Origin: Rivularia sp. MS3
GTDB taxonomy: Bacteria > Cyanobacteriota > Cyanobacteriia > Cyanobacteriales > Nostocaceae
Length of the DNA stretch: 50,871 nt
Reading direction: 5' to 3'
NCBI GenBank assembly: GCA_019192545.1
Contig: JAHCMI010000070.1
Coordinates: forward strand, 1 to 50,871
Of this stretch, positions 1 to 50,871 are shown in pieces. The notes below the pieces were generated by a model that saw only the letters and a program-made list of their open reading frames with translations, was not told the DNA's origin and searched no databases. The position numbers and the translations under genes are program-made. Every line of letters starts with the position of its first letter. The stretch's first letter is position 1.

Positions 1-512
1 GAGCGGATGCATTACAAGATGATTTAATTTCTTTTTCTCCTCAAGTTTCTTTGGTAGATTTACCGGCTGGTGCTGCTGAATATTTTGAAAGTTTAGCTGA
101 CGATATTCATTTATTTCAAAATGCAGAACGTTTGGGTTATCGCATCACGATGGTGAGCGTTTTGGGAAGGGTAAAAGATTCAGTGGTGCAATTGAAAAGA
201 TTGTTGGAGTTTTGTAGCAATCGAGTAGATTATGTACTGGTGAAAAACTTGTATTGGGGTACTGGTGATAAGTTTACTCGTTACAACAATTCAAAAGCGC
301 GGCAGACGGCATTATCTCATGGTGCAATCGAGTTGGATTTACCTGAATTGTTTGACGATATTTTTGACTTTATTGACTCGAATGATTTGTCCTTCTCCGA
401 AGCGTTGGAACATGATGCACTTACTTTAAGCAATCAGTCGAGATTATTTGGGTGGGTGGATGCTGCTAAAAGTAACTTTTCAAAAGCAGAAATCCAGTTA
501 GGGCTTAAGTGA
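1..512 (+). CDS. StbB/ParA-like P-loop NTPase, C-terminal part (cut by window edge)
   Basis: The reading frame is open from the first bases of the window, so the start and the P-loop lie outside. About 170 residues are visible. They contain VDLPAG, a Walker-B/switch-like segment in which an Asp is followed by a Pro-Ala-Gly turn, and later a VLVKN strand like the base-recognition strand of MinD/ParA folds. From family knowledge, such proteins sit on mobilizable plasmids next to a small StbA/TraC-like DNA-binding protein and help plasmid stability or transfer. The nearest internal start is TTG at 51, but the upstream codons read sensibly (DDLISFS), so I treat the gene as truncated by the window. 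A hairpin follows the stop. The fold assignment is inference from a fragment; a generic SIMIBI-class NTPase is the alternative. Confidence 0.55.
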   Translation, partial: ADALQDDLISFSPQVSLVDLPAGAAEYFESLADDIHLFQNAERLGYRITMVSVLGRVKDSVVQLKRLLEFCSNRVDYVLVKNLYWGTGDKFTRYNNSKARQTALSHGAIELDLPELFDDIFDFIDSNDLSFSEALEHDALTLSNQSRLFGWVDAAKSNFSKAEIQLGLK

Positions 513-535
513 AATCCTGTTGTTTAGTAATTAGT

Positions 536-555
536 ACCAACTGTGACGAGTTGGT
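536..555 (+). terminator. Hairpin after the StbB-like gene
   Basis: ACCAACT (536-542) and AGTTGGT (549-555) form a perfect 7-bp stem with a 6-nt loop. It lies 24 bases after the stop of the StbB-like gene and is followed by GTTGTCTTT. The T-rich tail is weak, so a terminator role is plausible but unproven. Confidence 0.4.
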
Positions 556-718
556 GTTGTCTTTAGAGTATAAATTTCTCGTCTGTTTCGGAATGTGGAT
601 TAAAAGCAAATAAATAGAATCAATAAAACCCAGACATAGCAGTGCTTTTGAGAGTATCTTACAGGTTTTTACAAATATCTCGGCTCCGCAGTTAGAAGAC
701 TTTTTCGTGTGAGGTAAA

Positions 719-1027
719 TTGATGACTTCTAAAGGTAAAAAACAACCGTCTCATTTAGACAAGCTGTTAAATGACAAACCACCAGAATTCCAAGCCAAGG
801 TGTTGCGTTTTGCGTTGGATTCTGGAATGCAACCGGAAGACCCAGCATTTCGCTTGGTGCAATATATCGGTTACTTAGCACAACTAACAGAAACAGCACC
901 TCAAGATTGGAAAGATTTATTTGAAGAACTTCAAGGAGAACTAGAAGATTGGACGGAACTAACAACGGAGCAGCTGAAAACAGCAGCGGACCAAAGCGAA
1001 ACAATCAACAATTTGGGGTATTGCTAG
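719..1027 (+). pseudogene. N-terminal fragment of a split plasmid protein (DUF6753-like)
   Basis: A 102-aa frame starts with ATG and has GTGAGGT just upstream as a possible ribosome site. Residues 9-45 (SHLDKLLNDKPPEFQ onward, then DPAFRLVQYIGYLAQLTE) resemble, as far as I recall, the N-terminus of a family found beside StbB-like genes on cyanobacterial plasmids (I believe DUF6753; the name is from memory). The family is about 230 aa long and continues through a coiled coil with LDLTSQ-QLEQLK and ends with a membrane segment. Exactly that continuation occurs at 1276-1914 in another frame, so this is best read as the front half of a broken gene, with a small inverted-repeat element between the halves. 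It could still make a short soluble protein. Confidence 0.55.
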
Positions 1028-1080
1028 AGAAGGTGGCAGGAAGTGCCATGCTTCACTTATAAGTTCTATGTGAATAAAAA

Positions 1081-1163
1081 AGTCGGAACTTTACCTTAAT
1101 TGACTCCTTGATTGGGTGCAGAATTCTTTAAATTCACCTCCAATTTGATAAAAAGTTCCGACT
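1081..1163. repeat. Small inverted-repeat element (MITE-like) between gene halves
   Basis: AGTCGGAACTTT (1081-1092) and AAAGTTCCGACT (1152-1163) are perfect 12-bp inverted copies separated by about 60 bases. Outside them, ACTTATAAGTTCTATGTG (near 1056) and ACTTATAGGAACTGTG (near 1168) extend the symmetry imperfectly. The element lies between the N- and C-terminal fragments of the split plasmid gene, so it may be the disrupting insertion. No target duplication was recognised and no transposase is encoded. Confidence 0.5.
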
Positions 1164-1275
1164 CAAATACTTATAGGAACTGTGTTAAGTTTTAATGCAA
1201 AATAGAATTTAAAGCCTGAAAGTCTCTCATAGTAAAGCTTTCAGATGCGTTGGCACTTCATAGCAGCTTCTCTAG

Positions 1276-1914
1276 CATCAGCCCAATTTAGCGACAAAGT
1301 GCAACAAGCTTGGGACAGCATTGAACGCGCTCGATTTAACATCGCAGCAACAGTTGGAGCAGTTGAAGAACTTAACCGAAATCTCACCGCTTTTGAGAAG
1401 CGTCGCTCAAGAAATCCCGACGCTGAAAAAACAGTTATCGAGCTTGAGTCAAGTATTGACGAACCATCAAACCTTGACTGTGGAATTATCTCAGAACCAA
1501 ATCCGCGAGTTGAAAAGGGAAATGACGATTTACCACAACACGGAATTGACTTTGATAAGGAGGGAGATAGAGGAGTTAGTAAAGCACCAGAAAAAGACGA
1601 CGCGCTCAAGGGAACAGCGTCACGTATTCAGGATGAAAGAAATTTGGGAACGGTCAATAAACGCGGTTTTGATCTCGATTTGTAATGTCGATAGGTGGAT
1701 TCCTTCAATAGGATTTTTGATAATTGTTTCTTTTTTTGTCGCAATAATTACCAGAGCAACTTTTGGAATTACTCCACCTCCATTACCAGAGAATGCACAA
1801 CAGCAAATCGAAATTACCCATCATTTGCTTGAGGGAAGCAAGGAGCAGGTAGGGTATGCGAATGTAAAACTGCAAAGAGTTGAAAATTATTTGGGTACCA
1901 ATAGCAAACGCTGA
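1276..1914 (+). pseudogene. C-terminal fragment of the split plasmid protein, with membrane anchor
   Basis: The frame is open from 1276 (TAG at 1273-1275) with a possible TTG start at 1321. It begins with LDLTSQQQLEQLKNLTEIS, continues as a Gln/Leu-rich coiled coil to about residue 115 (counted from 1321), and has a hydrophobic segment near residues 130-146 (FLIIVSFFVAIITRATF) followed by a short tail. This order matches the back half of the family whose front half is at 719-1027. The two pieces are in different frames and about 250 bases apart, consistent with an insertion plus frameshift. A competing open frame at 1245-1685 overlaps this one but has no membrane segment or family resemblance. 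Independent translation from TTG cannot be excluded. Confidence 0.5.
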
Positions 1915-1928
1915 TTTGGGTAACACCA

Positions 1929-2074
1929 AATTTTTTAAATTGGGATTGTAAGAACGCAGAACGTTAATCGTCAATTTTTTAAATTGGGATTATAAGAACG
2001 CAGAACGTTAATCGTCAATTTTTTAAATTGGGATTGTAAGAACGGTTCCCGTTAATCGTCACCCGTTAATCGTC
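1929..2074. repeat. Three tandem 44-bp repeats at the 3' end of the primase gene
   Basis: Near-identical units run 1929-1972, 1973-2016 and 2017-2060, followed by a partial copy at 2061-2074. Each unit has an A/T block around AATTTTTTAAATTGGG and ends in GTTAATCGTC. Read on the minus strand that end is GACGATTAAC, which is also the last two Asp codons plus the stop of the primase gene. The array thus carries serial copies of the gene's own 3' end. Units differ at single bases, and the third also in its CAGAAC/GTTCCC segment, as expected of slippage followed by drift; an iteron role is also possible. Confidence 0.85.
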
Positions 2075-5000
2075 AATTTCTTCCAGGTACTCCTCGGAGT
2101 TGCAGTAATAGTTAGTTCCAATTTCAAATATGTCCAACTGTTCGGTAACTTCAGTTTCGGTTTCTGGTTGAATTGCTTGATGTTGATTTAACTGGTGAGC
2201 TTGATAACAGATTGGTTGACCGTTCCCCCGCGTCGCGTTTGCAGGTCTAACCCAGTAATTTTTACCGTCAATTGTTCCAACAATGCATTCACGAGCTTGA
2301 TACTTCCCAGAAGTCGGAAATACGGTGTCACCTGATTTTATTGACAATCGCACCCCCGTTGTTGACACCTGCACCCCCTTAGCACCCTCACTTGGCACCC
2401 CAGAAAACCCAGTGTTAGTAGGAGTTCCACCCTCACCACCCCCAGCGGGGGGAGTTTCTACCTTTTTTTGTGTTGAATAAGTTTTATTTTTTTCAAAATT
2501 ATTTTTTTTATTTTCTTTTTTTTCTGATGCAATGTTGTTTATTGGGGGTGGTGGGGGTGCGGTGCCTGCTGTATAAGGATTATCGGGGGTGCTAGTTGGG
2601 GGTGCGTTGGGGGTGCTATTCTCCGCGTTGGGGGTGCGATTGTCATTAGCTGGAATACTATTCTCATTAGTAGGGGTGCGATTGTCATTAACTTCAATGC
2701 TATTCTCATTAATTGGAGGATAATTGTCATTAATGTCGGGTTTTAAAAATTTAATTCCCTTCAATGCTGTAACTTGTTTTTTAACCCCGTGAATTGGATG
2801 TGGTGTTTTGACTTTCTTCGCATTGGGGAAGATTTGGAGGAGTCTATCGCAAACCTGGCTTGAAGCTTTGACATTTTTATCGCTTGGTCGGGTTTGTTCT
2901 ACCCACTCCCTCTTCCCATTTTCAGCAATGGTTAATGTACCTTGGTCTTTGTACCAATGCTCCAAATAATCCCACAACTCCGAGGCTGTAACAGTGCTTT
3001 CGGAATCTTCCACCAAATTAACGTCCTCAATAAATTGGAATAAGTGGTTGTTCCGCTTCTGCATATCGGCGAAAGCTTCTTCGGTGCAGCCGTAATCAAT
3101 CCCAAATTCACATAAATCCTTCAATGCCTGTAACAACTTGTTGAGGAATGCGGGTGCTACTTCGTTGCGAATAAATTCGGAGTCGTAAGCAAAACGCGGG
3201 TCGGCTAACATTTCGTGAGGGTTATTGGGGTCTGGTGTCTTTTTAAAGGTCTTGCGGAACTGAATAACACCAATTCTGTCAACTATCGCCTGCATAGTCC
3301 CTTGCAGTGCGGGAACTTCATTTACATTAAATAACCCGGTTGCTGTGGGTGTAAATTCTATGTGGTCTTTACCTTTTCGTTCTGCGTGTAACTTGTTGCC
3401 AGTTACAAACAATTTCAAAGCTTGCAATTTATCAATGCGGGAGGTTTGGGGATTTTCAGAAGCCCAATTAATCCGACTGCCCCGCAATGCGGATAAGGAG
3501 AATTTTCTCCCGTCGTCATAACTTTGGAAATCCGCGAGAGAGCAACTTGTCATTCCCTCGTGTCCCCAAATGGTGCTGACAACTTCACGTAATGCGTCTT
3601 TACCATTACTTCCCAATCCACTGAGCAATAAAGCTTTTACCTCCCGTCCTCGTATCCTGCGAACGGTTGGAAGGTCAATTGATGCAGCTATGTTGCGGAG
3701 AAAAACTTGTTGCTGTGCTGGATCTAAGCATTTTAATAAGCGTTCGCACTGTGTTGGTTCAGCTTCTGGGTTGTATTCTACCAATGGCGGGTAGGTGTAG
3801 TATTGCTCCGGGCTGTGGTCAACTAGTTGGAACTCCGGGGTGTTTCCCTCCCAAATAATCTTTAATATCCCATTAGTGCAGTTAATTCCCGGTGGGTTAA
3901 TTTTGTCTTTGGAAATTGTTACCAAGTTTTTTTGGAGTTTAATAAGTTCCGCAGCGGTGCGGGTATTAGCGAATGGGTAAGTTATATTCCCGTGTTTATT
4001 AATCAATGAGTAGTTGTAGCAGTAGGTTTGCACGGGACTTATCAAATACTCATCCGGTACTTTCACATAATAATTGTCACGGTATTCGTACAATATATTA
4101 TCTATACAGATCCAAGCATTTTCTCCGAACAAGAAGTTAATAGCACTGCGAATGAAAAGCTCCTTTTCTGCAAGTGTTAATCTTAATTTGCCATTTACTT
4201 TAATCTTATTTACCGCTGCGTGTATTTCTTCTTCCAATCTCCTAATAAATTCTGGTACTTCCATGCTTTGTAATATCTCCTCAATGTCCCCTTCCACTTC
4301 AAATGAAGTTGAAGGAATTACTATGCATGGTAGACCAACTTCAGCACAAGCTTTTTCAAACTTCTCCCCCTTCTTCTTCCCGGTTTCGTCTCCATCGGTA
4401 ATAAACACTTGAACGCATTGGGGCGAAGCTTCCGCAATCGGCTTCAATCCTTCGGCTATGCAGCGTACACTCCAATTACTACCTTGCAATGTGGCTGATA
4501 AAATCCCTTCTGCTCTCGCAATTTCAACACATTTTTCTCCCTCTCCCCATAGCAATGCGGGTACTTCCACATCATTTATATGAGCCAAAACTTCATCAAT
4601 TCGGTACGGCTTCCAAGGGCTTGAGCCTTTGTTGGATTCAATCCCACCATCTGCGTTTTTGTGGAATTGGCGAAATGTTTTTGCGTAACCCTTGGGTTTG
4701 GTTGCGTCTGCCCATTGATACCGAATTACCCATTGGTCGTCGGAGTAATGATAAATGGTCTGCTCAACTTCTCCTACTGCCCCTCTTGGTCGGTTACTCG
4801 TCAAAGGTTTCGATTTCGGAATATCACCCAATGAAGAAGAAACCAATAACTTAGCCCCCTCCGGAATGGGAACGGGCTTAAATGTTTTGGCTTTTGGAAT
4901 TGGTTTTCGGGAGCCGGTGCGGGTAGATTTTTCTTTTAATGGTGCAACGGCATTCCGGATATCAGCGACTTCGCAACCGTTCCAACATTGATATGCTCCG

Positions 5001-5149
5001 GTATCTTTGTTAATGGTTAAATTATTCCCTTCACAGACGGGGCAGTAATATCTGTCTTTCTGATCCGTTGGGGTTAACTTTTCAATGTGGTTGCGGATAT
5101 CAAAGCTTTGTGAGTCGCAGTGGTTCTGAACTACAGTAGTTGTACTCAT
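2066..5149 (-). CDS. Plasmid replication primase-helicase (TOPRIM + SF3 helicase)
   Basis: The protein has 1027 aa and the layout of phage P4/plasmid primase-helicases. A zinc-ribbon pattern has Cys36, Cys39, Cys55 and Cys59. A TOPRIM-like region spans about 198-260 (LLWGEGEKC, then FITDGDETGKKKG). The helicase domain has a P-loop at about 510-517 (GLGSNGKD; the usual Ser/Thr after Lys is Asp here). RIGVIQFRKTF near 625-635 is typical of the D5/P4 primase C-terminal part. Residues about 805-930 are low-complexity Asn/Pro/Thr with repeated (N/D)NRTP and NENS motifs, encoded by degenerate repeats near 2600-2735. A small conserved-looking tail (SGKYQARECIVGTIDGKNYWV) follows. It probably primes and unwinds plasmid DNA at initiation. 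The palindrome-rich region directly upstream is the best candidate origin. Domain calls are confident; the role as the main initiator is inferred. Confidence 0.85.
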   Translation of the reverse strand: MSTTTVVQNHCDSQSFDIRNHIEKLTPTDQKDRYYCPVCEGNNLTINKDTGAYQCWNGCEVADIRNAVAPLKEKSTRTGSRKPIPKAKTFKPVPIPEGAKLLVSSSLGDIPKSKPLTSNRPRGAVGEVEQTIYHYSDDQWVIRYQWADATKPKGYAKTFRQFHKNADGGIESNKGSSPWKPYRIDEVLAHINDVEVPALLWGEGEKCVEIARAEGILSATLQGSNWSVRCIAEGLKPIAEASPQCVQVFITDGDETGKKKGEKFEKACAEVGLPCIVIPSTSFEVEGDIEEILQSMEVPEFIRRLEEEIHAAVNKIKVNGKLRLTLAEKELFIRSAINFLFGENAWICIDNILYEYRDNYYVKVPDEYLISPVQTYCYNYSLINKHGNITYPFANTRTAAELIKLQKNLVTISKDKINPPGINCTNGILKIIWEGNTPEFQLVDHSPEQYYTYPPLVEYNPEAEPTQCERLLKCLDPAQQQVFLRNIAASIDLPTVRRIRGREVKALLLSGLGSNGKDALREVVSTIWGHEGMTSCSLADFQSYDDGRKFSLSALRGSRINWASENPQTSRIDKLQALKLFVTGNKLHAERKGKDHIEFTPTATGLFNVNEVPALQGTMQAIVDRIGVIQFRKTFKKTPDPNNPHEMLADPRFAYDSEFIRNEVAPAFLNKLLQALKDLCEFGIDYGCTEEAFADMQKRNNHLFQFIEDVNLVEDSESTVTASELWDYLEHWYKDQGTLTIAENGKREWVEQTRPSDKNVKASSQVCDRLLQIFPNAKKVKTPHPIHGVKKQVTALKGIKFLKPDINDNYPPINENSIEVNDNRTPTNENSIPANDNRTPNAENSTPNAPPTSTPDNPYTAGTAPPPPPINNIASEKKENKKNNFEKNKTYSTQKKVETPPAGGGEGGTPTNTGFSGVPSEGAKGVQVSTTGVRLSIKSGDTVFPTSGKYQARECIVGTIDGKNYWVRPANATRGNGQPICYQAHQLNQHQAIQPETETEVTEQLDIFEIGTNYYCNSEEYLEEIDD

Positions 5150-5416
5150 CGGTTGGGTTCCTCTTCTTGTTATTTTTTGGAACCCCTACCTACCAAAACA
5201 CTATTGCTTAAACTCCTATGTGGGAGTAAACTTAAGTCATAGAAAATTTTATATTATCTGTTTTGGTCTTTACCTCGTGCTTCAACACGATTGACCGGTT
5301 TTGGTTGGTAGAGGCTATTTTTTTGTTTAGGTACGGGATTGCAAAACGCAATACTGGGTAACTTTTGCGATAATTTTACCGCTTAATTGAAAATACCGAT
5401 ACAAAAACATTATTTA

Positions 5417-5445
5417 GCCGTCAGGAATCTCGGTTTCCTGACGGC
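5417..5445. terminator. Perfect 11-bp stem-loop
   Basis: GCCGTCAGGAA (5417-5427) pairs perfectly with TTCCTGACGGC (5435-5445) around a 7-nt loop. There is no clear T-run on either side, so it may be a bidirectional terminator or a structural part of the control region rather than a simple intrinsic terminator. Confidence 0.5.
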
Positions 5446-5511
5446 TCCCGCTTTGAGACGACCTATATCATTTTGGAATGATTGCCAGTCTTGTTCCTGC
5501 ATTGGTAACTC

Positions 5512-5695
5512 CTATAGAACCCATTTGGGATCTATTTACCAACTTACAAGTGCAATACCCATCTGGGTTTTATGATTCTGGCAGTCATTTTTTATGATTT
5601 TTCGGTTTCCTGAACCCTTATAGTTACTAGGCTGGTTAAAACGGCTTTCCTAAAGCCTTTGCATTTCAAGAAAAGATACCAAATGGGTTCTATAG
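5512..5695. repeat. 17-bp perfect inverted repeats bounding 184 bp
   Basis: CTATAGAACCCATTTGG (5512-5528) recurs as its exact reverse complement at 5679-5695. The enclosed segment contains further symmetry (ACCCATCTGGGT) and an imperfect repeat pair that begins just outside it. No flanking target duplication is seen, so a mobile element is not demonstrated; a structured RNA or replication site fits equally. Confidence 0.6.
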
Positions 5696-5707
5696 ATGCT
5701 GTATCGG

Positions 5708-5875
5708 TTAAGTTCTTTTTTTCAATTCTTCTACCATCTGCTCGTTCGTGCTAACAATTACCCCAGGATTTCTTCTGACTATTGCAAGATAGTGTTGAAA
5801 CGCTTCTTCGTCCTGGGGATGCGATTTTACATATTCTCGTAATTCCGCTTCAGTTAATTCTTTGTAATCGCTCAT
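5708..5875 (-). CDS. DUF6887-like small protein
   Basis: This 55-aa protein begins MSDYKELTEAELREYVKSHP and continues with DEEAFQHYLAIVRRNPG. From memory it matches a small cyanobacterial family (DUF6887) that is regularly encoded directly after a DUF6888 protein; here the upstream gene is exactly such a partner and overlaps by four bases (ATGA). The length is typical. Function is unknown. The tight two-gene arrangement, small acidic product and presence on a plasmid resemble an addiction-type pair, but I see no nuclease or DNA-binding motif. Start and stop are well defined by the overlap. Confidence 0.75.
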   Translation of the reverse strand: MSDYKELTEAELREYVKSHPQDEEAFQHYLAIVRRNPGVIVSTNEQMVEELKKRT

Positions 5876-6048
5876 CTTATTATTTTTTCTCCGTTTCCTA
5901 AAATTTCTACTTGAATTGTTTCCCCAATTAAAACCACTACTCTTTTCGTCCGCGTATCATACCGGGTTAACTCAACCGTCTTCAACAGGTTGCTGGTTTC
6001 GACGCAAAGTATGTAAAAGGTAAGTAACTGTTCAGGTGTGGGTTCCAT
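5872..6048 (-). CDS. DUF6888-like small protein
   Basis: This 58-aa protein starts MEPTPEQLLTFYILCVETSN and continues with a basic, beta-rich segment (LTRYDTRTKRVVVLIGETI). I recognise it as the DUF6888 family, which is common in cyanobacteria and usually paired with DUF6887. Its stop overlaps the start of the DUF6887-like gene (ATGA) and its start follows immediately after the stop of the 75-aa gene upstream, so the three are probably one transcript. No enzymatic motif is visible and the function of the family is not known to me. Confidence 0.75.
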   Translation of the reverse strand: MEPTPEQLLTFYILCVETSNLLKTVELTRYDTRTKRVVVLIGETIQVEILGNGEKIIR

Positions 6049-6276
6049 TCATTCCTCTTCTCCCTGTGCTTCTAACCACTGCAACAGCAAAGCGCGAGCC
6101 AAATGACTCATGCTGGTATTCCTGTTTGCAACAGCATTCTTTAGTCGTTCCTTCTCGTTTACATGAACAAAAACCTTTATTAATTCTGCCTCTGGGTTAC
6201 GGCTACTAATCACATCAATATCATTTACTTGTGGTACAGAATCAGTATAGTCATTTTTTGCTATATCGTGTACCAC
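6049..6276 (-). CDS. Small RHH-like putative DNA-binding protein
   Basis: This 75-aa protein has a polar N-terminus and then a segment at about residues 35-70 (VFVHVNEKERLKNAVANRN followed by TSMSHLARALLLQWLEAQ) with the beta-strand/helix/helix pattern of ribbon-helix-helix proteins. It directly precedes the DUF6888/DUF6887-like pair with no gap and follows a second RHH-like gene by about 20 bases, forming a four-gene minus-strand operon. An autoregulator or antitoxin role is the natural guess. The start is taken at the first ATG; no strong ribosome site helps to decide it. Confidence 0.55.
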   Translation of the reverse strand: MVHDIAKNDYTDSVPQVNDIDVISSRNPEAELIKVFVHVNEKERLKNAVANRNTSMSHLARALLLQWLEAQGEEE

Positions 6277-6296
6277 ACTATCAATATTTTTATCTG

Positions 6297-6488
6297 TTAC
6301 GTTTTGCGATCGCTGGCTAAGGCGCTTGGCTTTTTTGATTCCAGGTAGCCTTCATTAATAAGGATTGGTCGAAGGGTTGAAACCAAATAAGTACTAACGG
6401 ATAGTTCTTTATCTGCTGCTATAGCTTCTAATGCGTCTTTCATCTCCTTACTAACTTGGAATGTAACCCGCTCATCTCTTCCTGCCAT
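6297..6488 (-). CDS. CopG/Arc-like ribbon-helix-helix protein
   Basis: The 63-aa protein MAGRDERVTFQVSKEMKDAL... has a short basic N-terminal strand (RVTFQVS) followed by two helices with SVSTYLVSTLRPIL. That is the layout of CopG/Arc RHH repressors, which dimerise and insert the strand into the DNA major groove. It is the first gene of the minus-strand operon running to the DUF6887-like gene and sits back-to-back with the plus-strand run beginning at 6730. It may repress either promoter in the 240-bp gap. A HIP1 octamer (6305-6312) lies inside its C-terminal codons. Confidence 0.7.
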   Translation of the reverse strand: MAGRDERVTFQVSKEMKDALEAIAADKELSVSTYLVSTLRPILINEGYLESKKPSALASDRKT

Positions 6489-6586
6489 AAGTTTATTCTT
6501 AAGCTTACAACTAATAGACTACATACATTACACAGTTTGTCCACTATTGTCTTTTGAGGAAACTATCCAAAACTATATACAAAGTG

Positions 6587-6616
6587 TTGACAGGTTGTAT
6601 GCACTTACGCTACTTT
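6587..6616 (+). promoter_or_regulatory. Candidate plus-strand promoter
   Basis: TTGACA (6587-6592) is followed after 18 bases by TACTTT (6611-6616), a fair match to a sigma-70-type promoter. It is correctly placed to drive the plus-strand gene run starting at 6730. The -10 element is imperfect. Confidence 0.35.
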
Positions 6617-6662
6617 ATGAGTATCTTGGAATTGGATCTAGCAAATTCTTCGGTTAAAAATA

Positions 6663-6680
6663 TGCCCGTTTATACGGGCA
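6663..6680. promoter_or_regulatory. Short hairpin in the leader of the plus-strand run
   Basis: TGCCCGT (6663-6669) pairs with ACGGGCA (6674-6680). It lies between the candidate promoter at 6587 and the first small gene at 6730, so it could be an operator or a leader hairpin. There is no T-run. Confidence 0.4.
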
Positions 6681-6729
6681 TGGGACGAATCTACCGCCGC
6701 AAGCAATAGAACATCAACATTTTACCAAC

Positions 6730-6882
6730 ATGGATACACAATCATTGCTTGAGCCTTATTCGATTGAGCAACGGCTAAATGATTTGATTGCAGAAGCACC
6801 AGATATTGTTATCAAAGGTAGGTTAAATACTGTTTTTCTAAAATTTCAACCACAGTCTTATGAGGCTTTTAAAGATGCTTGA
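6730..6882 (+). CDS. Small hypothetical protein, first of the plus-strand run
   Basis: A 50-aa frame (MDTQSLLEPYSIEQRLNDLI, then AEAPDIVIKGRLNTVFLKFQP) starts at the first ATG after the leader hairpin. Its last codons overlap the start of the next gene (ATG 6875, TGA 6880-6882), the kind of coupling seen elsewhere in this cluster. No family is recognised and there is no membrane segment. The ribosome site is weak, so the evidence is the open frame, the natural composition and the overlap. Confidence 0.45.
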   Translation: MDTQSLLEPYSIEQRLNDLIAEAPDIVIKGRLNTVFLKFQPQSYEAFKDA

Positions 6883-7270
6883 AGAATTGATTCAAAAGCG
6901 CTCAAAGCTTTTTAAACTATCCAACTATCTAGAGAGTATTGCAGCAATAAGCACAGTAACTACTTTAATAGGTCTAGGTGCCGTTCTTGGCTCAAATCCT
7001 ATTACTAATCGATGCGCTAGGAACATCTTTTATCTAAGCTCTATTGCTGCCGTTTCTTCTGCGTCGGTAACAGTGTTATCTTCTGTACTTTATGACAAAA
7101 CTAGTAACAAAGTAGATGCACTTTACTGGCAAATTGAGGAAGCAAGAAATATCAAATCTAGCTGTCACGGTTGTATCTACGCAAGTAGAGATAAGTTATT
7201 ACCTTGTGCAATTCATCCTTTAGAACAGAATGAAGATTGCCCCGACAAAACCTTTATTAATCAAGGATAA
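6875..7270 (+). CDS. Membrane protein with cyanobacterial Cys-rich tail
   Basis: This protein has about 131 aa. I chose ATG 6875 rather than 6860 because GAGG lies nine bases upstream. Two hydrophobic stretches (about residues 20-42 and 52-74) suggest a membrane hairpin. The C-terminus carries a spaced Cys pattern, CHGCIY, then LLPCAIHP, then EDCPD. I recognise this as a small cyanobacterial motif in which a CxxC pair precedes a CAxxP and a CxD(W/K) element. It may bind a metal or form disulfides; the function is unknown to me. It is encoded in the run of small and membrane proteins leading to the P-loop ATPase at 10470. Confidence 0.6.
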   Translation: MLEELIQKRSKLFKLSNYLESIAAISTVTTLIGLGAVLGSNPITNRCARNIFYLSSIAAVSSASVTVLSSVLYDKTSNKVDALYWQIEEARNIKSSCHGCIYASRDKLLPCAIHPLEQNEDCPDKTFINQG

Positions 7271-7278
7271 TAATTAAT

Positions 7279-7587
7279 ATGATTGCCGAACTTTTGAAAG
7301 CACATCAACGCCACACTAAAACATTAATAGACGTGTTAAATGAGTTAAAGGATTTAGCGACATCTGAATATGATACTGATAGATTGCTGGATAATATACG
7401 AGGCAGCTTGAATTACATTATTAGTGAAGTAGAACCATCGAATGTATTAGCAATGGCAATGATTCAAGATGCTTCTAGTATTCAATGCTGTATCGACCAA
7501 TCCGAGTTTCTAATCAATGCAGCATCGGCAATTATAAACAAAATTAATGAGGATATCGACGCAGCACACTCACAACAAACAGAGTAA
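7279..7587 (+). CDS. Hypothetical helical protein
   Basis: This 102-aa, mostly alpha-helical soluble protein (MIAELLKAHQRHTKTLIDVL...) starts eight bases after the preceding stop, with AAGGATAA as a plausible ribosome site. It contains heptad-like Leu/Ile spacing but no motif I recognise. Close spacing with the upstream membrane protein suggests cotranscription; a 319-base gap with repeated GGTATC motifs follows. Confidence 0.55.
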   Translation: MIAELLKAHQRHTKTLIDVLNELKDLATSEYDTDRLLDNIRGSLNYIISEVEPSNVLAMAMIQDASSIQCCIDQSEFLINAASAIINKINEDIDAAHSQQTE

Positions 7588-7906
7588 CAATATTTACGTT
7601 CACTCAGCCTAAATCCGCGACTCAACCTGCTCGAAATTCTTTCAAAGGGTACCCTATAAGCGGGGATATTAAAAAATGTCTAACTACTCTCGAATCACTG
7701 AAAGGTTAGGTATCACGTAGGGTATCAGCGTTTTCTGGAACAAAAATATCTACTTTTTAAGGATTTTTTCTAAGGGTATCGATACAGTGCAGTTAAGTGG
7801 ATATATCCGATACCTTGGTTCCAACTAACTGGCTATATCAAAATCGTTAGACTATCCGGAACGCACAATTAATTTATACATATTTAAGTAAGAACTAGGA
7901 GGATAA
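7588..7906. promoter_or_regulatory. Intergenic region with repeated GGTATC-type motifs
   Basis: No gene is seen in this 319-base gap. Related short motifs recur: the palindrome AGGGTACCCT (7646-7655), GGTATCACGTAGGGTATC (from 7709), the palindrome GTATCGATAC (7776-7785) and TATCCGATACC (from about 7804). Spaced copies before a strongly ribosome-sited gene (7907) suggest operator sites for a regulator of the downstream genes, or iterons. Confidence 0.4.
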
Positions 7907-8410
7907 GTGCCAACTAAAAGCTATTGTCTTAAGTATAGAATGCTTAAGCGCATCTACGAAAGCGAGATAGGTAAGGAAGTTTCTGATATTACTTGGAGGC
8001 GCGTGCTAAGTACATTAAGGCAGAAGTTTGATTTTAAAGTAGAGGCTTCTAACGCAGAAATTCTCGTAAAAAGAATAGGTGAATTCAAAAGAAAGTATGG
8101 AACATTTAGCGGTAGAAGTGAGGGCTTTAACGAACGTTGGAAAGCATTCAGTCACTTTTATGATATTGACAAGCAATTTAGTGGTAAAGGGTTTTTAAAT
8201 GCCCTTGCTAATTATCTGCAAATCGATATAAAAGATGTACCCCGTAGTACCAAATATTATTGGTTTAACAAAGCCGAGATTAACTACAAAGCATCCAAAG
8301 TTTATGAAAGTAAGGATTTAGCGTTAGTTGCTTTTATCGCTTGTAAATGGGCAATTAATAAGCGCAAAGAAGTAGAACAGATACGAACAATTACATTGAT
8401 TAACCATTGA
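7907..8410 (+). CDS. Hypothetical basic protein, first of the second gene block
   Basis: This 167-aa protein starts at GTG 7907, which is supported by a strong AGGAGGAT eight bases upstream. It is basic, with repeated KR/KK patches and a central segment rich in Trp, Phe and Tyr (GFNERWKAFSHFYDIDKQF), suggesting nucleic-acid contact, but no known domain is evident. It is followed after 14 bases by the next gene, which has its own GAGAGGAG ribosome site. The repeated motifs upstream hint that it leads a regulated operon. Confidence 0.6.
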   Translation: MPTKSYCLKYRMLKRIYESEIGKEVSDITWRRVLSTLRQKFDFKVEASNAEILVKRIGEFKRKYGTFSGRSEGFNERWKAFSHFYDIDKQFSGKGFLNALANYLQIDIKDVPRSTKYYWFNKAEINYKASKVYESKDLALVAFIACKWAINKRKEVEQIRTITLINH

Positions 8411-8424
8411 GAGGAGTAATAACA

Positions 8425-9057
8425 ATGGCTGATAAGTTTACAAATACCGTTCGTAATCGTTTGTACAAAAAAGGCTATCAAGGGTTTACCAAACAAGAGT
8501 TTATTGATTGCGCTATTGCCCTTGGGTTGGAAGATATGGATAATCCCAGCAAGGATGATTTGAGTAAAGCTGTGGATTATTTAATTGATAAGCAATCCTC
8601 CCAATTATCCCTCTTTGAGGAGGAAGAAAACACCGTTAACGTAACGTTACCCGAACGGGAAGAAACAGCATTAACAAAAACCGAAAAACAAGAATTAGTG
8701 CAACAGCAATCCGAGTCAATGGGAATTACTTTAAACGAACAAGATGTAATTGCAATTGCTTCCAATTCCGACGAACAAATAGCCGATAGGGTAGCTTTTT
8801 TGGAAGAAGCTAAGGGATTGATAACCCAGTACTTAGCTAATCAAGTTAACAATTACCGGGAACGCTCGGCTCAAGTGTTGGGTGAGATAAACGACGTTGT
8901 AAGTGATGCTCAAAACCAAATATCCCAGATTGATAAAGGTATTAACCAAGGGTTAAGTCAAATACTTGGAGGTATGGCGGCAACTGCCTCCGAGCGGAAA
9001 AGCATTAAAAAAGCAAGCCTCACAAGGTTGCGGGCTGCTCTTAATCCTGGTAATTAG
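8425..9057 (+). CDS. Hypothetical coiled-coil protein
   Basis: The frame opens at TTG 8407, but ATG 8425 (MADKF) is preceded by GAGAGGAGTAATAAC, so I place the start there (210 aa). The N-terminal 60 residues look like a small helical domain (NRLYKKGYQGFTKQEFIDCA), followed by an acidic Glu/Gln-rich linker and a long helix with heptads (about 125-190). The last residues are basic. No family is recognised. A different gene starts inside its 3' end in another frame and overlaps by about 90 bases, which suggests a densely packed, translationally coupled operon. Confidence 0.6.
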   Translation: MADKFTNTVRNRLYKKGYQGFTKQEFIDCAIALGLEDMDNPSKDDLSKAVDYLIDKQSSQLSLFEEEENTVNVTLPEREETALTKTEKQELVQQQSESMGITLNEQDVIAIASNSDEQIADRVAFLEEAKGLITQYLANQVNNYRERSAQVLGEINDVVSDAQNQISQIDKGINQGLSQILGGMAATASERKSIKKASLTRLRAALNPGN

Positions 9058-9175
9058 CATCATTCTTTTTGGGATTTGGGTAGTCCCTTCTTTACAAAGA
9101 GCAACATACAGACAACAACGAGAAAAGTTAATCGATAACGGATTTATTTGTAAGGAGTATTGTACCGATGAGTAA
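8966..9175 (+). CDS. Small single-pass membrane protein overlapping its neighbour
   Basis: A frame of up to 69 aa has a strong membrane helix (CGLLLILVISIILFGIWVVP) flanked by basic residues and ends with a short tail containing two Cys (FICKEYCTDE). The only starts are TTG 8966 or later non-ATG codons, so the exact start is unsure. It overlaps the 3' end of the preceding gene by up to 92 bases and its stop overlaps the next start (ATG 9168). The membrane helix in an otherwise AT-rich non-ATG frame, and the overlaps on both sides, argue that it is real. Confidence 0.5.
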   Translation: MEVWRQLPPSGKALKKQASQGCGLLLILVISIILFGIWVVPSLQRATYRQQREKLIDNGFICKEYCTDE

Positions 9176-9827
9176 GAAAGCTAAGTACATCCGCGATAGA
9201 GTATCAACCTACGCCCCTGACTTGAGAAAGGCAACCCGTAAGGAATTCGGGATATCTAATGCCCTACTAGTTAAAGCAATCGAGGGTGACAATTCGGCGC
9301 TGAAACAGATTGGTGATATGGGTAAAACGGGCGAACGGATATTAACTGTGATGCCTAAAATACGACAGGATTTAACCGATTATATTGATGGGATTACCGA
9401 GTACAACCAATCAGTTGCCGACATCTTAAAAGCAGGCGGTAAAGGTGCTACAGCAATTAAAAAAGCTGGTAGTGACTTAACTCTTGAGAATACCCGCTAT
9501 AACAATTTGATTGAAGAGTACAAAGAACAGCTTTTCGCCAATTTGGAAGCGGAAGGAGAGAAGCATACAGATTCAATGGATTTAATCAAGTTGAAAGCTT
9601 GGATTGATTCACATATGCGGGATGTTACCAGCAATGCTCGGTTTGAAGCTACTTCTAATAAACCCTATGTAGCGCAGATGCAAGCCGATAGGGATTATGA
9701 AAAAGAGAAAGCATTACACCTTTTAGATAATGGCTCGGATAGCGATTTAAGTCTTATTCCCCGCAAGCACTTTACTACTAACCCAGTGGTGCGAATGTGG
9801 AATGGTATTAGAGATTTCTTCAGTTAA
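9168..9827 (+). CDS. Hypothetical soluble helical protein
   Basis: This 219-aa protein starts at ATG 9168 with AAGGAG ten bases upstream and overlaps the previous stop by eight bases. It is basic at the N-terminus (MSKKAKYIRDRVSTYAPDLR), then mostly helical, with KAGGKGATAIKKAG in the middle. The C-terminus (VRMWNGIRDFFS) looks like an amphipathic helix that could touch a membrane. No known family. A hairpin (9837-9879) follows, probably attenuating transcription before the two membrane-protein genes downstream. Confidence 0.6.
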   Translation: MSKKAKYIRDRVSTYAPDLRKATRKEFGISNALLVKAIEGDNSALKQIGDMGKTGERILTVMPKIRQDLTDYIDGITEYNQSVADILKAGGKGATAIKKAGSDLTLENTRYNNLIEEYKEQLFANLEAEGEKHTDSMDLIKLKAWIDSHMRDVTSNARFEATSNKPYVAQMQADRDYEKEKALHLLDNGSDSDLSLIPRKHFTTNPVVRMWNGIRDFFS

Positions 9828-9836
9828 TAAATAACA

Positions 9837-9879
9837 ATTCCCTCAAGTCAAAGATTTTGCGGTCACGACTTGGGGGAAT
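9837..9879 (+). terminator. Stem-loop between gene blocks
   Basis: ATTCCCTCAAGTC (9837-9849) pairs with GACTTGGGGGAAT (9867-9879) with one G-T wobble, around a 17-nt loop. It sits ten bases after the previous stop. The downstream tract is only CAAACTTTT, so partial termination or mRNA processing is more likely than full termination. Confidence 0.5.
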
Positions 9880-9903
9880 CAAACTTTTCAAATAAATACT
9901 ATC

Positions 9904-10473
9904 ATGATTGATTTTGATTCGGAAGAAAAAGAACAGAGCAATTACCCAACAGAAGAAGATACAGCATTTACACCCGACGAACAAGAATCAATTAAAGAAT
10001 ACAAAGCCAATTTAACTAAAAGAATAAATAAACATAGAAGTATATTAAAAGGCTTTGAATCTGCATTTTGGGGTATCACTTCTTATTCTTTTGCTAGATT
10101 TTTAATTCTTGTTTCTGGTAGTAGCGCTTTAGGTTTTGCTGTTGCTTCGGTATTTCTTATCAATAACATCGTTAACCGAGATTGTCTTGATGCATTTCGA
10201 TTAGAACGTAATGAAGCAGAATGGAAGGTAGAAGGAATGGGAAAGCTATTAAAGTTCGTACTAACTACTATAGGGACTGCATTTATATTATGGGGTTCTA
10301 TTGGCGAATTTTATCATATTTACAATAACTCAAATGAAACTTACAACAACTTAACTAAAACTGTTGAAGAATTTCAAGCATTACCACAGGATGACCAAAA
10401 CAAGCTTTTAATATTTAGTGGGATTGTTGCAATTGCTGGTTTATACATTGCTATTGATTCCAAAAGAAAATGA
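9904..10473 (+). CDS. Three-pass membrane protein
   Basis: This 189-aa protein has a cytoplasm-like acidic N-terminus (about 60 residues) and three hydrophobic segments at about 64-87, 115-137 and 167-184, ending in SKRK. Between the first two segments is a charged stretch with a single Cys (NRDCLDAFRLERNEAEWK). No family is recognised. Its last four bases overlap the start of the membrane ATPase gene (ATGA at 10470), so the two are almost certainly co-translated and may form one membrane complex. Confidence 0.65.
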   Translation: MIDFDSEEKEQSNYPTEEDTAFTPDEQESIKEYKANLTKRINKHRSILKGFESAFWGITSYSFARFLILVSGSSALGFAVASVFLINNIVNRDCLDAFRLERNEAEWKVEGMGKLLKFVLTTIGTAFILWGSIGEFYHIYNNSNETYNNLTKTVEEFQALPQDDQNKLLIFSGIVAIAGLYIAIDSKRK

Positions 10474-11918
10474 AAAAATTGTTTCAAATACCATTGGGAG
10501 GACTAGCTGTAGCAGGGTTAGCTATTGGTACTTGCTGCGCTTGGCTGATGGGTGAAACCTTTCGTCCATATGATATGGTTGGCGTTAAATTTTGTCCAAA
10601 GACAGCTAATATCCGCAAGAAAAATTATGAACAAGCGCAACGTAAATTAGATAAAAAATACTGCCAGTACGAACATAAAATGCTATCTGAAGTGTGGGAT
10701 AAAAAGCAATACTCTTCGATTAAACCACTGCCAGAAAGTTCATTTATTATAAGAGATATTCCGGGCGAAAAAACTACTTACTGGTGGTATTTAGTATCTA
10801 TTGCTTCTGTTGGTGGTGGTGTACTTGCTTGGGCTAAAAAATGCGAAAAAATAGAGCTAGCTGCACACTACGAATTAGAAGGATATAAAACTCAAATTAA
10901 AATATTTGGTGTTAATTCCCGCGAAGAAAGAGACTTTAAAACCGATACAGTTCGCAACCAATGGGTAGGGATGAGACTAGAAACTGGGTTGATATCTCAA
11001 GATGCAGTTAATGAACGATATAAAAAGCAAAGTGAAGTGCAAGACGCAACCCACGCAGCAGCTTTAAAGCAGTTTGATGCAGGCAACTCGGAGATGGATA
11101 AAACCATCTCAGAAAACCTTCGTGATGCTGCCAAGGCTGACTCCGAACGTGCAAAACTTCAAGGTAAGAATGGTAATCGCTTGGACACCCCAACTACCCA
11201 AAACGTTGATGAATTGAGGATGGCAGAGCTTACCGAAGCGCTCAAAGCCCACGAGGATGGCTGGTTATGGGATTTGGTTAATTCTGTTAAACCCATCTTT
11301 CTAATAGGAGATATGGGAAGCGCTAAAACATCAATGGCTGTCAGCTTGGGGCTTATTCGTGAGAATTTAGGGCACAAAGTTCATCGTATTGCTGATAAGC
11401 ATTTAAGCGGGGAGAACAGCGATAAGTGGAATTTACTTAAACCAGAAGCAAGACATGATAATAACTCCTCAATTCTGGAAGCATTACAAGACCAAATTGA
11501 ACGTAGAAGCGAAAGAATAGCTCAACGTCCATCATCCAAAGAGCAATTTATTCTTGATGAATTTACACAATTAGCGAAGATTTCAAAAGAAGCGAATGTT
11601 CTAATTCCCCTCTTTGTTACCTCCACCTATTCTGATACCAGGAAAGCCAAGGAATTGTTTATTGGTGTTACTCACAGCTTTACTAATGCATCATTTGGTG
11701 ACGGTGTTTTTGAGTTACGTCAACGCGGATGGTTGATTGAGAAATTCTCAGTAAATGGTGAAACACCGATACCTCGCGTTGTCATTCGCACGGGATTAAA
11801 AGATTTGAACGGTAACAATTTAGAAGATGTAGAAAAAACATTACCTTCGTGGTTCCGACCCGAACTAATACACGGTCATTTCAATGACTCCCCTATTAAC
11901 TTTGATAACGCAGGATAA
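10470..11918 (+). CDS. Membrane-anchored P-loop ATPase of unknown system
   Basis: This 482-aa protein has two N-terminal membrane segments (about 8-27 and 103-122) with a Cys-containing, probably periplasmic loop between them, then a coiled-coil linker (about 180-235) and an ATPase domain. The P-loop is GDMGSAKT (280-287) and a Walker B-like FILDEF lies at 360-365, about 75 residues later. This is the topology of small VirD4/FtsK/HerA-type DNA-handling ATPases: membrane anchor first, motor second. It lacks recognisable TraD or FtsK signatures, and a separate coupling ATPase exists at 44342. It overlaps the upstream three-pass protein gene (ATGA). A role in DNA transport, or in assembling an envelope structure with the preceding membrane proteins, is inference. 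Confidence 0.65.
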   Translation: MKKLFQIPLGGLAVAGLAIGTCCAWLMGETFRPYDMVGVKFCPKTANIRKKNYEQAQRKLDKKYCQYEHKMLSEVWDKKQYSSIKPLPESSFIIRDIPGEKTTYWWYLVSIASVGGGVLAWAKKCEKIELAAHYELEGYKTQIKIFGVNSREERDFKTDTVRNQWVGMRLETGLISQDAVNERYKKQSEVQDATHAAALKQFDAGNSEMDKTISENLRDAAKADSERAKLQGKNGNRLDTPTTQNVDELRMAELTEALKAHEDGWLWDLVNSVKPIFLIGDMGSAKTSMAVSLGLIRENLGHKVHRIADKHLSGENSDKWNLLKPEARHDNNSSILEALQDQIERRSERIAQRPSSKEQFILDEFTQLAKISKEANVLIPLFVTSTYSDTRKAKELFIGVTHSFTNASFGDGVFELRQRGWLIEKFSVNGETPIPRVVIRTGLKDLNGNNLEDVEKTLPSWFRPELIHGHFNDSPINFDNAG

Positions 11919-11959
11919 CTAAAACAGAGTTCGCAACTAACTACCAATTGTTTAACACC

Positions 11960-12178
11960 ATGAAATCAAGATACAACCTAGAACAATTTCACAATGAACT
12001 AAGTACGGCTTTAACAATAGTAGAAAACCTTAAAGCTAACTATCCCATGATGTTTAAAGAAGTATTGCCAGATGGAGAAGAAATTCGGATGGGGGATATC
12101 TTACAAGGTTTAGCTACTGCCCATGATGAAACACGATTATCTTTGGAATTAATAGGTACAGATTTAGAAATCGATTAA
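11960..12178 (+). CDS. Small acidic hypothetical protein
   Basis: This 72-aa protein starts at ATG 11960 (MKSRYNLEQFHNELSTALTI); a TTG at 11948 is the alternative. It is helical, acidic toward the C-terminus and lacks membrane segments or known motifs. It closes the plus-strand run and is followed within 15-25 bases by the left inverted repeat of an insertion sequence, which may have cut the run short. Confidence 0.5.
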   Translation: MKSRYNLEQFHNELSTALTIVENLKANYPMMFKEVLPDGEEIRMGDILQGLATAHDETRLSLELIGTDLEID

Positions 12179-12190
12179 TAATAGAAGATG

Positions 12191-13609
12191 ATAAAATACC
12201 CCCTCTTTCTTAACGGGACTTAAACAATTATAAGAGCGAAAATAAGTTAAAATGCTTATGCATCATAGTTTTAACGTTGCTCACCGTCAGCAATTGCGAT
12301 TATGAGAGAAACCACTCCCTCAGCCATGCCTCCTTGTTTTGATAAATGGTGTAAACGGTTTGATGATTTGCTCAGAACAAAGGCTCAAAAAAGAGAGTTC
12401 AGGAACTATATAGGAGGATTGTTAGGAGAAAGTGAGCGAAAAAACATATATCAAATGGCTTCTGACGCAGTAGGTGTGACTTACCACAAATTACACCATT
12501 TTTTAACGGACGCGAAATGGTCGGCTTCTGAAATAAATGAGCGTCGTTTAAAAATAATGAACAAATGTAATCAAACTAAAATAAGCAGAGGATTTAGTTT
12601 GATTGTAGATGACAGTGGACACAGAAAAAGTGGGAATTTTACAGCAGGTGTAAGTCGCCAGTATATCGGAGAAATTGGTAAAACTGATAATGGCAACGTA
12701 GTCGTTACGACTCATCTTTATGATGGAAAAAAAAGCCTACCTTTAGATATAGAATTATATCAGCATAGCTTATCTTTACCAGACGGTAAAAATGATCCAG
12801 AATTTAAGAAAAAACCAGAGTTAGCATTAGAACTAATTGATAAAAGTGTGGAGAGGGGTTATAAACCAGGAATAGTATTAATAGATTCAGGATATGGCAA
12901 CAATACTAATTTCTTATTTGAATTAGAAAAAAGAAATTTTAAGTATTTAGGGGGATTAGCTAAGAACCGCAAAGTAAAAGTTATCAATAATTTAAAAAAT
13001 AGTGAAGAGATAAGACTAGATGCATTAGCACAATCACTTCCAGAAGAAAGTTTCAGCGAAATCACAATTAATTTAGAAAAGCCCAAAAAAGTCTGGGTCA
13101 CGACTATAGAAGTTGAAATATCTCGTCTTGAAGGAACCAGAATGATAGCTATCGTTATGAATGCTTCAACCTTTGAGAACGCTGATGATATTGATTATTT
13201 TATAACTAATGTTGACCCATCTATTGCAACATCTCAGTGGTTTATTGATACTTATTCCCAAAGAAATTGGGTTGAAGTTTTTTACCGAGAGGCTAAGGGA
13301 TGGTTAGGATTAAAAGAATATCAAGTTCGCGATAAAAAGAGTCTGGAAAGACATTTTATATTAGTTTTTTGTGCTTATACATTTATCCTTTGGCATAAGC
13401 TTACTGGAGGACTAAGACGAAGATGGGCAAACAAATCTTTGAACACATTTCCTGAAGCATTGGAAGCATTTCGTACAGCTATCTCTTATCGTTTTATTAG
13501 ATGGCTAGACCACAATAGAGACGTGTTTGTCGCTTACAAAGCTAGTTTGGGTTATATTTGGGCTTGATTTTTGTTTAAGTCCCGTTAATTGGCTGAGGGG
13601 CTTTTTTAT
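12191..13609. mobile_element. IS701-like insertion sequence
   Basis: A single transposase gene is flanked by inverted repeats. TTAACGGGACTTAAACAA (12210-12227) is the exact reverse complement of 13571-13588. Outside this core, CCCCTC (12200-12205) mirrors GAGGGG (13595-13600) and an A-rich ATAAAA mirrors TTTTAT (to 13609), so the ends are about 12191-12200 and 13600-13609. I could not identify a target-site duplication, so the exact ends and the insertion history are uncertain. Confidence 0.8.
12302..13567 (+). CDS. IS701-family DDE transposase
   Basis: The 421-aa protein has the acidic triad arrangement of IS701/IS4-superfamily transposases: IVDDSGHRKSG (Asp103/104), VLIDSGYGN (Asp195) and NWVEVFYREAKGWLGL (Glu325 or Glu330). 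It ends with a helical region typical of the family (LILVFCAYTF-type, then GGLRRRW). Length and gene position between matched inverted repeats indicate an intact, possibly active element. It cuts and pastes its own DNA through the RNase H-like domain. The start is taken at ATG 12302. Confidence 0.88.
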   Translation: MRETTPSAMPPCFDKWCKRFDDLLRTKAQKREFRNYIGGLLGESERKNIYQMASDAVGVTYHKLHHFLTDAKWSASEINERRLKIMNKCNQTKISRGFSLIVDDSGHRKSGNFTAGVSRQYIGEIGKTDNGNVVVTTHLYDGKKSLPLDIELYQHSLSLPDGKNDPEFKKKPELALELIDKSVERGYKPGIVLIDSGYGNNTNFLFELEKRNFKYLGGLAKNRKVKVINNLKNSEEIRLDALAQSLPEESFSEITINLEKPKKVWVTTIEVEISRLEGTRMIAIVMNASTFENADDIDYFITNVDPSIATSQWFIDTYSQRNWVEVFYREAKGWLGLKEYQVRDKKSLERHFILVFCAYTFILWHKLTGGLRRRWANKSLNTFPEALEAFRTAISYRFIRWLDHNRDVFVAYKASLGYIWA

Positions 13610-13781
13610 GCGAATAGTTTTACACATATCGATGCAATTTACCGCCCCGTTCTCAACGAGCGGGAGACGCGAAGCTCGTTATATAGCCTGGGTTTTAGGC
13701 TTCACATATATACACCATCTATATACTTGTCTTCACAAATAAAGGTAAGCTATCTATACAAGGTGTATCCCAGGTATTGAC

Positions 13782-14366
13782 ATGACACGGGTTGAACGGG
13801 AATCGATGAATTTCAAATTACCCAAGCCAATAGCACAAGCGTTACGCAAAGCAGCTTCTTCCCAACCGGGTAAAACCGCCACAGATATAGTTATTCGGGG
13901 GTTGATTCACGAATTAGGAGAAATACCGGGTGTAGAGCAAAGCGCGGAAACTCGATTGCAGAAGTTAGAATCCGAATTGCAGCAACTAAGAAGTAGCATC
14001 TTCTCGCGAGACAACACCCCTACAGATTCCCGCACCGAAGAAAAATTAGAATCGCTCAATAATCGAGTAGCAAAGCTAGAAGGGGCGTTAGGAGTTATTC
14101 AACATAATAATTTCGGTGCATCTAATAATTACAGACGATATAAAAATTCGGGCAACCCCTATAACCAAAGCGGACGACCACCCCAAATAGAAGCCCTTGA
14201 CGAACAAAAATTAGCGCTACGACTTAACGTTAATATTCCTACACTTCAAGAAAAACGCACAACCTTAACTCAAGAAGAATTCTCAGAATGGAGTAAAAAC
14301 CGGGACCGGGGTAAATATTCGTGGCGATTCAATGAAAAAGATGGGTTGTACCATCCAGTTAAATAA
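13782..14366 (+). CDS. RHH/coiled-coil DNA-binding-like protein
   Basis: This 194-aa protein has an N-terminal MNFKLPKPIAQALRKAASSQ segment (from the second Met, ATG 13806) that fits an RHH/CopG-type strand and helix, a coiled coil at about 55-105 (ETRLQKLESELQQL, then LESLNNRVAKLEGAL), an Asn-rich linker and a C-terminal motif (LALRLNVNIPTLQEKR, then RGKYSWRFNEKDGLYHPV) like domains that accompany cyanobacterial plasmid DNA-binding proteins. ATG 13782 and 13806 are both possible starts and neither has a clear ribosome site. It lies just after the IS, so its original promoter may have been replaced. The function is probably DNA binding; the target is unknown. Confidence 0.6.
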   Translation: MTRVERESMNFKLPKPIAQALRKAASSQPGKTATDIVIRGLIHELGEIPGVEQSAETRLQKLESELQQLRSSIFSRDNTPTDSRTEEKLESLNNRVAKLEGALGVIQHNNFGASNNYRRYKNSGNPYNQSGRPPQIEALDEQKLALRLNVNIPTLQEKRTTLTQEEFSEWSKNRDRGKYSWRFNEKDGLYHPVK

Positions 14367-14475
14367 TTTTAATTGTCCCCGAAGTAATGATTCAGGCGAA
14401 CATTCAAACCCTTGCCAGATTAATGGTTTATGAGTATATTTTTTTACGACAACAGACGCATTACAGAGATAAAAA

Positions 14476-14859
14476 TTAATCGTTCTCCACCATAGAAAGC
14501 GTCAATATTCCCTTTGGCTTGTTCGCCACCAACTCCATAACGTCAAGCCACAAAGAACCCATGATAGTATCTGGAATGTCATCACCTACGTGTACGGGTA
14601 TAACAATTTCAGTCCCATCTATGATAACTTTACCTTCATATATATTAAAAAATGCATTTCCTCTCGCTGTCATAACTTCAACCTGTGCGGCAAGCAACGA
14701 CCATTCTAAAGCCTCCAAATCCTGCGTATTTATAGCTAACCACCCATCAGTAAACCCAGTATCAAATAAGGCTTCAACAGAAAACTCCTCACCTGACAAA
14801 GCAACAAGCTGAATTTCAAAAAACAGCTCGCCATTATCACCAAAAGAACCTTCAATCAT
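14476..14859 (-). CDS. Retropepsin-like aspartic protease
   Basis: This 127-aa protein is a single-domain clan-AA (retropepsin-fold) protein: the catalytic motif is FDTGFTDGW with Asp33-Thr-Gly35, preceded by two beta strands and followed by IIDGTEIVIPVHV and a DTIMGSLWL turn that matches the second hydrophobic psi-loop (I-x-G). Such small proteases act as homodimers. The gene overlaps the upstream 105-aa gene by four bases (ATGA), a conserved-looking pairing in cyanobacteria that I recall from other genomes. The substrate is unknown; an addiction-like pair in which the partner is the substrate or inhibitor is possible. Confidence 0.75.
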   Translation of the reverse strand: MIEGSFGDNGELFFEIQLVALSGEEFSVEALFDTGFTDGWLAINTQDLEALEWSLLAAQVEVMTARGNAFFNIYEGKVIIDGTEIVIPVHVGDDIPDTIMGSLWLDVMELVANKPKGILTLSMVEND

Positions 14860-15173
14860 ATTCTCCCGCAGGTTCCCGTGTCATTGAGCCTAAAAATAGT
14901 AAGCTTCACTTCCGATGTCTCACCGTAAGCATCGCGAATTTTTTGAGTAATACCTTTCAAAGTGGGGTCAATAAGGTATTGCTCCGTATCCGGGTCAATA
15001 GCAATGTGCCAGTTGTAATGCGTTTCAATAAGAGATGGACGCAAACGCTCAAAAACAGCACGACAACGCATACCAAGCTCCGAACGCTGCTCAAAGTTAC
15101 GGTTAAAGTCAGAAGAATTTTCTTGAGAAGGTGGTTTTATGCGAGTGCGCCGATTCTGGGATGAAAGCGTCAT
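14856..15173 (-). CDS. Partner protein of the aspartic protease
   Basis: This 105-aa protein has a basic, disordered N-terminus (MTLSSQNRRTRIKPPSQENS) followed by a compact alpha/beta-looking part (LRPSLIETHYNWHIAIDPDT, then EVKLTIFRLNDTGTCGRI). No enzymatic motif is seen. Its stop overlaps the start of the aspartic protease gene, so the two are translated together. I recall similar small proteins upstream of clan-AA proteases in cyanobacteria but no assigned function; a regulatory partner is the simplest idea. Confidence 0.6.
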   Translation of the reverse strand: MTLSSQNRRTRIKPPSQENSSDFNRNFEQRSELGMRCRAVFERLRPSLIETHYNWHIAIDPDTEQYLIDPTLKGITQKIRDAYGETSEVKLTIFRLNDTGTCGRI

Positions 15174-15481
15174 ATCAATATCATGGGAGGAAGGTACTTT
15201 AATTATTACTCTAAACTAAAGCTCTTCCAATAAGTACCGGAGCCAGAGCAGAAAGGTAATATATTTTACGGCTGTTTTTAACATCAGTTGAGCCAAAATT
15301 GTAAAGCTAAATACACTTTTAACTTACACTCCCCTTTCCTAACAGAACATGGTGGAATAGTCATCAAAAACGGGATGTTGCAAGCACTACAATACAAACG
15401 TAAAAACCTCGGTTGCTTTGTGTTTGATTATATAGGAGCGTTAATGAAAACCTGTATTGTCATGAACGTCTGTAGATAGAT
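15174..15481. other. Divergent intergenic region before the recombinase
   Basis: About 308 bases separate the minus-strand 105-aa gene from the plus-strand recombinase. I see no convincing gene. A TTG-initiated frame here lacks codon character. The region should hold the two divergent promoters and could hold a recombination core site, but I found no clear palindromic arms of the kind bound by tyrosine recombinases. Confidence 0.4.
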
Positions 15482-16510
15482 ATGTCTAGTAATAATACTC
15501 AAACATCCGAGGGGATTTCTGTTAGTCAGGAGGGGGGTGCGATTCGTTCTATAAGTGATGTTGCGGTTTCGTTGGAGGTCGGTAACGATTTTTTGGCGGA
15601 GTTGCAGCAGAAGGCTTCCACTACGCAGCGGGGATATGTGGGAAATATCCGCTTGTTTTTTGAATATTTTTTAAATAGGAAGCCGACAAGCTCTGATGTG
15701 GAGGAGTTTTGGGGGTTGGATGGGGAGGTGGCTAATTCTTTGATTCTCAAGTTTAAGAATCATTTGGTGGATTCTGGGAGGAAGGCTGCGACGGTTAACC
15801 GTTATTTGGCGGCGATTAAGTTTTTAATTAAGGTGGGACGGAATTTGAAGCGGTGTCGGTATTTTTTTGACAAGGACCGCATTGAGTCGTTGAAGGTGAC
15901 GAAGTACCGGGATACGCGGGGTGTGAAGGTGGATGAGTACAATAAGGTTTTTGATGTATTGGATACGACGGTGGAGAAGGGGAAGCGGGATTATGCTTTG
16001 TTTTTGTTGCTTTGGGCGAATGTTCTGCGTAGGGGGGAGGTAGCGAAGTTAAAGGTGGGTGATTTTGATTACCATGAGTATACGTTAACTGTTTATGGTA
16101 AGGGTCAAGGAAATGATTTAACGTCGGTTGATTTAAACCCGATTGTGGCGGAGGCGATTAGTGATTGGTTGGGTTGTCGGATGAATTTAAAGCCCAGCGA
16201 CCCGTTGTTTATTGCTTTGGATTTTTATAATTATGGCAATCAGTTGACGGGGGACGGGATATATGCAATTGTGCGGCGGACTTGTGAGAGGGCTGGGATT
16301 AAGAAGCGGATGACTCCCCACAAGATAAGGCATTCTGGGATTACTGATGCTCTGGATTTGGCGGAGGGTGATTACCGCAAGGTGCAGCATTTAAGTCGTC
16401 ATGCTGACCCCAGGACGATTTTGGTTTATGAGGATAATAAAAATCAGTATCAGTTGGAGTTGACGAATAAGTTGGCGGAACGGGTGGGGAAGAAGCGGAA
16501 GGGTCGGTGA
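15482..16510 (+). CDS. Tyrosine recombinase (XerC/D or integrase type)
   Basis: The 342-aa protein has an N-terminal SAM-like core-binding domain (about 45-140) and a catalytic domain with the full active-site set: Arg183 in VLRRGE, Lys207 in VYGKGQ, His280/Arg283 in HKIRHSG, His307 in LSRHADPRT and nucleophile Tyr316 in ILVYEDN. It joins or resolves DNA at specific sites, either plasmid dimer resolution or element integration. The coding strand is notably rich in G and T (runs such as GGAGGAGTTTTGGGGG), unlike its AT-rich, A-rich neighbours, which hints at separate acquisition. ATG 15482 is used, although no good ribosome site precedes it. Confidence 0.9.
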   Translation: MSSNNTQTSEGISVSQEGGAIRSISDVAVSLEVGNDFLAELQQKASTTQRGYVGNIRLFFEYFLNRKPTSSDVEEFWGLDGEVANSLILKFKNHLVDSGRKAATVNRYLAAIKFLIKVGRNLKRCRYFFDKDRIESLKVTKYRDTRGVKVDEYNKVFDVLDTTVEKGKRDYALFLLLWANVLRRGEVAKLKVGDFDYHEYTLTVYGKGQGNDLTSVDLNPIVAEAISDWLGCRMNLKPSDPLFIALDFYNYGNQLTGDGIYAIVRRTCERAGIKKRMTPHKIRHSGITDALDLAEGDYRKVQHLSRHADPRTILVYEDNKNQYQLELTNKLAERVGKKRKGR

Positions 16511-16645
16511 AAATTACGCCGATATGCAGGTATGTCATGTAATCAAAATACTACCAACTTTATCTCCATTCATCGTCATCCGTGCTATAAATTCATCTCC
16601 AGAGTACCGCTACATCGCAGACAAGTAATCAAATATCCTACCGAC

Positions 16646-17320
16646 CTACTTGTCATCTCCGCTCGATGCCATGACAGGTATATTTTGGGTTGTATCTAGG
16701 CTGAGGGGTTGTTGTAGGTGGAGGATATGTTCGCTACCTTTAGGAATACGAGATGCAAGCATGGAACGTGGACTTAAAAATCCGACTATTGCACCTACTC
16801 CTTGGATTAAAAGATTATTTCTCGTCAGACTGCGGCTTTGTGTACTGCCAGTCAAATTGTTATATACGGGAGAAAAGCGAGAAACGGAAGCGCTATATGT
16901 CATCGCTTGTTCCATGCGACTTTTCTTAGTAATCTTGTTCGCAGGGATTTTGTTGCTACTAGCCGCACGAAATGGGTATGATTTTCCATTCATGATTAAT
17001 GAGGAAGCAATAATCATCGTACCTTTTTCTGCGGGGACTAATACAGCTTCTACTCGACTGTTGGCTGGTATTACGACTTTTCCGACGTTGTTGTAAACTG
17101 GTTCTACGGTACGCAAAACTACAGGTAGTTGCTTTTTTCCTCCTGCATCGAATTCAACATCTGAAGGGAATGTAACTATTATTGCTTCTATAAAAGTGTT
17201 TCTAGGAGAGGGTTGTTCGGTAATTGTTTGAATATTAGTCTCTTTAGCTAGAACTGGTAAAGAGATGGGGGCTAAGACAAACAAGCTTAAGGTAAAGTTT
17301 AAAAAAAATCGTTTGTTCAT
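16646..17320 (-). CDS. Exported protein, weakly VirB10/TrbI-like
   Basis: This 224-aa protein starts with a clear signal peptide (MNKRFFLNFTLSLFVLAPIS, cleavage after VLAKE or nearby). The mature part contains VEPVYNNVGKVVIPANSRVE and later SLIMNGKSYPFRAASS. This resembles the VirB10/TrbI pattern in which a gene product built of beta strands has I-P-x-x-(S/T)-R-(V/L) followed by a G-x-x-Y/F segment. A Gly-rich hydrophobic part (LLIQGVGAIVGFL) follows. A periplasmic or outer-envelope location is well supported; membership of VirB10 is a weak inference. Downstream (minus strand) is the recombinase end; upstream lie two cell-wall enzymes on the same strand. Confidence 0.5.
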   Translation of the reverse strand: MNKRFFLNFTLSLFVLAPISLPVLAKETNIQTITEQPSPRNTFIEAIIVTFPSDVEFDAGGKKQLPVVLRTVEPVYNNVGKVVIPANSRVEAVLVPAEKGTMIIASSLIMNGKSYPFRAASSNKIPANKITKKSRMEQAMTYSASVSRFSPVYNNLTGSTQSRSLTRNNLLIQGVGAIVGFLSPRSMLASRIPKGSEHILHLQQPLSLDTTQNIPVMASSGDDK

Positions 17321-17631
17321 GACTATTTATCTGGTGATGAAAAATTTCACCAAATTCATTATTATTGATGCTTTCAATGGGGCACAAATTAAATTATTTC
17401 TGGGCTTTAATTACTAAAAATGCTGTTGTTCGTAGTTAAAATCTTTTGCTCATCAGAAGAGATGATACTGTTGGCTGGCTCTTTGTGTTGGTAGATACAC
17501 CGAAGGTATGGTTAGTTCTTCAGTTGGGTAGGAGGTGAGATTTGAAAGTCATTTATCTGGACGCGATATTAAATGACTCTCGTTAAGAATGATACTTTAT
17601 CTCACCTCCACGGGTATCAAGCCTTGTTTGA
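17321..17631. other. Intergenic region with a nested hairpin
   Basis: The 311 bases between the exported-protein gene and the amidase gene contain no frame I can support. The only strong structure is the nested inverted repeat at 17531-17609. The remainder should contain the promoter of the exported protein; no clear boxes were found. Confidence 0.45.
17531..17609. terminator. Nested hairpin downstream of the amidase gene
   Basis: GGAGGTGAGAT (17531-17541) pairs perfectly with ATCTCACCTCC (17599-17609), and inside it AGTCATTTA (17547-17555) pairs with TAAATGACT (17570-17578). The resulting 79-nt structure lies just after the stop of the minus-strand amidase gene and before the next minus-strand gene. 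Terminator or processing signal is likely; a small palindromic mobile element is possible. Confidence 0.55.
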
Positions 17632-18690
17632 TTATGATGTTTGACGAAGCCATTTGAGAATTGCTCTAGCAATAGCTTCTCCTCCACGAGTACTCCAATC
17701 TTTAGTGTTGGAAACTTCTACGTCGATAAAATACAATTCTGCTAGTACCGATACTCTGACATTTGTATCCTCAGCACCACTCAAGACACCTAAGTTTTGA
17801 CGGGGATTTCTACCATTTGCAATACGGTCGCTAATTCCAAGTTCTTTGGCAATTTCTGCACTCATCAGGGATGATAGCTCTAAATCTTCGGCATCTCCTT
17901 TGGTGTGGTGTACGAGGACTTCTGCTCCTTGAGCCTCACGATTAAAACTGTTATGGTGGATGGAACAAAAGACATCGTAATTAGCAGCAGTTTTACCTAT
18001 ATCGTAAAGACCACTATTGTTAACTCCACCAAAATCTGTAATTACACAAGGTACTCCCGCTTCATCAAGTACGTTTTTAGCAGAAGAAGCAGCTATCTGA
18101 TTCAAATCATGTTCGCGCACACCATTAAATCCAACTGCCCCTGGTTCCCATGTTTTTGGATTCTTGCCATGTCCCACTTCGAGCATCACACCTTTTTTCT
18201 TCCAGATTGGTTTTTCTATAGGTGAAGAATCGGCCTTTTCTAAAAGTTTCCGAGCATCTGGAATCAGTTTCAAAACTTTGTTGATATATTTTTCTTTTCT
18301 GACTATATCAGCTTGTGTTCCGTCAAAAGGTCCGTCGATATAACCTGCGAAAGCAATAAAACGAATGAAGTCTTCAGGGGTTGCACTATTATTACGCCAA
18401 CCTGAATAGACTGGTCTATCAATAAAAATCCAATAACCTTTAATTGCCGAAGCCAATGTTGCAAAGTTGCAATAAATATCTATTCCGTCATGAGCTTCAT
18501 ATTTAACTGGTAAAGCAGTGTGAATTTCCTGACGATACTTCATTCCGAATGGGTTAGCGTGTAACTTGAATAATTTTGACTTACCCCAACCTGATTCCAA
18601 GATAGCTTGAGCTAGTTGAGCCACCTTTAGATGCTCAAACTCTATATTTGTTCTTGCTAAAACTTGTACGAAATCATTCCAATTAAACAT
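17632..18690 (-). CDS. Two-domain peptidoglycan hydrolase (glucosaminidase + amidase)
   Basis: In this 352-aa protein, residues about 5-150 form a GH73/FlgJ-like N-acetylglucosaminidase: QAILESGWGKSKL (probable catalytic Glu32), NPFGMKYR, and later YIDGPFDGTQADI. Residues about 165-352 form an N-acetylmuramoyl-L-alanine amidase (Amidase_3) with the zinc and catalytic set EVGHGKN (His174), REHDLN (Glu193), SIHHNS (His245) and LAELYFI (Glu318). It would cut both glycan and peptide-linkage bonds of the cell wall. No signal peptide is evident, as for phage endolysins or conjugation-associated hydrolases that depend on another route. A neighbouring wall-binding protein supports a shared envelope role. 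Confidence 0.85.
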   Translation of the reverse strand: MFNWNDFVQVLARTNIEFEHLKVAQLAQAILESGWGKSKLFKLHANPFGMKYRQEIHTALPVKYEAHDGIDIYCNFATLASAIKGYWIFIDRPVYSGWRNNSATPEDFIRFIAFAGYIDGPFDGTQADIVRKEKYINKVLKLIPDARKLLEKADSSPIEKPIWKKKGVMLEVGHGKNPKTWEPGAVGFNGVREHDLNQIAASSAKNVLDEAGVPCVITDFGGVNNSGLYDIGKTAANYDVFCSIHHNSFNREAQGAEVLVHHTKGDAEDLELSSLMSAEIAKELGISDRIANGRNPRQNLGVLSGAEDTNVRVSVLAELYFIDVEVSNTKDWSTRGGEAIARAILKWLRQTS

Positions 18691-18775
18691 TTGATATTCC
18701 TCAATAAAGTAACAAAATTAATCAAAAAATAAACCGGGTTGCGATTACCCCAATAACCTAAAATTTCCCATTGTA

Positions 18776-18817
18776 GAGACGTTATATATAACGTCTCCAC
18801 GTATATAACGTCTCCAC
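18776..18817. repeat. 22-bp palindrome plus 17-bp-period direct repeat
   Basis: GAGACGTTATATATAACGTCTC (18776-18797) is a perfect 22-bp palindrome, written here as two halves GAGACGTTATA and TATAACGTCTC. TATATAACGTCTCCAC then occurs twice, at 18785-18800 and 18802-18817. It lies in the gap between the two wall-active genes. Similar GAGACGT repeats are scattered through cyanobacterial genomes, so it may be a dispersed repeat rather than a dedicated operator. Confidence 0.7.
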
Positions 18818-18841
18818 CGAATTTCGGGAAAAATAAACTAC

Positions 18842-19756
18842 TTAAGCAGAGAACTGTTTGAGTAAATCATCACCCGCAATGATAGTCGTCATAAACTTAT
18901 ACTTGCGGTTGCTTTGATAGCGCCAATCTTGCTTAATCAGTCTCATGAATTCACGATGACCTTTACGGGTACGTCCTACCAAACAGCCAGCACTAGCATA
19001 TTTGATATTGTTACGAGGATAGTCTAATCCGTGGTGCTGATTGATTGCAAAACAACCCGTATCTAACTTGTCACCTGTACGAATCATGTCTTGATTTAAA
19101 TCTCTATGAACGGTAATATCAGATACCTGAATCAGAGCTTCATGAGGTTCGGCTTCACCGTGAGTTCCTACCCACCATGCTTTGTATTGTCCAAATTTAA
19201 TTCTGGCTGCACCCTTGGGATTCATGGGATTATAGGTGTAGTGATAACCTGGTTCGGTTGTTGCTTCCCAAATGCCGATAATTTTGGGAGTTCTACCAAC
19301 AATTTGGATAACTAGTCTTAAGTCGTTGAAGCTGTTGGGTTTGTCGGAATTAAGAGTTCCGTTTGGGTTCATCCCTTCAATATAGATGATGTTGTATTCA
19401 TCTGTTTTTCTATCGACGTGATAGTCTTTTGCCAGCATATATTTGACAATACGACTAGCCAAATCATTACTTAAGTTTAGTTCTCCTTGTAGTAAAACAG
19501 AAGATACATCAGGGTGTGTTTCAATTAACTTTTTCGCAGTATCTGGTCCCAAAAATCCCGATTCATTACACTTGATCAATTCTTGAAATTCTCGAAGTGC
19601 TGATGCAGAAATCGGACCAAATTTACCATCTGCTGGAGGTGCAAGAAGCTTGTGCCAAATCAAAATTTCTTGAATATGTTTGGCTAATTCTTTATCAGCT
19701 GCTACCGCTTCTAAACCGTATTCCAATTTTTGATTGTAGAATTCTTGTAGTTTCAT
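18842..19756 (-). CDS. Peptidoglycan-binding protein with L,D-transpeptidase-like Cys motif
   Basis: This 304-aa protein has a PG_binding_1-type segment at about 40-90 (DGKFGPISASALREFQELI, then GFLGPDTAKKLIE). The C-terminal half has VHRDLNQDM, then INQHHG and YASAGCLVGRTRKGH, a pattern with His and SxGC reminiscent of YkuD-type catalytic sites, although the family assignment is not secure. No signal peptide is visible. It is encoded upstream of the glucosaminidase/amidase on the same strand and may act with it on the wall, as a lysin accessory or as a toxin-like hydrolase. The start is taken at ATG with no good alternative. Confidence 0.6.
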   Translation of the reverse strand: MKLQEFYNQKLEYGLEAVAADKELAKHIQEILIWHKLLAPPADGKFGPISASALREFQELIKCNESGFLGPDTAKKLIETHPDVSSVLLQGELNLSNDLASRIVKYMLAKDYHVDRKTDEYNIIYIEGMNPNGTLNSDKPNSFNDLRLVIQIVGRTPKIIGIWEATTEPGYHYTYNPMNPKGAARIKFGQYKAWWVGTHGEAEPHEALIQVSDITVHRDLNQDMIRTGDKLDTGCFAINQHHGLDYPRNNIKYASAGCLVGRTRKGHREFMRLIKQDWRYQSNRKYKFMTTIIAGDDLLKQFSA

Positions 19757-19862
19757 TTTTTTTAGCTTGATTAAGTTAACAAAAATGTGAGAGTTAAAAT
19801 AGCTTTCCCCGTTGTTATTATTTGATATGGGATAATTTCAACAGAGAAAATCTATTTAATTT

Positions 19863-20015
19863 TTATGTGTTAGCTTTCGCTTCTAGTTCTTGTCTTCCTG
19901 CTGCTGCAATAGCTTCGAGAAGTTCGCACATAGCTTCTAAATCATCTACTTGTCCGTCAACTAAATCAAAAGCGATTAACATTAATTCTCTACGAAGTTT
20001 GCGAGATATTTTCAT
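19863..20015 (-). CDS. Small acidic helical protein
   Basis: A 50-aa frame (MKISRKLRRELMLIAFDLVD, then GQVDDLEAMCELLEAIAAAG) starts with ATG preceded by GGAG at eight-base spacing. It is entirely helical, with a basic first turn and acidic body, and has no recognised family. It is upstream of and on the same strand as the two wall-active genes, so it could be a small regulator or partner of them; the wall-binding gene starts about 100 bases downstream. Confidence 0.55.
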   Translation of the reverse strand: MKISRKLRRELMLIAFDLVDGQVDDLEAMCELLEAIAAAGRQELEAKANT

Positions 20016-20306
20016 GATTGATACTCCATTAGGATAAGAAAATATATTTTTGTCAGCAATTAACTTGATAAGAACATGATGTATAAAAGTGAATCATGTT
20101 TCTTTAACTTGCTGACATTTTTATGATGATTTATATTTCAAGAATTAACTAGATACAGTTCTATCTCAGTTTTTTAATTGATAAAAACAGTTTAGGAAAT
20201 GATGCTGATTCAGTACTGAGCAAATACTGAGCAAATAGTGGTATGAAGCACAACTGAATTTAGAGTTATAATTTTTTAAAAGTTATTTAAATTAGGGAAG
20301 TATACA

Positions 20307-21599
20307 GTGCTTACTCTGAAAGCTTCTCCGAAAGGACTAGCAAAAATCAAGAAGGCTAGAGAGAAAAAAGGATGGGCAATTGAAAATCCCCAATGGCTTG
20401 TGGCTGCAAGTATACTATTGGAACCAAAGAAGGAATGGGAAAAGTTCGGTTATTATGCTGATGGAGCGTCTCTTGCAACTTTTAAACGGTTTTTGCAAGG
20501 AAAAGAATATATAAAATTAGACGCTTTCAAAGCTTTTTGTCAGGTATTAGGATTAGATTGGGAAGAAGTTACGGAATCAGAAATTGAAAATAATCAGTTT
20601 TTACCTTTTTATGTAACGCGAGAACCTTACGAATCCCAATGTTATGAGGAGATTAAAAAACCTGGAGCTTTAATACGTATCAAAGCACCTGAGCAGATGG
20701 GTAAAACCTTGTTGCTGGAAAGAATTCTTGATAACGCAAGACAAGAAGGTTATCAAGCAAAGAAATTAGATTTTCAGCAAGCAGATAGTCAAGTATTGAG
20801 CGATTATCAAGAATTTTTACAATGGTTTTGCGTTAATTTGACCAATATATTTGACTTAGAAGACCGTTTAGATGAGCATTGGAAAACTCGATGTGGAATT
20901 AACGTAAACTGTACTCGTTACTTTGATAAATATATACTGACAGAAATTCAAAATCCCCTAGTGCTGGCATTAGATAATTTAGATGTGGTATTTGAGCAAC
21001 CAGCAATATTTACGGATTTTTGTCGTTTATTAAGAGCTTGGAACGACCAAAGTAAGCAAAGTGACCGTATTGGTGAACTTTGGAAAAAGATGCGGTTGGT
21101 ACTTGTGCATTCTACGGAAGTATATGGTGGGATGGATATTAACTCTTCTCCCCTAGCTGGCGTAGGTTTGCCCATTGACCTTGTGGAATTTACCCCAGAA
21201 CAAGTACTTTATTTAGCACAGCAATACGGACTAAATTTGGATGCATCTGCTGTTGAAGATTTAACAGCCATGCTGGGAGGGCATCCGGCTTTAATATGTA
21301 GGGTTTTTGATTGTATTAAACGTCAAAATCTAACTTTGGAAAAACTTTTAGTAACGGCTCCTACAGATGGGGGAATATTTCAAAATCATTTAGGAAAATA
21401 TTTGCAGACTTTAAGAAAATATCCAGAACTTGCAGATGCATTGTTGACAAGCGTAAACTCATCACAACCTGTAGATATAGCTTCAGAACTAGCATTTAAG
21501 TTACACAAAATGGGATTGGTAAAACTAAAAGGAAATTGCGTCACACCACGCTGTAATTTATATCGTCAGTATTTTAGTTCTCGTTTACCTTTATCCTAA
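20307..21599 (+). CDS. AAA_35-like ATPase with N-terminal HTH-like domain
   Basis: This 430-aa protein starts at GTG. Residues 1-90 (SPKGLAKIKKAREKKGW, then ATFKRFLQGKEYI and LGLDWEEV) match the helical N-terminal domain that begins many cyanobacterial NTPase signalling proteins. An AAA-like NTPase follows: a P-loop variant APEQMGKT (127-134), Walker B LVLALDNLD (218-226), and the C-terminal winged-helix-like part (FTPEQVLYLAQQYGL, then LGGHPALIC). The P-loop has Gln-Met where Gly-x-Gly is usual, a known tolerance of this family. It lies just upstream of a larger protein with the same type of ATPase plus WD40 repeats. A sensor/signalling role is inferred. Confidence 0.75.
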   Translation: MLTLKASPKGLAKIKKAREKKGWAIENPQWLVAASILLEPKKEWEKFGYYADGASLATFKRFLQGKEYIKLDAFKAFCQVLGLDWEEVTESEIENNQFLPFYVTREPYESQCYEEIKKPGALIRIKAPEQMGKTLLLERILDNARQEGYQAKKLDFQQADSQVLSDYQEFLQWFCVNLTNIFDLEDRLDEHWKTRCGINVNCTRYFDKYILTEIQNPLVLALDNLDVVFEQPAIFTDFCRLLRAWNDQSKQSDRIGELWKKMRLVLVHSTEVYGGMDINSSPLAGVGLPIDLVEFTPEQVLYLAQQYGLNLDASAVEDLTAMLGGHPALICRVFDCIKRQNLTLEKLLVTAPTDGGIFQNHLGKYLQTLRKYPELADALLTSVNSSQPVDIASELAFKLHKMGLVKLKGNCVTPRCNLYRQYFSSRLPLS

Positions 21600-21784
21600 A
21601 GCATTTACTTTTTTTGGTATTGCACAGTTAAATTATGAATTTGTTTTTTGATATGGAGGATGCCCCCTAAGTTTCCATATTCAGAGGATTTTTATTAGTT
21701 TTTTTCCCTCAGAATTGGGGAAATTCCGCATTACTAGTAATCTGCAACAACTTTTATCTTCACTACAATAGAGAAATTTTAGAT

Positions 21785-24700
21785 ATGACTTACGAATATA
21801 GATTTTCGGGGACTTTACCAGAAGATTCCTCTACTTATATTAAAAGAGCAGCAGACGATAATCTTTATAAAAGTCTCAAAGCTGGAAAATTTTGTTATGT
21901 TTTGAATTCACGTCAGACTGGTAAATCAAGTTTGCGCGTACAGACAATGCGTAGACTACAAAAAGATGGAATAATTTGTGTCAGCATAGACCTTTCAATG
22001 TTTGATACTTATTGTTCTTCACCAGAACAATGGTATGCAGATATAATTGATACCTTAGTACAGAGAGCTGATTTGGATTTTGATTTGGATGCTTGGTGGG
22101 ACGAGCAAAAAAATATTTCTCCTATCAGATTATTTAGCAAGTTTATTGAAAAAGTATTGCTACAACAAATACATCAAAAGATTGTCATTTTTATCGATGA
22201 AATTGATAGCATTCTAAGTTTAAAATTTCCCTGCGATGATTTTTTCGCTTTTATTCGTGGCTGCTATAACCTACGTGCAGATAATCCTATTTACAATCGT
22301 CTCACATTTTGCTTGCTGGGAGTCGCAACACCCAGAGATTTGATTGCTGATATAAAACGTACACCATTTAATATTGGTCAAGCAATTGAATTGACTCCTT
22401 TTAGTTTAGAAGAAGTTACTTCTTCATCTTTAATTAAAGGATTGTTAGGAAAAGTAGAGAATCCAAAAGCAGTATTAGAAGAAATATGGTACTGGACAAA
22501 TGGTCAACCATTTATAACACAAAAACTATGCAATTTAATTGTCAATCATCTTTCTGATAATAGTGAAATTTTAGAAGAAGATAAAGTGAGTCAAATTATC
22601 CATAATCAAATTATTGATAATTGGGAATATCAAGACGAGCCACAACATTTAAAGACAATTCGAGACAGAATTTTGAACAATGATTGCTCTGCTAGTAGAT
22701 TACTAGGAATTTATCAAGGTATTTTACAAAATGGTGAAATTGCAAGAAATAGAAGTTCCGAACAAGTCGAATTGTGTTTATCGGGATTAGTTATTAAATG
22801 TAATGGTAGTTTGAAAATTTATAACCGCATTTATAAATCTATTTTTAATTTGAGTTGGGTTGATAAACAATTAGCCAGTTTAAGACCTTACTCAGAATCT
22901 TTTAACAGATGGTTAACATCAGGCTATAAAGATGAATCCCGCTTATTAAGAGGACAAGCACTAGAAGATGCTTTGAATTGGTCAAAAAATAAAAATCTCA
23001 GCATTATTGATTATAAGTTTTTAGCTGAAAGTCAGGAATACGAAAATAAAGAATTTAAAGAAGCTGGAAAAAAAGGTAAAAAACTTTTACAACAAGCAAA
23101 GAAACAAGCTAATAGACAAATTAAATTTGGAGCTTTGATTTCAGTGTTACTCATCATAGCTTCTGTATTTTTTACTCATTCTTTAAGACAAGATAGAAAA
23201 AGACTTCTTGCTATCAATGATATACAATCATCAGCTAATACTGCTTTACGGTTGTTTGATTTTCAGCAAATAGAAGCTTTAAGTGATGCTATACGAATTG
23301 CAGATAAATCACAAAAAAGAGTAAAAGATACTTCTTCTGAAAATTATCTGAATAGCAGTACTATCTCAACTTTAAACTACATATTAGATAATATTAAGGA
23401 ACGCAATCAATTAAAGCATCAAGACAATAACGAACAGGTAACAAGTGTAAATATTAGTCCTAATCGTAAATATATTGTCACTGCTTCTACTGATAATACT
23501 GCTAAGATATGGAACTTATCCGGTAATGAAATTGCTACACTCGAACATGAGCAGAAAGTAAATAAAGCTAGCTTTAGTCCTAATAGTGAATACGTTGTCA
23601 CTGCTTCTGTTGATGGAACTGCAAAAATATGGGATTTATATGGTCATGAAATCGCTACACTTCAACACGATAAAGATTATAACGTAAGCAGAGCTATTTT
23701 TAGTCCTGATAGTCAACGTATCATTACTCTCTCCTATAAGGGGGAATACGACTATGAAGCAACTTATAAAATTACTTTCTGGAACTCACAGAACTATGAA
23801 AAAATTTCATCACTTGAATTTCAACAAAATAAAGACAGAAAATTCAAGGTTATTGATGCCGTGTTTACTCCTCAAAAAAGATTAGTAATTGTCACGGCTT
23901 CAGAAAAAGGTATTGTGCAACTATTAGATGAGCAAGGAAAGTTAATTCAAGAATTAATTGGTCATGAAAAAGGTGTTATAAATATTGCTTTTAGTCCTGA
24001 TAGTCCTGATGGTCAGTTAATTGCAACTGCTTCAATTGATAATACTGTTCGCTTATGGAAGTGGGAACCAAATGACAAGTTAAACGACAAAGAAAATAAT
24101 TTGATTCAAGTATTAAAAGGACACACTGGTTACGTTAATGATGTTTCATTTAGTAGCGATGGTCAGTTAATTGCAACTACTTCAAATGACAATACTATTC
24201 GTTTATGGAAGAAGGATGATAATCAAACACTATATGCTAGTGAAGAAGTATTAAGAGGACATAAAACATGGGTATATGGTGTTGTTTTTGCACCTGATGA
24301 TAAACAGATTTTAACTGCATCTGCTGACAACACTGCAAGAATATGGGAATTATCTTCCGAAAAGAAGGCAAATATCTTACAAGAAACTGATATCCAAAGC
24401 AAAGTATTTACCGTTGCTTTTAGTCCTGATAAAAAATTAATAGCTACTGGTTCCGCTGATGGTAAAGTCCGCTTGTGGAATAATCAAAATGGCAAGTGGA
24501 TTAAGTATAGGGAGTGGAAAGTAGAAGAATATTCAGTTTACAGCGTTATTTTTAGTCCGGATGGAAAGCAAATAGCAACTGGCTCTCGTGATGGCAAAGT
24601 CCGTTTATGGAATTTAGAAGGTGAGCTTATTAAAGTGTTGCATGGACATGAAGAATGGGAATCTGTCGAGAGCGTAGCTTTTAGTCCTGATGGTAAACAA

Positions 24701-25363
24701 ATTGTTTCGGGTTCTCGTGATGGTACTGCTCGTTTGTGGAATAAAAATGGCAAGCCTATTGCAATACTAAAAGGACATAAAGATTGGGTACAAAGTGTAG
24801 CCTTTAGTCCCGATGGCAATTATATACTCACTGGTTCCCGCGATAATACTGCTCGTTTATGGAATAAAAATGGCAAGTTTATTAAAGAACTAAAAAGACA
24901 TGAAAATTGGGTACAAAGTGTAGTGTTTAGTCCTGATGGTCAACAAATATTAACTGGCGATCGCAATGGTATTATCCGTTTGTGGGATAGGAATGGTAGA
25001 TTTATCCAAACTTTGGAAGGCTATCAGTACAGTATTAAAGATATAGCTTTTAGCCCTAACGGACAATTGATTGCAACTGCTTCTTATGATGGTACCGTTC
25101 GCTTGTGGAATCGAAAGGGGAATTTAATGTTACAAGAATTGTCGGGACATGGTGAACGAGTAAATAGTATCGCATTCAGCCCTGACAGCAAACAAATAGT
25201 TACTGGTTCTCACGATGGTACTGCTCGTTTATGGTCTGTGGTTAGTTTAGAGCAATTAATTAATGATGGTTGTATTTGGCTTAAAGATTATTTTGTTACT
25301 AATCCTGAAGAATTGAAAAGACTTGAGGTTTGCCATCAATATATAAAAAGAAACGTTAAATAA
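21785..25363 (+). CDS. AAA-like ATPase with transmembrane helix and WD40 repeats
   Basis: In this 1192-aa protein, residues about 1-370 are an AAA_35-type NTPase (P-loop SRQTGKSS at 42-49, Walker B IVIFIDEID at 132-140, LTPFSLEEV and GQPFITQKLC further on). One membrane helix lies at about 448-465, followed by a helical stalk. From about 540 to 1165 there are some 14 WD40 repeats, recognisable by SPDGKQIATGS/DGTARLWN-type units every roughly 40 residues; the DNA of neighbouring repeats is very similar, so recent duplication is likely. The expected structure is two seven-bladed propellers. Such STAND-like proteins act as switches that sense a ligand through the repeats; in bacteria many are anti-phage sensors. 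No effector domain is visible here. The ligand and outcome are unknown. Confidence 0.85.
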   Translation: MTYEYRFSGTLPEDSSTYIKRAADDNLYKSLKAGKFCYVLNSRQTGKSSLRVQTMRRLQKDGIICVSIDLSMFDTYCSSPEQWYADIIDTLVQRADLDFDLDAWWDEQKNISPIRLFSKFIEKVLLQQIHQKIVIFIDEIDSILSLKFPCDDFFAFIRGCYNLRADNPIYNRLTFCLLGVATPRDLIADIKRTPFNIGQAIELTPFSLEEVTSSSLIKGLLGKVENPKAVLEEIWYWTNGQPFITQKLCNLIVNHLSDNSEILEEDKVSQIIHNQIIDNWEYQDEPQHLKTIRDRILNNDCSASRLLGIYQGILQNGEIARNRSSEQVELCLSGLVIKCNGSLKIYNRIYKSIFNLSWVDKQLASLRPYSESFNRWLTSGYKDESRLLRGQALEDALNWSKNKNLSIIDYKFLAESQEYENKEFKEAGKKGKKLLQQAKKQANRQIKFGALISVLLIIASVFFTHSLRQDRKRLLAINDIQSSANTALRLFDFQQIEALSDAIRIADKSQKRVKDTSSENYLNSSTISTLNYILDNIKERNQLKHQDNNEQVTSVNISPNRKYIVTASTDNTAKIWNLSGNEIATLEHEQKVNKASFSPNSEYVVTASVDGTAKIWDLYGHEIATLQHDKDYNVSRAIFSPDSQRIITLSYKGEYDYEATYKITFWNSQNYEKISSLEFQQNKDRKFKVIDAVFTPQKRLVIVTASEKGIVQLLDEQGKLIQELIGHEKGVINIAFSPDSPDGQLIATASIDNTVRLWKWEPNDKLNDKENNLIQVLKGHTGYVNDVSFSSDGQLIATTSNDNTIRLWKKDDNQTLYASEEVLRGHKTWVYGVVFAPDDKQILTASADNTARIWELSSEKKANILQETDIQSKVFTVAFSPDKKLIATGSADGKVRLWNNQNGKWIKYREWKVEEYSVYSVIFSPDGKQIATGSRDGKVRLWNLEGELIKVLHGHEEWESVESVAFSPDGKQIVSGSRDGTARLWNKNGKPIAILKGHKDWVQSVAFSPDGNYILTGSRDNTARLWNKNGKFIKELKRHENWVQSVVFSPDGQQILTGDRNGIIRLWDRNGRFIQTLEGYQYSIKDIAFSPNGQLIATASYDGTVRLWNRKGNLMLQELSGHGERVNSIAFSPDSKQIVTGSHDGTARLWSVVSLEQLINDGCIWLKDYFVTNPEELKRLEVCHQYIKRNVK

Positions 25364-25548
25364 TTTGTATTTTAATCTTTTGGCAACAGACAATTAGAAA
25401 TGGTAATTACCGCGCTACGCAAAGGTTTAGCAGGTATTCTAAATCAGATACGGTGATGAAAGATGACGATAATAGACAGAAATTGCAAAAGAATATGACG
25501 GATATAATTGCTGATTTGGTTTAATTTTATAGATTTATATTTTGTTCT

Positions 25549-26328
25549 ATGACACAAACAAAACGTAGCGAAGCATTTAATAATGTAGCACAAGTTTATG
25601 ATTTAGCTCGACCCGGTTATCCAATAGAATTGATTGATGACATTATCAATATGGCTAATCTTTCTGATGATGGAAGAATATTAGATATTGGTACGGGAAC
25701 TGGTAAAGGAACTATTTATTTTGCTGAAAAAGGATACGCTATTCATTGCATTGAGCCGGGAGAAAATCTTGTTAGAATAGCCAAAGAACATTTATATGTT
25801 TATCCGCAAGTTACATTTGAAGTAACAACATTTGAAGATAGTAATTTACAACCAAATAATTTTGATTTAGCGATATCCGCTCAAGCGTTCCATTGGGTAA
25901 ATCGTGAAATCGGTTACGCTAAAGTTGCTCAAGCTTTGAAAGATAAAGGACATATTGCACTTTTCTGGAATTTTACACCTCCATCCGATGCTTTAGTATT
26001 TGCTGTTTTAAAAGAAGCTTTTAGAAAATACGTACCTTCAACATCTAAGACTCCTTCTATTCCTTCTTTAATTGAAAAAAGAAAGAATTGGATATTAAAT
26101 AGCAATTGTTATCAGGATTTAATTATAAAAGAATATCCTTGGTCTATTGATTTTAGCGCCGAACAATATTTAAATTTAATAAAAACTCAAACTGTTTATC
26201 AGACTTTTAATCAACAGCAGCAGCAAGATTTATCTCGCGACGTTACAGAGGTAATAAACAATCATGGAGGAGTGATTACAAGACCATATTTATCTGTTCT
26301 TTTCTTTGCTCAAAAAATAGCAATATAA
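25549..26328 (+). CDS. SAM-dependent methyltransferase (class I, Methyltransf_11/25 type)
   Basis: The 259-aa protein has the Rossmann-like SAM-binding motif ILDIGTGTGKGT (Asp46-Gly52), an acidic residue at the end of beta2 (IHCIEPGENLV) and the FDLAISAQAFHWV segment typical of small-molecule or quinone-type methyltransferases. Length is normal for the family. The substrate cannot be told from sequence. It follows the WD40-ATPase gene after about 185 bases on the same strand, but no feature links them functionally; it may be ordinary cargo. Confidence 0.85.
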   Translation: MTQTKRSEAFNNVAQVYDLARPGYPIELIDDIINMANLSDDGRILDIGTGTGKGTIYFAEKGYAIHCIEPGENLVRIAKEHLYVYPQVTFEVTTFEDSNLQPNNFDLAISAQAFHWVNREIGYAKVAQALKDKGHIALFWNFTPPSDALVFAVLKEAFRKYVPSTSKTPSIPSLIEKRKNWILNSNCYQDLIIKEYPWSIDFSAEQYLNLIKTQTVYQTFNQQQQQDLSRDVTEVINNHGGVITRPYLSVLFFAQKIAI

Positions 26329-26378
26329 TTTTAGATATACGCCGTGAGTGACTAAGCAACTCCACTATTAAAAAAGTT

Positions 26379-26822
26379 TTAAATCCAAGATTCTATTGAC
26401 AAACTTTTGACTTGTTGTATTCTCAAAAAGTCACTATCTCTAGAAACGATAGTTAAATTATTTTGTAAAGCAATAGCAGCTATCCAAATATCGTTTTCAT
26501 CAAAGCCTAAGTCGGTGACTTTAGCTTTTCTCCGCTTACTTTTTTCTTTTGGTGCAAATTGATTGATTAAAGCTGCTTTAATTTGACCGTAAATAGTTGC
26601 TGTTTCTTCTGTTATGCGGTAGATGCGGATATCTTCTAAGAATTGTGCCAATTGAGCTAAATTATCTTCCCTACGTTGGGATTTTTCCATCATGAATGTG
26701 AGTTCACCCTGCACAATTACACAGGTAAAAATATTATCTTCTCCTACTTCTTGAACTCGCTTGATAACATTTGGTTCGCCTAAAATAATTGCACTACAAT
26801 GGTTAGTATCTAATAAATACAT
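26379..26822 (-). CDS. VapC-like PIN-domain toxin
   Basis: This 147-aa PIN-domain protein has the acidic residues of the family: Asp5 (LLDTN), Glu40 (VQGELTF), Asp111 (NDIWIAAIA) and Asp129/Asp131 (SRDSDF). VapC toxins are metal-dependent ribonucleases, usually acting on tRNA or rRNA. The upstream gene on the same strand ends at the base where this one begins and encodes a plausible antitoxin, the standard gene order for VapBC. It would stabilise the plasmid by post-segregational killing or act in stress or phage response. Confidence 0.85.
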   Translation of the reverse strand: MYLLDTNHCSAIILGEPNVIKRVQEVGEDNIFTCVIVQGELTFMMEKSQRREDNLAQLAQFLEDIRIYRITEETATIYGQIKAALINQFAPKEKSKRRKAKVTDLGFDENDIWIAAIALQNNLTIVSRDSDFLRIQQVKSLSIESWI

Positions 26823-27139
26823 TATTCAAATGGATTTTCTTCATCAAATTTAGCTTTACCACGGGTAGCATATACTGATTCAAGACATTCATCAAAATCG
26901 TCACCTTGCCAAGTTCCTGCGTGTCGGAGAATGGAGCGTCCGGAAGCAGGGCGGTATGTAAGTTGGTTTTCTTTATCTGAATCAATAGAATCACTTGAAG
27001 AAACTGGTTCTTGCTCTGCTATTTCTGAATTATGAAGTGTATGACTGGTTTTAATAGAGCGAATTAATGAGAGTGCTTCTGCGAACAATTCCGGTGGTAA
27101 AGTTTCTATTTCTTGGATTAACAATTCTTTGGTAGTCAT
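26822..27139 (-). CDS. Antitoxin partner of the VapC-like toxin (DUF2281-like)
   Basis: The 105-aa protein MTTKELLIQEIETLPPELFAE... has an N-terminal helical segment (ELLIQEIETLPPELFAEALSLIRSI) resembling DUF2281-type antitoxins, an acidic Ser/Asp/Glu middle and a C-terminal part (GRSILRHAGTWQGDDFDECL, with SVYATRG) like the toxin-neutralising tail seen in cyanobacterial VapB-like proteins. It is encoded immediately upstream of the PIN-domain gene and sharing its boundary base, consistent with an autoregulated two-gene operon. Confidence 0.75.
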   Translation of the reverse strand: MTTKELLIQEIETLPPELFAEALSLIRSIKTSHTLHNSEIAEQEPVSSSDSIDSDKENQLTYRPASGRSILRHAGTWQGDDFDECLESVYATRGKAKFDEENPFE

Positions 27140-27270
27140 AAAACACTTCCAATTATTTCCCTTTTATTGTAATGGAGCTATTGCTCTACGAAGGTAAGGA
27201 ACTCCGGTATGGATTGGTCAATTTATATTTTCATCCCTTCATTAAAACGGGAGGGTGATATCTGAAGAGC

Positions 27271-27350
27271 CAGCTTGTTAAAAACCTATATTGTCAACTT
27301 GTCAGCAAGTTAATGATAATCGACGACGGCGAATTAAAAAGAGGTGAAAG
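27271..27350 (+). promoter_or_regulatory. Degenerate copy of the par operator and parA 5' end
   Basis: CAGCTTGTTAAAAACCTATA and the following TTGTCAACTTGTCAGCAAGTTAAT reproduce the sequence before parA (29649-29705). The parA-side copy carries one extra octamer, CTCAACTT, and an extra TATC. Afterwards ATGATAATCG aligns with ATGATTATCG (the parA start) and an AT/AAAAAG stretch with its GCGAATCAAAAAG, but the frame then stops soon, so it is a broken copy of the start of parA. Confidence 0.7.
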
Positions 27351-28176
27351 CAGCCTTCCGCGATACGAGCCGTGGGAGCAATGCACATAACTTTTTCACC
27401 AACACGCTGTAATAAGAAATATTGAGAGTAATTGACACTTTTACCCTAGCGCTAAAATCGGGAAATTAAACGCAAATATCAATGCTTGATGATGCACAAA
27501 ACAAATATATCTGCAATAAGTGATATGACACTTTTTTAATGTAATTTTGTAGTACGTGAAAAATTAATGTAAAAGTAAGTTTTAAAATTGGCACAAGAAT
27601 GTAGTTTTCTTAATATATGGTTATTTGAGGAACCGATGCCGAGCATCGAGTTTGTCGGGTTTAACTTACTTGTCGGTTGAAAGTACTACTATGCCTGGAT
27701 TTATGCCAATTGTAGCACTAATGGTAAGATTTTGCTCGGTAATGGTTTAACTTAAAAATCACGACTGAGCAAGGCGTGTGCTAAGAATATGTTACGACAC
27801 ATATTACAGATGTGTTATCGCTGACCTTATACTAAAATGTATTTTTTTGTCAAGCAGTTAATGGTAGTAATTTGGGCGGTGATGGTTTAGATTACTTTTT
27901 ATGTGAGCGGACATTTTTTCCCGCTCCAAAATCGCCAAGCTATTGATATGACTTCTTGGTTATGCTTTTTGTGTTTCTAGTTTAGACACGTTTATACTTT
28001 CAATCAAACAACGCCCTTTCTAAATCATGAAAAAGTTTAACATTTTGTGAAGGTAAAGACAGCAACAGCGCGGTCTTTTACTTCTTAATAAAATGTTCCC
28101 ATCGCGAACGCATAAAAAATCAACGCTATCAATGAGAATAAACCCAAATGCTTGTCACTTGGGCTATAACTGAATT

Positions 28177-28213
28177 GATTTAATCCCCTTGCGGGGAATA
28201 GGTATTGGTGGAC
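28177..28213 (-). other. Solitary CRISPR-repeat-like sequence
   Basis: On the minus strand this 37-bp segment starts GTCCACCAATACC, has the small palindrome TTCCCCGCAAGGGGA in the middle and ends in ATTAAATC, close to the ATTGAAAC end of many cyanobacterial repeats. Only one copy is present and no cas genes are nearby, so there is no array. Resemblance by chance, or a mobile or regulatory solo repeat, are both possible. Confidence 0.25.
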
Positions 28214-28352
28214 TTTGTACAAAAAATATATCTGATTGCTGAAATCGTAAAATGCGTGCATATCGTTGTCTTTAAAAGCGAACACAAGTTAATTTAAATT
28301 TTTGATGTTTTAATAGATAATCTGTTTAAAAGACTATAAAATAATTAAGAAA

Positions 28353-28440
28353 CCCCGCTAGAGGCAACTAGCAGGGATTAACTAAAAATACATATACAAC
28401 GAATTGACTGCTATGCACCTTTGTGTAGCAGTCAACTTTT
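28353..28440. terminator. Two adjacent stem-loops
   Basis: CCCCGCTAG (28353-28361) pairs with CTAGCAGGG (28368-28376) with one mismatch. Then TTGACTGCTA (28404-28413) pairs perfectly with TAGCAGTCAA (28426-28435) followed by CTTTTA, a good intrinsic-terminator shape on the plus strand. They would end a transcript coming from the left, although no plus-strand gene is recognised there, which suggests an untranslated RNA. Confidence 0.5.
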
Positions 28441-29639
28441 ATTAGGAATCAAATAGCCTGTATACACACCTATTGTTAACTTAGCTACATCTAAGAAAAC
28501 AAGTCGGCTATTTTCGTCAACAAAAGAAAATACTATCAAGCCTAAAAGGCTAATTATAACTACCGAAGCTAGAATTACTTCTCTAAAATTTCTTTGAAGC
28601 ATCGGACTTGTATTGATTAAGTAAACAACAATTTCTAATATAGACTAAGCATCACCTAGAGAGAAACCCTTATATACAGTATTTATGGTAACTTAAAACT
28701 AGTAGTAAATTAAGGTTAACTACTTAGAGCTAGAATTTAAATTAATACACGGTGAGAAGATTTGAGTCTCAGTATATTTTCAAAGTTTGAGTGAAATTCA
28801 TATGTACTTTACACTTTGGACATGGAATTGTTCTGAAATAGATGGTGAATCTCATGCAATGTTTGAGCTAGTCCCTTCTCGTTGAAAAATTACCTAAACT
28901 AAAGCAAAAAGCCAAATGACCATCTTCTGCCGATCTCGTTTTGGTTAACAAATACAAAAATCAAATTACTAAATTGCTAGATACCATTGAGAATTACACA
29001 AAACAACCTAGTAAATTCTAAAAAGAAACCGACCCTACGCACCTTGCATTAAACAGCATCACCCAGAGGATGTGTTTCAGTTAATTTATACATACCATTT
29101 TCTATATTTTTGCATCTGTATTAATTCTCTAATCAATTCTCGCTAGATGATGAGATTTAAAAAATACTGAAGAATAACCGCGTAATCTTTTAATAATACA
29201 ACTTTAGCTTACTTTTGCCTTAATTCTCGATAGAAGAAATAGTCTAGGTAATACTAGGGTTGAATAGTGGGGCATTATTCTTTCATCACATTGCGAAGCT
29301 TAAAAAGAGAATTTCTGTTTTTTAAATGATATTTTGCTTAGTAATTTTAAGTTTTAAACAACTATATTAAACGTGCTGCAAAACAATATTTAAGCTTTAA
29401 AATCTCGTTTTCTGCGTAACAATAACTTATTTTTAAATATAGTTATATCCGGAAGAAATTCAGATACTTAAGTCTTCCTTGACCAAGACTCGGTAGTTCG
29501 TAATATTCTCTTTCATGATTTGGTGCAGTAATAATAAATTAATATGTATTCTACGATGCTGAAATACTTGCACTGTCTTTATTATAGGTTTTTTACTAAA
29601 CGTGTATTATTTTACCCAAAACTAAAATTTTCTGTTATC

Positions 29640-29705
29640 TTTAACTTGTCAGCTTGTTGAAAACCTATATTGTCAACTTCTCAACTTGTCAGCAAGTTAA
29701 TTATC
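29640..29705 (+). promoter_or_regulatory. parA operator with inverted octamer iterons
   Basis: Just before parA lie TTTAACTT (29640), GTCAGCTT (29648), GTCAACTT (29672), CTCAACTT (29680) and GTCAGCAA (29688), most in 8-bp register. Their reverse complements (AAGTTGAC, AAGTTGAG, AAGCTGAC) fit the octamer AAGTYRAC found repeatedly inside parB. AACTTGTCAGCAAGTT (29684-29699) is also a near palindrome. Binding of the RHH partner here would repress par transcription, as is known for type Ib partition systems. Confidence 0.75.
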
Positions 29706-30452
29706 ATGATTATCGCCATTGCGAATCAAAAAGGGGGAGTCGCAAAAACGACTTCTACTATCTGTCTGGGTGGTTTGTTGGCTGAATTCGGCTCCTGTCT
29801 TGCTGTGGATTTAGACCCGCAAGGAAACCTTAGTGTAGGGTTAGGTGTAGAAATCGCCGACTCACAACTTAGTACGTATGACTTAATTACGGAACAAGCA
29901 GAGGTGGGAGAGGTAATTGTATCTACCAAGTCGGGTATTTCGTTGCTTCCTGCTGATATTACCTTGGCTAAGGGAGAAACAGAGATTTTGACCCAAGTTG
30001 GTAATTTTCTGATTCTTAAAGAACAGCTTGAACCTGTCAAAAGTGAATACTTGAATATCCTTCTTGACTGTCCCCCAAGTTTAGGGCTACTTACAGTAAA
30101 CGCTTTATCTGCTGCGGATGCTGTTTTGATTCCGGTTCAGTGTCAATTTTTTGCTCTTAAGGGATTGGCTGCGCTGCTAGAAACTATTCAAAGTATTCAA
30201 AAACGTCTTAATCCTGAGTTAAAAATATTGGGAGTGCTGCCAACAATGGCAGAAAAAAATACGGTTATGACTAAGGATGTATTGAATTCATTGCGTCAAC
30301 GACTTAAAGGTATCCAGATATTTGAACCCGTTCCCAAGTCAATTAAGTTTACGGAATCTAACTTGGCTGGGGAACCAATACATACTTATGCTGATGATTC
30401 TAAGTTAATTTCGCCCTACAAGAAAATTGCTTCTTTAATAGCAGGAGAATAA
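29706..30452 (+). CDS. parA: ParA-type partition ATPase
   Basis: The protein has 248 aa starting at ATG 29706 (MIIAIANQKGGVAKTTS); an upstream TTG would add residues that merely translate the operator. The deviant Walker A is KGGVAKTT (residues 9-16), followed by the VDLDPQGN Walker A' and ILLDCPPSLG Walker B motifs. Length and the absence of an N-terminal HTH make it a small ParA of the type Ib/Soj class, which forms ATP-dependent nucleoid gradients that pull plasmid copies apart through a centromere-binding partner. The partner gene begins four bases after its stop, and the operator upstream contains the same octamer as that gene. It is the most securely identified gene in the window. Confidence 0.95.
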   Translation: MIIAIANQKGGVAKTTSTICLGGLLAEFGSCLAVDLDPQGNLSVGLGVEIADSQLSTYDLITEQAEVGEVIVSTKSGISLLPADITLAKGETEILTQVGNFLILKEQLEPVKSEYLNILLDCPPSLGLLTVNALSAADAVLIPVQCQFFALKGLAALLETIQSIQKRLNPELKILGVLPTMAEKNTVMTKDVLNSLRQRLKGIQIFEPVPKSIKFTESNLAGEPIHTYADDSKLISPYKKIASLIAGE

Positions 30453-30456
30453 TTAT

Positions 30457-31344
30457 ATGGCTAGAAAACGCGCCCGTTTGGGAGAAGATAATGACCCGTT
30501 AACCTCTACTGATAAGGTTTTGCAAGGATTTGAGGAATTGAGCAAGTCAACGTCTCAGGAAGCTGACAAGTCAGGAAGTCAGGAAGTTAAAAAAGATGTA
30601 GCTAGTAAAACTAACAAGTCAACTTCTCGACAAGTTAAAAAGTCAACAAGTCAAAATGCCGATGACGCAGTACCGAAACCGGGGCGTAAGTCAACTTCCC
30701 AACAAGCTAGCAAGTCAACAATAAGGGCTTCTAGACGTAAAAAAACATCAGCTAGCGATACGTCATCTCAAGATACACAAGAAGTCAACAAGTCAGGAAG
30801 TAAACAAGTTAGCAAGTTGACAAGCCAGCAAGGTAAAAATATAGCATCTCAAGAAGTTCCCGAAAACATAGATAAAAAGTCAACCAATCAGCAATCTGAC
30901 AAGTCAACTTCTCAACAAGACAAACAGAATGTGAGTCAGGAATCTGACCAAAATAATCAGCCACCCGACAAGCTAACAAGTCAACAAGCCTCCTCAGATA
31001 TAGATAGCAAGTCAACGTCTCAGGAAGTCAACAAGTCAACAAGTCAAAAAGATGGTCATAAAACTAGTCAGGAAGTTAAACAAAATGATAAGGAATCGGA
31101 CAAGTTAGAAAGCCAACAAGTCAACAAGTTGGTAGTTCGTAAATCAACTTTTCAGCTTTCTTCTACGATATTGGAACGGTTAGACCGCTTGCATTTAGAG
31201 CTACAGCTAGAACTGGGTAAAGTTAATGCACCTTATAAGGAAGTGATTGTAGAGGAGGCAATAGCGCGACTTTTAGAGGTAGCTGCTGAAAACCGTTCTG
31301 ATTTAGTTGAGGCTTTGCTTGAAAGGCAGAATCAAAGAAAGTGA
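30457..31344 (+). CDS. parB: Centromere-binding partner of ParA, RHH C-terminus and repeat-encoded N-terminus
   Basis: This 295-aa protein follows parA by four bases, with AGGAGAAT as ribosome site. Residues about 1-225 are low-complexity (KSTSQQ, QEVNKSTSQ, QVNKL and similar) and rich in Lys, Ser, Thr, Gln and Asn. The C-terminal part, about 228-290 (RKSTFQLSSTILERLDRLHL, then YKEVIVEEAIARLLEVA), has the strand-helix-helix of RHH proteins such as ParG/omega/ParB of type Ib systems. Typical partners have only 80-110 aa, so the long N-terminus is unusual. It is largely a translated 8-bp DNA array (see the repeat entry). The RHH dimer would bind the octamers, repress parAB through the operator and connect the plasmid to ParA. 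Low-complexity sequence may contact ParA or be neutral carrier. The symbol reflects position, not homology to ParB of type Ia. Confidence 0.8.
   Translation: MARKRARLGEDNDPLTSTDKVLQGFEELSKSTSQEADKSGSQEVKKDVASKTNKSTSRQVKKSTSQNADDAVPKPGRKSTSQQASKSTIRASRRKKTSASDTSSQDTQEVNKSGSKQVSKLTSQQGKNIASQEVPENIDKKSTNQQSDKSTSQQDKQNVSQESDQNNQPPDKLTSQQASSDIDSKSTSQEVNKSTSQKDGHKTSQEVKQNDKESDKLESQQVNKLVVRKSTFQLSSTILERLDRLHLELQLELGKVNAPYKEVIVEEAIARLLEVAAENRSDLVEALLERQNQRK
30544..31133 (+). repeat. 8-bp iteron array inside parB (putative centromere)
   Basis: Consecutive octamers with consensus close to AAGTCAAC fill long stretches: 30544-30655 and, in the same register, 30688-30719; 30782-30837; 30877-30948; 30970-30985; 31009-31080; 31102-31133. 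Example units at 30782 onward are AAGTCAAC, AAGTCAGG, AAGTAAAC, AAGTTAGC, AAGTTGAC, AAGCCAGC. I count 18 exact AAGTCA hexamers by hand. Register breaks occur only between blocks. Three octamers equal eight codons, so the protein shows an eight-residue pattern such as EVNKSTSQ, with each octamer read in a different frame. The same octamer, inverted, forms the operator before parA. Contiguous short direct repeats are the known centromere type of RHH partition proteins. Confidence 0.85.
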
Positions 31345-31436
31345 GGAATTATGGATTGTGTCACAGTCTTGCTGATTATGGAAATAATTGAGTATCGCTT
31401 TATCATTTCTGTATATCTGGGATGCGCGGCTTAAAT

Positions 31437-31450
31437 AAGCTTATAAGCTT
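31437..31450. terminator. Palindrome after parB
   Basis: AAGCTTATAAGCTT is a perfect 14-bp palindrome lying between the convergent ends of parB and the metallopeptidase gene, about 90 bases after the parB stop and about 35 bases beyond the metallopeptidase stop. A bidirectional terminator is plausible, though the loop is minimal. Confidence 0.3.
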
Positions 31451-31485
31451 TATCTATCAAATGTTTGAGCAATTTAGCTTTGTTC

Positions 31486-32199
31486 TTAGACGAGCATCTG
31501 CTCAAGTCGGAGTTTACGTTTTTCCCAGTCTGGGATGATGGAAGCTAGAAAGTCATAAAAATCACTACTGTGGTCTGGATGTTTGAGGTGGCAGAGTTCG
31601 TGGGTGATAACGTAATCTATGCTCCTGGAGTTGGCGCGAATTAAATCGCGGTTGAGAATAATGGTGTTGGTGGCTGTTAAACTACCCCAACGTTTATCAA
31701 GTCGGCGAATTTGGAGCTTGGGGGGAAGGTAGTCGAGGCGTTTAAAAGGAGTAAAGCAGAAATCTAACCGCTCGTTAAATTTAGTTTTAGCACGTTCTAA
31801 ATACCAGTTTTCTAATAGTTTTTGGGTTGTTTGCGTGCATTCGGGTTGGGGAGTTTGTACGTGGATATAACGCCCTTTAAGTTTGACTGAGGGTTGTAAA
31901 TTTATCTCTATTTTTAAGCGGTATTGCTTACCCAGGTAGAGATGAGTTTCCCCGCCGATGTATTTTCTTGTAGGGGTGCGGGGGTCAAATTGGCTGAAAA
32001 ACTGTTGCTGTTTGAGAATCCATCTGGCGCGTTTTTTAACACGGCGGTCAATTTCTTCTAGTAGCGCATCAACGGGGGCTTTGACTGTCACCTGCTGGTT
32101 GGGGTGAACCGAGATATCTAGGGTTTTACGCTCCGAGAAGTTGACTTCAAAGGCAATGATTTCGTCGCCATAGTTGATAGTGCGGTTAGTTTCGCTCAT
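31486..32199 (-). CDS. YgjP/WLM-like zinc metallopeptidase of the type I R-M operon
   Basis: This 237-aa protein matches the DUF45/YgjP family, with a beta-rich N-terminal half and the zinc motif ITHELCHLKHPDHS (His200, Glu201, His204, and His210 nearby) in the C-terminal half. Such proteins are often the last gene of type I restriction operons; I know of no proven substrate. Its start overlaps the hsdR stop by four bases (ATGA), so it is co-translated with the restriction subunit. A regulatory role by proteolysis, for example on HsdR, would be an inference. Confidence 0.85.
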   Translation of the reverse strand: MSETNRTINYGDEIIAFEVNFSERKTLDISVHPNQQVTVKAPVDALLEEIDRRVKKRARWILKQQQFFSQFDPRTPTRKYIGGETHLYLGKQYRLKIEINLQPSVKLKGRYIHVQTPQPECTQTTQKLLENWYLERAKTKFNERLDFCFTPFKRLDYLPPKLQIRRLDKRWGSLTATNTIILNRDLIRANSRSIDYVITHELCHLKHPDHSSDFYDFLASIIPDWEKRKLRLEQMLV

Positions 32200-35100
32200 G
32201 CTGTCATTCTATGTCTTGCGAGTTGCAACGACTTTTGGATAATTTCATCCATTTCGTCTTGGTGGAAGTGGATATTATATTGGTCGCGCAATACATCATA
32301 CAGGTAATCATCAATGTCGTTCATCATGTTTCTTTGGATATTTTCGTTATTTATCCAATCGACAATTACATGATTGTCAATGATATTGTAAAAGGCTAGC
32401 GCTGCCTCTGCGCTAATGTTATCTGCTTCGGTTTGGTTTTGGATGTGTTTTTCAATAAAGTCTTTAAGTAAGCCGTAGAAGGCTAGAGCATCTTGGTTGT
32501 GTCGCAGTTCTTCTGGTAAATCATCGGTTTTACGGTTAACTATTGCGTTTCTGATTTCTTCGGCTTTCTGTAAGTATTCTGCTTCTGAGATACGTTTGGC
32601 ACGAAAATCGTTAATAGCTTGTTGGATGAGTTCGGAAAACTGTTGGTAAAAAGCTGGATCATCTTCCATGTTTTCGCTAACGGTACGTTTGGTAGCGCTA
32701 GCGATAGTATCGGCAAGGGATGCGGGGTTATTTTGTTGCTGTTGTTTGAAAGTTTGAAATGCTTCTTCATCAAAAATATTCAGGAGAGGAGCAATTTGAA
32801 CTACCTCGGTAGCAGAGATGTGGGTATCCAGCAGTTTTTGGATTTTTGGTTCTAAATCACGATAATCAACGGTTTCTTGGTAGCGACGTTTTACAGCAGC
32901 TTTGAGGTTTTGGAAGCGTGTTAAGTCTTTTCTGTAGCGGTTAATTGTAGATAGGGGTGTATCTTGTGAAAATTGTTCGGAAGACAGCGCAATAGCCAAG
33001 CTTTTTGCAAATAAAGTTAAGCATTCGTAAAATTCATCCCGCAATTGTTCGTTAGCGAGAAGTTTCTCGTATTCATCTTCATCATGGCTGTTTTTGATTT
33101 CTTTGAAAATATCCAGCAAGTTTGCGTAGCGTTGCGGTAGTTTGCTGACTTCTTCTCGGACGTTAGCCAAGGTTCCAGCTAAATCTTGTTCGTCAAACTC
33201 TTTTAGCGCACTGTAGGCAGTTAAAGCTTTGTCTAGTTTCCCCAGTACTCCTACGTAATCAATAATATAGCCAAATTCTTTTTCTGCTCCTGTGGCTTCG
33301 TTGGAATAGAGACGGTTAACGCGAGCTATTGCCTGCAAAAGTGTATGTCCTTCGCTGAAGGAACGAGTCAAATACAATACCGTATTCCGGGGGGCATCAA
33401 AACCAGTTAGCAGTTTATCAACAACAATTATGATTTCTGGGGTCTCACCATGTTTAAAACTGTTAATCAGTTGCTGGTTGTATTCTCGTTCCGAACCATA
33501 GCGTTTCATCATTTGCTGCCAAAACTTCTGAATTTCATCGCTTGGTTCTCCGTCTACTTCTTCGTAGCCTTCTCGGCTGTCGGGGGGTGAGATAATTACT
33601 TCTGAGGTGACGTAACCGATTTCATCTAGAAAATTTTTATATTTGAGAGCGCTGGCTTTGCCGGGGGCGACAAGTTGGGCTTTGAAGCCGGTGCCTTGCC
33701 AGTTTTGGCGGTAGTGTTCGCTGATATCAAAGGCTTGACAATAAATGTTTTGTTCGGTTTTGTTAAGTTGTTTGGCTTGGCTGTATTTACGTTTGAGGTC
33801 TGACTTTTGCGCGTCAGTAAGTCCACTACACAAGCGTTCAAACCATGTATCAATTGCTCTTTGATTAACTTCCTGCTGGCTGTGACGACCTTCGTAAAGT
33901 AACGGTACTACAGCCCCATCTTCTACAGCGCTACGGATGGTGTAGGAGGGTTCGATTATACCGCCGAATTTCTGGAAGGTGCTTTTTTGTTTTTTCATCA
34001 AAGGTGTACCAGTAAAACCCAGGTAACACCCATTGGGAAACATCTGTTTCATTTTGGGGTGGAAGCTGCCGTACTGGCTGCGGTGGCTTTCATCTACGAG
34101 GATAAAGATATTGGGGTCTGGATCAAAGAATTTTCTTACCTGTAGTGCGGCAGTAAATTTATGGATTAAAGTTGTAATAATATTGACTTTTTTGTCTTCA
34201 ATTAATTTAATCAAATGGCGACCGGAGTTTGCTTGTACGGGCTGCATCCCACAACTAGCAAAGGTTTTTTTTATTTGCTCGTCTAGGTCAACCCGGTCGG
34301 TTACTAGGACAATGCGCGGGTTAGAGATATCTGGGTCAAGAGCAAGCGCTCGCCCCATCATGACCATTGTCAGGGATTTTCCTGAGCCTTGAGTATGCCA
34401 GATAACACCGCCTTTTCTTCGTCCTTGGACATCCACTTGTTTGACACGGTTTATGATATTTTTAACCGCAAAGAATTGTTGGTAGCGGGCGATTTTCCGC
34501 ACGCCAGCGTCAAACACGGTGAATTGGTATGTTAGGTCAAGTAGGCGTTCTGGACGACAAAGACTGTAAATAGTGCGGTCTTGAGTGGTGTTCTGTCGCG
34601 TTCCTGCTGCGGCTAGGTTATCGAAATAAGTACGGGCTGACTTAAATACATCGGAGAACAAGCTGTTTTTTTGGTCTTCTGGAAGCGGTGTGTTAACAAG
34701 GGTTGTAATGTCTTCTTGTCGGTCTAATTCTTCTCTCCAAAATCCCCAGAATTTAGCGGAAGTGCCAACGGTTGCATATTTTACGTCGTTTTTATTAGTT
34801 GCTAGCAGTAATTGAGTATAAGTAAATAGTTTGGGTATAAATTCATCACGCTGGTTGCGGATAGATTGAGAAACGGCTTGCTCAACATCATTTGAAGGAC
34901 GTTTACATTCAACAACCGCGAAGGGGATACCGTTGACAAATAAAACGATATCCGGGCGAATAGTATCAGTGCTGCGAGTGCGTTCTACGGTAAATTCGGC
35001 AGTGACGTGGAAGACATTGTTTTGCCAGTTGCGCCAGTCAATGTAACGTAAACTATAGCTTTTGGAGTTACCGTCAATGCTTTGCTCTAAGCTAGTACCA

Positions 35101-35405
35101 AGGGTAAGGTAGTCGTAAATTGCTTCATTGGTTTTTAGTAAACCATCGTAGCGAATGTTTTTTAGTCTTAATATGGCTTCTTGGATATTTGCTTCGCTAA
35201 ATAAATATTCCTGTCCTTTGAAAGATATGCGGTTGAGTTGTTGTAGTTGGCTGTTAAGAATGTCTTCTAGGAGTACGTTGCTAAGTTTACCCCGTCGTTG
35301 CTTGTTGACTTCTTTTGGTGGTAGATACTTGTAGCCCAGGTTTATTAGTAGCTGTAAGGCAGGAATTTGGGATAAATATTCTTCGTTAAACTGAAAGTCT
35401 GGCAT
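32196..35405 (-). CDS. hsdR: Type I restriction enzyme, R subunit
   Basis: This 1069-aa protein has full family length. An N-terminal PD-(D/E)XK nuclease with Asp152 (RPDIVLF) and Glu166-Cys-Lys168 (VECKRP) is followed by the SF2 translocase: Walker A TQGSGKSL (338-345), DESH (438-441), then FTGTPLMKK and later DKLLTGFDAPR and ARVNRLY helicase motifs. It cuts unmodified DNA after translocation, together with HsdM and HsdS encoded upstream on the same strand. A Uma2 gene separates hsdR from hsdS, and a metallopeptidase gene overlaps its 3' end. No frameshift or missing catalytic residue is seen, so the system looks active. Confidence 0.95.
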   Translation of the reverse strand: MPDFQFNEEYLSQIPALQLLINLGYKYLPPKEVNKQRRGKLSNVLLEDILNSQLQQLNRISFKGQEYLFSEANIQEAILRLKNIRYDGLLKTNEAIYDYLTLGTSLEQSIDGNSKSYSLRYIDWRNWQNNVFHVTAEFTVERTRSTDTIRPDIVLFVNGIPFAVVECKRPSNDVEQAVSQSIRNQRDEFIPKLFTYTQLLLATNKNDVKYATVGTSAKFWGFWREELDRQEDITTLVNTPLPEDQKNSLFSDVFKSARTYFDNLAAAGTRQNTTQDRTIYSLCRPERLLDLTYQFTVFDAGVRKIARYQQFFAVKNIINRVKQVDVQGRRKGGVIWHTQGSGKSLTMVMMGRALALDPDISNPRIVLVTDRVDLDEQIKKTFASCGMQPVQANSGRHLIKLIEDKKVNIITTLIHKFTAALQVRKFFDPDPNIFILVDESHRSQYGSFHPKMKQMFPNGCYLGFTGTPLMKKQKSTFQKFGGIIEPSYTIRSAVEDGAVVPLLYEGRHSQQEVNQRAIDTWFERLCSGLTDAQKSDLKRKYSQAKQLNKTEQNIYCQAFDISEHYRQNWQGTGFKAQLVAPGKASALKYKNFLDEIGYVTSEVIISPPDSREGYEEVDGEPSDEIQKFWQQMMKRYGSEREYNQQLINSFKHGETPEIIIVVDKLLTGFDAPRNTVLYLTRSFSEGHTLLQAIARVNRLYSNEATGAEKEFGYIIDYVGVLGKLDKALTAYSALKEFDEQDLAGTLANVREEVSKLPQRYANLLDIFKEIKNSHDEDEYEKLLANEQLRDEFYECLTLFAKSLAIALSSEQFSQDTPLSTINRYRKDLTRFQNLKAAVKRRYQETVDYRDLEPKIQKLLDTHISATEVVQIAPLLNIFDEEAFQTFKQQQQNNPASLADTIASATKRTVSENMEDDPAFYQQFSELIQQAINDFRAKRISEAEYLQKAEEIRNAIVNRKTDDLPEELRHNQDALAFYGLLKDFIEKHIQNQTEADNISAEAALAFYNIIDNHVIVDWINNENIQRNMMNDIDDYLYDVLRDQYNIHFHQDEMDEIIQKSLQLARHRMTA

Positions 35406-35412
35406 TATGTTC

Positions 35413-36048
35413 TTACTCTTGTAACAAAGCTCTGAGTTCTCTTAGCATTTGACTGGTTCCGTCATTGATGGCTTGTTGTACCAGTCGAGGAATGAGTTCG
35501 GTTACGGGTAAATTGGGAAAGGTGGGGCTGAGGGAAGATTCTACGTAGCCGTCAGCTTGTAAAATGTAAATCGTTAATTTATGGTTGCTGTAAATCCACA
35601 CTTCCGGAACACCCAGAGATACGTAGGCGTTAAGCGTTGTTTTTGAGGTAACATCTGATTCAACGGCAAGGTCTGGGGGAGGATATATGCTTAAATCCAT
35701 TTGGGTACATCCTTTTACCTGGTTAGCATTTTGGATATAAAAGCAGGTATCTGGTTCTACTCCAGCTATATCTGGACGTTTAAAAGTAGTTGAGCCGAAA
35801 TCTTCCCAGATGCGTCCTTGGATTTCTAGGATTGTGGTGATGATATAAGCAATAATGCGATGGGGACGCTCGTGGAGTGCTAACGGGGACATTATTTCTA
35901 AAGTTCCTTGGTAGTATGCGATGCGGGTGTTGCGTTTTTCTCCTAAGTCTTCCAGAAGTAGCTCAAAGTCTTGCCAGGAAAGGTTATGGATGACGATTTG
36001 GCTACCGGGAGTGAGTTCTATGGCTTGAATGGGTATAGCTACAGTCAT
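35413..36048 (-). CDS. Uma2-family (DUF820) putative endonuclease in the R-M operon
   Basis: This 211-aa protein is of the Uma2 type, abundant in cyanobacteria: SWQDFELLLEDLGEKRNTRI near the N-terminus, EIMSPLALHERPHRII, and DLAVESDVTSKTTLNAY with a central Asp and Glu as in the PD-(D/E)XK-like core, ending in VWIYSNHKLTIY. Uma2 proteins are predicted restriction-like nucleases of unknown role, often in high copy numbers. Here it overlaps the hsdS stop by four bases (ATGA) and precedes hsdR by seven, so it is an integral part of the operon rather than a neighbour. It may be cargo inserted without breaking translation, or an accessory of the system. Confidence 0.85.
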   Translation of the reverse strand: MTVAIPIQAIELTPGSQIVIHNLSWQDFELLLEDLGEKRNTRIAYYQGTLEIMSPLALHERPHRIIAYIITTILEIQGRIWEDFGSTTFKRPDIAGVEPDTCFYIQNANQVKGCTQMDLSIYPPPDLAVESDVTSKTTLNAYVSLGVPEVWIYSNHKLTIYILQADGYVESSLSPTFPNLPVTELIPRLVQQAINDGTSQMLRELRALLQE

Positions 36049-37265
36049 GTTTTTGGCTCCGTTAACTGTTGTCCTGCTTTCTCAATTTTGACGCGCCATT
36101 CTCCAGTTAGGAGTTTTTGCATTAATCCGCGTTTTTGAATTTGTAAAAAATTAAATAAATTTTGAATAATTTCTATTTCGTAGTCAGCAGTGTCTAGTAA
36201 ATTTGCAATAACCTGTTGCCTTTCAATTGGGGGAACAGGCACGATTACCTTTCTTAACTCAGTAATCGGAATTTCCTGAAGTGCAGAACCATTAACTCTT
36301 CGGAGTAAATTATTTCTAAATAAGGGAGAACGAATTGCCCATAACAAATACTCTGGTAAGACTAATCTTTTATCGGGTGAAACCCTTGCAATACCTCTAG
36401 TTAAATTACAACCAACTAATTTCTCATCAACCAAACGCACTAAACCAATCTCGCCACGAAGGGCAATCATTAGCTCTCCTTTTTCTAAAATAGTTTTTTT
36501 GTAGCTCTGGCTAATTTCCTCACAGGTAGTAATCATCTTCTGAGGTTTTAACTCACGCGCAGTCAAATCTACGACTCTCACACAAGGAATACCTTTCTTT
36601 ACAGGTTCACCTGTTTGCACAATTCCATAAGATATGGGCTTTGTTGAAAGTTCCGCTAATTTTAATTTTCGCCATTCATTATGAGCATTTTTTAATAGCA
36701 AATAATCTAATAGAAACTCTTTACGTTTTTGCTTGGCTGCGATTAAATTTTCTGTGAGCGCGATCGCACTATCCCAAGTCCCCAATATTTGAGCTATTTT
36801 CCTTTGTTCTTCAAGTGGTGGGGTCGAAATAAGAAGAGGACGAAGAACTTGGAGATTAATATTTTTTTGGGCATTTTGAGTAGCTGCTGTTTCCATTGCT
36901 GGCTTTCGTGCAATTAGTGCATATTTAAGCCATTCCCTACAAACGCCGGATTTTGCTTGAACAACCACAATGCTATCTGGACAAGCTACATCTATGGAGG
37001 TCATGGCAACTTCTCCAATAGTGGCTGCAATAGTTACCAGAATAGAGCCTTTTGGAAAGAGTTTACTAACGCTTAGTCCTTCCTGATTAAGAGTTTGCGA
37101 ATAACTTTGAAGTAAGCCATTAGCAGATGCTACATCTCCTGTTTGTACAAATGGAATTGAACCACCGTAATAACGGGGGTCGTTTCTGGGACGTGCAGTA
37201 AATTTACCTCTTTCAACTAAGGCTAATTGCTCAAGCGGTATAAAATCCCAATCTTTTGGAATCAT
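36045..37265 (-). CDS. hsdS: Type I R-M specificity subunit
   Basis: The 406-aa S subunit has two target-recognition domains, each followed by a conserved helix: the first around residues 10-150 with PPLEEQRKIAQILGTWDSAI, the second around 200-350 with PPIERQQVIANLLDTADYEI. Two half-sites are expected. Its start overlaps the hsdM stop (ATGA) and its stop overlaps the Uma2 start. An additional single-domain S-like gene lies upstream of hsdM at 39019, which could offer a second specificity. Confidence 0.92.
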   Translation of the reverse strand: MIPKDWDFIPLEQLALVERGKFTARPRNDPRYYGGSIPFVQTGDVASANGLLQSYSQTLNQEGLSVSKLFPKGSILVTIAATIGEVAMTSIDVACPDSIVVVQAKSGVCREWLKYALIARKPAMETAATQNAQKNINLQVLRPLLISTPPLEEQRKIAQILGTWDSAIALTENLIAAKQKRKEFLLDYLLLKNAHNEWRKLKLAELSTKPISYGIVQTGEPVKKGIPCVRVVDLTARELKPQKMITTCEEISQSYKKTILEKGELMIALRGEIGLVRLVDEKLVGCNLTRGIARVSPDKRLVLPEYLLWAIRSPLFRNNLLRRVNGSALQEIPITELRKVIVPVPPIERQQVIANLLDTADYEIEIIQNLFNFLQIQKRGLMQKLLTGEWRVKIEKAGQQLTEPKT

Positions 37266-38785
37266 ACACCCAACTCCTTCAAATAACCCGCCATCTTCCC
37301 CCGTACATCAAACAACTCCGCTTCTAACTGCTCAATCTCCTGCTGTACCGCAGCAATATCAATCTCCTCTTCTTCCTCAAAAGTGTCCACATAGCGAGGA
37401 ATATTTAAGTTAAAATCGTTCTCCTTAATCTCTTCTAAAGACACCACACTGGCATACTTTGGCACATCCTGCCGCTCGCTGTAAACCCGCACAATCTTAT
37501 CTAAATGCTCATCTAGCAAGTCATTCTGGTTCTTACCGCTCTGAAAATCACCACTCCCATCAATAAATATCACATCTTGACGGTTCTCATTTACACCACC
37601 TTCTTCCCGCGAACGGTCAAACACGAAAATAGCCACGGGAATCGACGTACTGGGAAATAAATTCGGCGGCAACCCAATCACCGCATCTAATAAATTCTCC
37701 TCAATCAACTTCTGTCGAATCCGTCCCTCACTCGAACCCCGGAACAGTACACCATGCGGCGCAACAACCACCACACGTCCTTCCTTTGGCTGGGCGATTT
37801 CAATCATGTGGGTAATAAACGCAAAATCCCCCTTAGTTTTGGGTGGCACTCCTCGCCAAAAGCGGTTGTAGGTATCTTTATCGGCAGTATCTGCCCCCCA
37901 CTTATCCAAGGAAAACGGCGGATTAGCAACCACCACATTAAACTTCATCAATTTATCAAGTTCTACCAAAGCCGGACTATTTAATGTATCGCACCACTCA
38001 ATTCGGGCAGCATCCTTACTGTGCAAAAACATATTCATCCGCGCCAATGCCCAAGTACTCCCGTTAGCTTCTTGACCAAACAGGGAGTAATTATTACTAC
38101 CCACTTCATTGGCAACCGAAATTAATAACGACCCAGAACCACAAGCAGGGTCACAAATCCTATCACCGGGTTTTGGTTGCGACAGTTTCGCCACCAACTT
38201 AGAAATCTGCGCTGGTGTAAAAAATTCCCCTGCTTTTTTACCCCCACCAGAAACAAACTTCTCAATTAAATAGATGTAGGCATTACCGATAATATCTTCA
38301 CTCACCCGCGAAGGTCGCAAATTTAACTTGGGGTCAGCAAAGTCATTAATTAAATTTTTTAACCGTCGGTTGCGGTCTTTCGGTTTCCCTAAATTCGCCT
38401 CGGAGTTAAAATCAATATTGCGGAAAACCCCTTCTAACTTGGCTTTATTCGCGGGATGTTCTTCAATCGCTTCTAAAGCCATATTAATCAGTTCGCCAAT
38501 ATTATCAGCATTGCGTTGTTCGTAAATATCGTAATAACTCGCACCTTTGGGTAACACAAACCGTTCCCGCTCCATTTTTCTCAGGATGCGAGCATCATCA
38601 TCCCCGTATTGCTTTTGGTATTCCTCGTAGTGGTCGCGCCAAATATCACTTATATACTTTAGAAATAGAAAAACTAAAATATAATTTTTATACTCCGACG
38701 GGTCAATTACCCCTCGGAAAGTATCGCAGGCATTCCACAGAATACTATTAATTTCATCTTGTTTAATTTTGTCAGTTTCTGCCAT
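37262..38785 (-). CDS. hsdM: Type I R-M methyltransferase subunit
   Basis: The 507-aa N6-adenine methyltransferase has an N-terminal helical domain (ILWNACDTFRGVIDPSEYKN), GEFFTP (186-191), the SAM motif DPACGSG (212-218) and the catalytic NPPF (288-291). It methylates the target with HsdS and protects host DNA. It is the first gene of the restriction operon and the only one with a proper promoter region: a 13-bp inverted repeat lies 60-110 bases upstream. Full length and intact motifs. Confidence 0.95.
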   Translation of the reverse strand: MAETDKIKQDEINSILWNACDTFRGVIDPSEYKNYILVFLFLKYISDIWRDHYEEYQKQYGDDDARILRKMERERFVLPKGASYYDIYEQRNADNIGELINMALEAIEEHPANKAKLEGVFRNIDFNSEANLGKPKDRNRRLKNLINDFADPKLNLRPSRVSEDIIGNAYIYLIEKFVSGGGKKAGEFFTPAQISKLVAKLSQPKPGDRICDPACGSGSLLISVANEVGSNNYSLFGQEANGSTWALARMNMFLHSKDAARIEWCDTLNSPALVELDKLMKFNVVVANPPFSLDKWGADTADKDTYNRFWRGVPPKTKGDFAFITHMIEIAQPKEGRVVVVAPHGVLFRGSSEGRIRQKLIEENLLDAVIGLPPNLFPSTSIPVAIFVFDRSREEGGVNENRQDVIFIDGSGDFQSGKNQNDLLDEHLDKIVRVYSERQDVPKYASVVSLEEIKENDFNLNIPRYVDTFEEEEEIDIAAVQQEIEQLEAELFDVRGKMAGYLKELGV

Positions 38786-38842
38786 TAGTTTATTTTCTTA
38801 CAAAATTCTTACAATATATACTGAGCATTGACTGTAGACAAT

Positions 38843-38892
38843 ACATTTAAAACAACAATATAGAATATTTGTATTATTTTTGTTTTAAATGT
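38843..38892. promoter_or_regulatory. 13-bp inverted repeat before hsdM
   Basis: ACATTTAAAACAA (38843-38855) is repeated in inverse as TTGTTTTAAATGT (38880-38892). It lies between the half-S gene start region and hsdM, in a 233-base gap without genes. It may be an operator controlling the restriction operon or a terminator; neither is proven. Confidence 0.45.
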
Positions 38893-39018
38893 TTTGTATT
38901 TAACCTGAGTTCGGGTAATCGCTAAATCCCTTGTTATATCGTTGCTCGATTTTAGTATTTATAAACGTAATTACGTCGTTTGAGTCATTAACCAGTCGCT
39001 AAAAGCAGAATTAACCCC

Positions 39019-39627
39019 TTAACCCGAACTGACGTTATTTACAGTCTTCGGCATCAAAACTGCATCAATGTATGTCTTGCGTTTTTGCGCCAGTTTCTCC
39101 ATAATCTGCTGTTCTCGCTGACTTAATGCTGCAATTTCTGCAATCAATTTCTGCTTTTCTAAAGGTGGAATATCAATCACCAGTGTTTCTAAAGCCAACT
39201 TACTTACCATTAACTGGCTAGTACCCTTAGCTAACCGATTTATCTGTTTTTTTATATTATTTTGCTGAAAAGACCAAACTAAATAAGCTGGGTTTACTTT
39301 CTGCGATTTGACTTGAATCACAAGCAGTGGAGAAGCAGCGACACAATTGTCAACTTCCTTGGTAACAAGTGCCATTTTGTTAGAAACACCTCTAGGACAA
39401 AACAAAATATCATCCTGTTTTAACAAGTGTTTTTCATATAAATCATCTACTTTTACCTTGTAAACATCACTCAAATCCAGACGGTTGTAGTCATCAATAT
39501 CCTTCATTTGAATTACTCCTACCGTTCCTTTTGGATTACGCTCAATCTTTGAACGGAAGGGATAACCCATACGAATTGATGCAATATTCTTCAGTTTGAC
39601 TTTCTCATAACTCTTTGGAGTAGCCAT
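39019..39627 (-). CDS. Half-size type I specificity subunit
   Basis: This 202-aa protein starts at ATG 39627 (MATPKSYEKVKLKNIASIRM); a longer frame from 39735 would add untypical residues. It has a single target-recognition domain of the HsdS type followed by a conserved helix (IDIPPLEKQKLIAEIAALSQREQQI), exactly one half of an ordinary S subunit. Half-S proteins can dimerise to recognise symmetric sites. It is on the same strand as hsdM, 234 bases upstream of it. Either it is an alternative specificity module or a remnant of a larger S gene. No hsdM of its own is nearby. Confidence 0.8.
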   Translation of the reverse strand: MATPKSYEKVKLKNIASIRMGYPFRSKIERNPKGTVGVIQMKDIDDYNRLDLSDVYKVKVDDLYEKHLLKQDDILFCPRGVSNKMALVTKEVDNCVAASPLLVIQVKSQKVNPAYLVWSFQQNNIKKQINRLAKGTSQLMVSKLALETLVIDIPPLEKQKLIAEIAALSQREQQIMEKLAQKRKTYIDAVLMPKTVNNVSSG

Positions 39628-39649
39628 AGTTATAAAGTTATTCAGTAGG

Positions 39650-39689
39650 TAAGCGAGGTAGCTTGTTTTAAATCGCACTACCTCGCTTA
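39650..39689. terminator. 12-bp stem-loop between half-S and nuclease genes
   Basis: TAAGCGAGGTAG (39650-39661) pairs perfectly with CTACCTCGCTTA (39678-39689) around 16 bases. It follows the minus-strand nuclease gene and precedes the half-S start by about 20 bases, so it is likely a terminator for the former or an operator of the latter. Confidence 0.55.
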
Positions 39690-39762
39690 GAGTTAAATGT
39701 TCAATCAATATTGAATTGTGTAGAAACCCGTGCAAACACTAATTTTCTACATGACTAAAAAC

Positions 39763-40437
39763 CTACAGCCAGCCACCCGTCCCTTTATGCAAATCTTCTG
39801 CTTTAAAAGGACAGAGGTGACTGAGGGGACACCAGCGACACTCTAGTACGCTAGGTGTAGCTGTCGGCGCATCTTTTGCGGTCATGCTTTTAACCAGTTC
39901 TGCGACCTGTTGCTTAAACTCGTCAGTAATATTTGTAGCTGGGATTTCAGAAACTTCACCCTCATGGACTAGTTGTCCTGTGGGAACCTTACGAATTCCA
40001 TGCAAACCAACCGCTGGAATTAATGCCATATACAACTTGACTTGAGCAATGTCGCTTGCTCGCAGTTCTTTACCAGTTTTGATATCTGGTACAACCACCT
40101 CATTTCCGCATACCGCTACGATGTCGGGTTGGGCTGAAATCACTGCACCAGCTTTTGTTTCGTACCAAAAACTGTTAGAACCTTCCGTATGAACGGTGTA
40201 GCCGTCTGCTTTCAAATCCTTCGCATAATCAGTCAATGCTGCTTGATGCTTGAGCTTATAGCTTTGGGCATTAAATCCGTTATTGACTTTAGGGATTTTA
40301 TAGTTTGCCTGAGTATGCAGCGAGAGCATACATTGACGGTCGCCAGAAAGTCCTTTTGATAGCCAACTAGGATGAATGTATGGCTGCGTCCGGGATTCCA
40401 ACCCCAAGCTCGCACCATCAAATGCTTGTTTTGTCAT
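39763..40437 (-). CDS. Cas4-like PD-(D/E)XK nuclease with Fe-S cysteines (no cas genes)
   Basis: The 224-aa protein has the RecB/Cas4 nuclease core: Asp105 (QPDIVA), Asp118-Ile-Lys120 (PDIKTG) and a downstream Gln-x3-Tyr (QVKLY, Gln132/Tyr136). Four Cys are placed as in Cas4/AddB iron-sulfur nucleases: Cys36 near the N-terminus and Cys200, Cys203, Cys209 at the C-terminus (ECRWCPLSHLCPF). It should be a DNA exonuclease with a 4Fe-4S cluster. No other CRISPR gene is present. It sits just upstream of the half-S and restriction operon, so a role in degrading foreign or cut DNA fits, but recombination or plasmid maintenance is equally possible. Two GTTGTAAC palindromes lie in its upstream region. 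Confidence 0.75.
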   Translation of the reverse strand: MTKQAFDGASLGLESRTQPYIHPSWLSKGLSGDRQCMLSLHTQANYKIPKVNNGFNAQSYKLKHQAALTDYAKDLKADGYTVHTEGSNSFWYETKAGAVISAQPDIVAVCGNEVVVPDIKTGKELRASDIAQVKLYMALIPAVGLHGIRKVPTGQLVHEGEVSEIPATNITDEFKQQVAELVKSMTAKDAPTATPSVLECRWCPLSHLCPFKAEDLHKGTGGWL

Positions 40438-40502
40438 ATAATTGAATTGCTTTTAAAAAACATGGCTCTTTCATCGGAGCCTTTTTCGTGTATTTACAGA
40501 TT

Positions 40503-40609
40503 GTTGTAACCCGTTTACTGCGAAAAAAGTTACAACCGATTAAAATATATACTCGCACAAGCAATTAAAACTTGTCAACAAAAAAATTGTTGTAACTCGA
40601 TTACAACAA
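40503..40609. promoter_or_regulatory. Two GTTGTAAC palindromes upstream of the nuclease gene
   Basis: GTTGTAAC (40503-40510) pairs with GTTACAAC (40529-40536), and TTGTTGTAA-CTCGA-TTACAACAA (40587-40609) is a tighter 9-bp-arm palindrome. Two copies of the same operator-like sequence upstream of the nuclease start (40437) suggest binding of a dimeric repressor. Confidence 0.55.
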
Positions 40610-41582
40610 AATAAATTTTCAGCTTTAAATTACGGTTGTCGCATCCAATAACAGAAGAACCTATCATCAGTAGATCACAAAATTTTTTATAACCCCTACC
40701 ACATGGGCTTTTCAACAAAAGACCCAGACCCCACCGGCATCACCGATTAATAAGCGTTTCAGGCGATACGGTTACTTACCAACCTTCGCGTTCGGCGCAG
40801 CCGTGCGGCTGATCGCCTTAAATGAACGCGATTTCCCTCTGATTCAATCCAGCCTAAAACCCTTATCATTACCTTAGTTTCCGAAAGTTTGCGATCCACT
40901 TTTTGCGATCCACTTTTTGCGATCCACTTTTTGCGATCCACTGTTCCTCTTTTTTTTGAAGCTTCTTATATTCCAACCCCTTGCCCAGTTGCAAAGAAAG
41001 CGAAATTTATAATCCTCACGATTAATTCAGTGACTGCTGAAGATTTGATAGAGAAGGGTAGTGTCAGGGGGACTTCACAGCCACAGTCTTGTTATTTTTG
41101 ACGTTAATAATTTTGTAGGAATGTAGCAAATAATTCTAGTATTTCAAATACGTTTAGACGGCTAGTTAATACTTATGAGGCTTGCATTTGCGTATTTTAA
41201 GTCTATTGGTAACATCTAAATCTATTAGTAGCAACTAGTAATTAATTTGACAGCATAAACAACACTTTATTTGTAGAATTGTCAGTGTCTTCGCGCTTCC
41301 GATGAAGCGCGATAGGGTAAGCCATGCGCTACATTATTACTCTTCTAACTCATCTACATTTGAATATCAGCGTAATAGATTGAATTGTTCGTTATACTTC
41401 GGGCTTGCGCTATGTAGTATAAAACAGCCAGACTGCAACGTCGCTTGTTTAATAAAAGAATGATGCACGTTAATTATGGGCATATAGCTAAAGAATTTAC
41501 AAAAACCATACTAATAAGTTAGTTGACTACACGAGTATGTTCACTTTAAAGTTACATACTTCGTTAAGTAATATAAGTTACC
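40610..41582. other. Non-coding region with REP-like and tandem repeats
   Basis: About 970 bases between the nuclease promoter region and the 353-aa gene have no frame I support. An AGGCGAT/ATCGCCT inverted pair (40761-40767, 40812-40818) contains the inner hairpin CAGCCG-TG-CGGCTG. A 14-bp unit, TTTGCGATCCACTT, is tandemly repeated four times (40888-40942). A GCGCTT/AAGCGC hairpin lies near 41287. A short frame across the tandem repeat is a repeat artefact. Confidence 0.5.
40888..40942. repeat. Four tandem 14-bp repeats
   Basis: TTTGCGATCCACTT occurs at 40888, 40902, 40916 and 40930 (last copy shortened) with an exact 14-bp period. GCGATCC resembles a HIP1 core (GCGATCGC) with one change. 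Likely replication slippage; no function evident. Confidence 0.85.
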
Positions 41583-42644
41583 ATGCCTAATCAAGAATCT
41601 GCTTTTTTGGAACATTTACTGAGAAAAAGACTTGACCGAGTACCACCAGAAATTATAAGAAGCTTTTTAGAAAAACAATCGGTAAATGTTGATTTAATTA
41701 AAACAAAAAAAGGATTGCTTGATAAATTACTTGGACATCAATCAATAATGAAAAAGAATGAAACCTTTAATCAAGATTTTGACATATTTATAAGAGATTA
41801 TGTTTTAAGTGCGGGAGTTTCTGAATACATTCTTCAAGTTCAAAATACTAATTTAGTTTTCCAATGGATAAAGAAATGGAAGAATAATACATTTTTTGGT
41901 CAAAAACACAAATTTCAAATCCATACTTCAAGAAAATTAGGAGAAGGATTTATCAAGTTCGATAAAGATGAAGAAGGAAATATTTCTAGTAGTCTTATTG
42001 ATGAAATAATACCAAACAAAAACTCAGATAATGAAGATACGATAATCTCACTTCCAAATAGTGTAATATTTCTTGTTGCATCAACATTAGATACAGTATA
42101 TGCGTTAGATGGATTAAGACAAGTAGAGTACCATCGGACATCTGAATTTGAAATAGTATTCCGTAAAAATTTAAGTTTAATAGAAATCCGAGGAGATTAT
42201 AAAGTTATTAAAGATTTTGTCACGACTGCTATTTTAGATAATGATAATCCGCTATCAATGGCAGCAAGTATATTTATTGGTGAAGAGGAAGACCTACAGA
42301 ATAGCTTAATTCGTATTTCTCGAAGACGTATAGGAATTGACGCACTCCGACAAACCTTAAACGGTTCGTTCTTAAACATTAGTTCAATCGTAGATGGAAG
42401 TAAAACCAATAAAATCAAAATATACTTAGATGAATTACAAAATTGGGATGAAGAAACTGAACCTTTGTTAAGAGAGTTAATCAAGAAAGTACAACCTACT
42501 CTTGATAAAGGTAGAATAGCGTTTAAGTATAAAAATAAAAAATATTCTTTTATGATTACAAAAACAGGAGGTCTTAGATTTTACGAGTACGTTTCTGAAG
42601 AAGTTGTTACATATCTCCTTTATTTTATCAACCGAATAGCTTAA
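41583..42644 (+). CDS. Large hypothetical protein of a nuclease cassette
   Basis: This 353-aa protein (MPNQESAFLEHLLRKRLDRV...) has no recognised domain. The N-terminal half is helical and basic, and the middle (IISLPNSVIFLVASTLDTVY, then HRTSEFEIVFRKNLSLIEIRGD) looks like a beta-rich fold that could bind a ligand or nucleic acid. It is not a nuclease by any motif I see. It precedes, with 12 bases between, a small HTH/zinc-ribbon protein and, further on, a PD-(D/E)XK nuclease on the same strand, so it is likely a sensor or structural partner. Codon use is very AT-rich, like its two neighbours and unlike the R-M genes. Confidence 0.6.
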   Translation: MPNQESAFLEHLLRKRLDRVPPEIIRSFLEKQSVNVDLIKTKKGLLDKLLGHQSIMKKNETFNQDFDIFIRDYVLSAGVSEYILQVQNTNLVFQWIKKWKNNTFFGQKHKFQIHTSRKLGEGFIKFDKDEEGNISSSLIDEIIPNKNSDNEDTIISLPNSVIFLVASTLDTVYALDGLRQVEYHRTSEFEIVFRKNLSLIEIRGDYKVIKDFVTTAILDNDNPLSMAASIFIGEEEDLQNSLIRISRRRIGIDALRQTLNGSFLNISSIVDGSKTNKIKIYLDELQNWDEETEPLLRELIKKVQPTLDKGRIAFKYKNKKYSFMITKTGGLRFYEYVSEEVVTYLLYFINRIA

Positions 42645-42656
42645 AGGATATAAGCT

Positions 42657-42941
42657 ATGTCTAACCAAACACAAGAGTGTATTGAAGAGTATATTAAAAC
42701 TAATTACAAAGGTGGCTTAATAGGAATATCCAAACTAACTGAACTTTGTAATCAACCCGCTTGGGAAATATACTCTATTTTAAAAAAATTAGAATCTCAG
42801 GAAAAACTTAAAATTATAACAAGATATTTTTGTCCAGAAATACACCGTATACCAGATGAAAAAGTTCCATTTTGTCCTGAATGCGATTTAAAATATGCAG
42901 ATAGTGACATTATCACCGTAGTTTATATTGAGCCAATTTAG
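42657..42941 (+). CDS. Small winged-helix/zinc-ribbon-like protein
   Basis: In this 94-aa protein, residues 1-55 read as a small HTH (LIGISKLTELCNQPAWEIYSIL, with KKLESQEKLKII in a wing), and residues 56-90 carry Cys59, His63, Cys73 and Cys76 (YFCPEIH, then FCPEC), a plausible zinc site. It sits between the 353-aa protein and the nuclease with short gaps (12 and 31 bases). DNA or RNA binding within the same system is the natural inference. No family name is known to me. Confidence 0.6.
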   Translation: MSNQTQECIEEYIKTNYKGGLIGISKLTELCNQPAWEIYSILKKLESQEKLKIITRYFCPEIHRIPDEKVPFCPECDLKYADSDIITVVYIEPI

Positions 42942-42972
42942 ATTTATGCATAGCAAAAATAATTAAGACAAT

Positions 42973-43668
42973 ATGAATTCGGATAAAAAAGATATTTTTA
43001 TCAACGACTTAAAAAATTTTGTTAGCCGTCAGCAAGCGATTAATTTATCTTTAAAAGATTCTATTAATTGTTGCAATATGTTTGACAGCGAAAATATGTA
43101 TGATGAGGAAGAAAAGTTAATATTATTAGTTTTATCAAAAAACAGTAAAAATACAACTCAACAAGGTGATTCATTAGAAACATTAATGAAATCACTATTT
43201 CGACGAGTTAAATTTATCGATGACGTACAAATAACTAATCGAGACTTACCTATAGGTCAAATAGACTTACAATTAACTCCAATTGACGATATTGCGTACA
43301 AAGTATTAGGTTTAATTAATGAGGAACCATGTGGTTTAATAGGAGAATGTAAAAATTATAAGTCTAGCAACAAAGTAGAAAGAGAAGAAATCGAAAAAAC
43401 TTGTTGGAGAGCTTGTAAATCAGGTTCGCTCAGTTTTTTTATTGCACCGAATTTTACATCAGGAGCATTAAAAGAAGTAGAGGAATTTAATCAATATAAA
43501 GCAGATATTTGTAAAAAACACTGTGGTATTTTTATTGTGCCTATAAATTTAGAGATGATACAGGCTGTTATCAGTCATAAAATTAATTTTTGTTATTTTA
43601 TTAAATGGGCTATTCATCGCTCAAAAAGTCATAATATCACCCCTCATTTGCGAGCCTTTAAGAATTAA
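42973..43668 (+). CDS. PD-(D/E)XK restriction-like nuclease
   Basis: The 231-aa protein has a helix with Glu69 (SLETLMKSLF), then Asp98 (IGQIDLQL) and Glu125-Cys-Lys127 (GLIGECKNYK), the classical G-(Q/x)-x-D and E-x-K arrangement of restriction-endonuclease-like folds such as Mrr_cat. It would cleave DNA. It ends the three-gene cassette (41583-43668). The upstream two proteins have no known roles, so the cassette is a candidate defence system in which the nuclease is the effector. A large hairpin follows its stop. Confidence 0.75.
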   Translation: MNSDKKDIFINDLKNFVSRQQAINLSLKDSINCCNMFDSENMYDEEEKLILLVLSKNSKNTTQQGDSLETLMKSLFRRVKFIDDVQITNRDLPIGQIDLQLTPIDDIAYKVLGLINEEPCGLIGECKNYKSSNKVEREEIEKTCWRACKSGSLSFFIAPNFTSGALKEVEEFNQYKADICKKHCGIFIVPINLEMIQAVISHKINFCYFIKWAIHRSKSHNITPHLRAFKN

Positions 43669-43717
43669 GTTTTGGAGAATTACAGTCATCACTTCATTAA
43701 TCCTTATGGCTATTCAG

Positions 43718-43845
43718 CAACTGGGAAAGATTAGGCGGCGAGAGCGGAGTGTCGGGTGCGGGCTGCGACAATAATTGGTTTTTTTTTAATACGTATGATA
43801 GCCCGTACCCGATACCGCCTAATCTAGCGCAGCGGTTCCCAGTTG
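43718..43845. repeat. Large composite inverted repeat between convergent genes
   Basis: Three arm pairs nest in order: CAACTGGGA (43718-43726)/TCCCAGTTG (43837-43845), AGATTAGGCGG (43728-43738)/CCGCCTAATCT (43815-43825) and TCGGGTGCGGGCT (43752-43764)/AGCCCGTACCCGA (43800-43812, one mismatch). Together they would fold a roughly 128-nt hairpin with a T-rich loop. It separates the plus-strand nuclease from the minus-strand TPR-like gene. It may be a bidirectional terminator or a non-autonomous palindromic element; its higher G+C content than its surroundings favours the latter. Confidence 0.7.
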
Positions 43846-43877
43846 CCTCCCGACGCTCGATGAAAACGCACTCCTTC

Positions 43878-44333
43878 CTACATTGGGAAAACCCAATTAT
43901 AAGAAGCACTTCCTTGATTAACCATTTGTTCCACTTTCTCCAACTTCTGGACTGTTAATTCATCATCTTTCTGCTTGTAAAGTCTCTTCGCTCGTCTAAG
44001 ATGATTCATCCCTGCGGCTTTATCACTGGTATTTTTATTGACACTCCACCTCTTCAATTTGATTTCCGCCAACCTCATATGAGCATCAGCTGAATTGGGA
44101 TTACTCCCCAGAATTTGTTTTATCAGTGCTTCCGCTTCTTGTGGCTTGCTTCTACTCTTACTTTTAGCGACTTTGAGCAGTTTATATTCTGCAATATTGC
44201 GTGTTTTTTGGTCTGGAGATTGTAAATTAAGTATTAGTTTATCGGTTTGTGCTTGTCTTTCTTGTGGGGCTTCAAAAAACTGTCCCATCAATAACCCACC
44301 AATACAAGCGCCCAAAAATAGTTTACGTAACAT
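43878..44333 (-). CDS. Small membrane-targeted TPR-like protein
   Basis: The 151-aa protein has an N-terminal hydrophobic signal or anchor (MLRKLFLGACIGGLLMGQFF) and then helical repeats; LGSNPNSADAHMRLAEIKL fits a TPR unit. It is the last gene of the mobilization block, eight bases after the coupling-ATPase gene on the same strand. A periplasmic or membrane adaptor in the transfer apparatus is possible; no specific homolog is recognised. Confidence 0.6.
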   Translation of the reverse strand: MLRKLFLGACIGGLLMGQFFEAPQERQAQTDKLILNLQSPDQKTRNIAEYKLLKVAKSKSRSKPQEAEALIKQILGSNPNSADAHMRLAEIKLKRWSVNKNTSDKAAGMNHLRRAKRLYKQKDDELTVQKLEKVEQMVNQGSASYNWVFPM

Positions 44334-44341
44334 GACTTATA

Positions 44342-45916
44342 TTATTGTTTTATTGGTATAAATCTTGGTATATCGCTTGAATAGGATTTGGGTGTAACCT
44401 TTACCTTGGCAGGAGATGAACCATCTGCTATTACTAAATATCCTTCTAAGGATGGGAGATTTTGCAATTCTGAGGGCAATACTGCTGCGGTTTCTCGGAT
44501 TTGCTGACTTTTACTAGAACTGCTGCCGTTATCTTGGTAGGTTTTGGATTGGGTAATATCAATTCGCTCCTGTATACCAATCATTTTGGAAAATTCTTCT
44601 GCTGTAGCACTATCTCTAATATTGAGTATGAGTTTGGTGGCTAAACCCTGGAGGATAATTCTGCTTCCCTTCTCCCCATAAATCTCTTCAATTTGGGCTG
44701 TAGTTTGGGAGCCAATGAAAGCACTACCGCCAAATTTACGGCTTTCTGATAGGAGTCTGGGTAAGCTTTTTAATTGACTTAAAGCTCCCAATTCATCAAT
44801 CACCACGGCGGTTTTAAGTTGTCTGCGTTCGTTTGCAAGTAATCCCCTGAGCATTAGCTCAAATGCAGTTGTTATCAGTGGTTTAAAGGTTTCTGCATCG
44901 TCTTCAAACAGCGATAGAAATATCCAGCGTTCGTCATCGGTTCTACCCCAATGACTAAAACTAAATTCAGGTGGTGCGGGACATTGAGCTAAAGATTGAT
45001 AAAACCGCATTTGATTGGCAGCTGTAGCAAGTACGCTACCTGCGGTATTACCAGATTCACCTTCAAAATATCGCTTGGATACCGTACCAGCTAAGAAATC
45101 CTTTAGTTGATCTAACGAAAAACTGGTTAGTACTTCCCAAACTTCTGCATTGGAATAGGTGCGCGAATATATATCAGCAATCAAATTTTTAGCAGCATCG
45201 CTAAAAAACCGTTCTTTGGGGTCATTAGGGATTAATCCAGCCGCAATAGTGTTAAACTGTGCGTCTTCCGAGCAATGACTCCAGCCAATAGTCCGGTTAT
45301 CTTTGGGGTTGAAAATTAAATCATCTTCTCGGTACAGCTTTTCCATCAATTCCCCGTTCCTATCTAACACCATTACTCGCCAATCCGGACGTTGACGCAA
45401 TGCGTGGAGAATTTGCAGTATTGATTGACTTTTACCGGAACCGGGAGAACCAAAAAAACCGAATGACAGGTTTTCCAAATAGTTGGGTAGTACAACTCCT
45501 CCTATCTCAAGTTTTGGTGTGATGGGTTGTTGATTAAATTGTATTAGTTTGTCGGCATCTTTATGGTTCAATTGCCGTTGTAACTGTTTGGGATTAACGA
45601 GTGTGGTTCCTCGGAGAATTTTATTAGATAAACCGTTGGGGAATAATGCAAAACCTGCACCTAAAATTAAATTAATTCGCCACAAACCACCCCATCCCAT
45701 AAGCGCAGTTAATCCGAGAAAGATAATTGCAATTGCTGCGGTTGTAAGAATGGGAAATTTTTCTTTTTTGGGCAACCACCAAATGGTAATTAATAGCAGA
45801 GGGAATAGCGGACCAAGGAATTTAGCTACATTGTAGGAGATGATTCCCAATGCTAAACCAAAACCAACAATCATTATTCCAGCAGGGTTAATAGACTCGT
45901 TTGATTTATCAAACAT
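44342..45916 (-). CDS. Type IV coupling-protein-like ATPase (TraD/VirD4 type)
   Basis: This 524-aa protein has N-terminal hydrophobic segments at about 10-30, 33-48 and 57-95, then a motor domain with Walker A GSPGSGKS (156-163) and Walker B VVIDELG (Asp374/Glu375). RKFGGSAFIGSQTTAQIEEIYG downstream is the typical coupling-protein motif III-like region. Such hexameric pumps bring the relaxase-DNA complex to a secretion channel. The gene lies in the same minus-strand block as relaxase and MobC. No full set of type IV secretion genes is visible in the window, so the plasmid is at least mobilizable; self-transfer is not shown. Its N-terminal part differs from that of the second membrane ATPase at 10470. 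Confidence 0.85.
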   Translation of the reverse strand: MFDKSNESINPAGIMIVGFGLALGIISYNVAKFLGPLFPLLLITIWWLPKKEKFPILTTAAIAIIFLGLTALMGWGGLWRINLILGAGFALFPNGLSNKILRGTTLVNPKQLQRQLNHKDADKLIQFNQQPITPKLEIGGVVLPNYLENLSFGFFGSPGSGKSQSILQILHALRQRPDWRVMVLDRNGELMEKLYREDDLIFNPKDNRTIGWSHCSEDAQFNTIAAGLIPNDPKERFFSDAAKNLIADIYSRTYSNAEVWEVLTSFSLDQLKDFLAGTVSKRYFEGESGNTAGSVLATAANQMRFYQSLAQCPAPPEFSFSHWGRTDDERWIFLSLFEDDAETFKPLITTAFELMLRGLLANERRQLKTAVVIDELGALSQLKSLPRLLSESRKFGGSAFIGSQTTAQIEEIYGEKGSRIILQGLATKLILNIRDSATAEEFSKMIGIQERIDITQSKTYQDNGSSSSKSQQIRETAAVLPSELQNLPSLEGYLVIADGSSPAKVKVTPKSYSSDIPRFIPIKQ

Positions 45917-46013
45917 TCTTACCTCAGCTTTTATGAAGTTAATGGTTAAAGCGTTTTCATGTCCCTTTTTTAATTAATCTCGTTACTCTTTCTCCGTAGA
46001 ATGAGCATCAACA

Positions 46014-46958
46014 TTATCTACTTCTTTCTCTAAAATTTCTGTCCCTAAAATGTTGCTGTTGAAATTCACCTGGGCTTGGTTGCTGGTTGATTCCATATTG
46101 TGAGCGAATTGCTTTTAATCTTTCATCCAGTGAGAAATTAGCCCAATTCTGTTGCTGTGGGGAGGAAGAAAGTGGGATATTTGATTGGTTTGGAATAGTT
46201 TTATTTTGAATATCTTGGTATGCTTCTGATGTCGGTTCCGTTGGTATTTTTGGTGCTGGTTGTATTGGTTCTTTCTTATCGGATAGTTTATCAATTACGT
46301 AATTCCAATCTACTCCCATTTCTCCCATCATATAAATACTACTGGGAGTAATTCTTTCTGCTCCGTCTCCACCAAATGAAGATGCACCTTTGAGGTAGTA
46401 ATCGGTGGAAACATAACCGAATTCTTTATCTAAATAAATTTGGTTATTGTTTGGTTGTTTATTGTTGTCTTGGCTGGTTCTAAAGGTACTATTTTCTGGT
46501 TGTAAATCTGCTTGTTGTTGGAGTTGTAAATCTTCTTGATATTGAATATGTTGTTGATTTCGTAATTGTAATGATTCTTGTTCTACTTCCTCTACTTTCT
46601 TTACTTCTTCTTCTACTTTTATCTCTGTTTCAAAGGAGCGTTGCGGATAGGCATATCTATGACTTATATTTACCTCTCCGTTTTGATATCTGAATACTTC
46701 TTCTGTGCCTGGGATGTAAATAGAGCATTCTATTAAATCTTTGGATGCTTCTGGATTAAAAACAGCTTCTTCTAGCTTATCCAATTCTTCTGGTTTAATC
46801 TGGTCAATATCTATCTTTCCTTCAACATCTTGAAGGAAGACAATATTACTATCCATTTTTATTGTTAATCCTGCTTGTTTTACGCCGCTATGGACGGTAA
46901 ATTCATCAACAATGCGATTCAATCTTTCTTGCTGTTCTTTATTTAAATACTGTGACAT
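46014..46958 (-). CDS. Mobilization-block accessory protein of unknown function
   Basis: This 314-aa protein starts at ATG 46958 (MSQYLNKEQQERLNRIVDEF); a TTG two codons upstream is less likely. The N-terminal 110 residues look folded (LTIKMDSNIVFLQDVEGKI, then ECSIYIPGTEEVFRYQNGEV), followed by Gln/Glu-rich low-complexity sequence and a C-terminal half with GYVSTDYYLKGASSFGGDGA and DERLKAIRSQYGI. No family is recognised. It lies between relaxase (beyond the IS) and coupling ATPase, so it is probably a transfer accessory that links these. The IS at 47109 separates it from its likely original promoter or operon partner. Confidence 0.55.
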   Translation of the reverse strand: MSQYLNKEQQERLNRIVDEFTVHSGVKQAGLTIKMDSNIVFLQDVEGKIDIDQIKPEELDKLEEAVFNPEASKDLIECSIYIPGTEEVFRYQNGEVNISHRYAYPQRSFETEIKVEEEVKKVEEVEQESLQLRNQQHIQYQEDLQLQQQADLQPENSTFRTSQDNNKQPNNNQIYLDKEFGYVSTDYYLKGASSFGGDGAERITPSSIYMMGEMGVDWNYVIDKLSDKKEPIQPAPKIPTEPTSEAYQDIQNKTIPNQSNIPLSSSPQQQNWANFSLDERLKAIRSQYGINQQPSPGEFQQQHFRDRNFRERSR

Positions 46959-47108
46959 ATTCAATGACTAATTATGTGTACAATAAATGGTTGATAAATT
47001 GATGATACAATTCTATTTTTATTGCTGTTATCTATCCCAAAAAATGCGATATGTTTAAAAAACTACTTTTGTATAAAATGAATGGTTTATTAATCTACGA
47101 TACTAATT

Positions 47109-48357
47109 CAGGACTTACGCAACTGGCACATTGCGATCGCCAAACGCCAGTAATTTAGTACTACTAACGATAATCTCTGAAATCAGCCATTTTCATAATT
47201 ATTAACAGTAATTAACCATATTTTTGTTATCTTTCAAGTTTCATGAGAAGATGATTATTGGGTGCATCAGTAAATTTGTTAGCAATGAGATTTACTAAAC
47301 TTGATTATTGCCAATACTTATTAAGTAGTCAAATTAATTATACTATTACAAACTTAGCAGAACATTTAGAGCAAATAAGTCATGATACAATAAATCGCTA
47401 TCTTAAGAATGAAAAACTAACTCCACGTTTACTGTGGGATAATGTTAAAGATTTAATAGTTGTTGACCAAGATGCCTACATTATATTTGATGATACGGTT
47501 ATAGATAAAAGATTTTCGGAAGAAATCGAAATAGTCAGAAAACAATATAGTGGAAATGAGCATGGAGTTGTTAAAGGGATTGGAATAGTCAGTTGTATAT
47601 ATGTTAATCCTAAAACACTTAATTTTTGGGTAATAGATTATAGGATTTTTAATCCTGAAAATGATGGTTTGACTAAAATTGACCATGTAAAAAATATGCT
47701 CATAAGTCTTGTATATCAAAGGAATTTGCCTTTTGAGACAGTTCTAATGGATACATGGTATGCAGTCAATAAATTAATGCTCTATATCGATAGTTTAGAA
47801 AAAATTTATTATTGTCCTTTGAAAACTAATCGTTTAGTTGATGATAGTTTTGGTAAAGAAAAATATAAAAATATTAAATCTTTAGAGTGGAGTGATGAAG
47901 ATTTAGAAAGTGGTAAAATAATAAAAATTAAAGGGTTCCCTGCTAATAAAAAGGTGAAACTTTTCTGTGTTACTGTTTCTACCGACAGAACAGATTACGT
48001 CGCAACCAATGACTTATCTCAAAGTTCCATAGATGTTGCACAACAGGTGTGTAAAATCCGCTGGAAAATAGAGGAGTTTCATCGAGAAATAAAGCAGTTA
48101 ACTGGTATTGAATCATGCCAATGTCGTAAAGCTCGTCTTCAAAGAAATCATATTGCTTGCGCGATGTTAGTCTGGCTTAGACTTAAAAACTTAGCTTATA
48201 AAACGGGTGAAACTGTTTATAAAATCAAGCATAATTTACTTTCTAATTATCTAATTGAGCAACTAAAGCGTCCGGAAGTTGCTATGTCTATAGTTTAGTT
48301 TTTTAGGCGCTCGGTGCGCTTCGCGCACCATTGCTTGTGCCAATTGCGTAAGTCCTG
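47109..48357. mobile_element. Insertion sequence with 5-bp target duplication
   Basis: The ends CAGGACTTACGCAACTGGCA (47109 on) and its inverted copy ending at 48357 differ at one position in 22. The bases immediately outside, TAATT (47104-47108) and TAATT (48358-48362), are an exact 5-bp target duplication. It encodes one transposase. A hairpin GGTGCGC/GCGCACC lies inside its right end, probably a terminator. The insertion lies in the mobilization block between the accessory and relaxase genes and is recent enough to keep perfect duplication and near-perfect ends. Confidence 0.9.
47285..48298 (+). CDS. DDE transposase of the second IS
   Basis: This 337-aa protein starts at ATG 47285; a TTG at 47258 is the alternative. 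The acidic triad appears as YIIFDDTVID (Asp69/70), ETVLMDTWYA (Asp156) and RWKIEEFHREIKQLTGIE (Glu263 or Glu264). This is the DDE_Tnp_1/IS4-superfamily arrangement; the exact IS family (IS701- or IS4-like) is not certain. It is a different type from the transposase at 12302: shorter, with different ends. The reading frame is intact, so the element may be active. Confidence 0.85.
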   Translation: MRFTKLDYCQYLLSSQINYTITNLAEHLEQISHDTINRYLKNEKLTPRLLWDNVKDLIVVDQDAYIIFDDTVIDKRFSEEIEIVRKQYSGNEHGVVKGIGIVSCIYVNPKTLNFWVIDYRIFNPENDGLTKIDHVKNMLISLVYQRNLPFETVLMDTWYAVNKLMLYIDSLEKIYYCPLKTNRLVDDSFGKEKYKNIKSLEWSDEDLESGKIIKIKGFPANKKVKLFCVTVSTDRTDYVATNDLSQSSIDVAQQVCKIRWKIEEFHREIKQLTGIESCQCRKARLQRNHIACAMLVWLRLKNLAYKTGETVYKIKHNLLSNYLIEQLKRPEVAMSIV

Positions 48358-48537
48358 TAATTAATATTTATTGGAATTATCTTGAGAAAAATGTGACATA
48401 TTAAATAACTTATTACGTAGGAAGTAGATGGTTTATTTATAGTCAATAATTTGACAAGATTCTTCGCCCAAATGATTCAAACATTACGCACAATATGACG
48501 TATCCGCTTTATCTAAGCTATGTAATAAAAAATTTGG

Positions 48538-49458
48538 TCATCTTTCAATACCTTTCGACTTTTGTTTCTGTCTTTTTAATTCCTCTTCTTGTTGTTGGTG
48601 ATGAAGGAACATTTCAAGAGCTAAATTAGGATTAGATATTAGTTTTTTAATAGGTTCCGAATCTCGTTCTGGTTGATAATCTACTCCTCGATGTTTTTGC
48701 AGTCCATTGAACGTATAAGCAGCACCTAAATTAGTCCCGCTAAATGCTTGTTCATCAATGCAATATGAAATCCCTTTTGATTTACCAGTGCGAGTAAATC
48801 CTGCTCTAACTTCAATACCTTTTATCTGTAACCGAGCAATCATTAATGGTAATGTTGGTTTATCTAAAGTAGCTTTATTAATCGCTTGCTGTAACTTCTG
48901 TTTTATTGACTTTTCTGGTGGAGTTTGACGCTTACCCGATTCATATTCTTGTTGCTCTCTTTCAATACGTTTAACTTGTCCCGTGCTGACTGCTTTCTGC
49001 TGCTTTTCTCTGCTTTTTACCTGGAATAAACCATATTCTTTTTCAATTTCTCTTAGTACCTTTTCTGAGCGTAAATAATCCCAACCATCATGCACTACTT
49101 TTCCGGTATCTAATCTAATGCGACTAGCAACAATGTGAATGTGGTCATTGTCAGTATTTGAATGCCTGTAAATTGCATATTGATTGCAGTCAAAGCCCAT
49201 CTTTTCAAGATACTTTTGAGCAATTACTTTCCATAATTCTTTATCAATATAATCATCCGGTGCAGCAGAGAGAGAAACGTGATAAACTGCGCGTTCAACT
49301 CCTGGGTTTAGCTGTCTTGAAATTTTAAATTCTTTTGCTAATTCTCTAGCATTTTTACCAAACATATTCCCGCCAATTAATGTATCTTCTGAATCCTGTT
49401 CTATATAATCTAATAAACCCCTAAATCCTCTACCCTTCTTCTGCTTCCCAATCATCAA
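48538..49458 (-). CDS. mobA: Relaxase/mobilization nuclease (MobA/VirD2-type)
   Basis: The 306-aa relaxase has the PF03432 layout: KGRGFRGLLDYIEQD at the N-terminus (Tyr18 is a candidate nucleophile), VYHVSLS (His60), and the metal-binding HUH-like motif RHSNTDNDHIHIVASRI (His99, His106, His108). It nicks oriT and stays covalently attached to the transferred strand. Its start overlaps the MobC end by 29 bases, as in many mob operons. It probably recognises the palindromic region beyond mobC (49851-49921). The C-terminus is charged and unstructured and lacks a primase domain, so it is a minimal relaxase. Confidence 0.88.
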   Translation of the reverse strand: MMIGKQKKGRGFRGLLDYIEQDSEDTLIGGNMFGKNARELAKEFKISRQLNPGVERAVYHVSLSAAPDDYIDKELWKVIAQKYLEKMGFDCNQYAIYRHSNTDNDHIHIVASRIRLDTGKVVHDGWDYLRSEKVLREIEKEYGLFQVKSREKQQKAVSTGQVKRIEREQQEYESGKRQTPPEKSIKQKLQQAINKATLDKPTLPLMIARLQIKGIEVRAGFTRTGKSKGISYCIDEQAFSGTNLGAAYTFNGLQKHRGVDYQPERDSEPIKKLISNPNLALEMFLHHQQQEEELKRQKQKSKGIER

Positions 49459-49846
49459 CTGAATCCTCTTCTAATTCTTCTGAATCTTCGTCACAATCTA
49501 TAAGGGAGGTAAGTTGTCTTCCGACTTTATTAACTACGTCTAAAAGTTCATTTAATATTTGTGAATCAACTGGTGGTTGACAACCCATTTTTATAGCAGC
49601 ATTAGATGCTTTAGAAAGCTGATTTAGGTTGTTCCCAATTCGGCTTAATTCTTGATAAGTTTTAAGTGATATTTTGCTGATTCTTGTTGGTAATGGTTTA
49701 CCCAAAGTTAAGCGACGTATTAAAACACTTTGAGGTACACCAGCATCTCTTGCTTTCATGCGTAACCAATCCAGTTCCAAATCGCTTAATCGCACTTGAT
49801 AAATGTGTGTTCTTTTTGTGGCTTTGGATGTGCAACGACGTGGCAT
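49430..49846 (-). CDS. mobC: MobC-like relaxosome accessory protein
   Basis: This 138-aa protein resembles the MobC family: a basic N-terminus (MPRRCTSKATKRTHIYQVRL), an RHH/HTH-like segment (LSDLELDWLRMKARDAGVPQ), then RIGNNLNQLSKASNAAIKMG, the helix characteristic of MobC, and a very acidic tail. MobC proteins melt oriT DNA near the nick to help the relaxase. The gene is first in the mobilization block and is preceded by repeats that look like oriT. Confidence 0.85.
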   Translation of the reverse strand: MPRRCTSKATKRTHIYQVRLSDLELDWLRMKARDAGVPQSVLIRRLTLGKPLPTRISKISLKTYQELSRIGNNLNQLSKASNAAIKMGCQPPVDSQILNELLDVVNKVGRQLTSLIDCDEDSEELEEDSVDDWEAEEG

Positions 49847-50639
49847 AAAAAACGAGTAAAAACGAGTATTTTTGACGCTACTTCCGTTGGGGGTTTCTTA
49901 AGGGGGACACTCCCACTTAAGCGAGCCTGCCATCCGAGCAACGCGAGGTTTAGCGCTAGCTAAAAGGCATGGCTCGCTCCCAACCCACGCGCCGGGGAGA
50001 CGGGAGGAGTAGGGGAGCCGGGAGTCGGGCGAGGACGAGAAACTGGGGAGTGGGGAACCGGGGGAGACGAGGACTTGAGAGAACCAAGAACCGGAGACAA
50101 CCGAGAAGAGTAGAAGAACCCATACGCCGGGTAGAAGTTGTTAATGGGCGGCATAGGAGCGCCGCCACGCACTAAAAAACTAAGGGTTTGGAGTAACGCT
50201 CTACGACTAACAAATCCGTCAATCATAAAACAAGTAAGAAGACAAAAATATTGAAATACTTCACGCGGGTGTTCTACAAGAATCTAACACTATTTATATA
50301 GAGCAAGATTCGTATTTAAATACTAAAAAAGTCATAGGAAATATTGATGATATTAGATAAATTTTTATTAACGGATTAAATTCAATAGTTCAACGACTTT
50401 AATCGAAAAACATCTGCCAAAAGTAAGATAATACTTTTAATTTATTTTCTTTAAAATATATCTATAACAAGCTCACTTTTTTAGACAATAACTGACAGAT
50501 TTAGAAATATTTTTTGAGAGAGGATAAAAAGTAAATGCGATGTCATAGAGAAAGATAAAAACAACGACAATATTCGTATTTAAGATTAAAAAAATCCATA
50601 TGATTATTAATCAAAGCTGGAGGTAAGAAAATAGATACG
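49847..50639. other. Non-coding region with oriT-like repeats and GA-rich DNA
   Basis: About 790 bases between mobC and the right-edge gene. The part near mobC has oriT-like direct and inverted repeats (49851-49921). The next 130 bases are GA-rich low-complexity DNA (about 49980-50110) that produces long but meaningless frames in several readings. The rest, to 50639, is AT-rich and may hold promoters; no gene is supported. Confidence 0.55.
49851..49921. other. oriT: Putative origin of transfer (oriT)
   Basis: Directly upstream of mobC, AACGAGT occurs twice (49851-49857 and 49861-49867) in a 10-bp register, and CTTAAGGGGG...TCCCACTTAAG (49897-49921) is an imperfect inverted repeat. Short direct repeats beside an inverted repeat, next to mobC and relaxase, is the typical oriT layout. 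The nick site cannot be told from sequence alone. Confidence 0.5.
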
Positions 50640-50871
50640 GTGACTACATCACAGCAAGAATCTGACAGGATTGATAAGGATTTGATTCCGGAAGCTATCA
50701 ACGCACTCAAGGAACTCAAACCGAAGGAATTACCCGATGTTTCTGCTAAGGAAGCTATTCGGCAAATGAGGCGATATATCAATGGTGCTTTGAAGAAGAA
50801 TTATACCTACGACGAGATTGCGGAGGTTTTATCTGGATTAGATATTAATATCAGCGGTAGCCGATTGAAGT
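50640..50871 (+). CDS. StbA/TraC-like plasmid protein, N-terminal part (cut by window edge)
   Basis: The frame opens at GTG 50640 with AGCTGGAGGTAAG about 15 bases upstream and runs off the right edge after 77 residues. The visible part (PEAINALKELKPKELPDVSA, then KEAIRQMRRYINGALKKNYT and YDEIAEVLSGLDINISGSRL) has the pattern of small cyanobacterial plasmid proteins that precede StbB/ParA-like genes: a helical region with KEAI, a Y-x-(D/E)-E-I-A helix and an S-x-x-L-K motif of an HTH-like DNA-binding domain. It likely binds plasmid DNA near oriT or the replication region. If the sequence is circular, the next gene would be the StbB-like gene cut at the left edge. Confidence 0.55.
   Translation, partial: MTTSQQESDRIDKDLIPEAINALKELKPKELPDVSAKEAIRQMRRYINGALKKNYTYDEIAEVLSGLDINISGSRLK

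Follow-up and report, generated by a model that had tools for sequence, protein, structure and literature searches.

A predicted ParB-bound array of 8-bp repeats that lies mostly within parB and also encodes a protein linker

Why should the gene for a putative partition protein be filled with 8-bp repeats, a period that does not match the reading frame? The locus that raises this question lies in a 50,871-nt stretch of DNA (hereafter the window), which corresponds to contig C141 of a genome totalling 9.19 Mb and, judging by its relatives, cyanobacterial. Its first gene, parA (29706-30452, forward strand), encodes a 248-aa Walker-type partition ATPase (Pfam AAA_31, 4.2e-54) with no N-terminal extension, the AAA_31 match beginning at residue 2. 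It is followed by parB (30457-31344, forward strand), which encodes a 295-aa putative centromere-binding protein without a significant family match in Pfam or NCBIfam; domains of the HTH/CTPase ParB class (Spo0J, 'type Ia') were among those not matched. This gene order is common to the homologs with both genes in the retrieved stretch. A short ParA lacking an N-terminal DNA-binding extension, a Walker ATPase gene directly 5′ of the second gene, and direct and inverted short repeats 5′ of the operon, present in the family as a putative centromere, are as in type Ib partition systems. The window also contains a separate gene (2066-5149) for a DUF5906 protein, a family known from plasmid primases.

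ParB consists of a basic N-terminus, a long low-complexity linker and a conserved C-terminal domain. The N-terminal segment (MARKRARLGEDNDPLTSTDKVLQGFEEL, 30457-30540, forward strand) is kept in most homologs, with its basic KRARL conserved in most of the alignment (A1), and is a candidate ParA-contact tail; according to PMC5016525, type Ib partners stimulate ParA through an arginine in a flexible tail at their N-terminus. The linker (30541-31137, forward strand) encodes a KSTSQQVN-like region. The initial annotation had assigned the repeats to the N-terminus of ParB, which proved inaccurate: they encode the linker, which joins a conserved stretch of about 28 N-terminal residues to the C-terminal domain. 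The latter (31138-31341, forward strand) begins with an extended segment, RKSTFQL, followed by three helices. A first AF2 model had a pLDDT of 74, and a model of 31132-31341 reached a mean pLDDT of 88.8, with helices at residues 11-28, 36-53 and 55-69. The extended segment plus three helices of the model would fit a ribbon-helix-helix (RHH) fold, in which the strands pair only in the dimer. Pfam RHH_3 was matched in 2 of 21 family members (best E 0.0045), an hhalign comparison with one annotated RHH protein was not significant, and a Foldseek search of the AF2 models against the PDB gave no match with an E below 0.001. We consider an RHH fold probable.

A unit was defined as a match to RACAAGTY at 7 or 8 of 8 positions. 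By this definition the linker holds 29 units (27 direct, 2 inverted), 13 of them matching at 8/8, compared to about 5 expected from 30 dinucleotide shuffles. The octamers are where the initial annotation had seen them: 30782-30837 is made up of seven in a row (AAGTCAAC, AAGTCAGG, AAGTAAAC, AAGTTAGC, AAGTTGAC, AAGCCAGC and AAGGTAAA), and 30544-30655 and 30688-30719 are indeed in register with each other, since all nine units matching at 7/8 or better in 30541-30716 start at the same phase (start mod 8 = 5). The array can be divided into blocks, all on the forward strand. Block 1 (30541-30716) comprises these nine units; block 2 (30779-30858) includes the seven-octamer run; block 3 (30874-30921) contains an inverted AACTTCTC unit identical to one operator unit; blocks 4-5 (30967-31069) include AACAAGTCAACAAGTC at 31030-31045; and block 6 (31099-31130) stops just short of the C-terminal domain. 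TRF independently reports period-8 arrays at 30568, 30613, 30778, 31025 and 31110. In non-coding DNA 5′ of parA, a putative operator/centromere array (29643-29698, no strand assigned) has five units of at least 7/8 (AACTTGTC, AGCTTGTT, AACTTCTC, AACTTGTC and AGCAAGTT), which share a single 8-bp register (start mod 8 = 3); about 1.2 would be expected in the 220 bp 5′ of parA. Four of these are inverted, as had been claimed for the operator, but the fifth is direct and the family uses both orientations. In parA itself there is no octamer excess (3 units vs. 2.7 expected).

Synonymous codons were permuted with the protein and codon counts held fixed. The lag-8 identity of parB (0.424 vs. 0.338) was reached in 0/1000 permutations, as was its number of exact AACAAGTC octamers (7 vs. 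0.87), placing the octamer periodicity far above that of the codon-shuffled versions. Across the window, 49 ORFs reach 100 aa; of these, parB had a lag-8 z of 6.1 and the next one 2.4 (100 permutations each). The presence of the octamers in parB is confirmed. It had been argued that a repeat selected as protein would have a period of 3n; this reasoning is loose, as three octamers make 24 bp, or eight codons, and the evidence lies in the 8-bp sub-period. Since 8 and 3 share no common factor, each octamer position coincides exactly once with a third codon position over the eight codons of a 24-bp cycle. More generally, every octamer position is read at every codon position, so that DNA and protein constraint are statistically separable.

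The best explanation, to which we give a probability of roughly three in four, is an iteron array predicted to be bound by ParB, lying mostly inside parB and dual-coding a linker. The units are closely tied to this locus. The 16-mer AACAAGTCAACAAGTC at 31030-31045 has its sole exact match there in the 9.19 Mb genome, and AACAAGTYAACAAGTY has just two mismatch-free occurrences in that genome, at 31030 and 31115. Scans of the window and of four complete plasmids placed arrays at two sites, 5′ of parA and inside parB, with nothing beyond pairs of chained units elsewhere; Nostoc MS1 has merely one pair of units 5′ of parA. The short tandem repeats of cyanobacteria known as STRR are dispersed genome-wide and not tied to one locus. 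A generic repeat of this type was rejected as an explanation, given that in the five sequences scanned the arrays are confined to parAB apart from pairs.

Relatives were gathered from plasmids, from 24 loci in named genomes and from further genome sets, of which one gave 10/291 (counting the window's own genome and an unrelated low-complexity match) and another 6/386 (again counting its own genome). A scan of viral contigs found no relative, and NCBIfam and PHROGs scans yielded nothing informative. In all, 34 linkers were compared, including that of the window and several near-duplicates. Loci that duplicated a plasmid record or a second locus were excluded (L012, L015, L017; L016 = L044), as were L002 (with a frame of 44 aa), L019 (where a complete second gene could not be found), L020 (the unrelated low-complexity match), L045/L053 (broken parB, one shared sequence) and L043, which has an in-frame stop in parB; octamers are abundant in this interrupted gene. 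Near-duplicate rows (Tol7910, Nos106C, GracSU12, NosPA18, UniSU3 and PsSR411) were left out of counts, and CalA was additionally left out of the unit counts, spacing and orientation, and third-position profile. The lag-8 signal was matched in 0/1000 permutations for 24 of the 34 linkers and in at most 10/1000 for 30, the weakest being Symploc (65), G072 (49), Syn970 (30) and ProchMO167 (18 of 1000). Four homologs of the C-terminal domain have neither a repeat linker nor, by motif search, a parA in the retrieved stretch; they were excluded from the analyses of codon choice, unit counts, spacing and orientation, and third-position profile. The lag-8 signal was absent in two of them, a weak control at only 69-90 bp each, and the other two were too short.

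The unit found in the linkers is also that of the operators. In non-redundant systems, units of at least 7/8 were in excess 5′ of parA (130 vs. 22 expected, 23 systems with a parA start) and in the linkers (372 vs. 60, 27 systems), compared to 47 vs. 59.5 in parA, 21 vs. 21.7 in the C-terminal domain and 38 vs. 24.6 in the 300 bp downstream (27 systems for each; all expectations from 30 dinucleotide shuffles each). The interval between units is a multiple of 8 in 232/272 cases in linkers and 93/107 in operators. Base preferences are alike at each position except the last (T in 68% upstream, C in 59% in linkers), and it is here that a T, in one frame of the three, makes a stop codon. The sequences show that 8-bp-spaced arrays of the same unit, with near-equal position preferences, occur 5′ of parA and in the parB linker. 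Two related arguments did not hold. T is found at 0/113 stop-making positions and at 100/240 others, but an open frame cannot show otherwise, and this was dropped as evidence; and the notion that an inverted unit always contains a stop was corrected, tandem AACTTGTC being stop-free and encoding hydrophobic and Cys residues. The ratio of direct to inverted units is 412/37 in linkers and 68/83 in operators. The unit is near-palindromic (AAC-AA-GTT vs. AAC-TT-GTT), so that a dimer with two-fold symmetry could accommodate it either way round. Operator variants co-varied weakly with linker variants from lineage to lineage, with one of six tests at p = 0.049.

These counts bear on the alternative that survives best, namely that the octamers are ParB sites but the upstream array alone is the centromere, the intragenic units serving to repress or road-block parB, titrate ParB or pair plasmids. 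We think this improbable. Upstream arrays are of an ordinary size for such centromeres, with 3 to 12 units in no more than 220 bp 5′ of parA in 22/23 systems (about 0.5 to 1.5 expected each), the remaining system, Anabaena 7122, having 1 unit in the 76 bp available; small linkers of 4-8 units occur in several systems; and, according to PMC5016525, this class of centromere is located upstream, with binding proteins that double as repressors. On the other hand, the linker units share the spacing and base preference of the upstream units and outnumber them in 23/28 systems (they are fewer in 5/28), reaching up to 53 where a mere operator would need fewer. Most units are indeed intragenic, as initially proposed: 29/34 in the window, and 73% over 28 systems, near-duplicates included, with 4 to 53 units per linker.

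A shared unit could also be a relic, the array having expanded into parB by slippage so that its periodicity reflects ancestry and no present selection on the DNA. The linkers do consist of low-complexity repeats that vary in length from 81 to 942 bp, with large repeated blocks in Tolypothrix PCC 7910. To look for ongoing constraint, we compared synonymous differences in 16 ortholog pairs, some sharing a member, at conserved codons in register with the unit and in controls from parA and the C-terminal domain. Differences were nearly abolished at K (1/69 vs. 52/248 in controls, p = 1e-5) and at the first S (0/53 vs. 46/198, p = 5e-6) of KSTSQQVN, or 1/122 vs. 98/446 for the two together, and were fewer at the second Q (2/46 vs. 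30/216, p = 0.05). No significant reduction was seen at T (21/63), the second S (20/91), V (7/33) or N (2/23), and the first Q changed more than its control (21/83 vs. 30/216). This uneven pattern fits the tolerance of operators at the same positions, a correspondence that was noticed post hoc. Pooled over 21 pairs, pS was 0.262 in the linker, 0.283 in the C-terminal domain and 0.267 in parA, a point in favor of a relic. As linker pS is overall not appreciably lower than elsewhere, the constraint is position-specific, on particular bases; the comparison of synonymous change among homologs that the initial annotation called for came out as predicted at the octamer-critical K and first S, which are near-invariant. 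Ancestry is further strained by the divergence of the systems: in ten of them, the proportion of differing fourfold sites in parA is 0.41-0.81, with values of 0.54 or more in 44/45 pairs, and yet the unit is unchanged, so that sharing it is not explained by recent ancestry. Moreover, slippage alone would let units drift in each lineage, whereas the linker unit equals that of the operator. A relic without present selection is therefore, in our estimation, unlikely, and constraint at the DNA level on octamers across the family is well supported by these comparisons.

Could selection act on the octapeptide, either as an interaction motif or as a disordered linker, with the octamer simply following? 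The register of the peptide does recur, and the pooled pN/pS of the linker (0.57, vs. 0.18 in the C-terminal domain and 0.09 in parA), being below 1, indicates some protein-level constraint, the protein being relaxed but not free. The peptide does not, however, explain codon identity. In 28 genes, 1808/2697 linker codons were in register, and choice was compared to a background of parA plus the C-terminal domain. K was AAG in 134/135 cases (background 35%), the first S was TCA in 115/117 (14%), the second S AGT in 131/177 (17%), T ACA in 72/127 (22%), the second Q CAA in 107/109 (55%) and N AAC in 54/60 (42%). There was no bias at the first Q (97/171, background 55%) or for GTC at V (21/79, background 24%), the third bases of these two codons falling at unit positions where A/G and C/T are tolerated in operators. 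Third bases were also kept while residues varied: cycle position 2 is mostly TCA, TTA, CCA, CTA, ATA or ACA, with a third base of A in 92%.

The same picture emerged when the third-position base profile of 27 linkers, in a register assigned from neighboring codons only, was compared to the operator profile of 23 upstream arrays (r = 0.942; first and second codon positions gave 0.824 and 0.900, respectively). Part of this correlation is built in, because a single consensus served to locate both the operator units and the linker register. A null in which the protein was held constant and its codons redrawn according to usage in parA and the C-terminal domain, which retains the linker side of this circularity, had a mean r of 0.486 and a maximum of 0.601 in 500 redraws. 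For residues departing from KSTSQQVN (788/1694 codons), r was 0.919 vs. a null mean of 0.636 and maximum of 0.798. In parB, the unit is maintained at the nucleotide level, both at synonymous positions and in codons for non-consensus residues. When the peptide alone was used to set the register and the first Q and V were left out, so that six of eight codons counted, 34/34 linkers exceeded expectation, that of the window having 46/59 predicted codons vs. 17.2 expected, although the test rests on few codons in some (G011 3/3, G072 4/4, Syn7502 6/6). Homologs that keep the octapeptide and lose the octamer DNA, which the initial annotation had named as grounds for abandoning its reading, were found in 0/34 linkers, a few of these resting on 3-6 codons. 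A Chloroflexota relative described below has another peptide and another octamer in the same architecture. On the permutation, codon-choice, third-position and peptide-register tests, we rejected a repeat selected as protein, which we regard as very improbable. The proposal of a DNA-selected array mostly within parB is, for its part, supported by the codon, ortholog and peptide-register results.

Equally improbable is that these are replication iterons bound by an initiator, for which there is precedent in origins with iterons inside the initiator gene (pAD1, pSK41 and others, according to the accessible part of PMC3155836) and a sub-threshold match of one homolog, L018, to Pfam Rep_1 (16.4 of 33.2 bits, E 0.0063), given that the second gene comes right after parA, the non-coding copies sit just 5′ of parA, the DUF5906 protein is separate, and no initiator domain was detected in the window ParB or in 9/10 other proteins scanned.

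Returning to the ParB-bound array, we infer that ParB binds the octamers, and a centromere is the function that would best account for the array. The locus would then present a series of contiguous 8-bp sites, roughly AACAAGTY and usable in both orientations, to parB's own product. ParB dimers might sit side by side on contiguous octamers, as omega does on heptads. At the upstream units, ParB would repress parA-parB, and a partition complex would be built on the combined, mostly intragenic, array before being moved by ParA. The linker would be a hydrophilic spacer between the candidate ParA-contact tail and the DNA-binding domain, and since it must remain so, the array would be filtered by coding demands, the linker using units almost exclusively in the orientation that keeps out stops and hydrophobic residues. 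Its peptide would thus be largely a by-product of selection on DNA, filtered for tolerability.

How does such an arrangement compare to known systems? Omega of pSM19035 is a short protein not known to have a repeat-encoded linker, and the parS of pCXC100 has a repeat period of 9 bp. RepB-RepC of pAD1 and PrgP-PrgO of pCF10 resemble the present system in combining 8-bp iterons with a ParA-like protein, but their iteron clusters are flanking and non-coding, unlike the intragenic array of parB. The delta/omega system of pSM19035 (inc18) also pairs a small ParA with a small DNA-binding partner, and its parS sites of 7-10 contiguous heptads are likewise short contiguous repeats in both orientations that overlap promoters; it differs in having a period of 7 rather than 8 and arrays in promoter regions (PMC4498918, PMC5016525). 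That of pCXC100 has the type Ib layout with direct repeats only, and is described among systems with the centromere 5′ of the operon, which is where type Ib centromeres are placed (PMC5016525). Iterons 5′ of parAB have been described elsewhere (PMC7671480).

Sites within the gene of the binding protein are also on record. The parS1 centromere site of Streptomyces SCP1 lies within the gene of its own binder, parB1; recoding it with the protein unchanged gave only partial complementation, for which the authors name the lost parS1 as one possible cause (PMC13245405). This is an HTH/CTPase ParB with a parS site, and the portion of that paper available describes no tandem octamers or repeat-encoded linker. 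Similarly, parS-359 of Bacillus subtilis is within the coding sequence of parB (spo0J), but as a single site for an HTH ParB, with no tandem array mentioned in the accessible text (PMC4442127). Nine of the ten parS sites of P. aeruginosa are most likely in coding sequences (PMC4368675). The origins of pAD1, pSX267, pAMbeta1, pLS32, pSK1 and pSK41 have iterons in the gene of their own DNA-binding protein, and differ in serving replication initiation, not partition (PMC3155836). The accessible parts of PMC9178275 and PMC7022226 contain nothing on intragenic centromere arrays, and a literature search of titles and abstract openings, outside subscription papers, turned up no parB gene containing a tandem centromere. 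Individual centromere sites within genes are therefore known, whereas tandem repeats that spell out the linker of the protein are new as far as these searches go.

If the array is what we propose, the low-complexity region would owe its existence mainly to a binding array in its coding DNA. That would be an exceptionally clear example of a protein sequence shaped by selection on DNA, and a caution against taking such linkers for protein motifs. The linker would be a translated centromere, coupling changes in centromere specificity and linker in one gene. Centromere and binder would travel in one transferable cassette, which bears on changes of plasmid incompatibility group, and a recoded or codon-optimized parB would leave the protein intact and lose much of the centromere.

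The architecture recurs with a different unit on a plasmid of Candidatus Chlorohelix allophototropha (Chloroflexota, L070), where parA is followed by a gene for a 147-aa protein whose C-terminal part aligns with the ParB C-terminal domain at 25% identity; tblastn of this second gene in plasmids gave only the self-match. The array 5′ of parA is again spaced at 8 bp, with a unit of TTCWWGAA that recurs in the linker (3382-3437) and at the 3′ end of the gene, where the array crosses the stop codon into non-coding DNA. By base shuffles, there are 7 units upstream vs. 2.1 expected and 15 vs. 2.4 in the second gene; parA is also above expectation (8 vs. 3.8), with the flanks at 7 vs. 7.4 and 8 vs. 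6.4. Chained units in the second gene number 12 vs. 3.3 under codon permutation (0/2000), a p-value that is optimistic because the motif was defined after viewing the locus. With octamer and peptide both different and the architecture the same, this plasmid argues that DNA is the selected object. Whether centromeres within the coding sequence of their own binder are recurrent in cyanobacterial and some Chloroflexota plasmids, with unrelated DNA-binding folds (octamers for the probable RHH proteins, palindromes for Spo0J-type ones), is a proposition for which we see even odds; if true, the strategy would go beyond the single intragenic parS sites of B. subtilis and SCP1.

Outside the family, the closest ParA proteins are 59-60% identical and partnered with Spo0J-type ParB. 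Of the ParA relatives retrieved from outside it, ten have partners that are ParB/Spo0J-type or carry a ParB-N domain, and a Tsukamurella relative has no annotated ParB adjoining. For five of those ten partners lag-8 z ranged from -1.4 to 0.7, the other five having been examined for palindromes only.

Palindromes were seen in several other parB genes. GAACAACGTTGTYC occurs once in parB of Halotia, Nostoc C052 and Geminocystis, a similar palindrome being present 5′ of parA in Geminocystis only among these three. Codon permutation, with few synonymous codons in play, was not significant for C20 (44/200) or for C145, Geminocystis, Halotia and Nostoc C052 (100-135 of 200), and gave 6/200 for contig C130 of the window's own genome. 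The parB on C20, a contig of the same genome, has four AATAACGTTATT palindromes, with none 5′ of its parA; in the genome as a whole this sequence has 11 sites, on C20, C35, C69, C130 and C155. The Spo0J-type parB on C130 has five ADNVIR repeats encoded over the palindrome GGATAAYGTTATCC, a 14-mer found genome-wide at these 5 sites, once 5′ of the C130 parA and nowhere else.

A Spo0J-type parB on another contig of the Rivularia sp. MS3 genome (contig C130, locus L078, 2347-3573, minus strand) contains the palindrome GGATAAYGTTATCC five times, and these copies encode the ADNVIR repeats of the protein's linker. This palindrome is also found once upstream of the L078 parA and, outside these two locations, is absent from the rest of the 9.19 Mb genome. 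The L078 palindromes appear to form an intragenic parS array, in a type of ParB unrelated to that of the window. AACGTT-centred palindromes also code for NNVI, NNVV or HNVM in several other cyanobacterial Spo0J-type ParBs, with four in the gene on contig C20 of the same genome (L079, 2467-3630) and one in each of the parB genes of loci L069, L024, L025 and L077. Taken on their own, the palindromes of these five genes showed no significance upon permutation of synonymous codons.

A plasmid of Candidatus Chlorohelix allophototropha (Chloroflexota; locus L070) carries arrays of an octamer, TTCWWGAA, that is unlike the window's unit (approximately RACAAGTY). They lie upstream of parA (2102-2181), within the second gene (3382-3437) and across the stop codon of this gene (3644-3723).

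The repeat linker is missing from four homologs of the ParB C-terminal domain (L041, L051, L052 and L054), and no parA was found in the stretches fetched for these loci. A parB homolog from Calothrix HK-06 (L043, 2300-3300) has an in-frame stop inside the repeat linker, where octamers are still abundant. On contig C16 of the Rivularia genome, a 40-residue fragment with 75% identity to the C-terminal domain (L002, 1501-1620) is apparently the remnant of a second copy.

Within the window, a possible TTG start lies 5′ of the parA ATG and in frame with it (29670-29705); translation from this codon would read part of the putative operator as STSQLVSKL. The same arrangement is seen in the related locus L029. 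Lastly, a perfect 14-bp tandem array at 40888-40942 (TTTGCGATCCACTT, 3.9 copies) is unrelated to the octamers.
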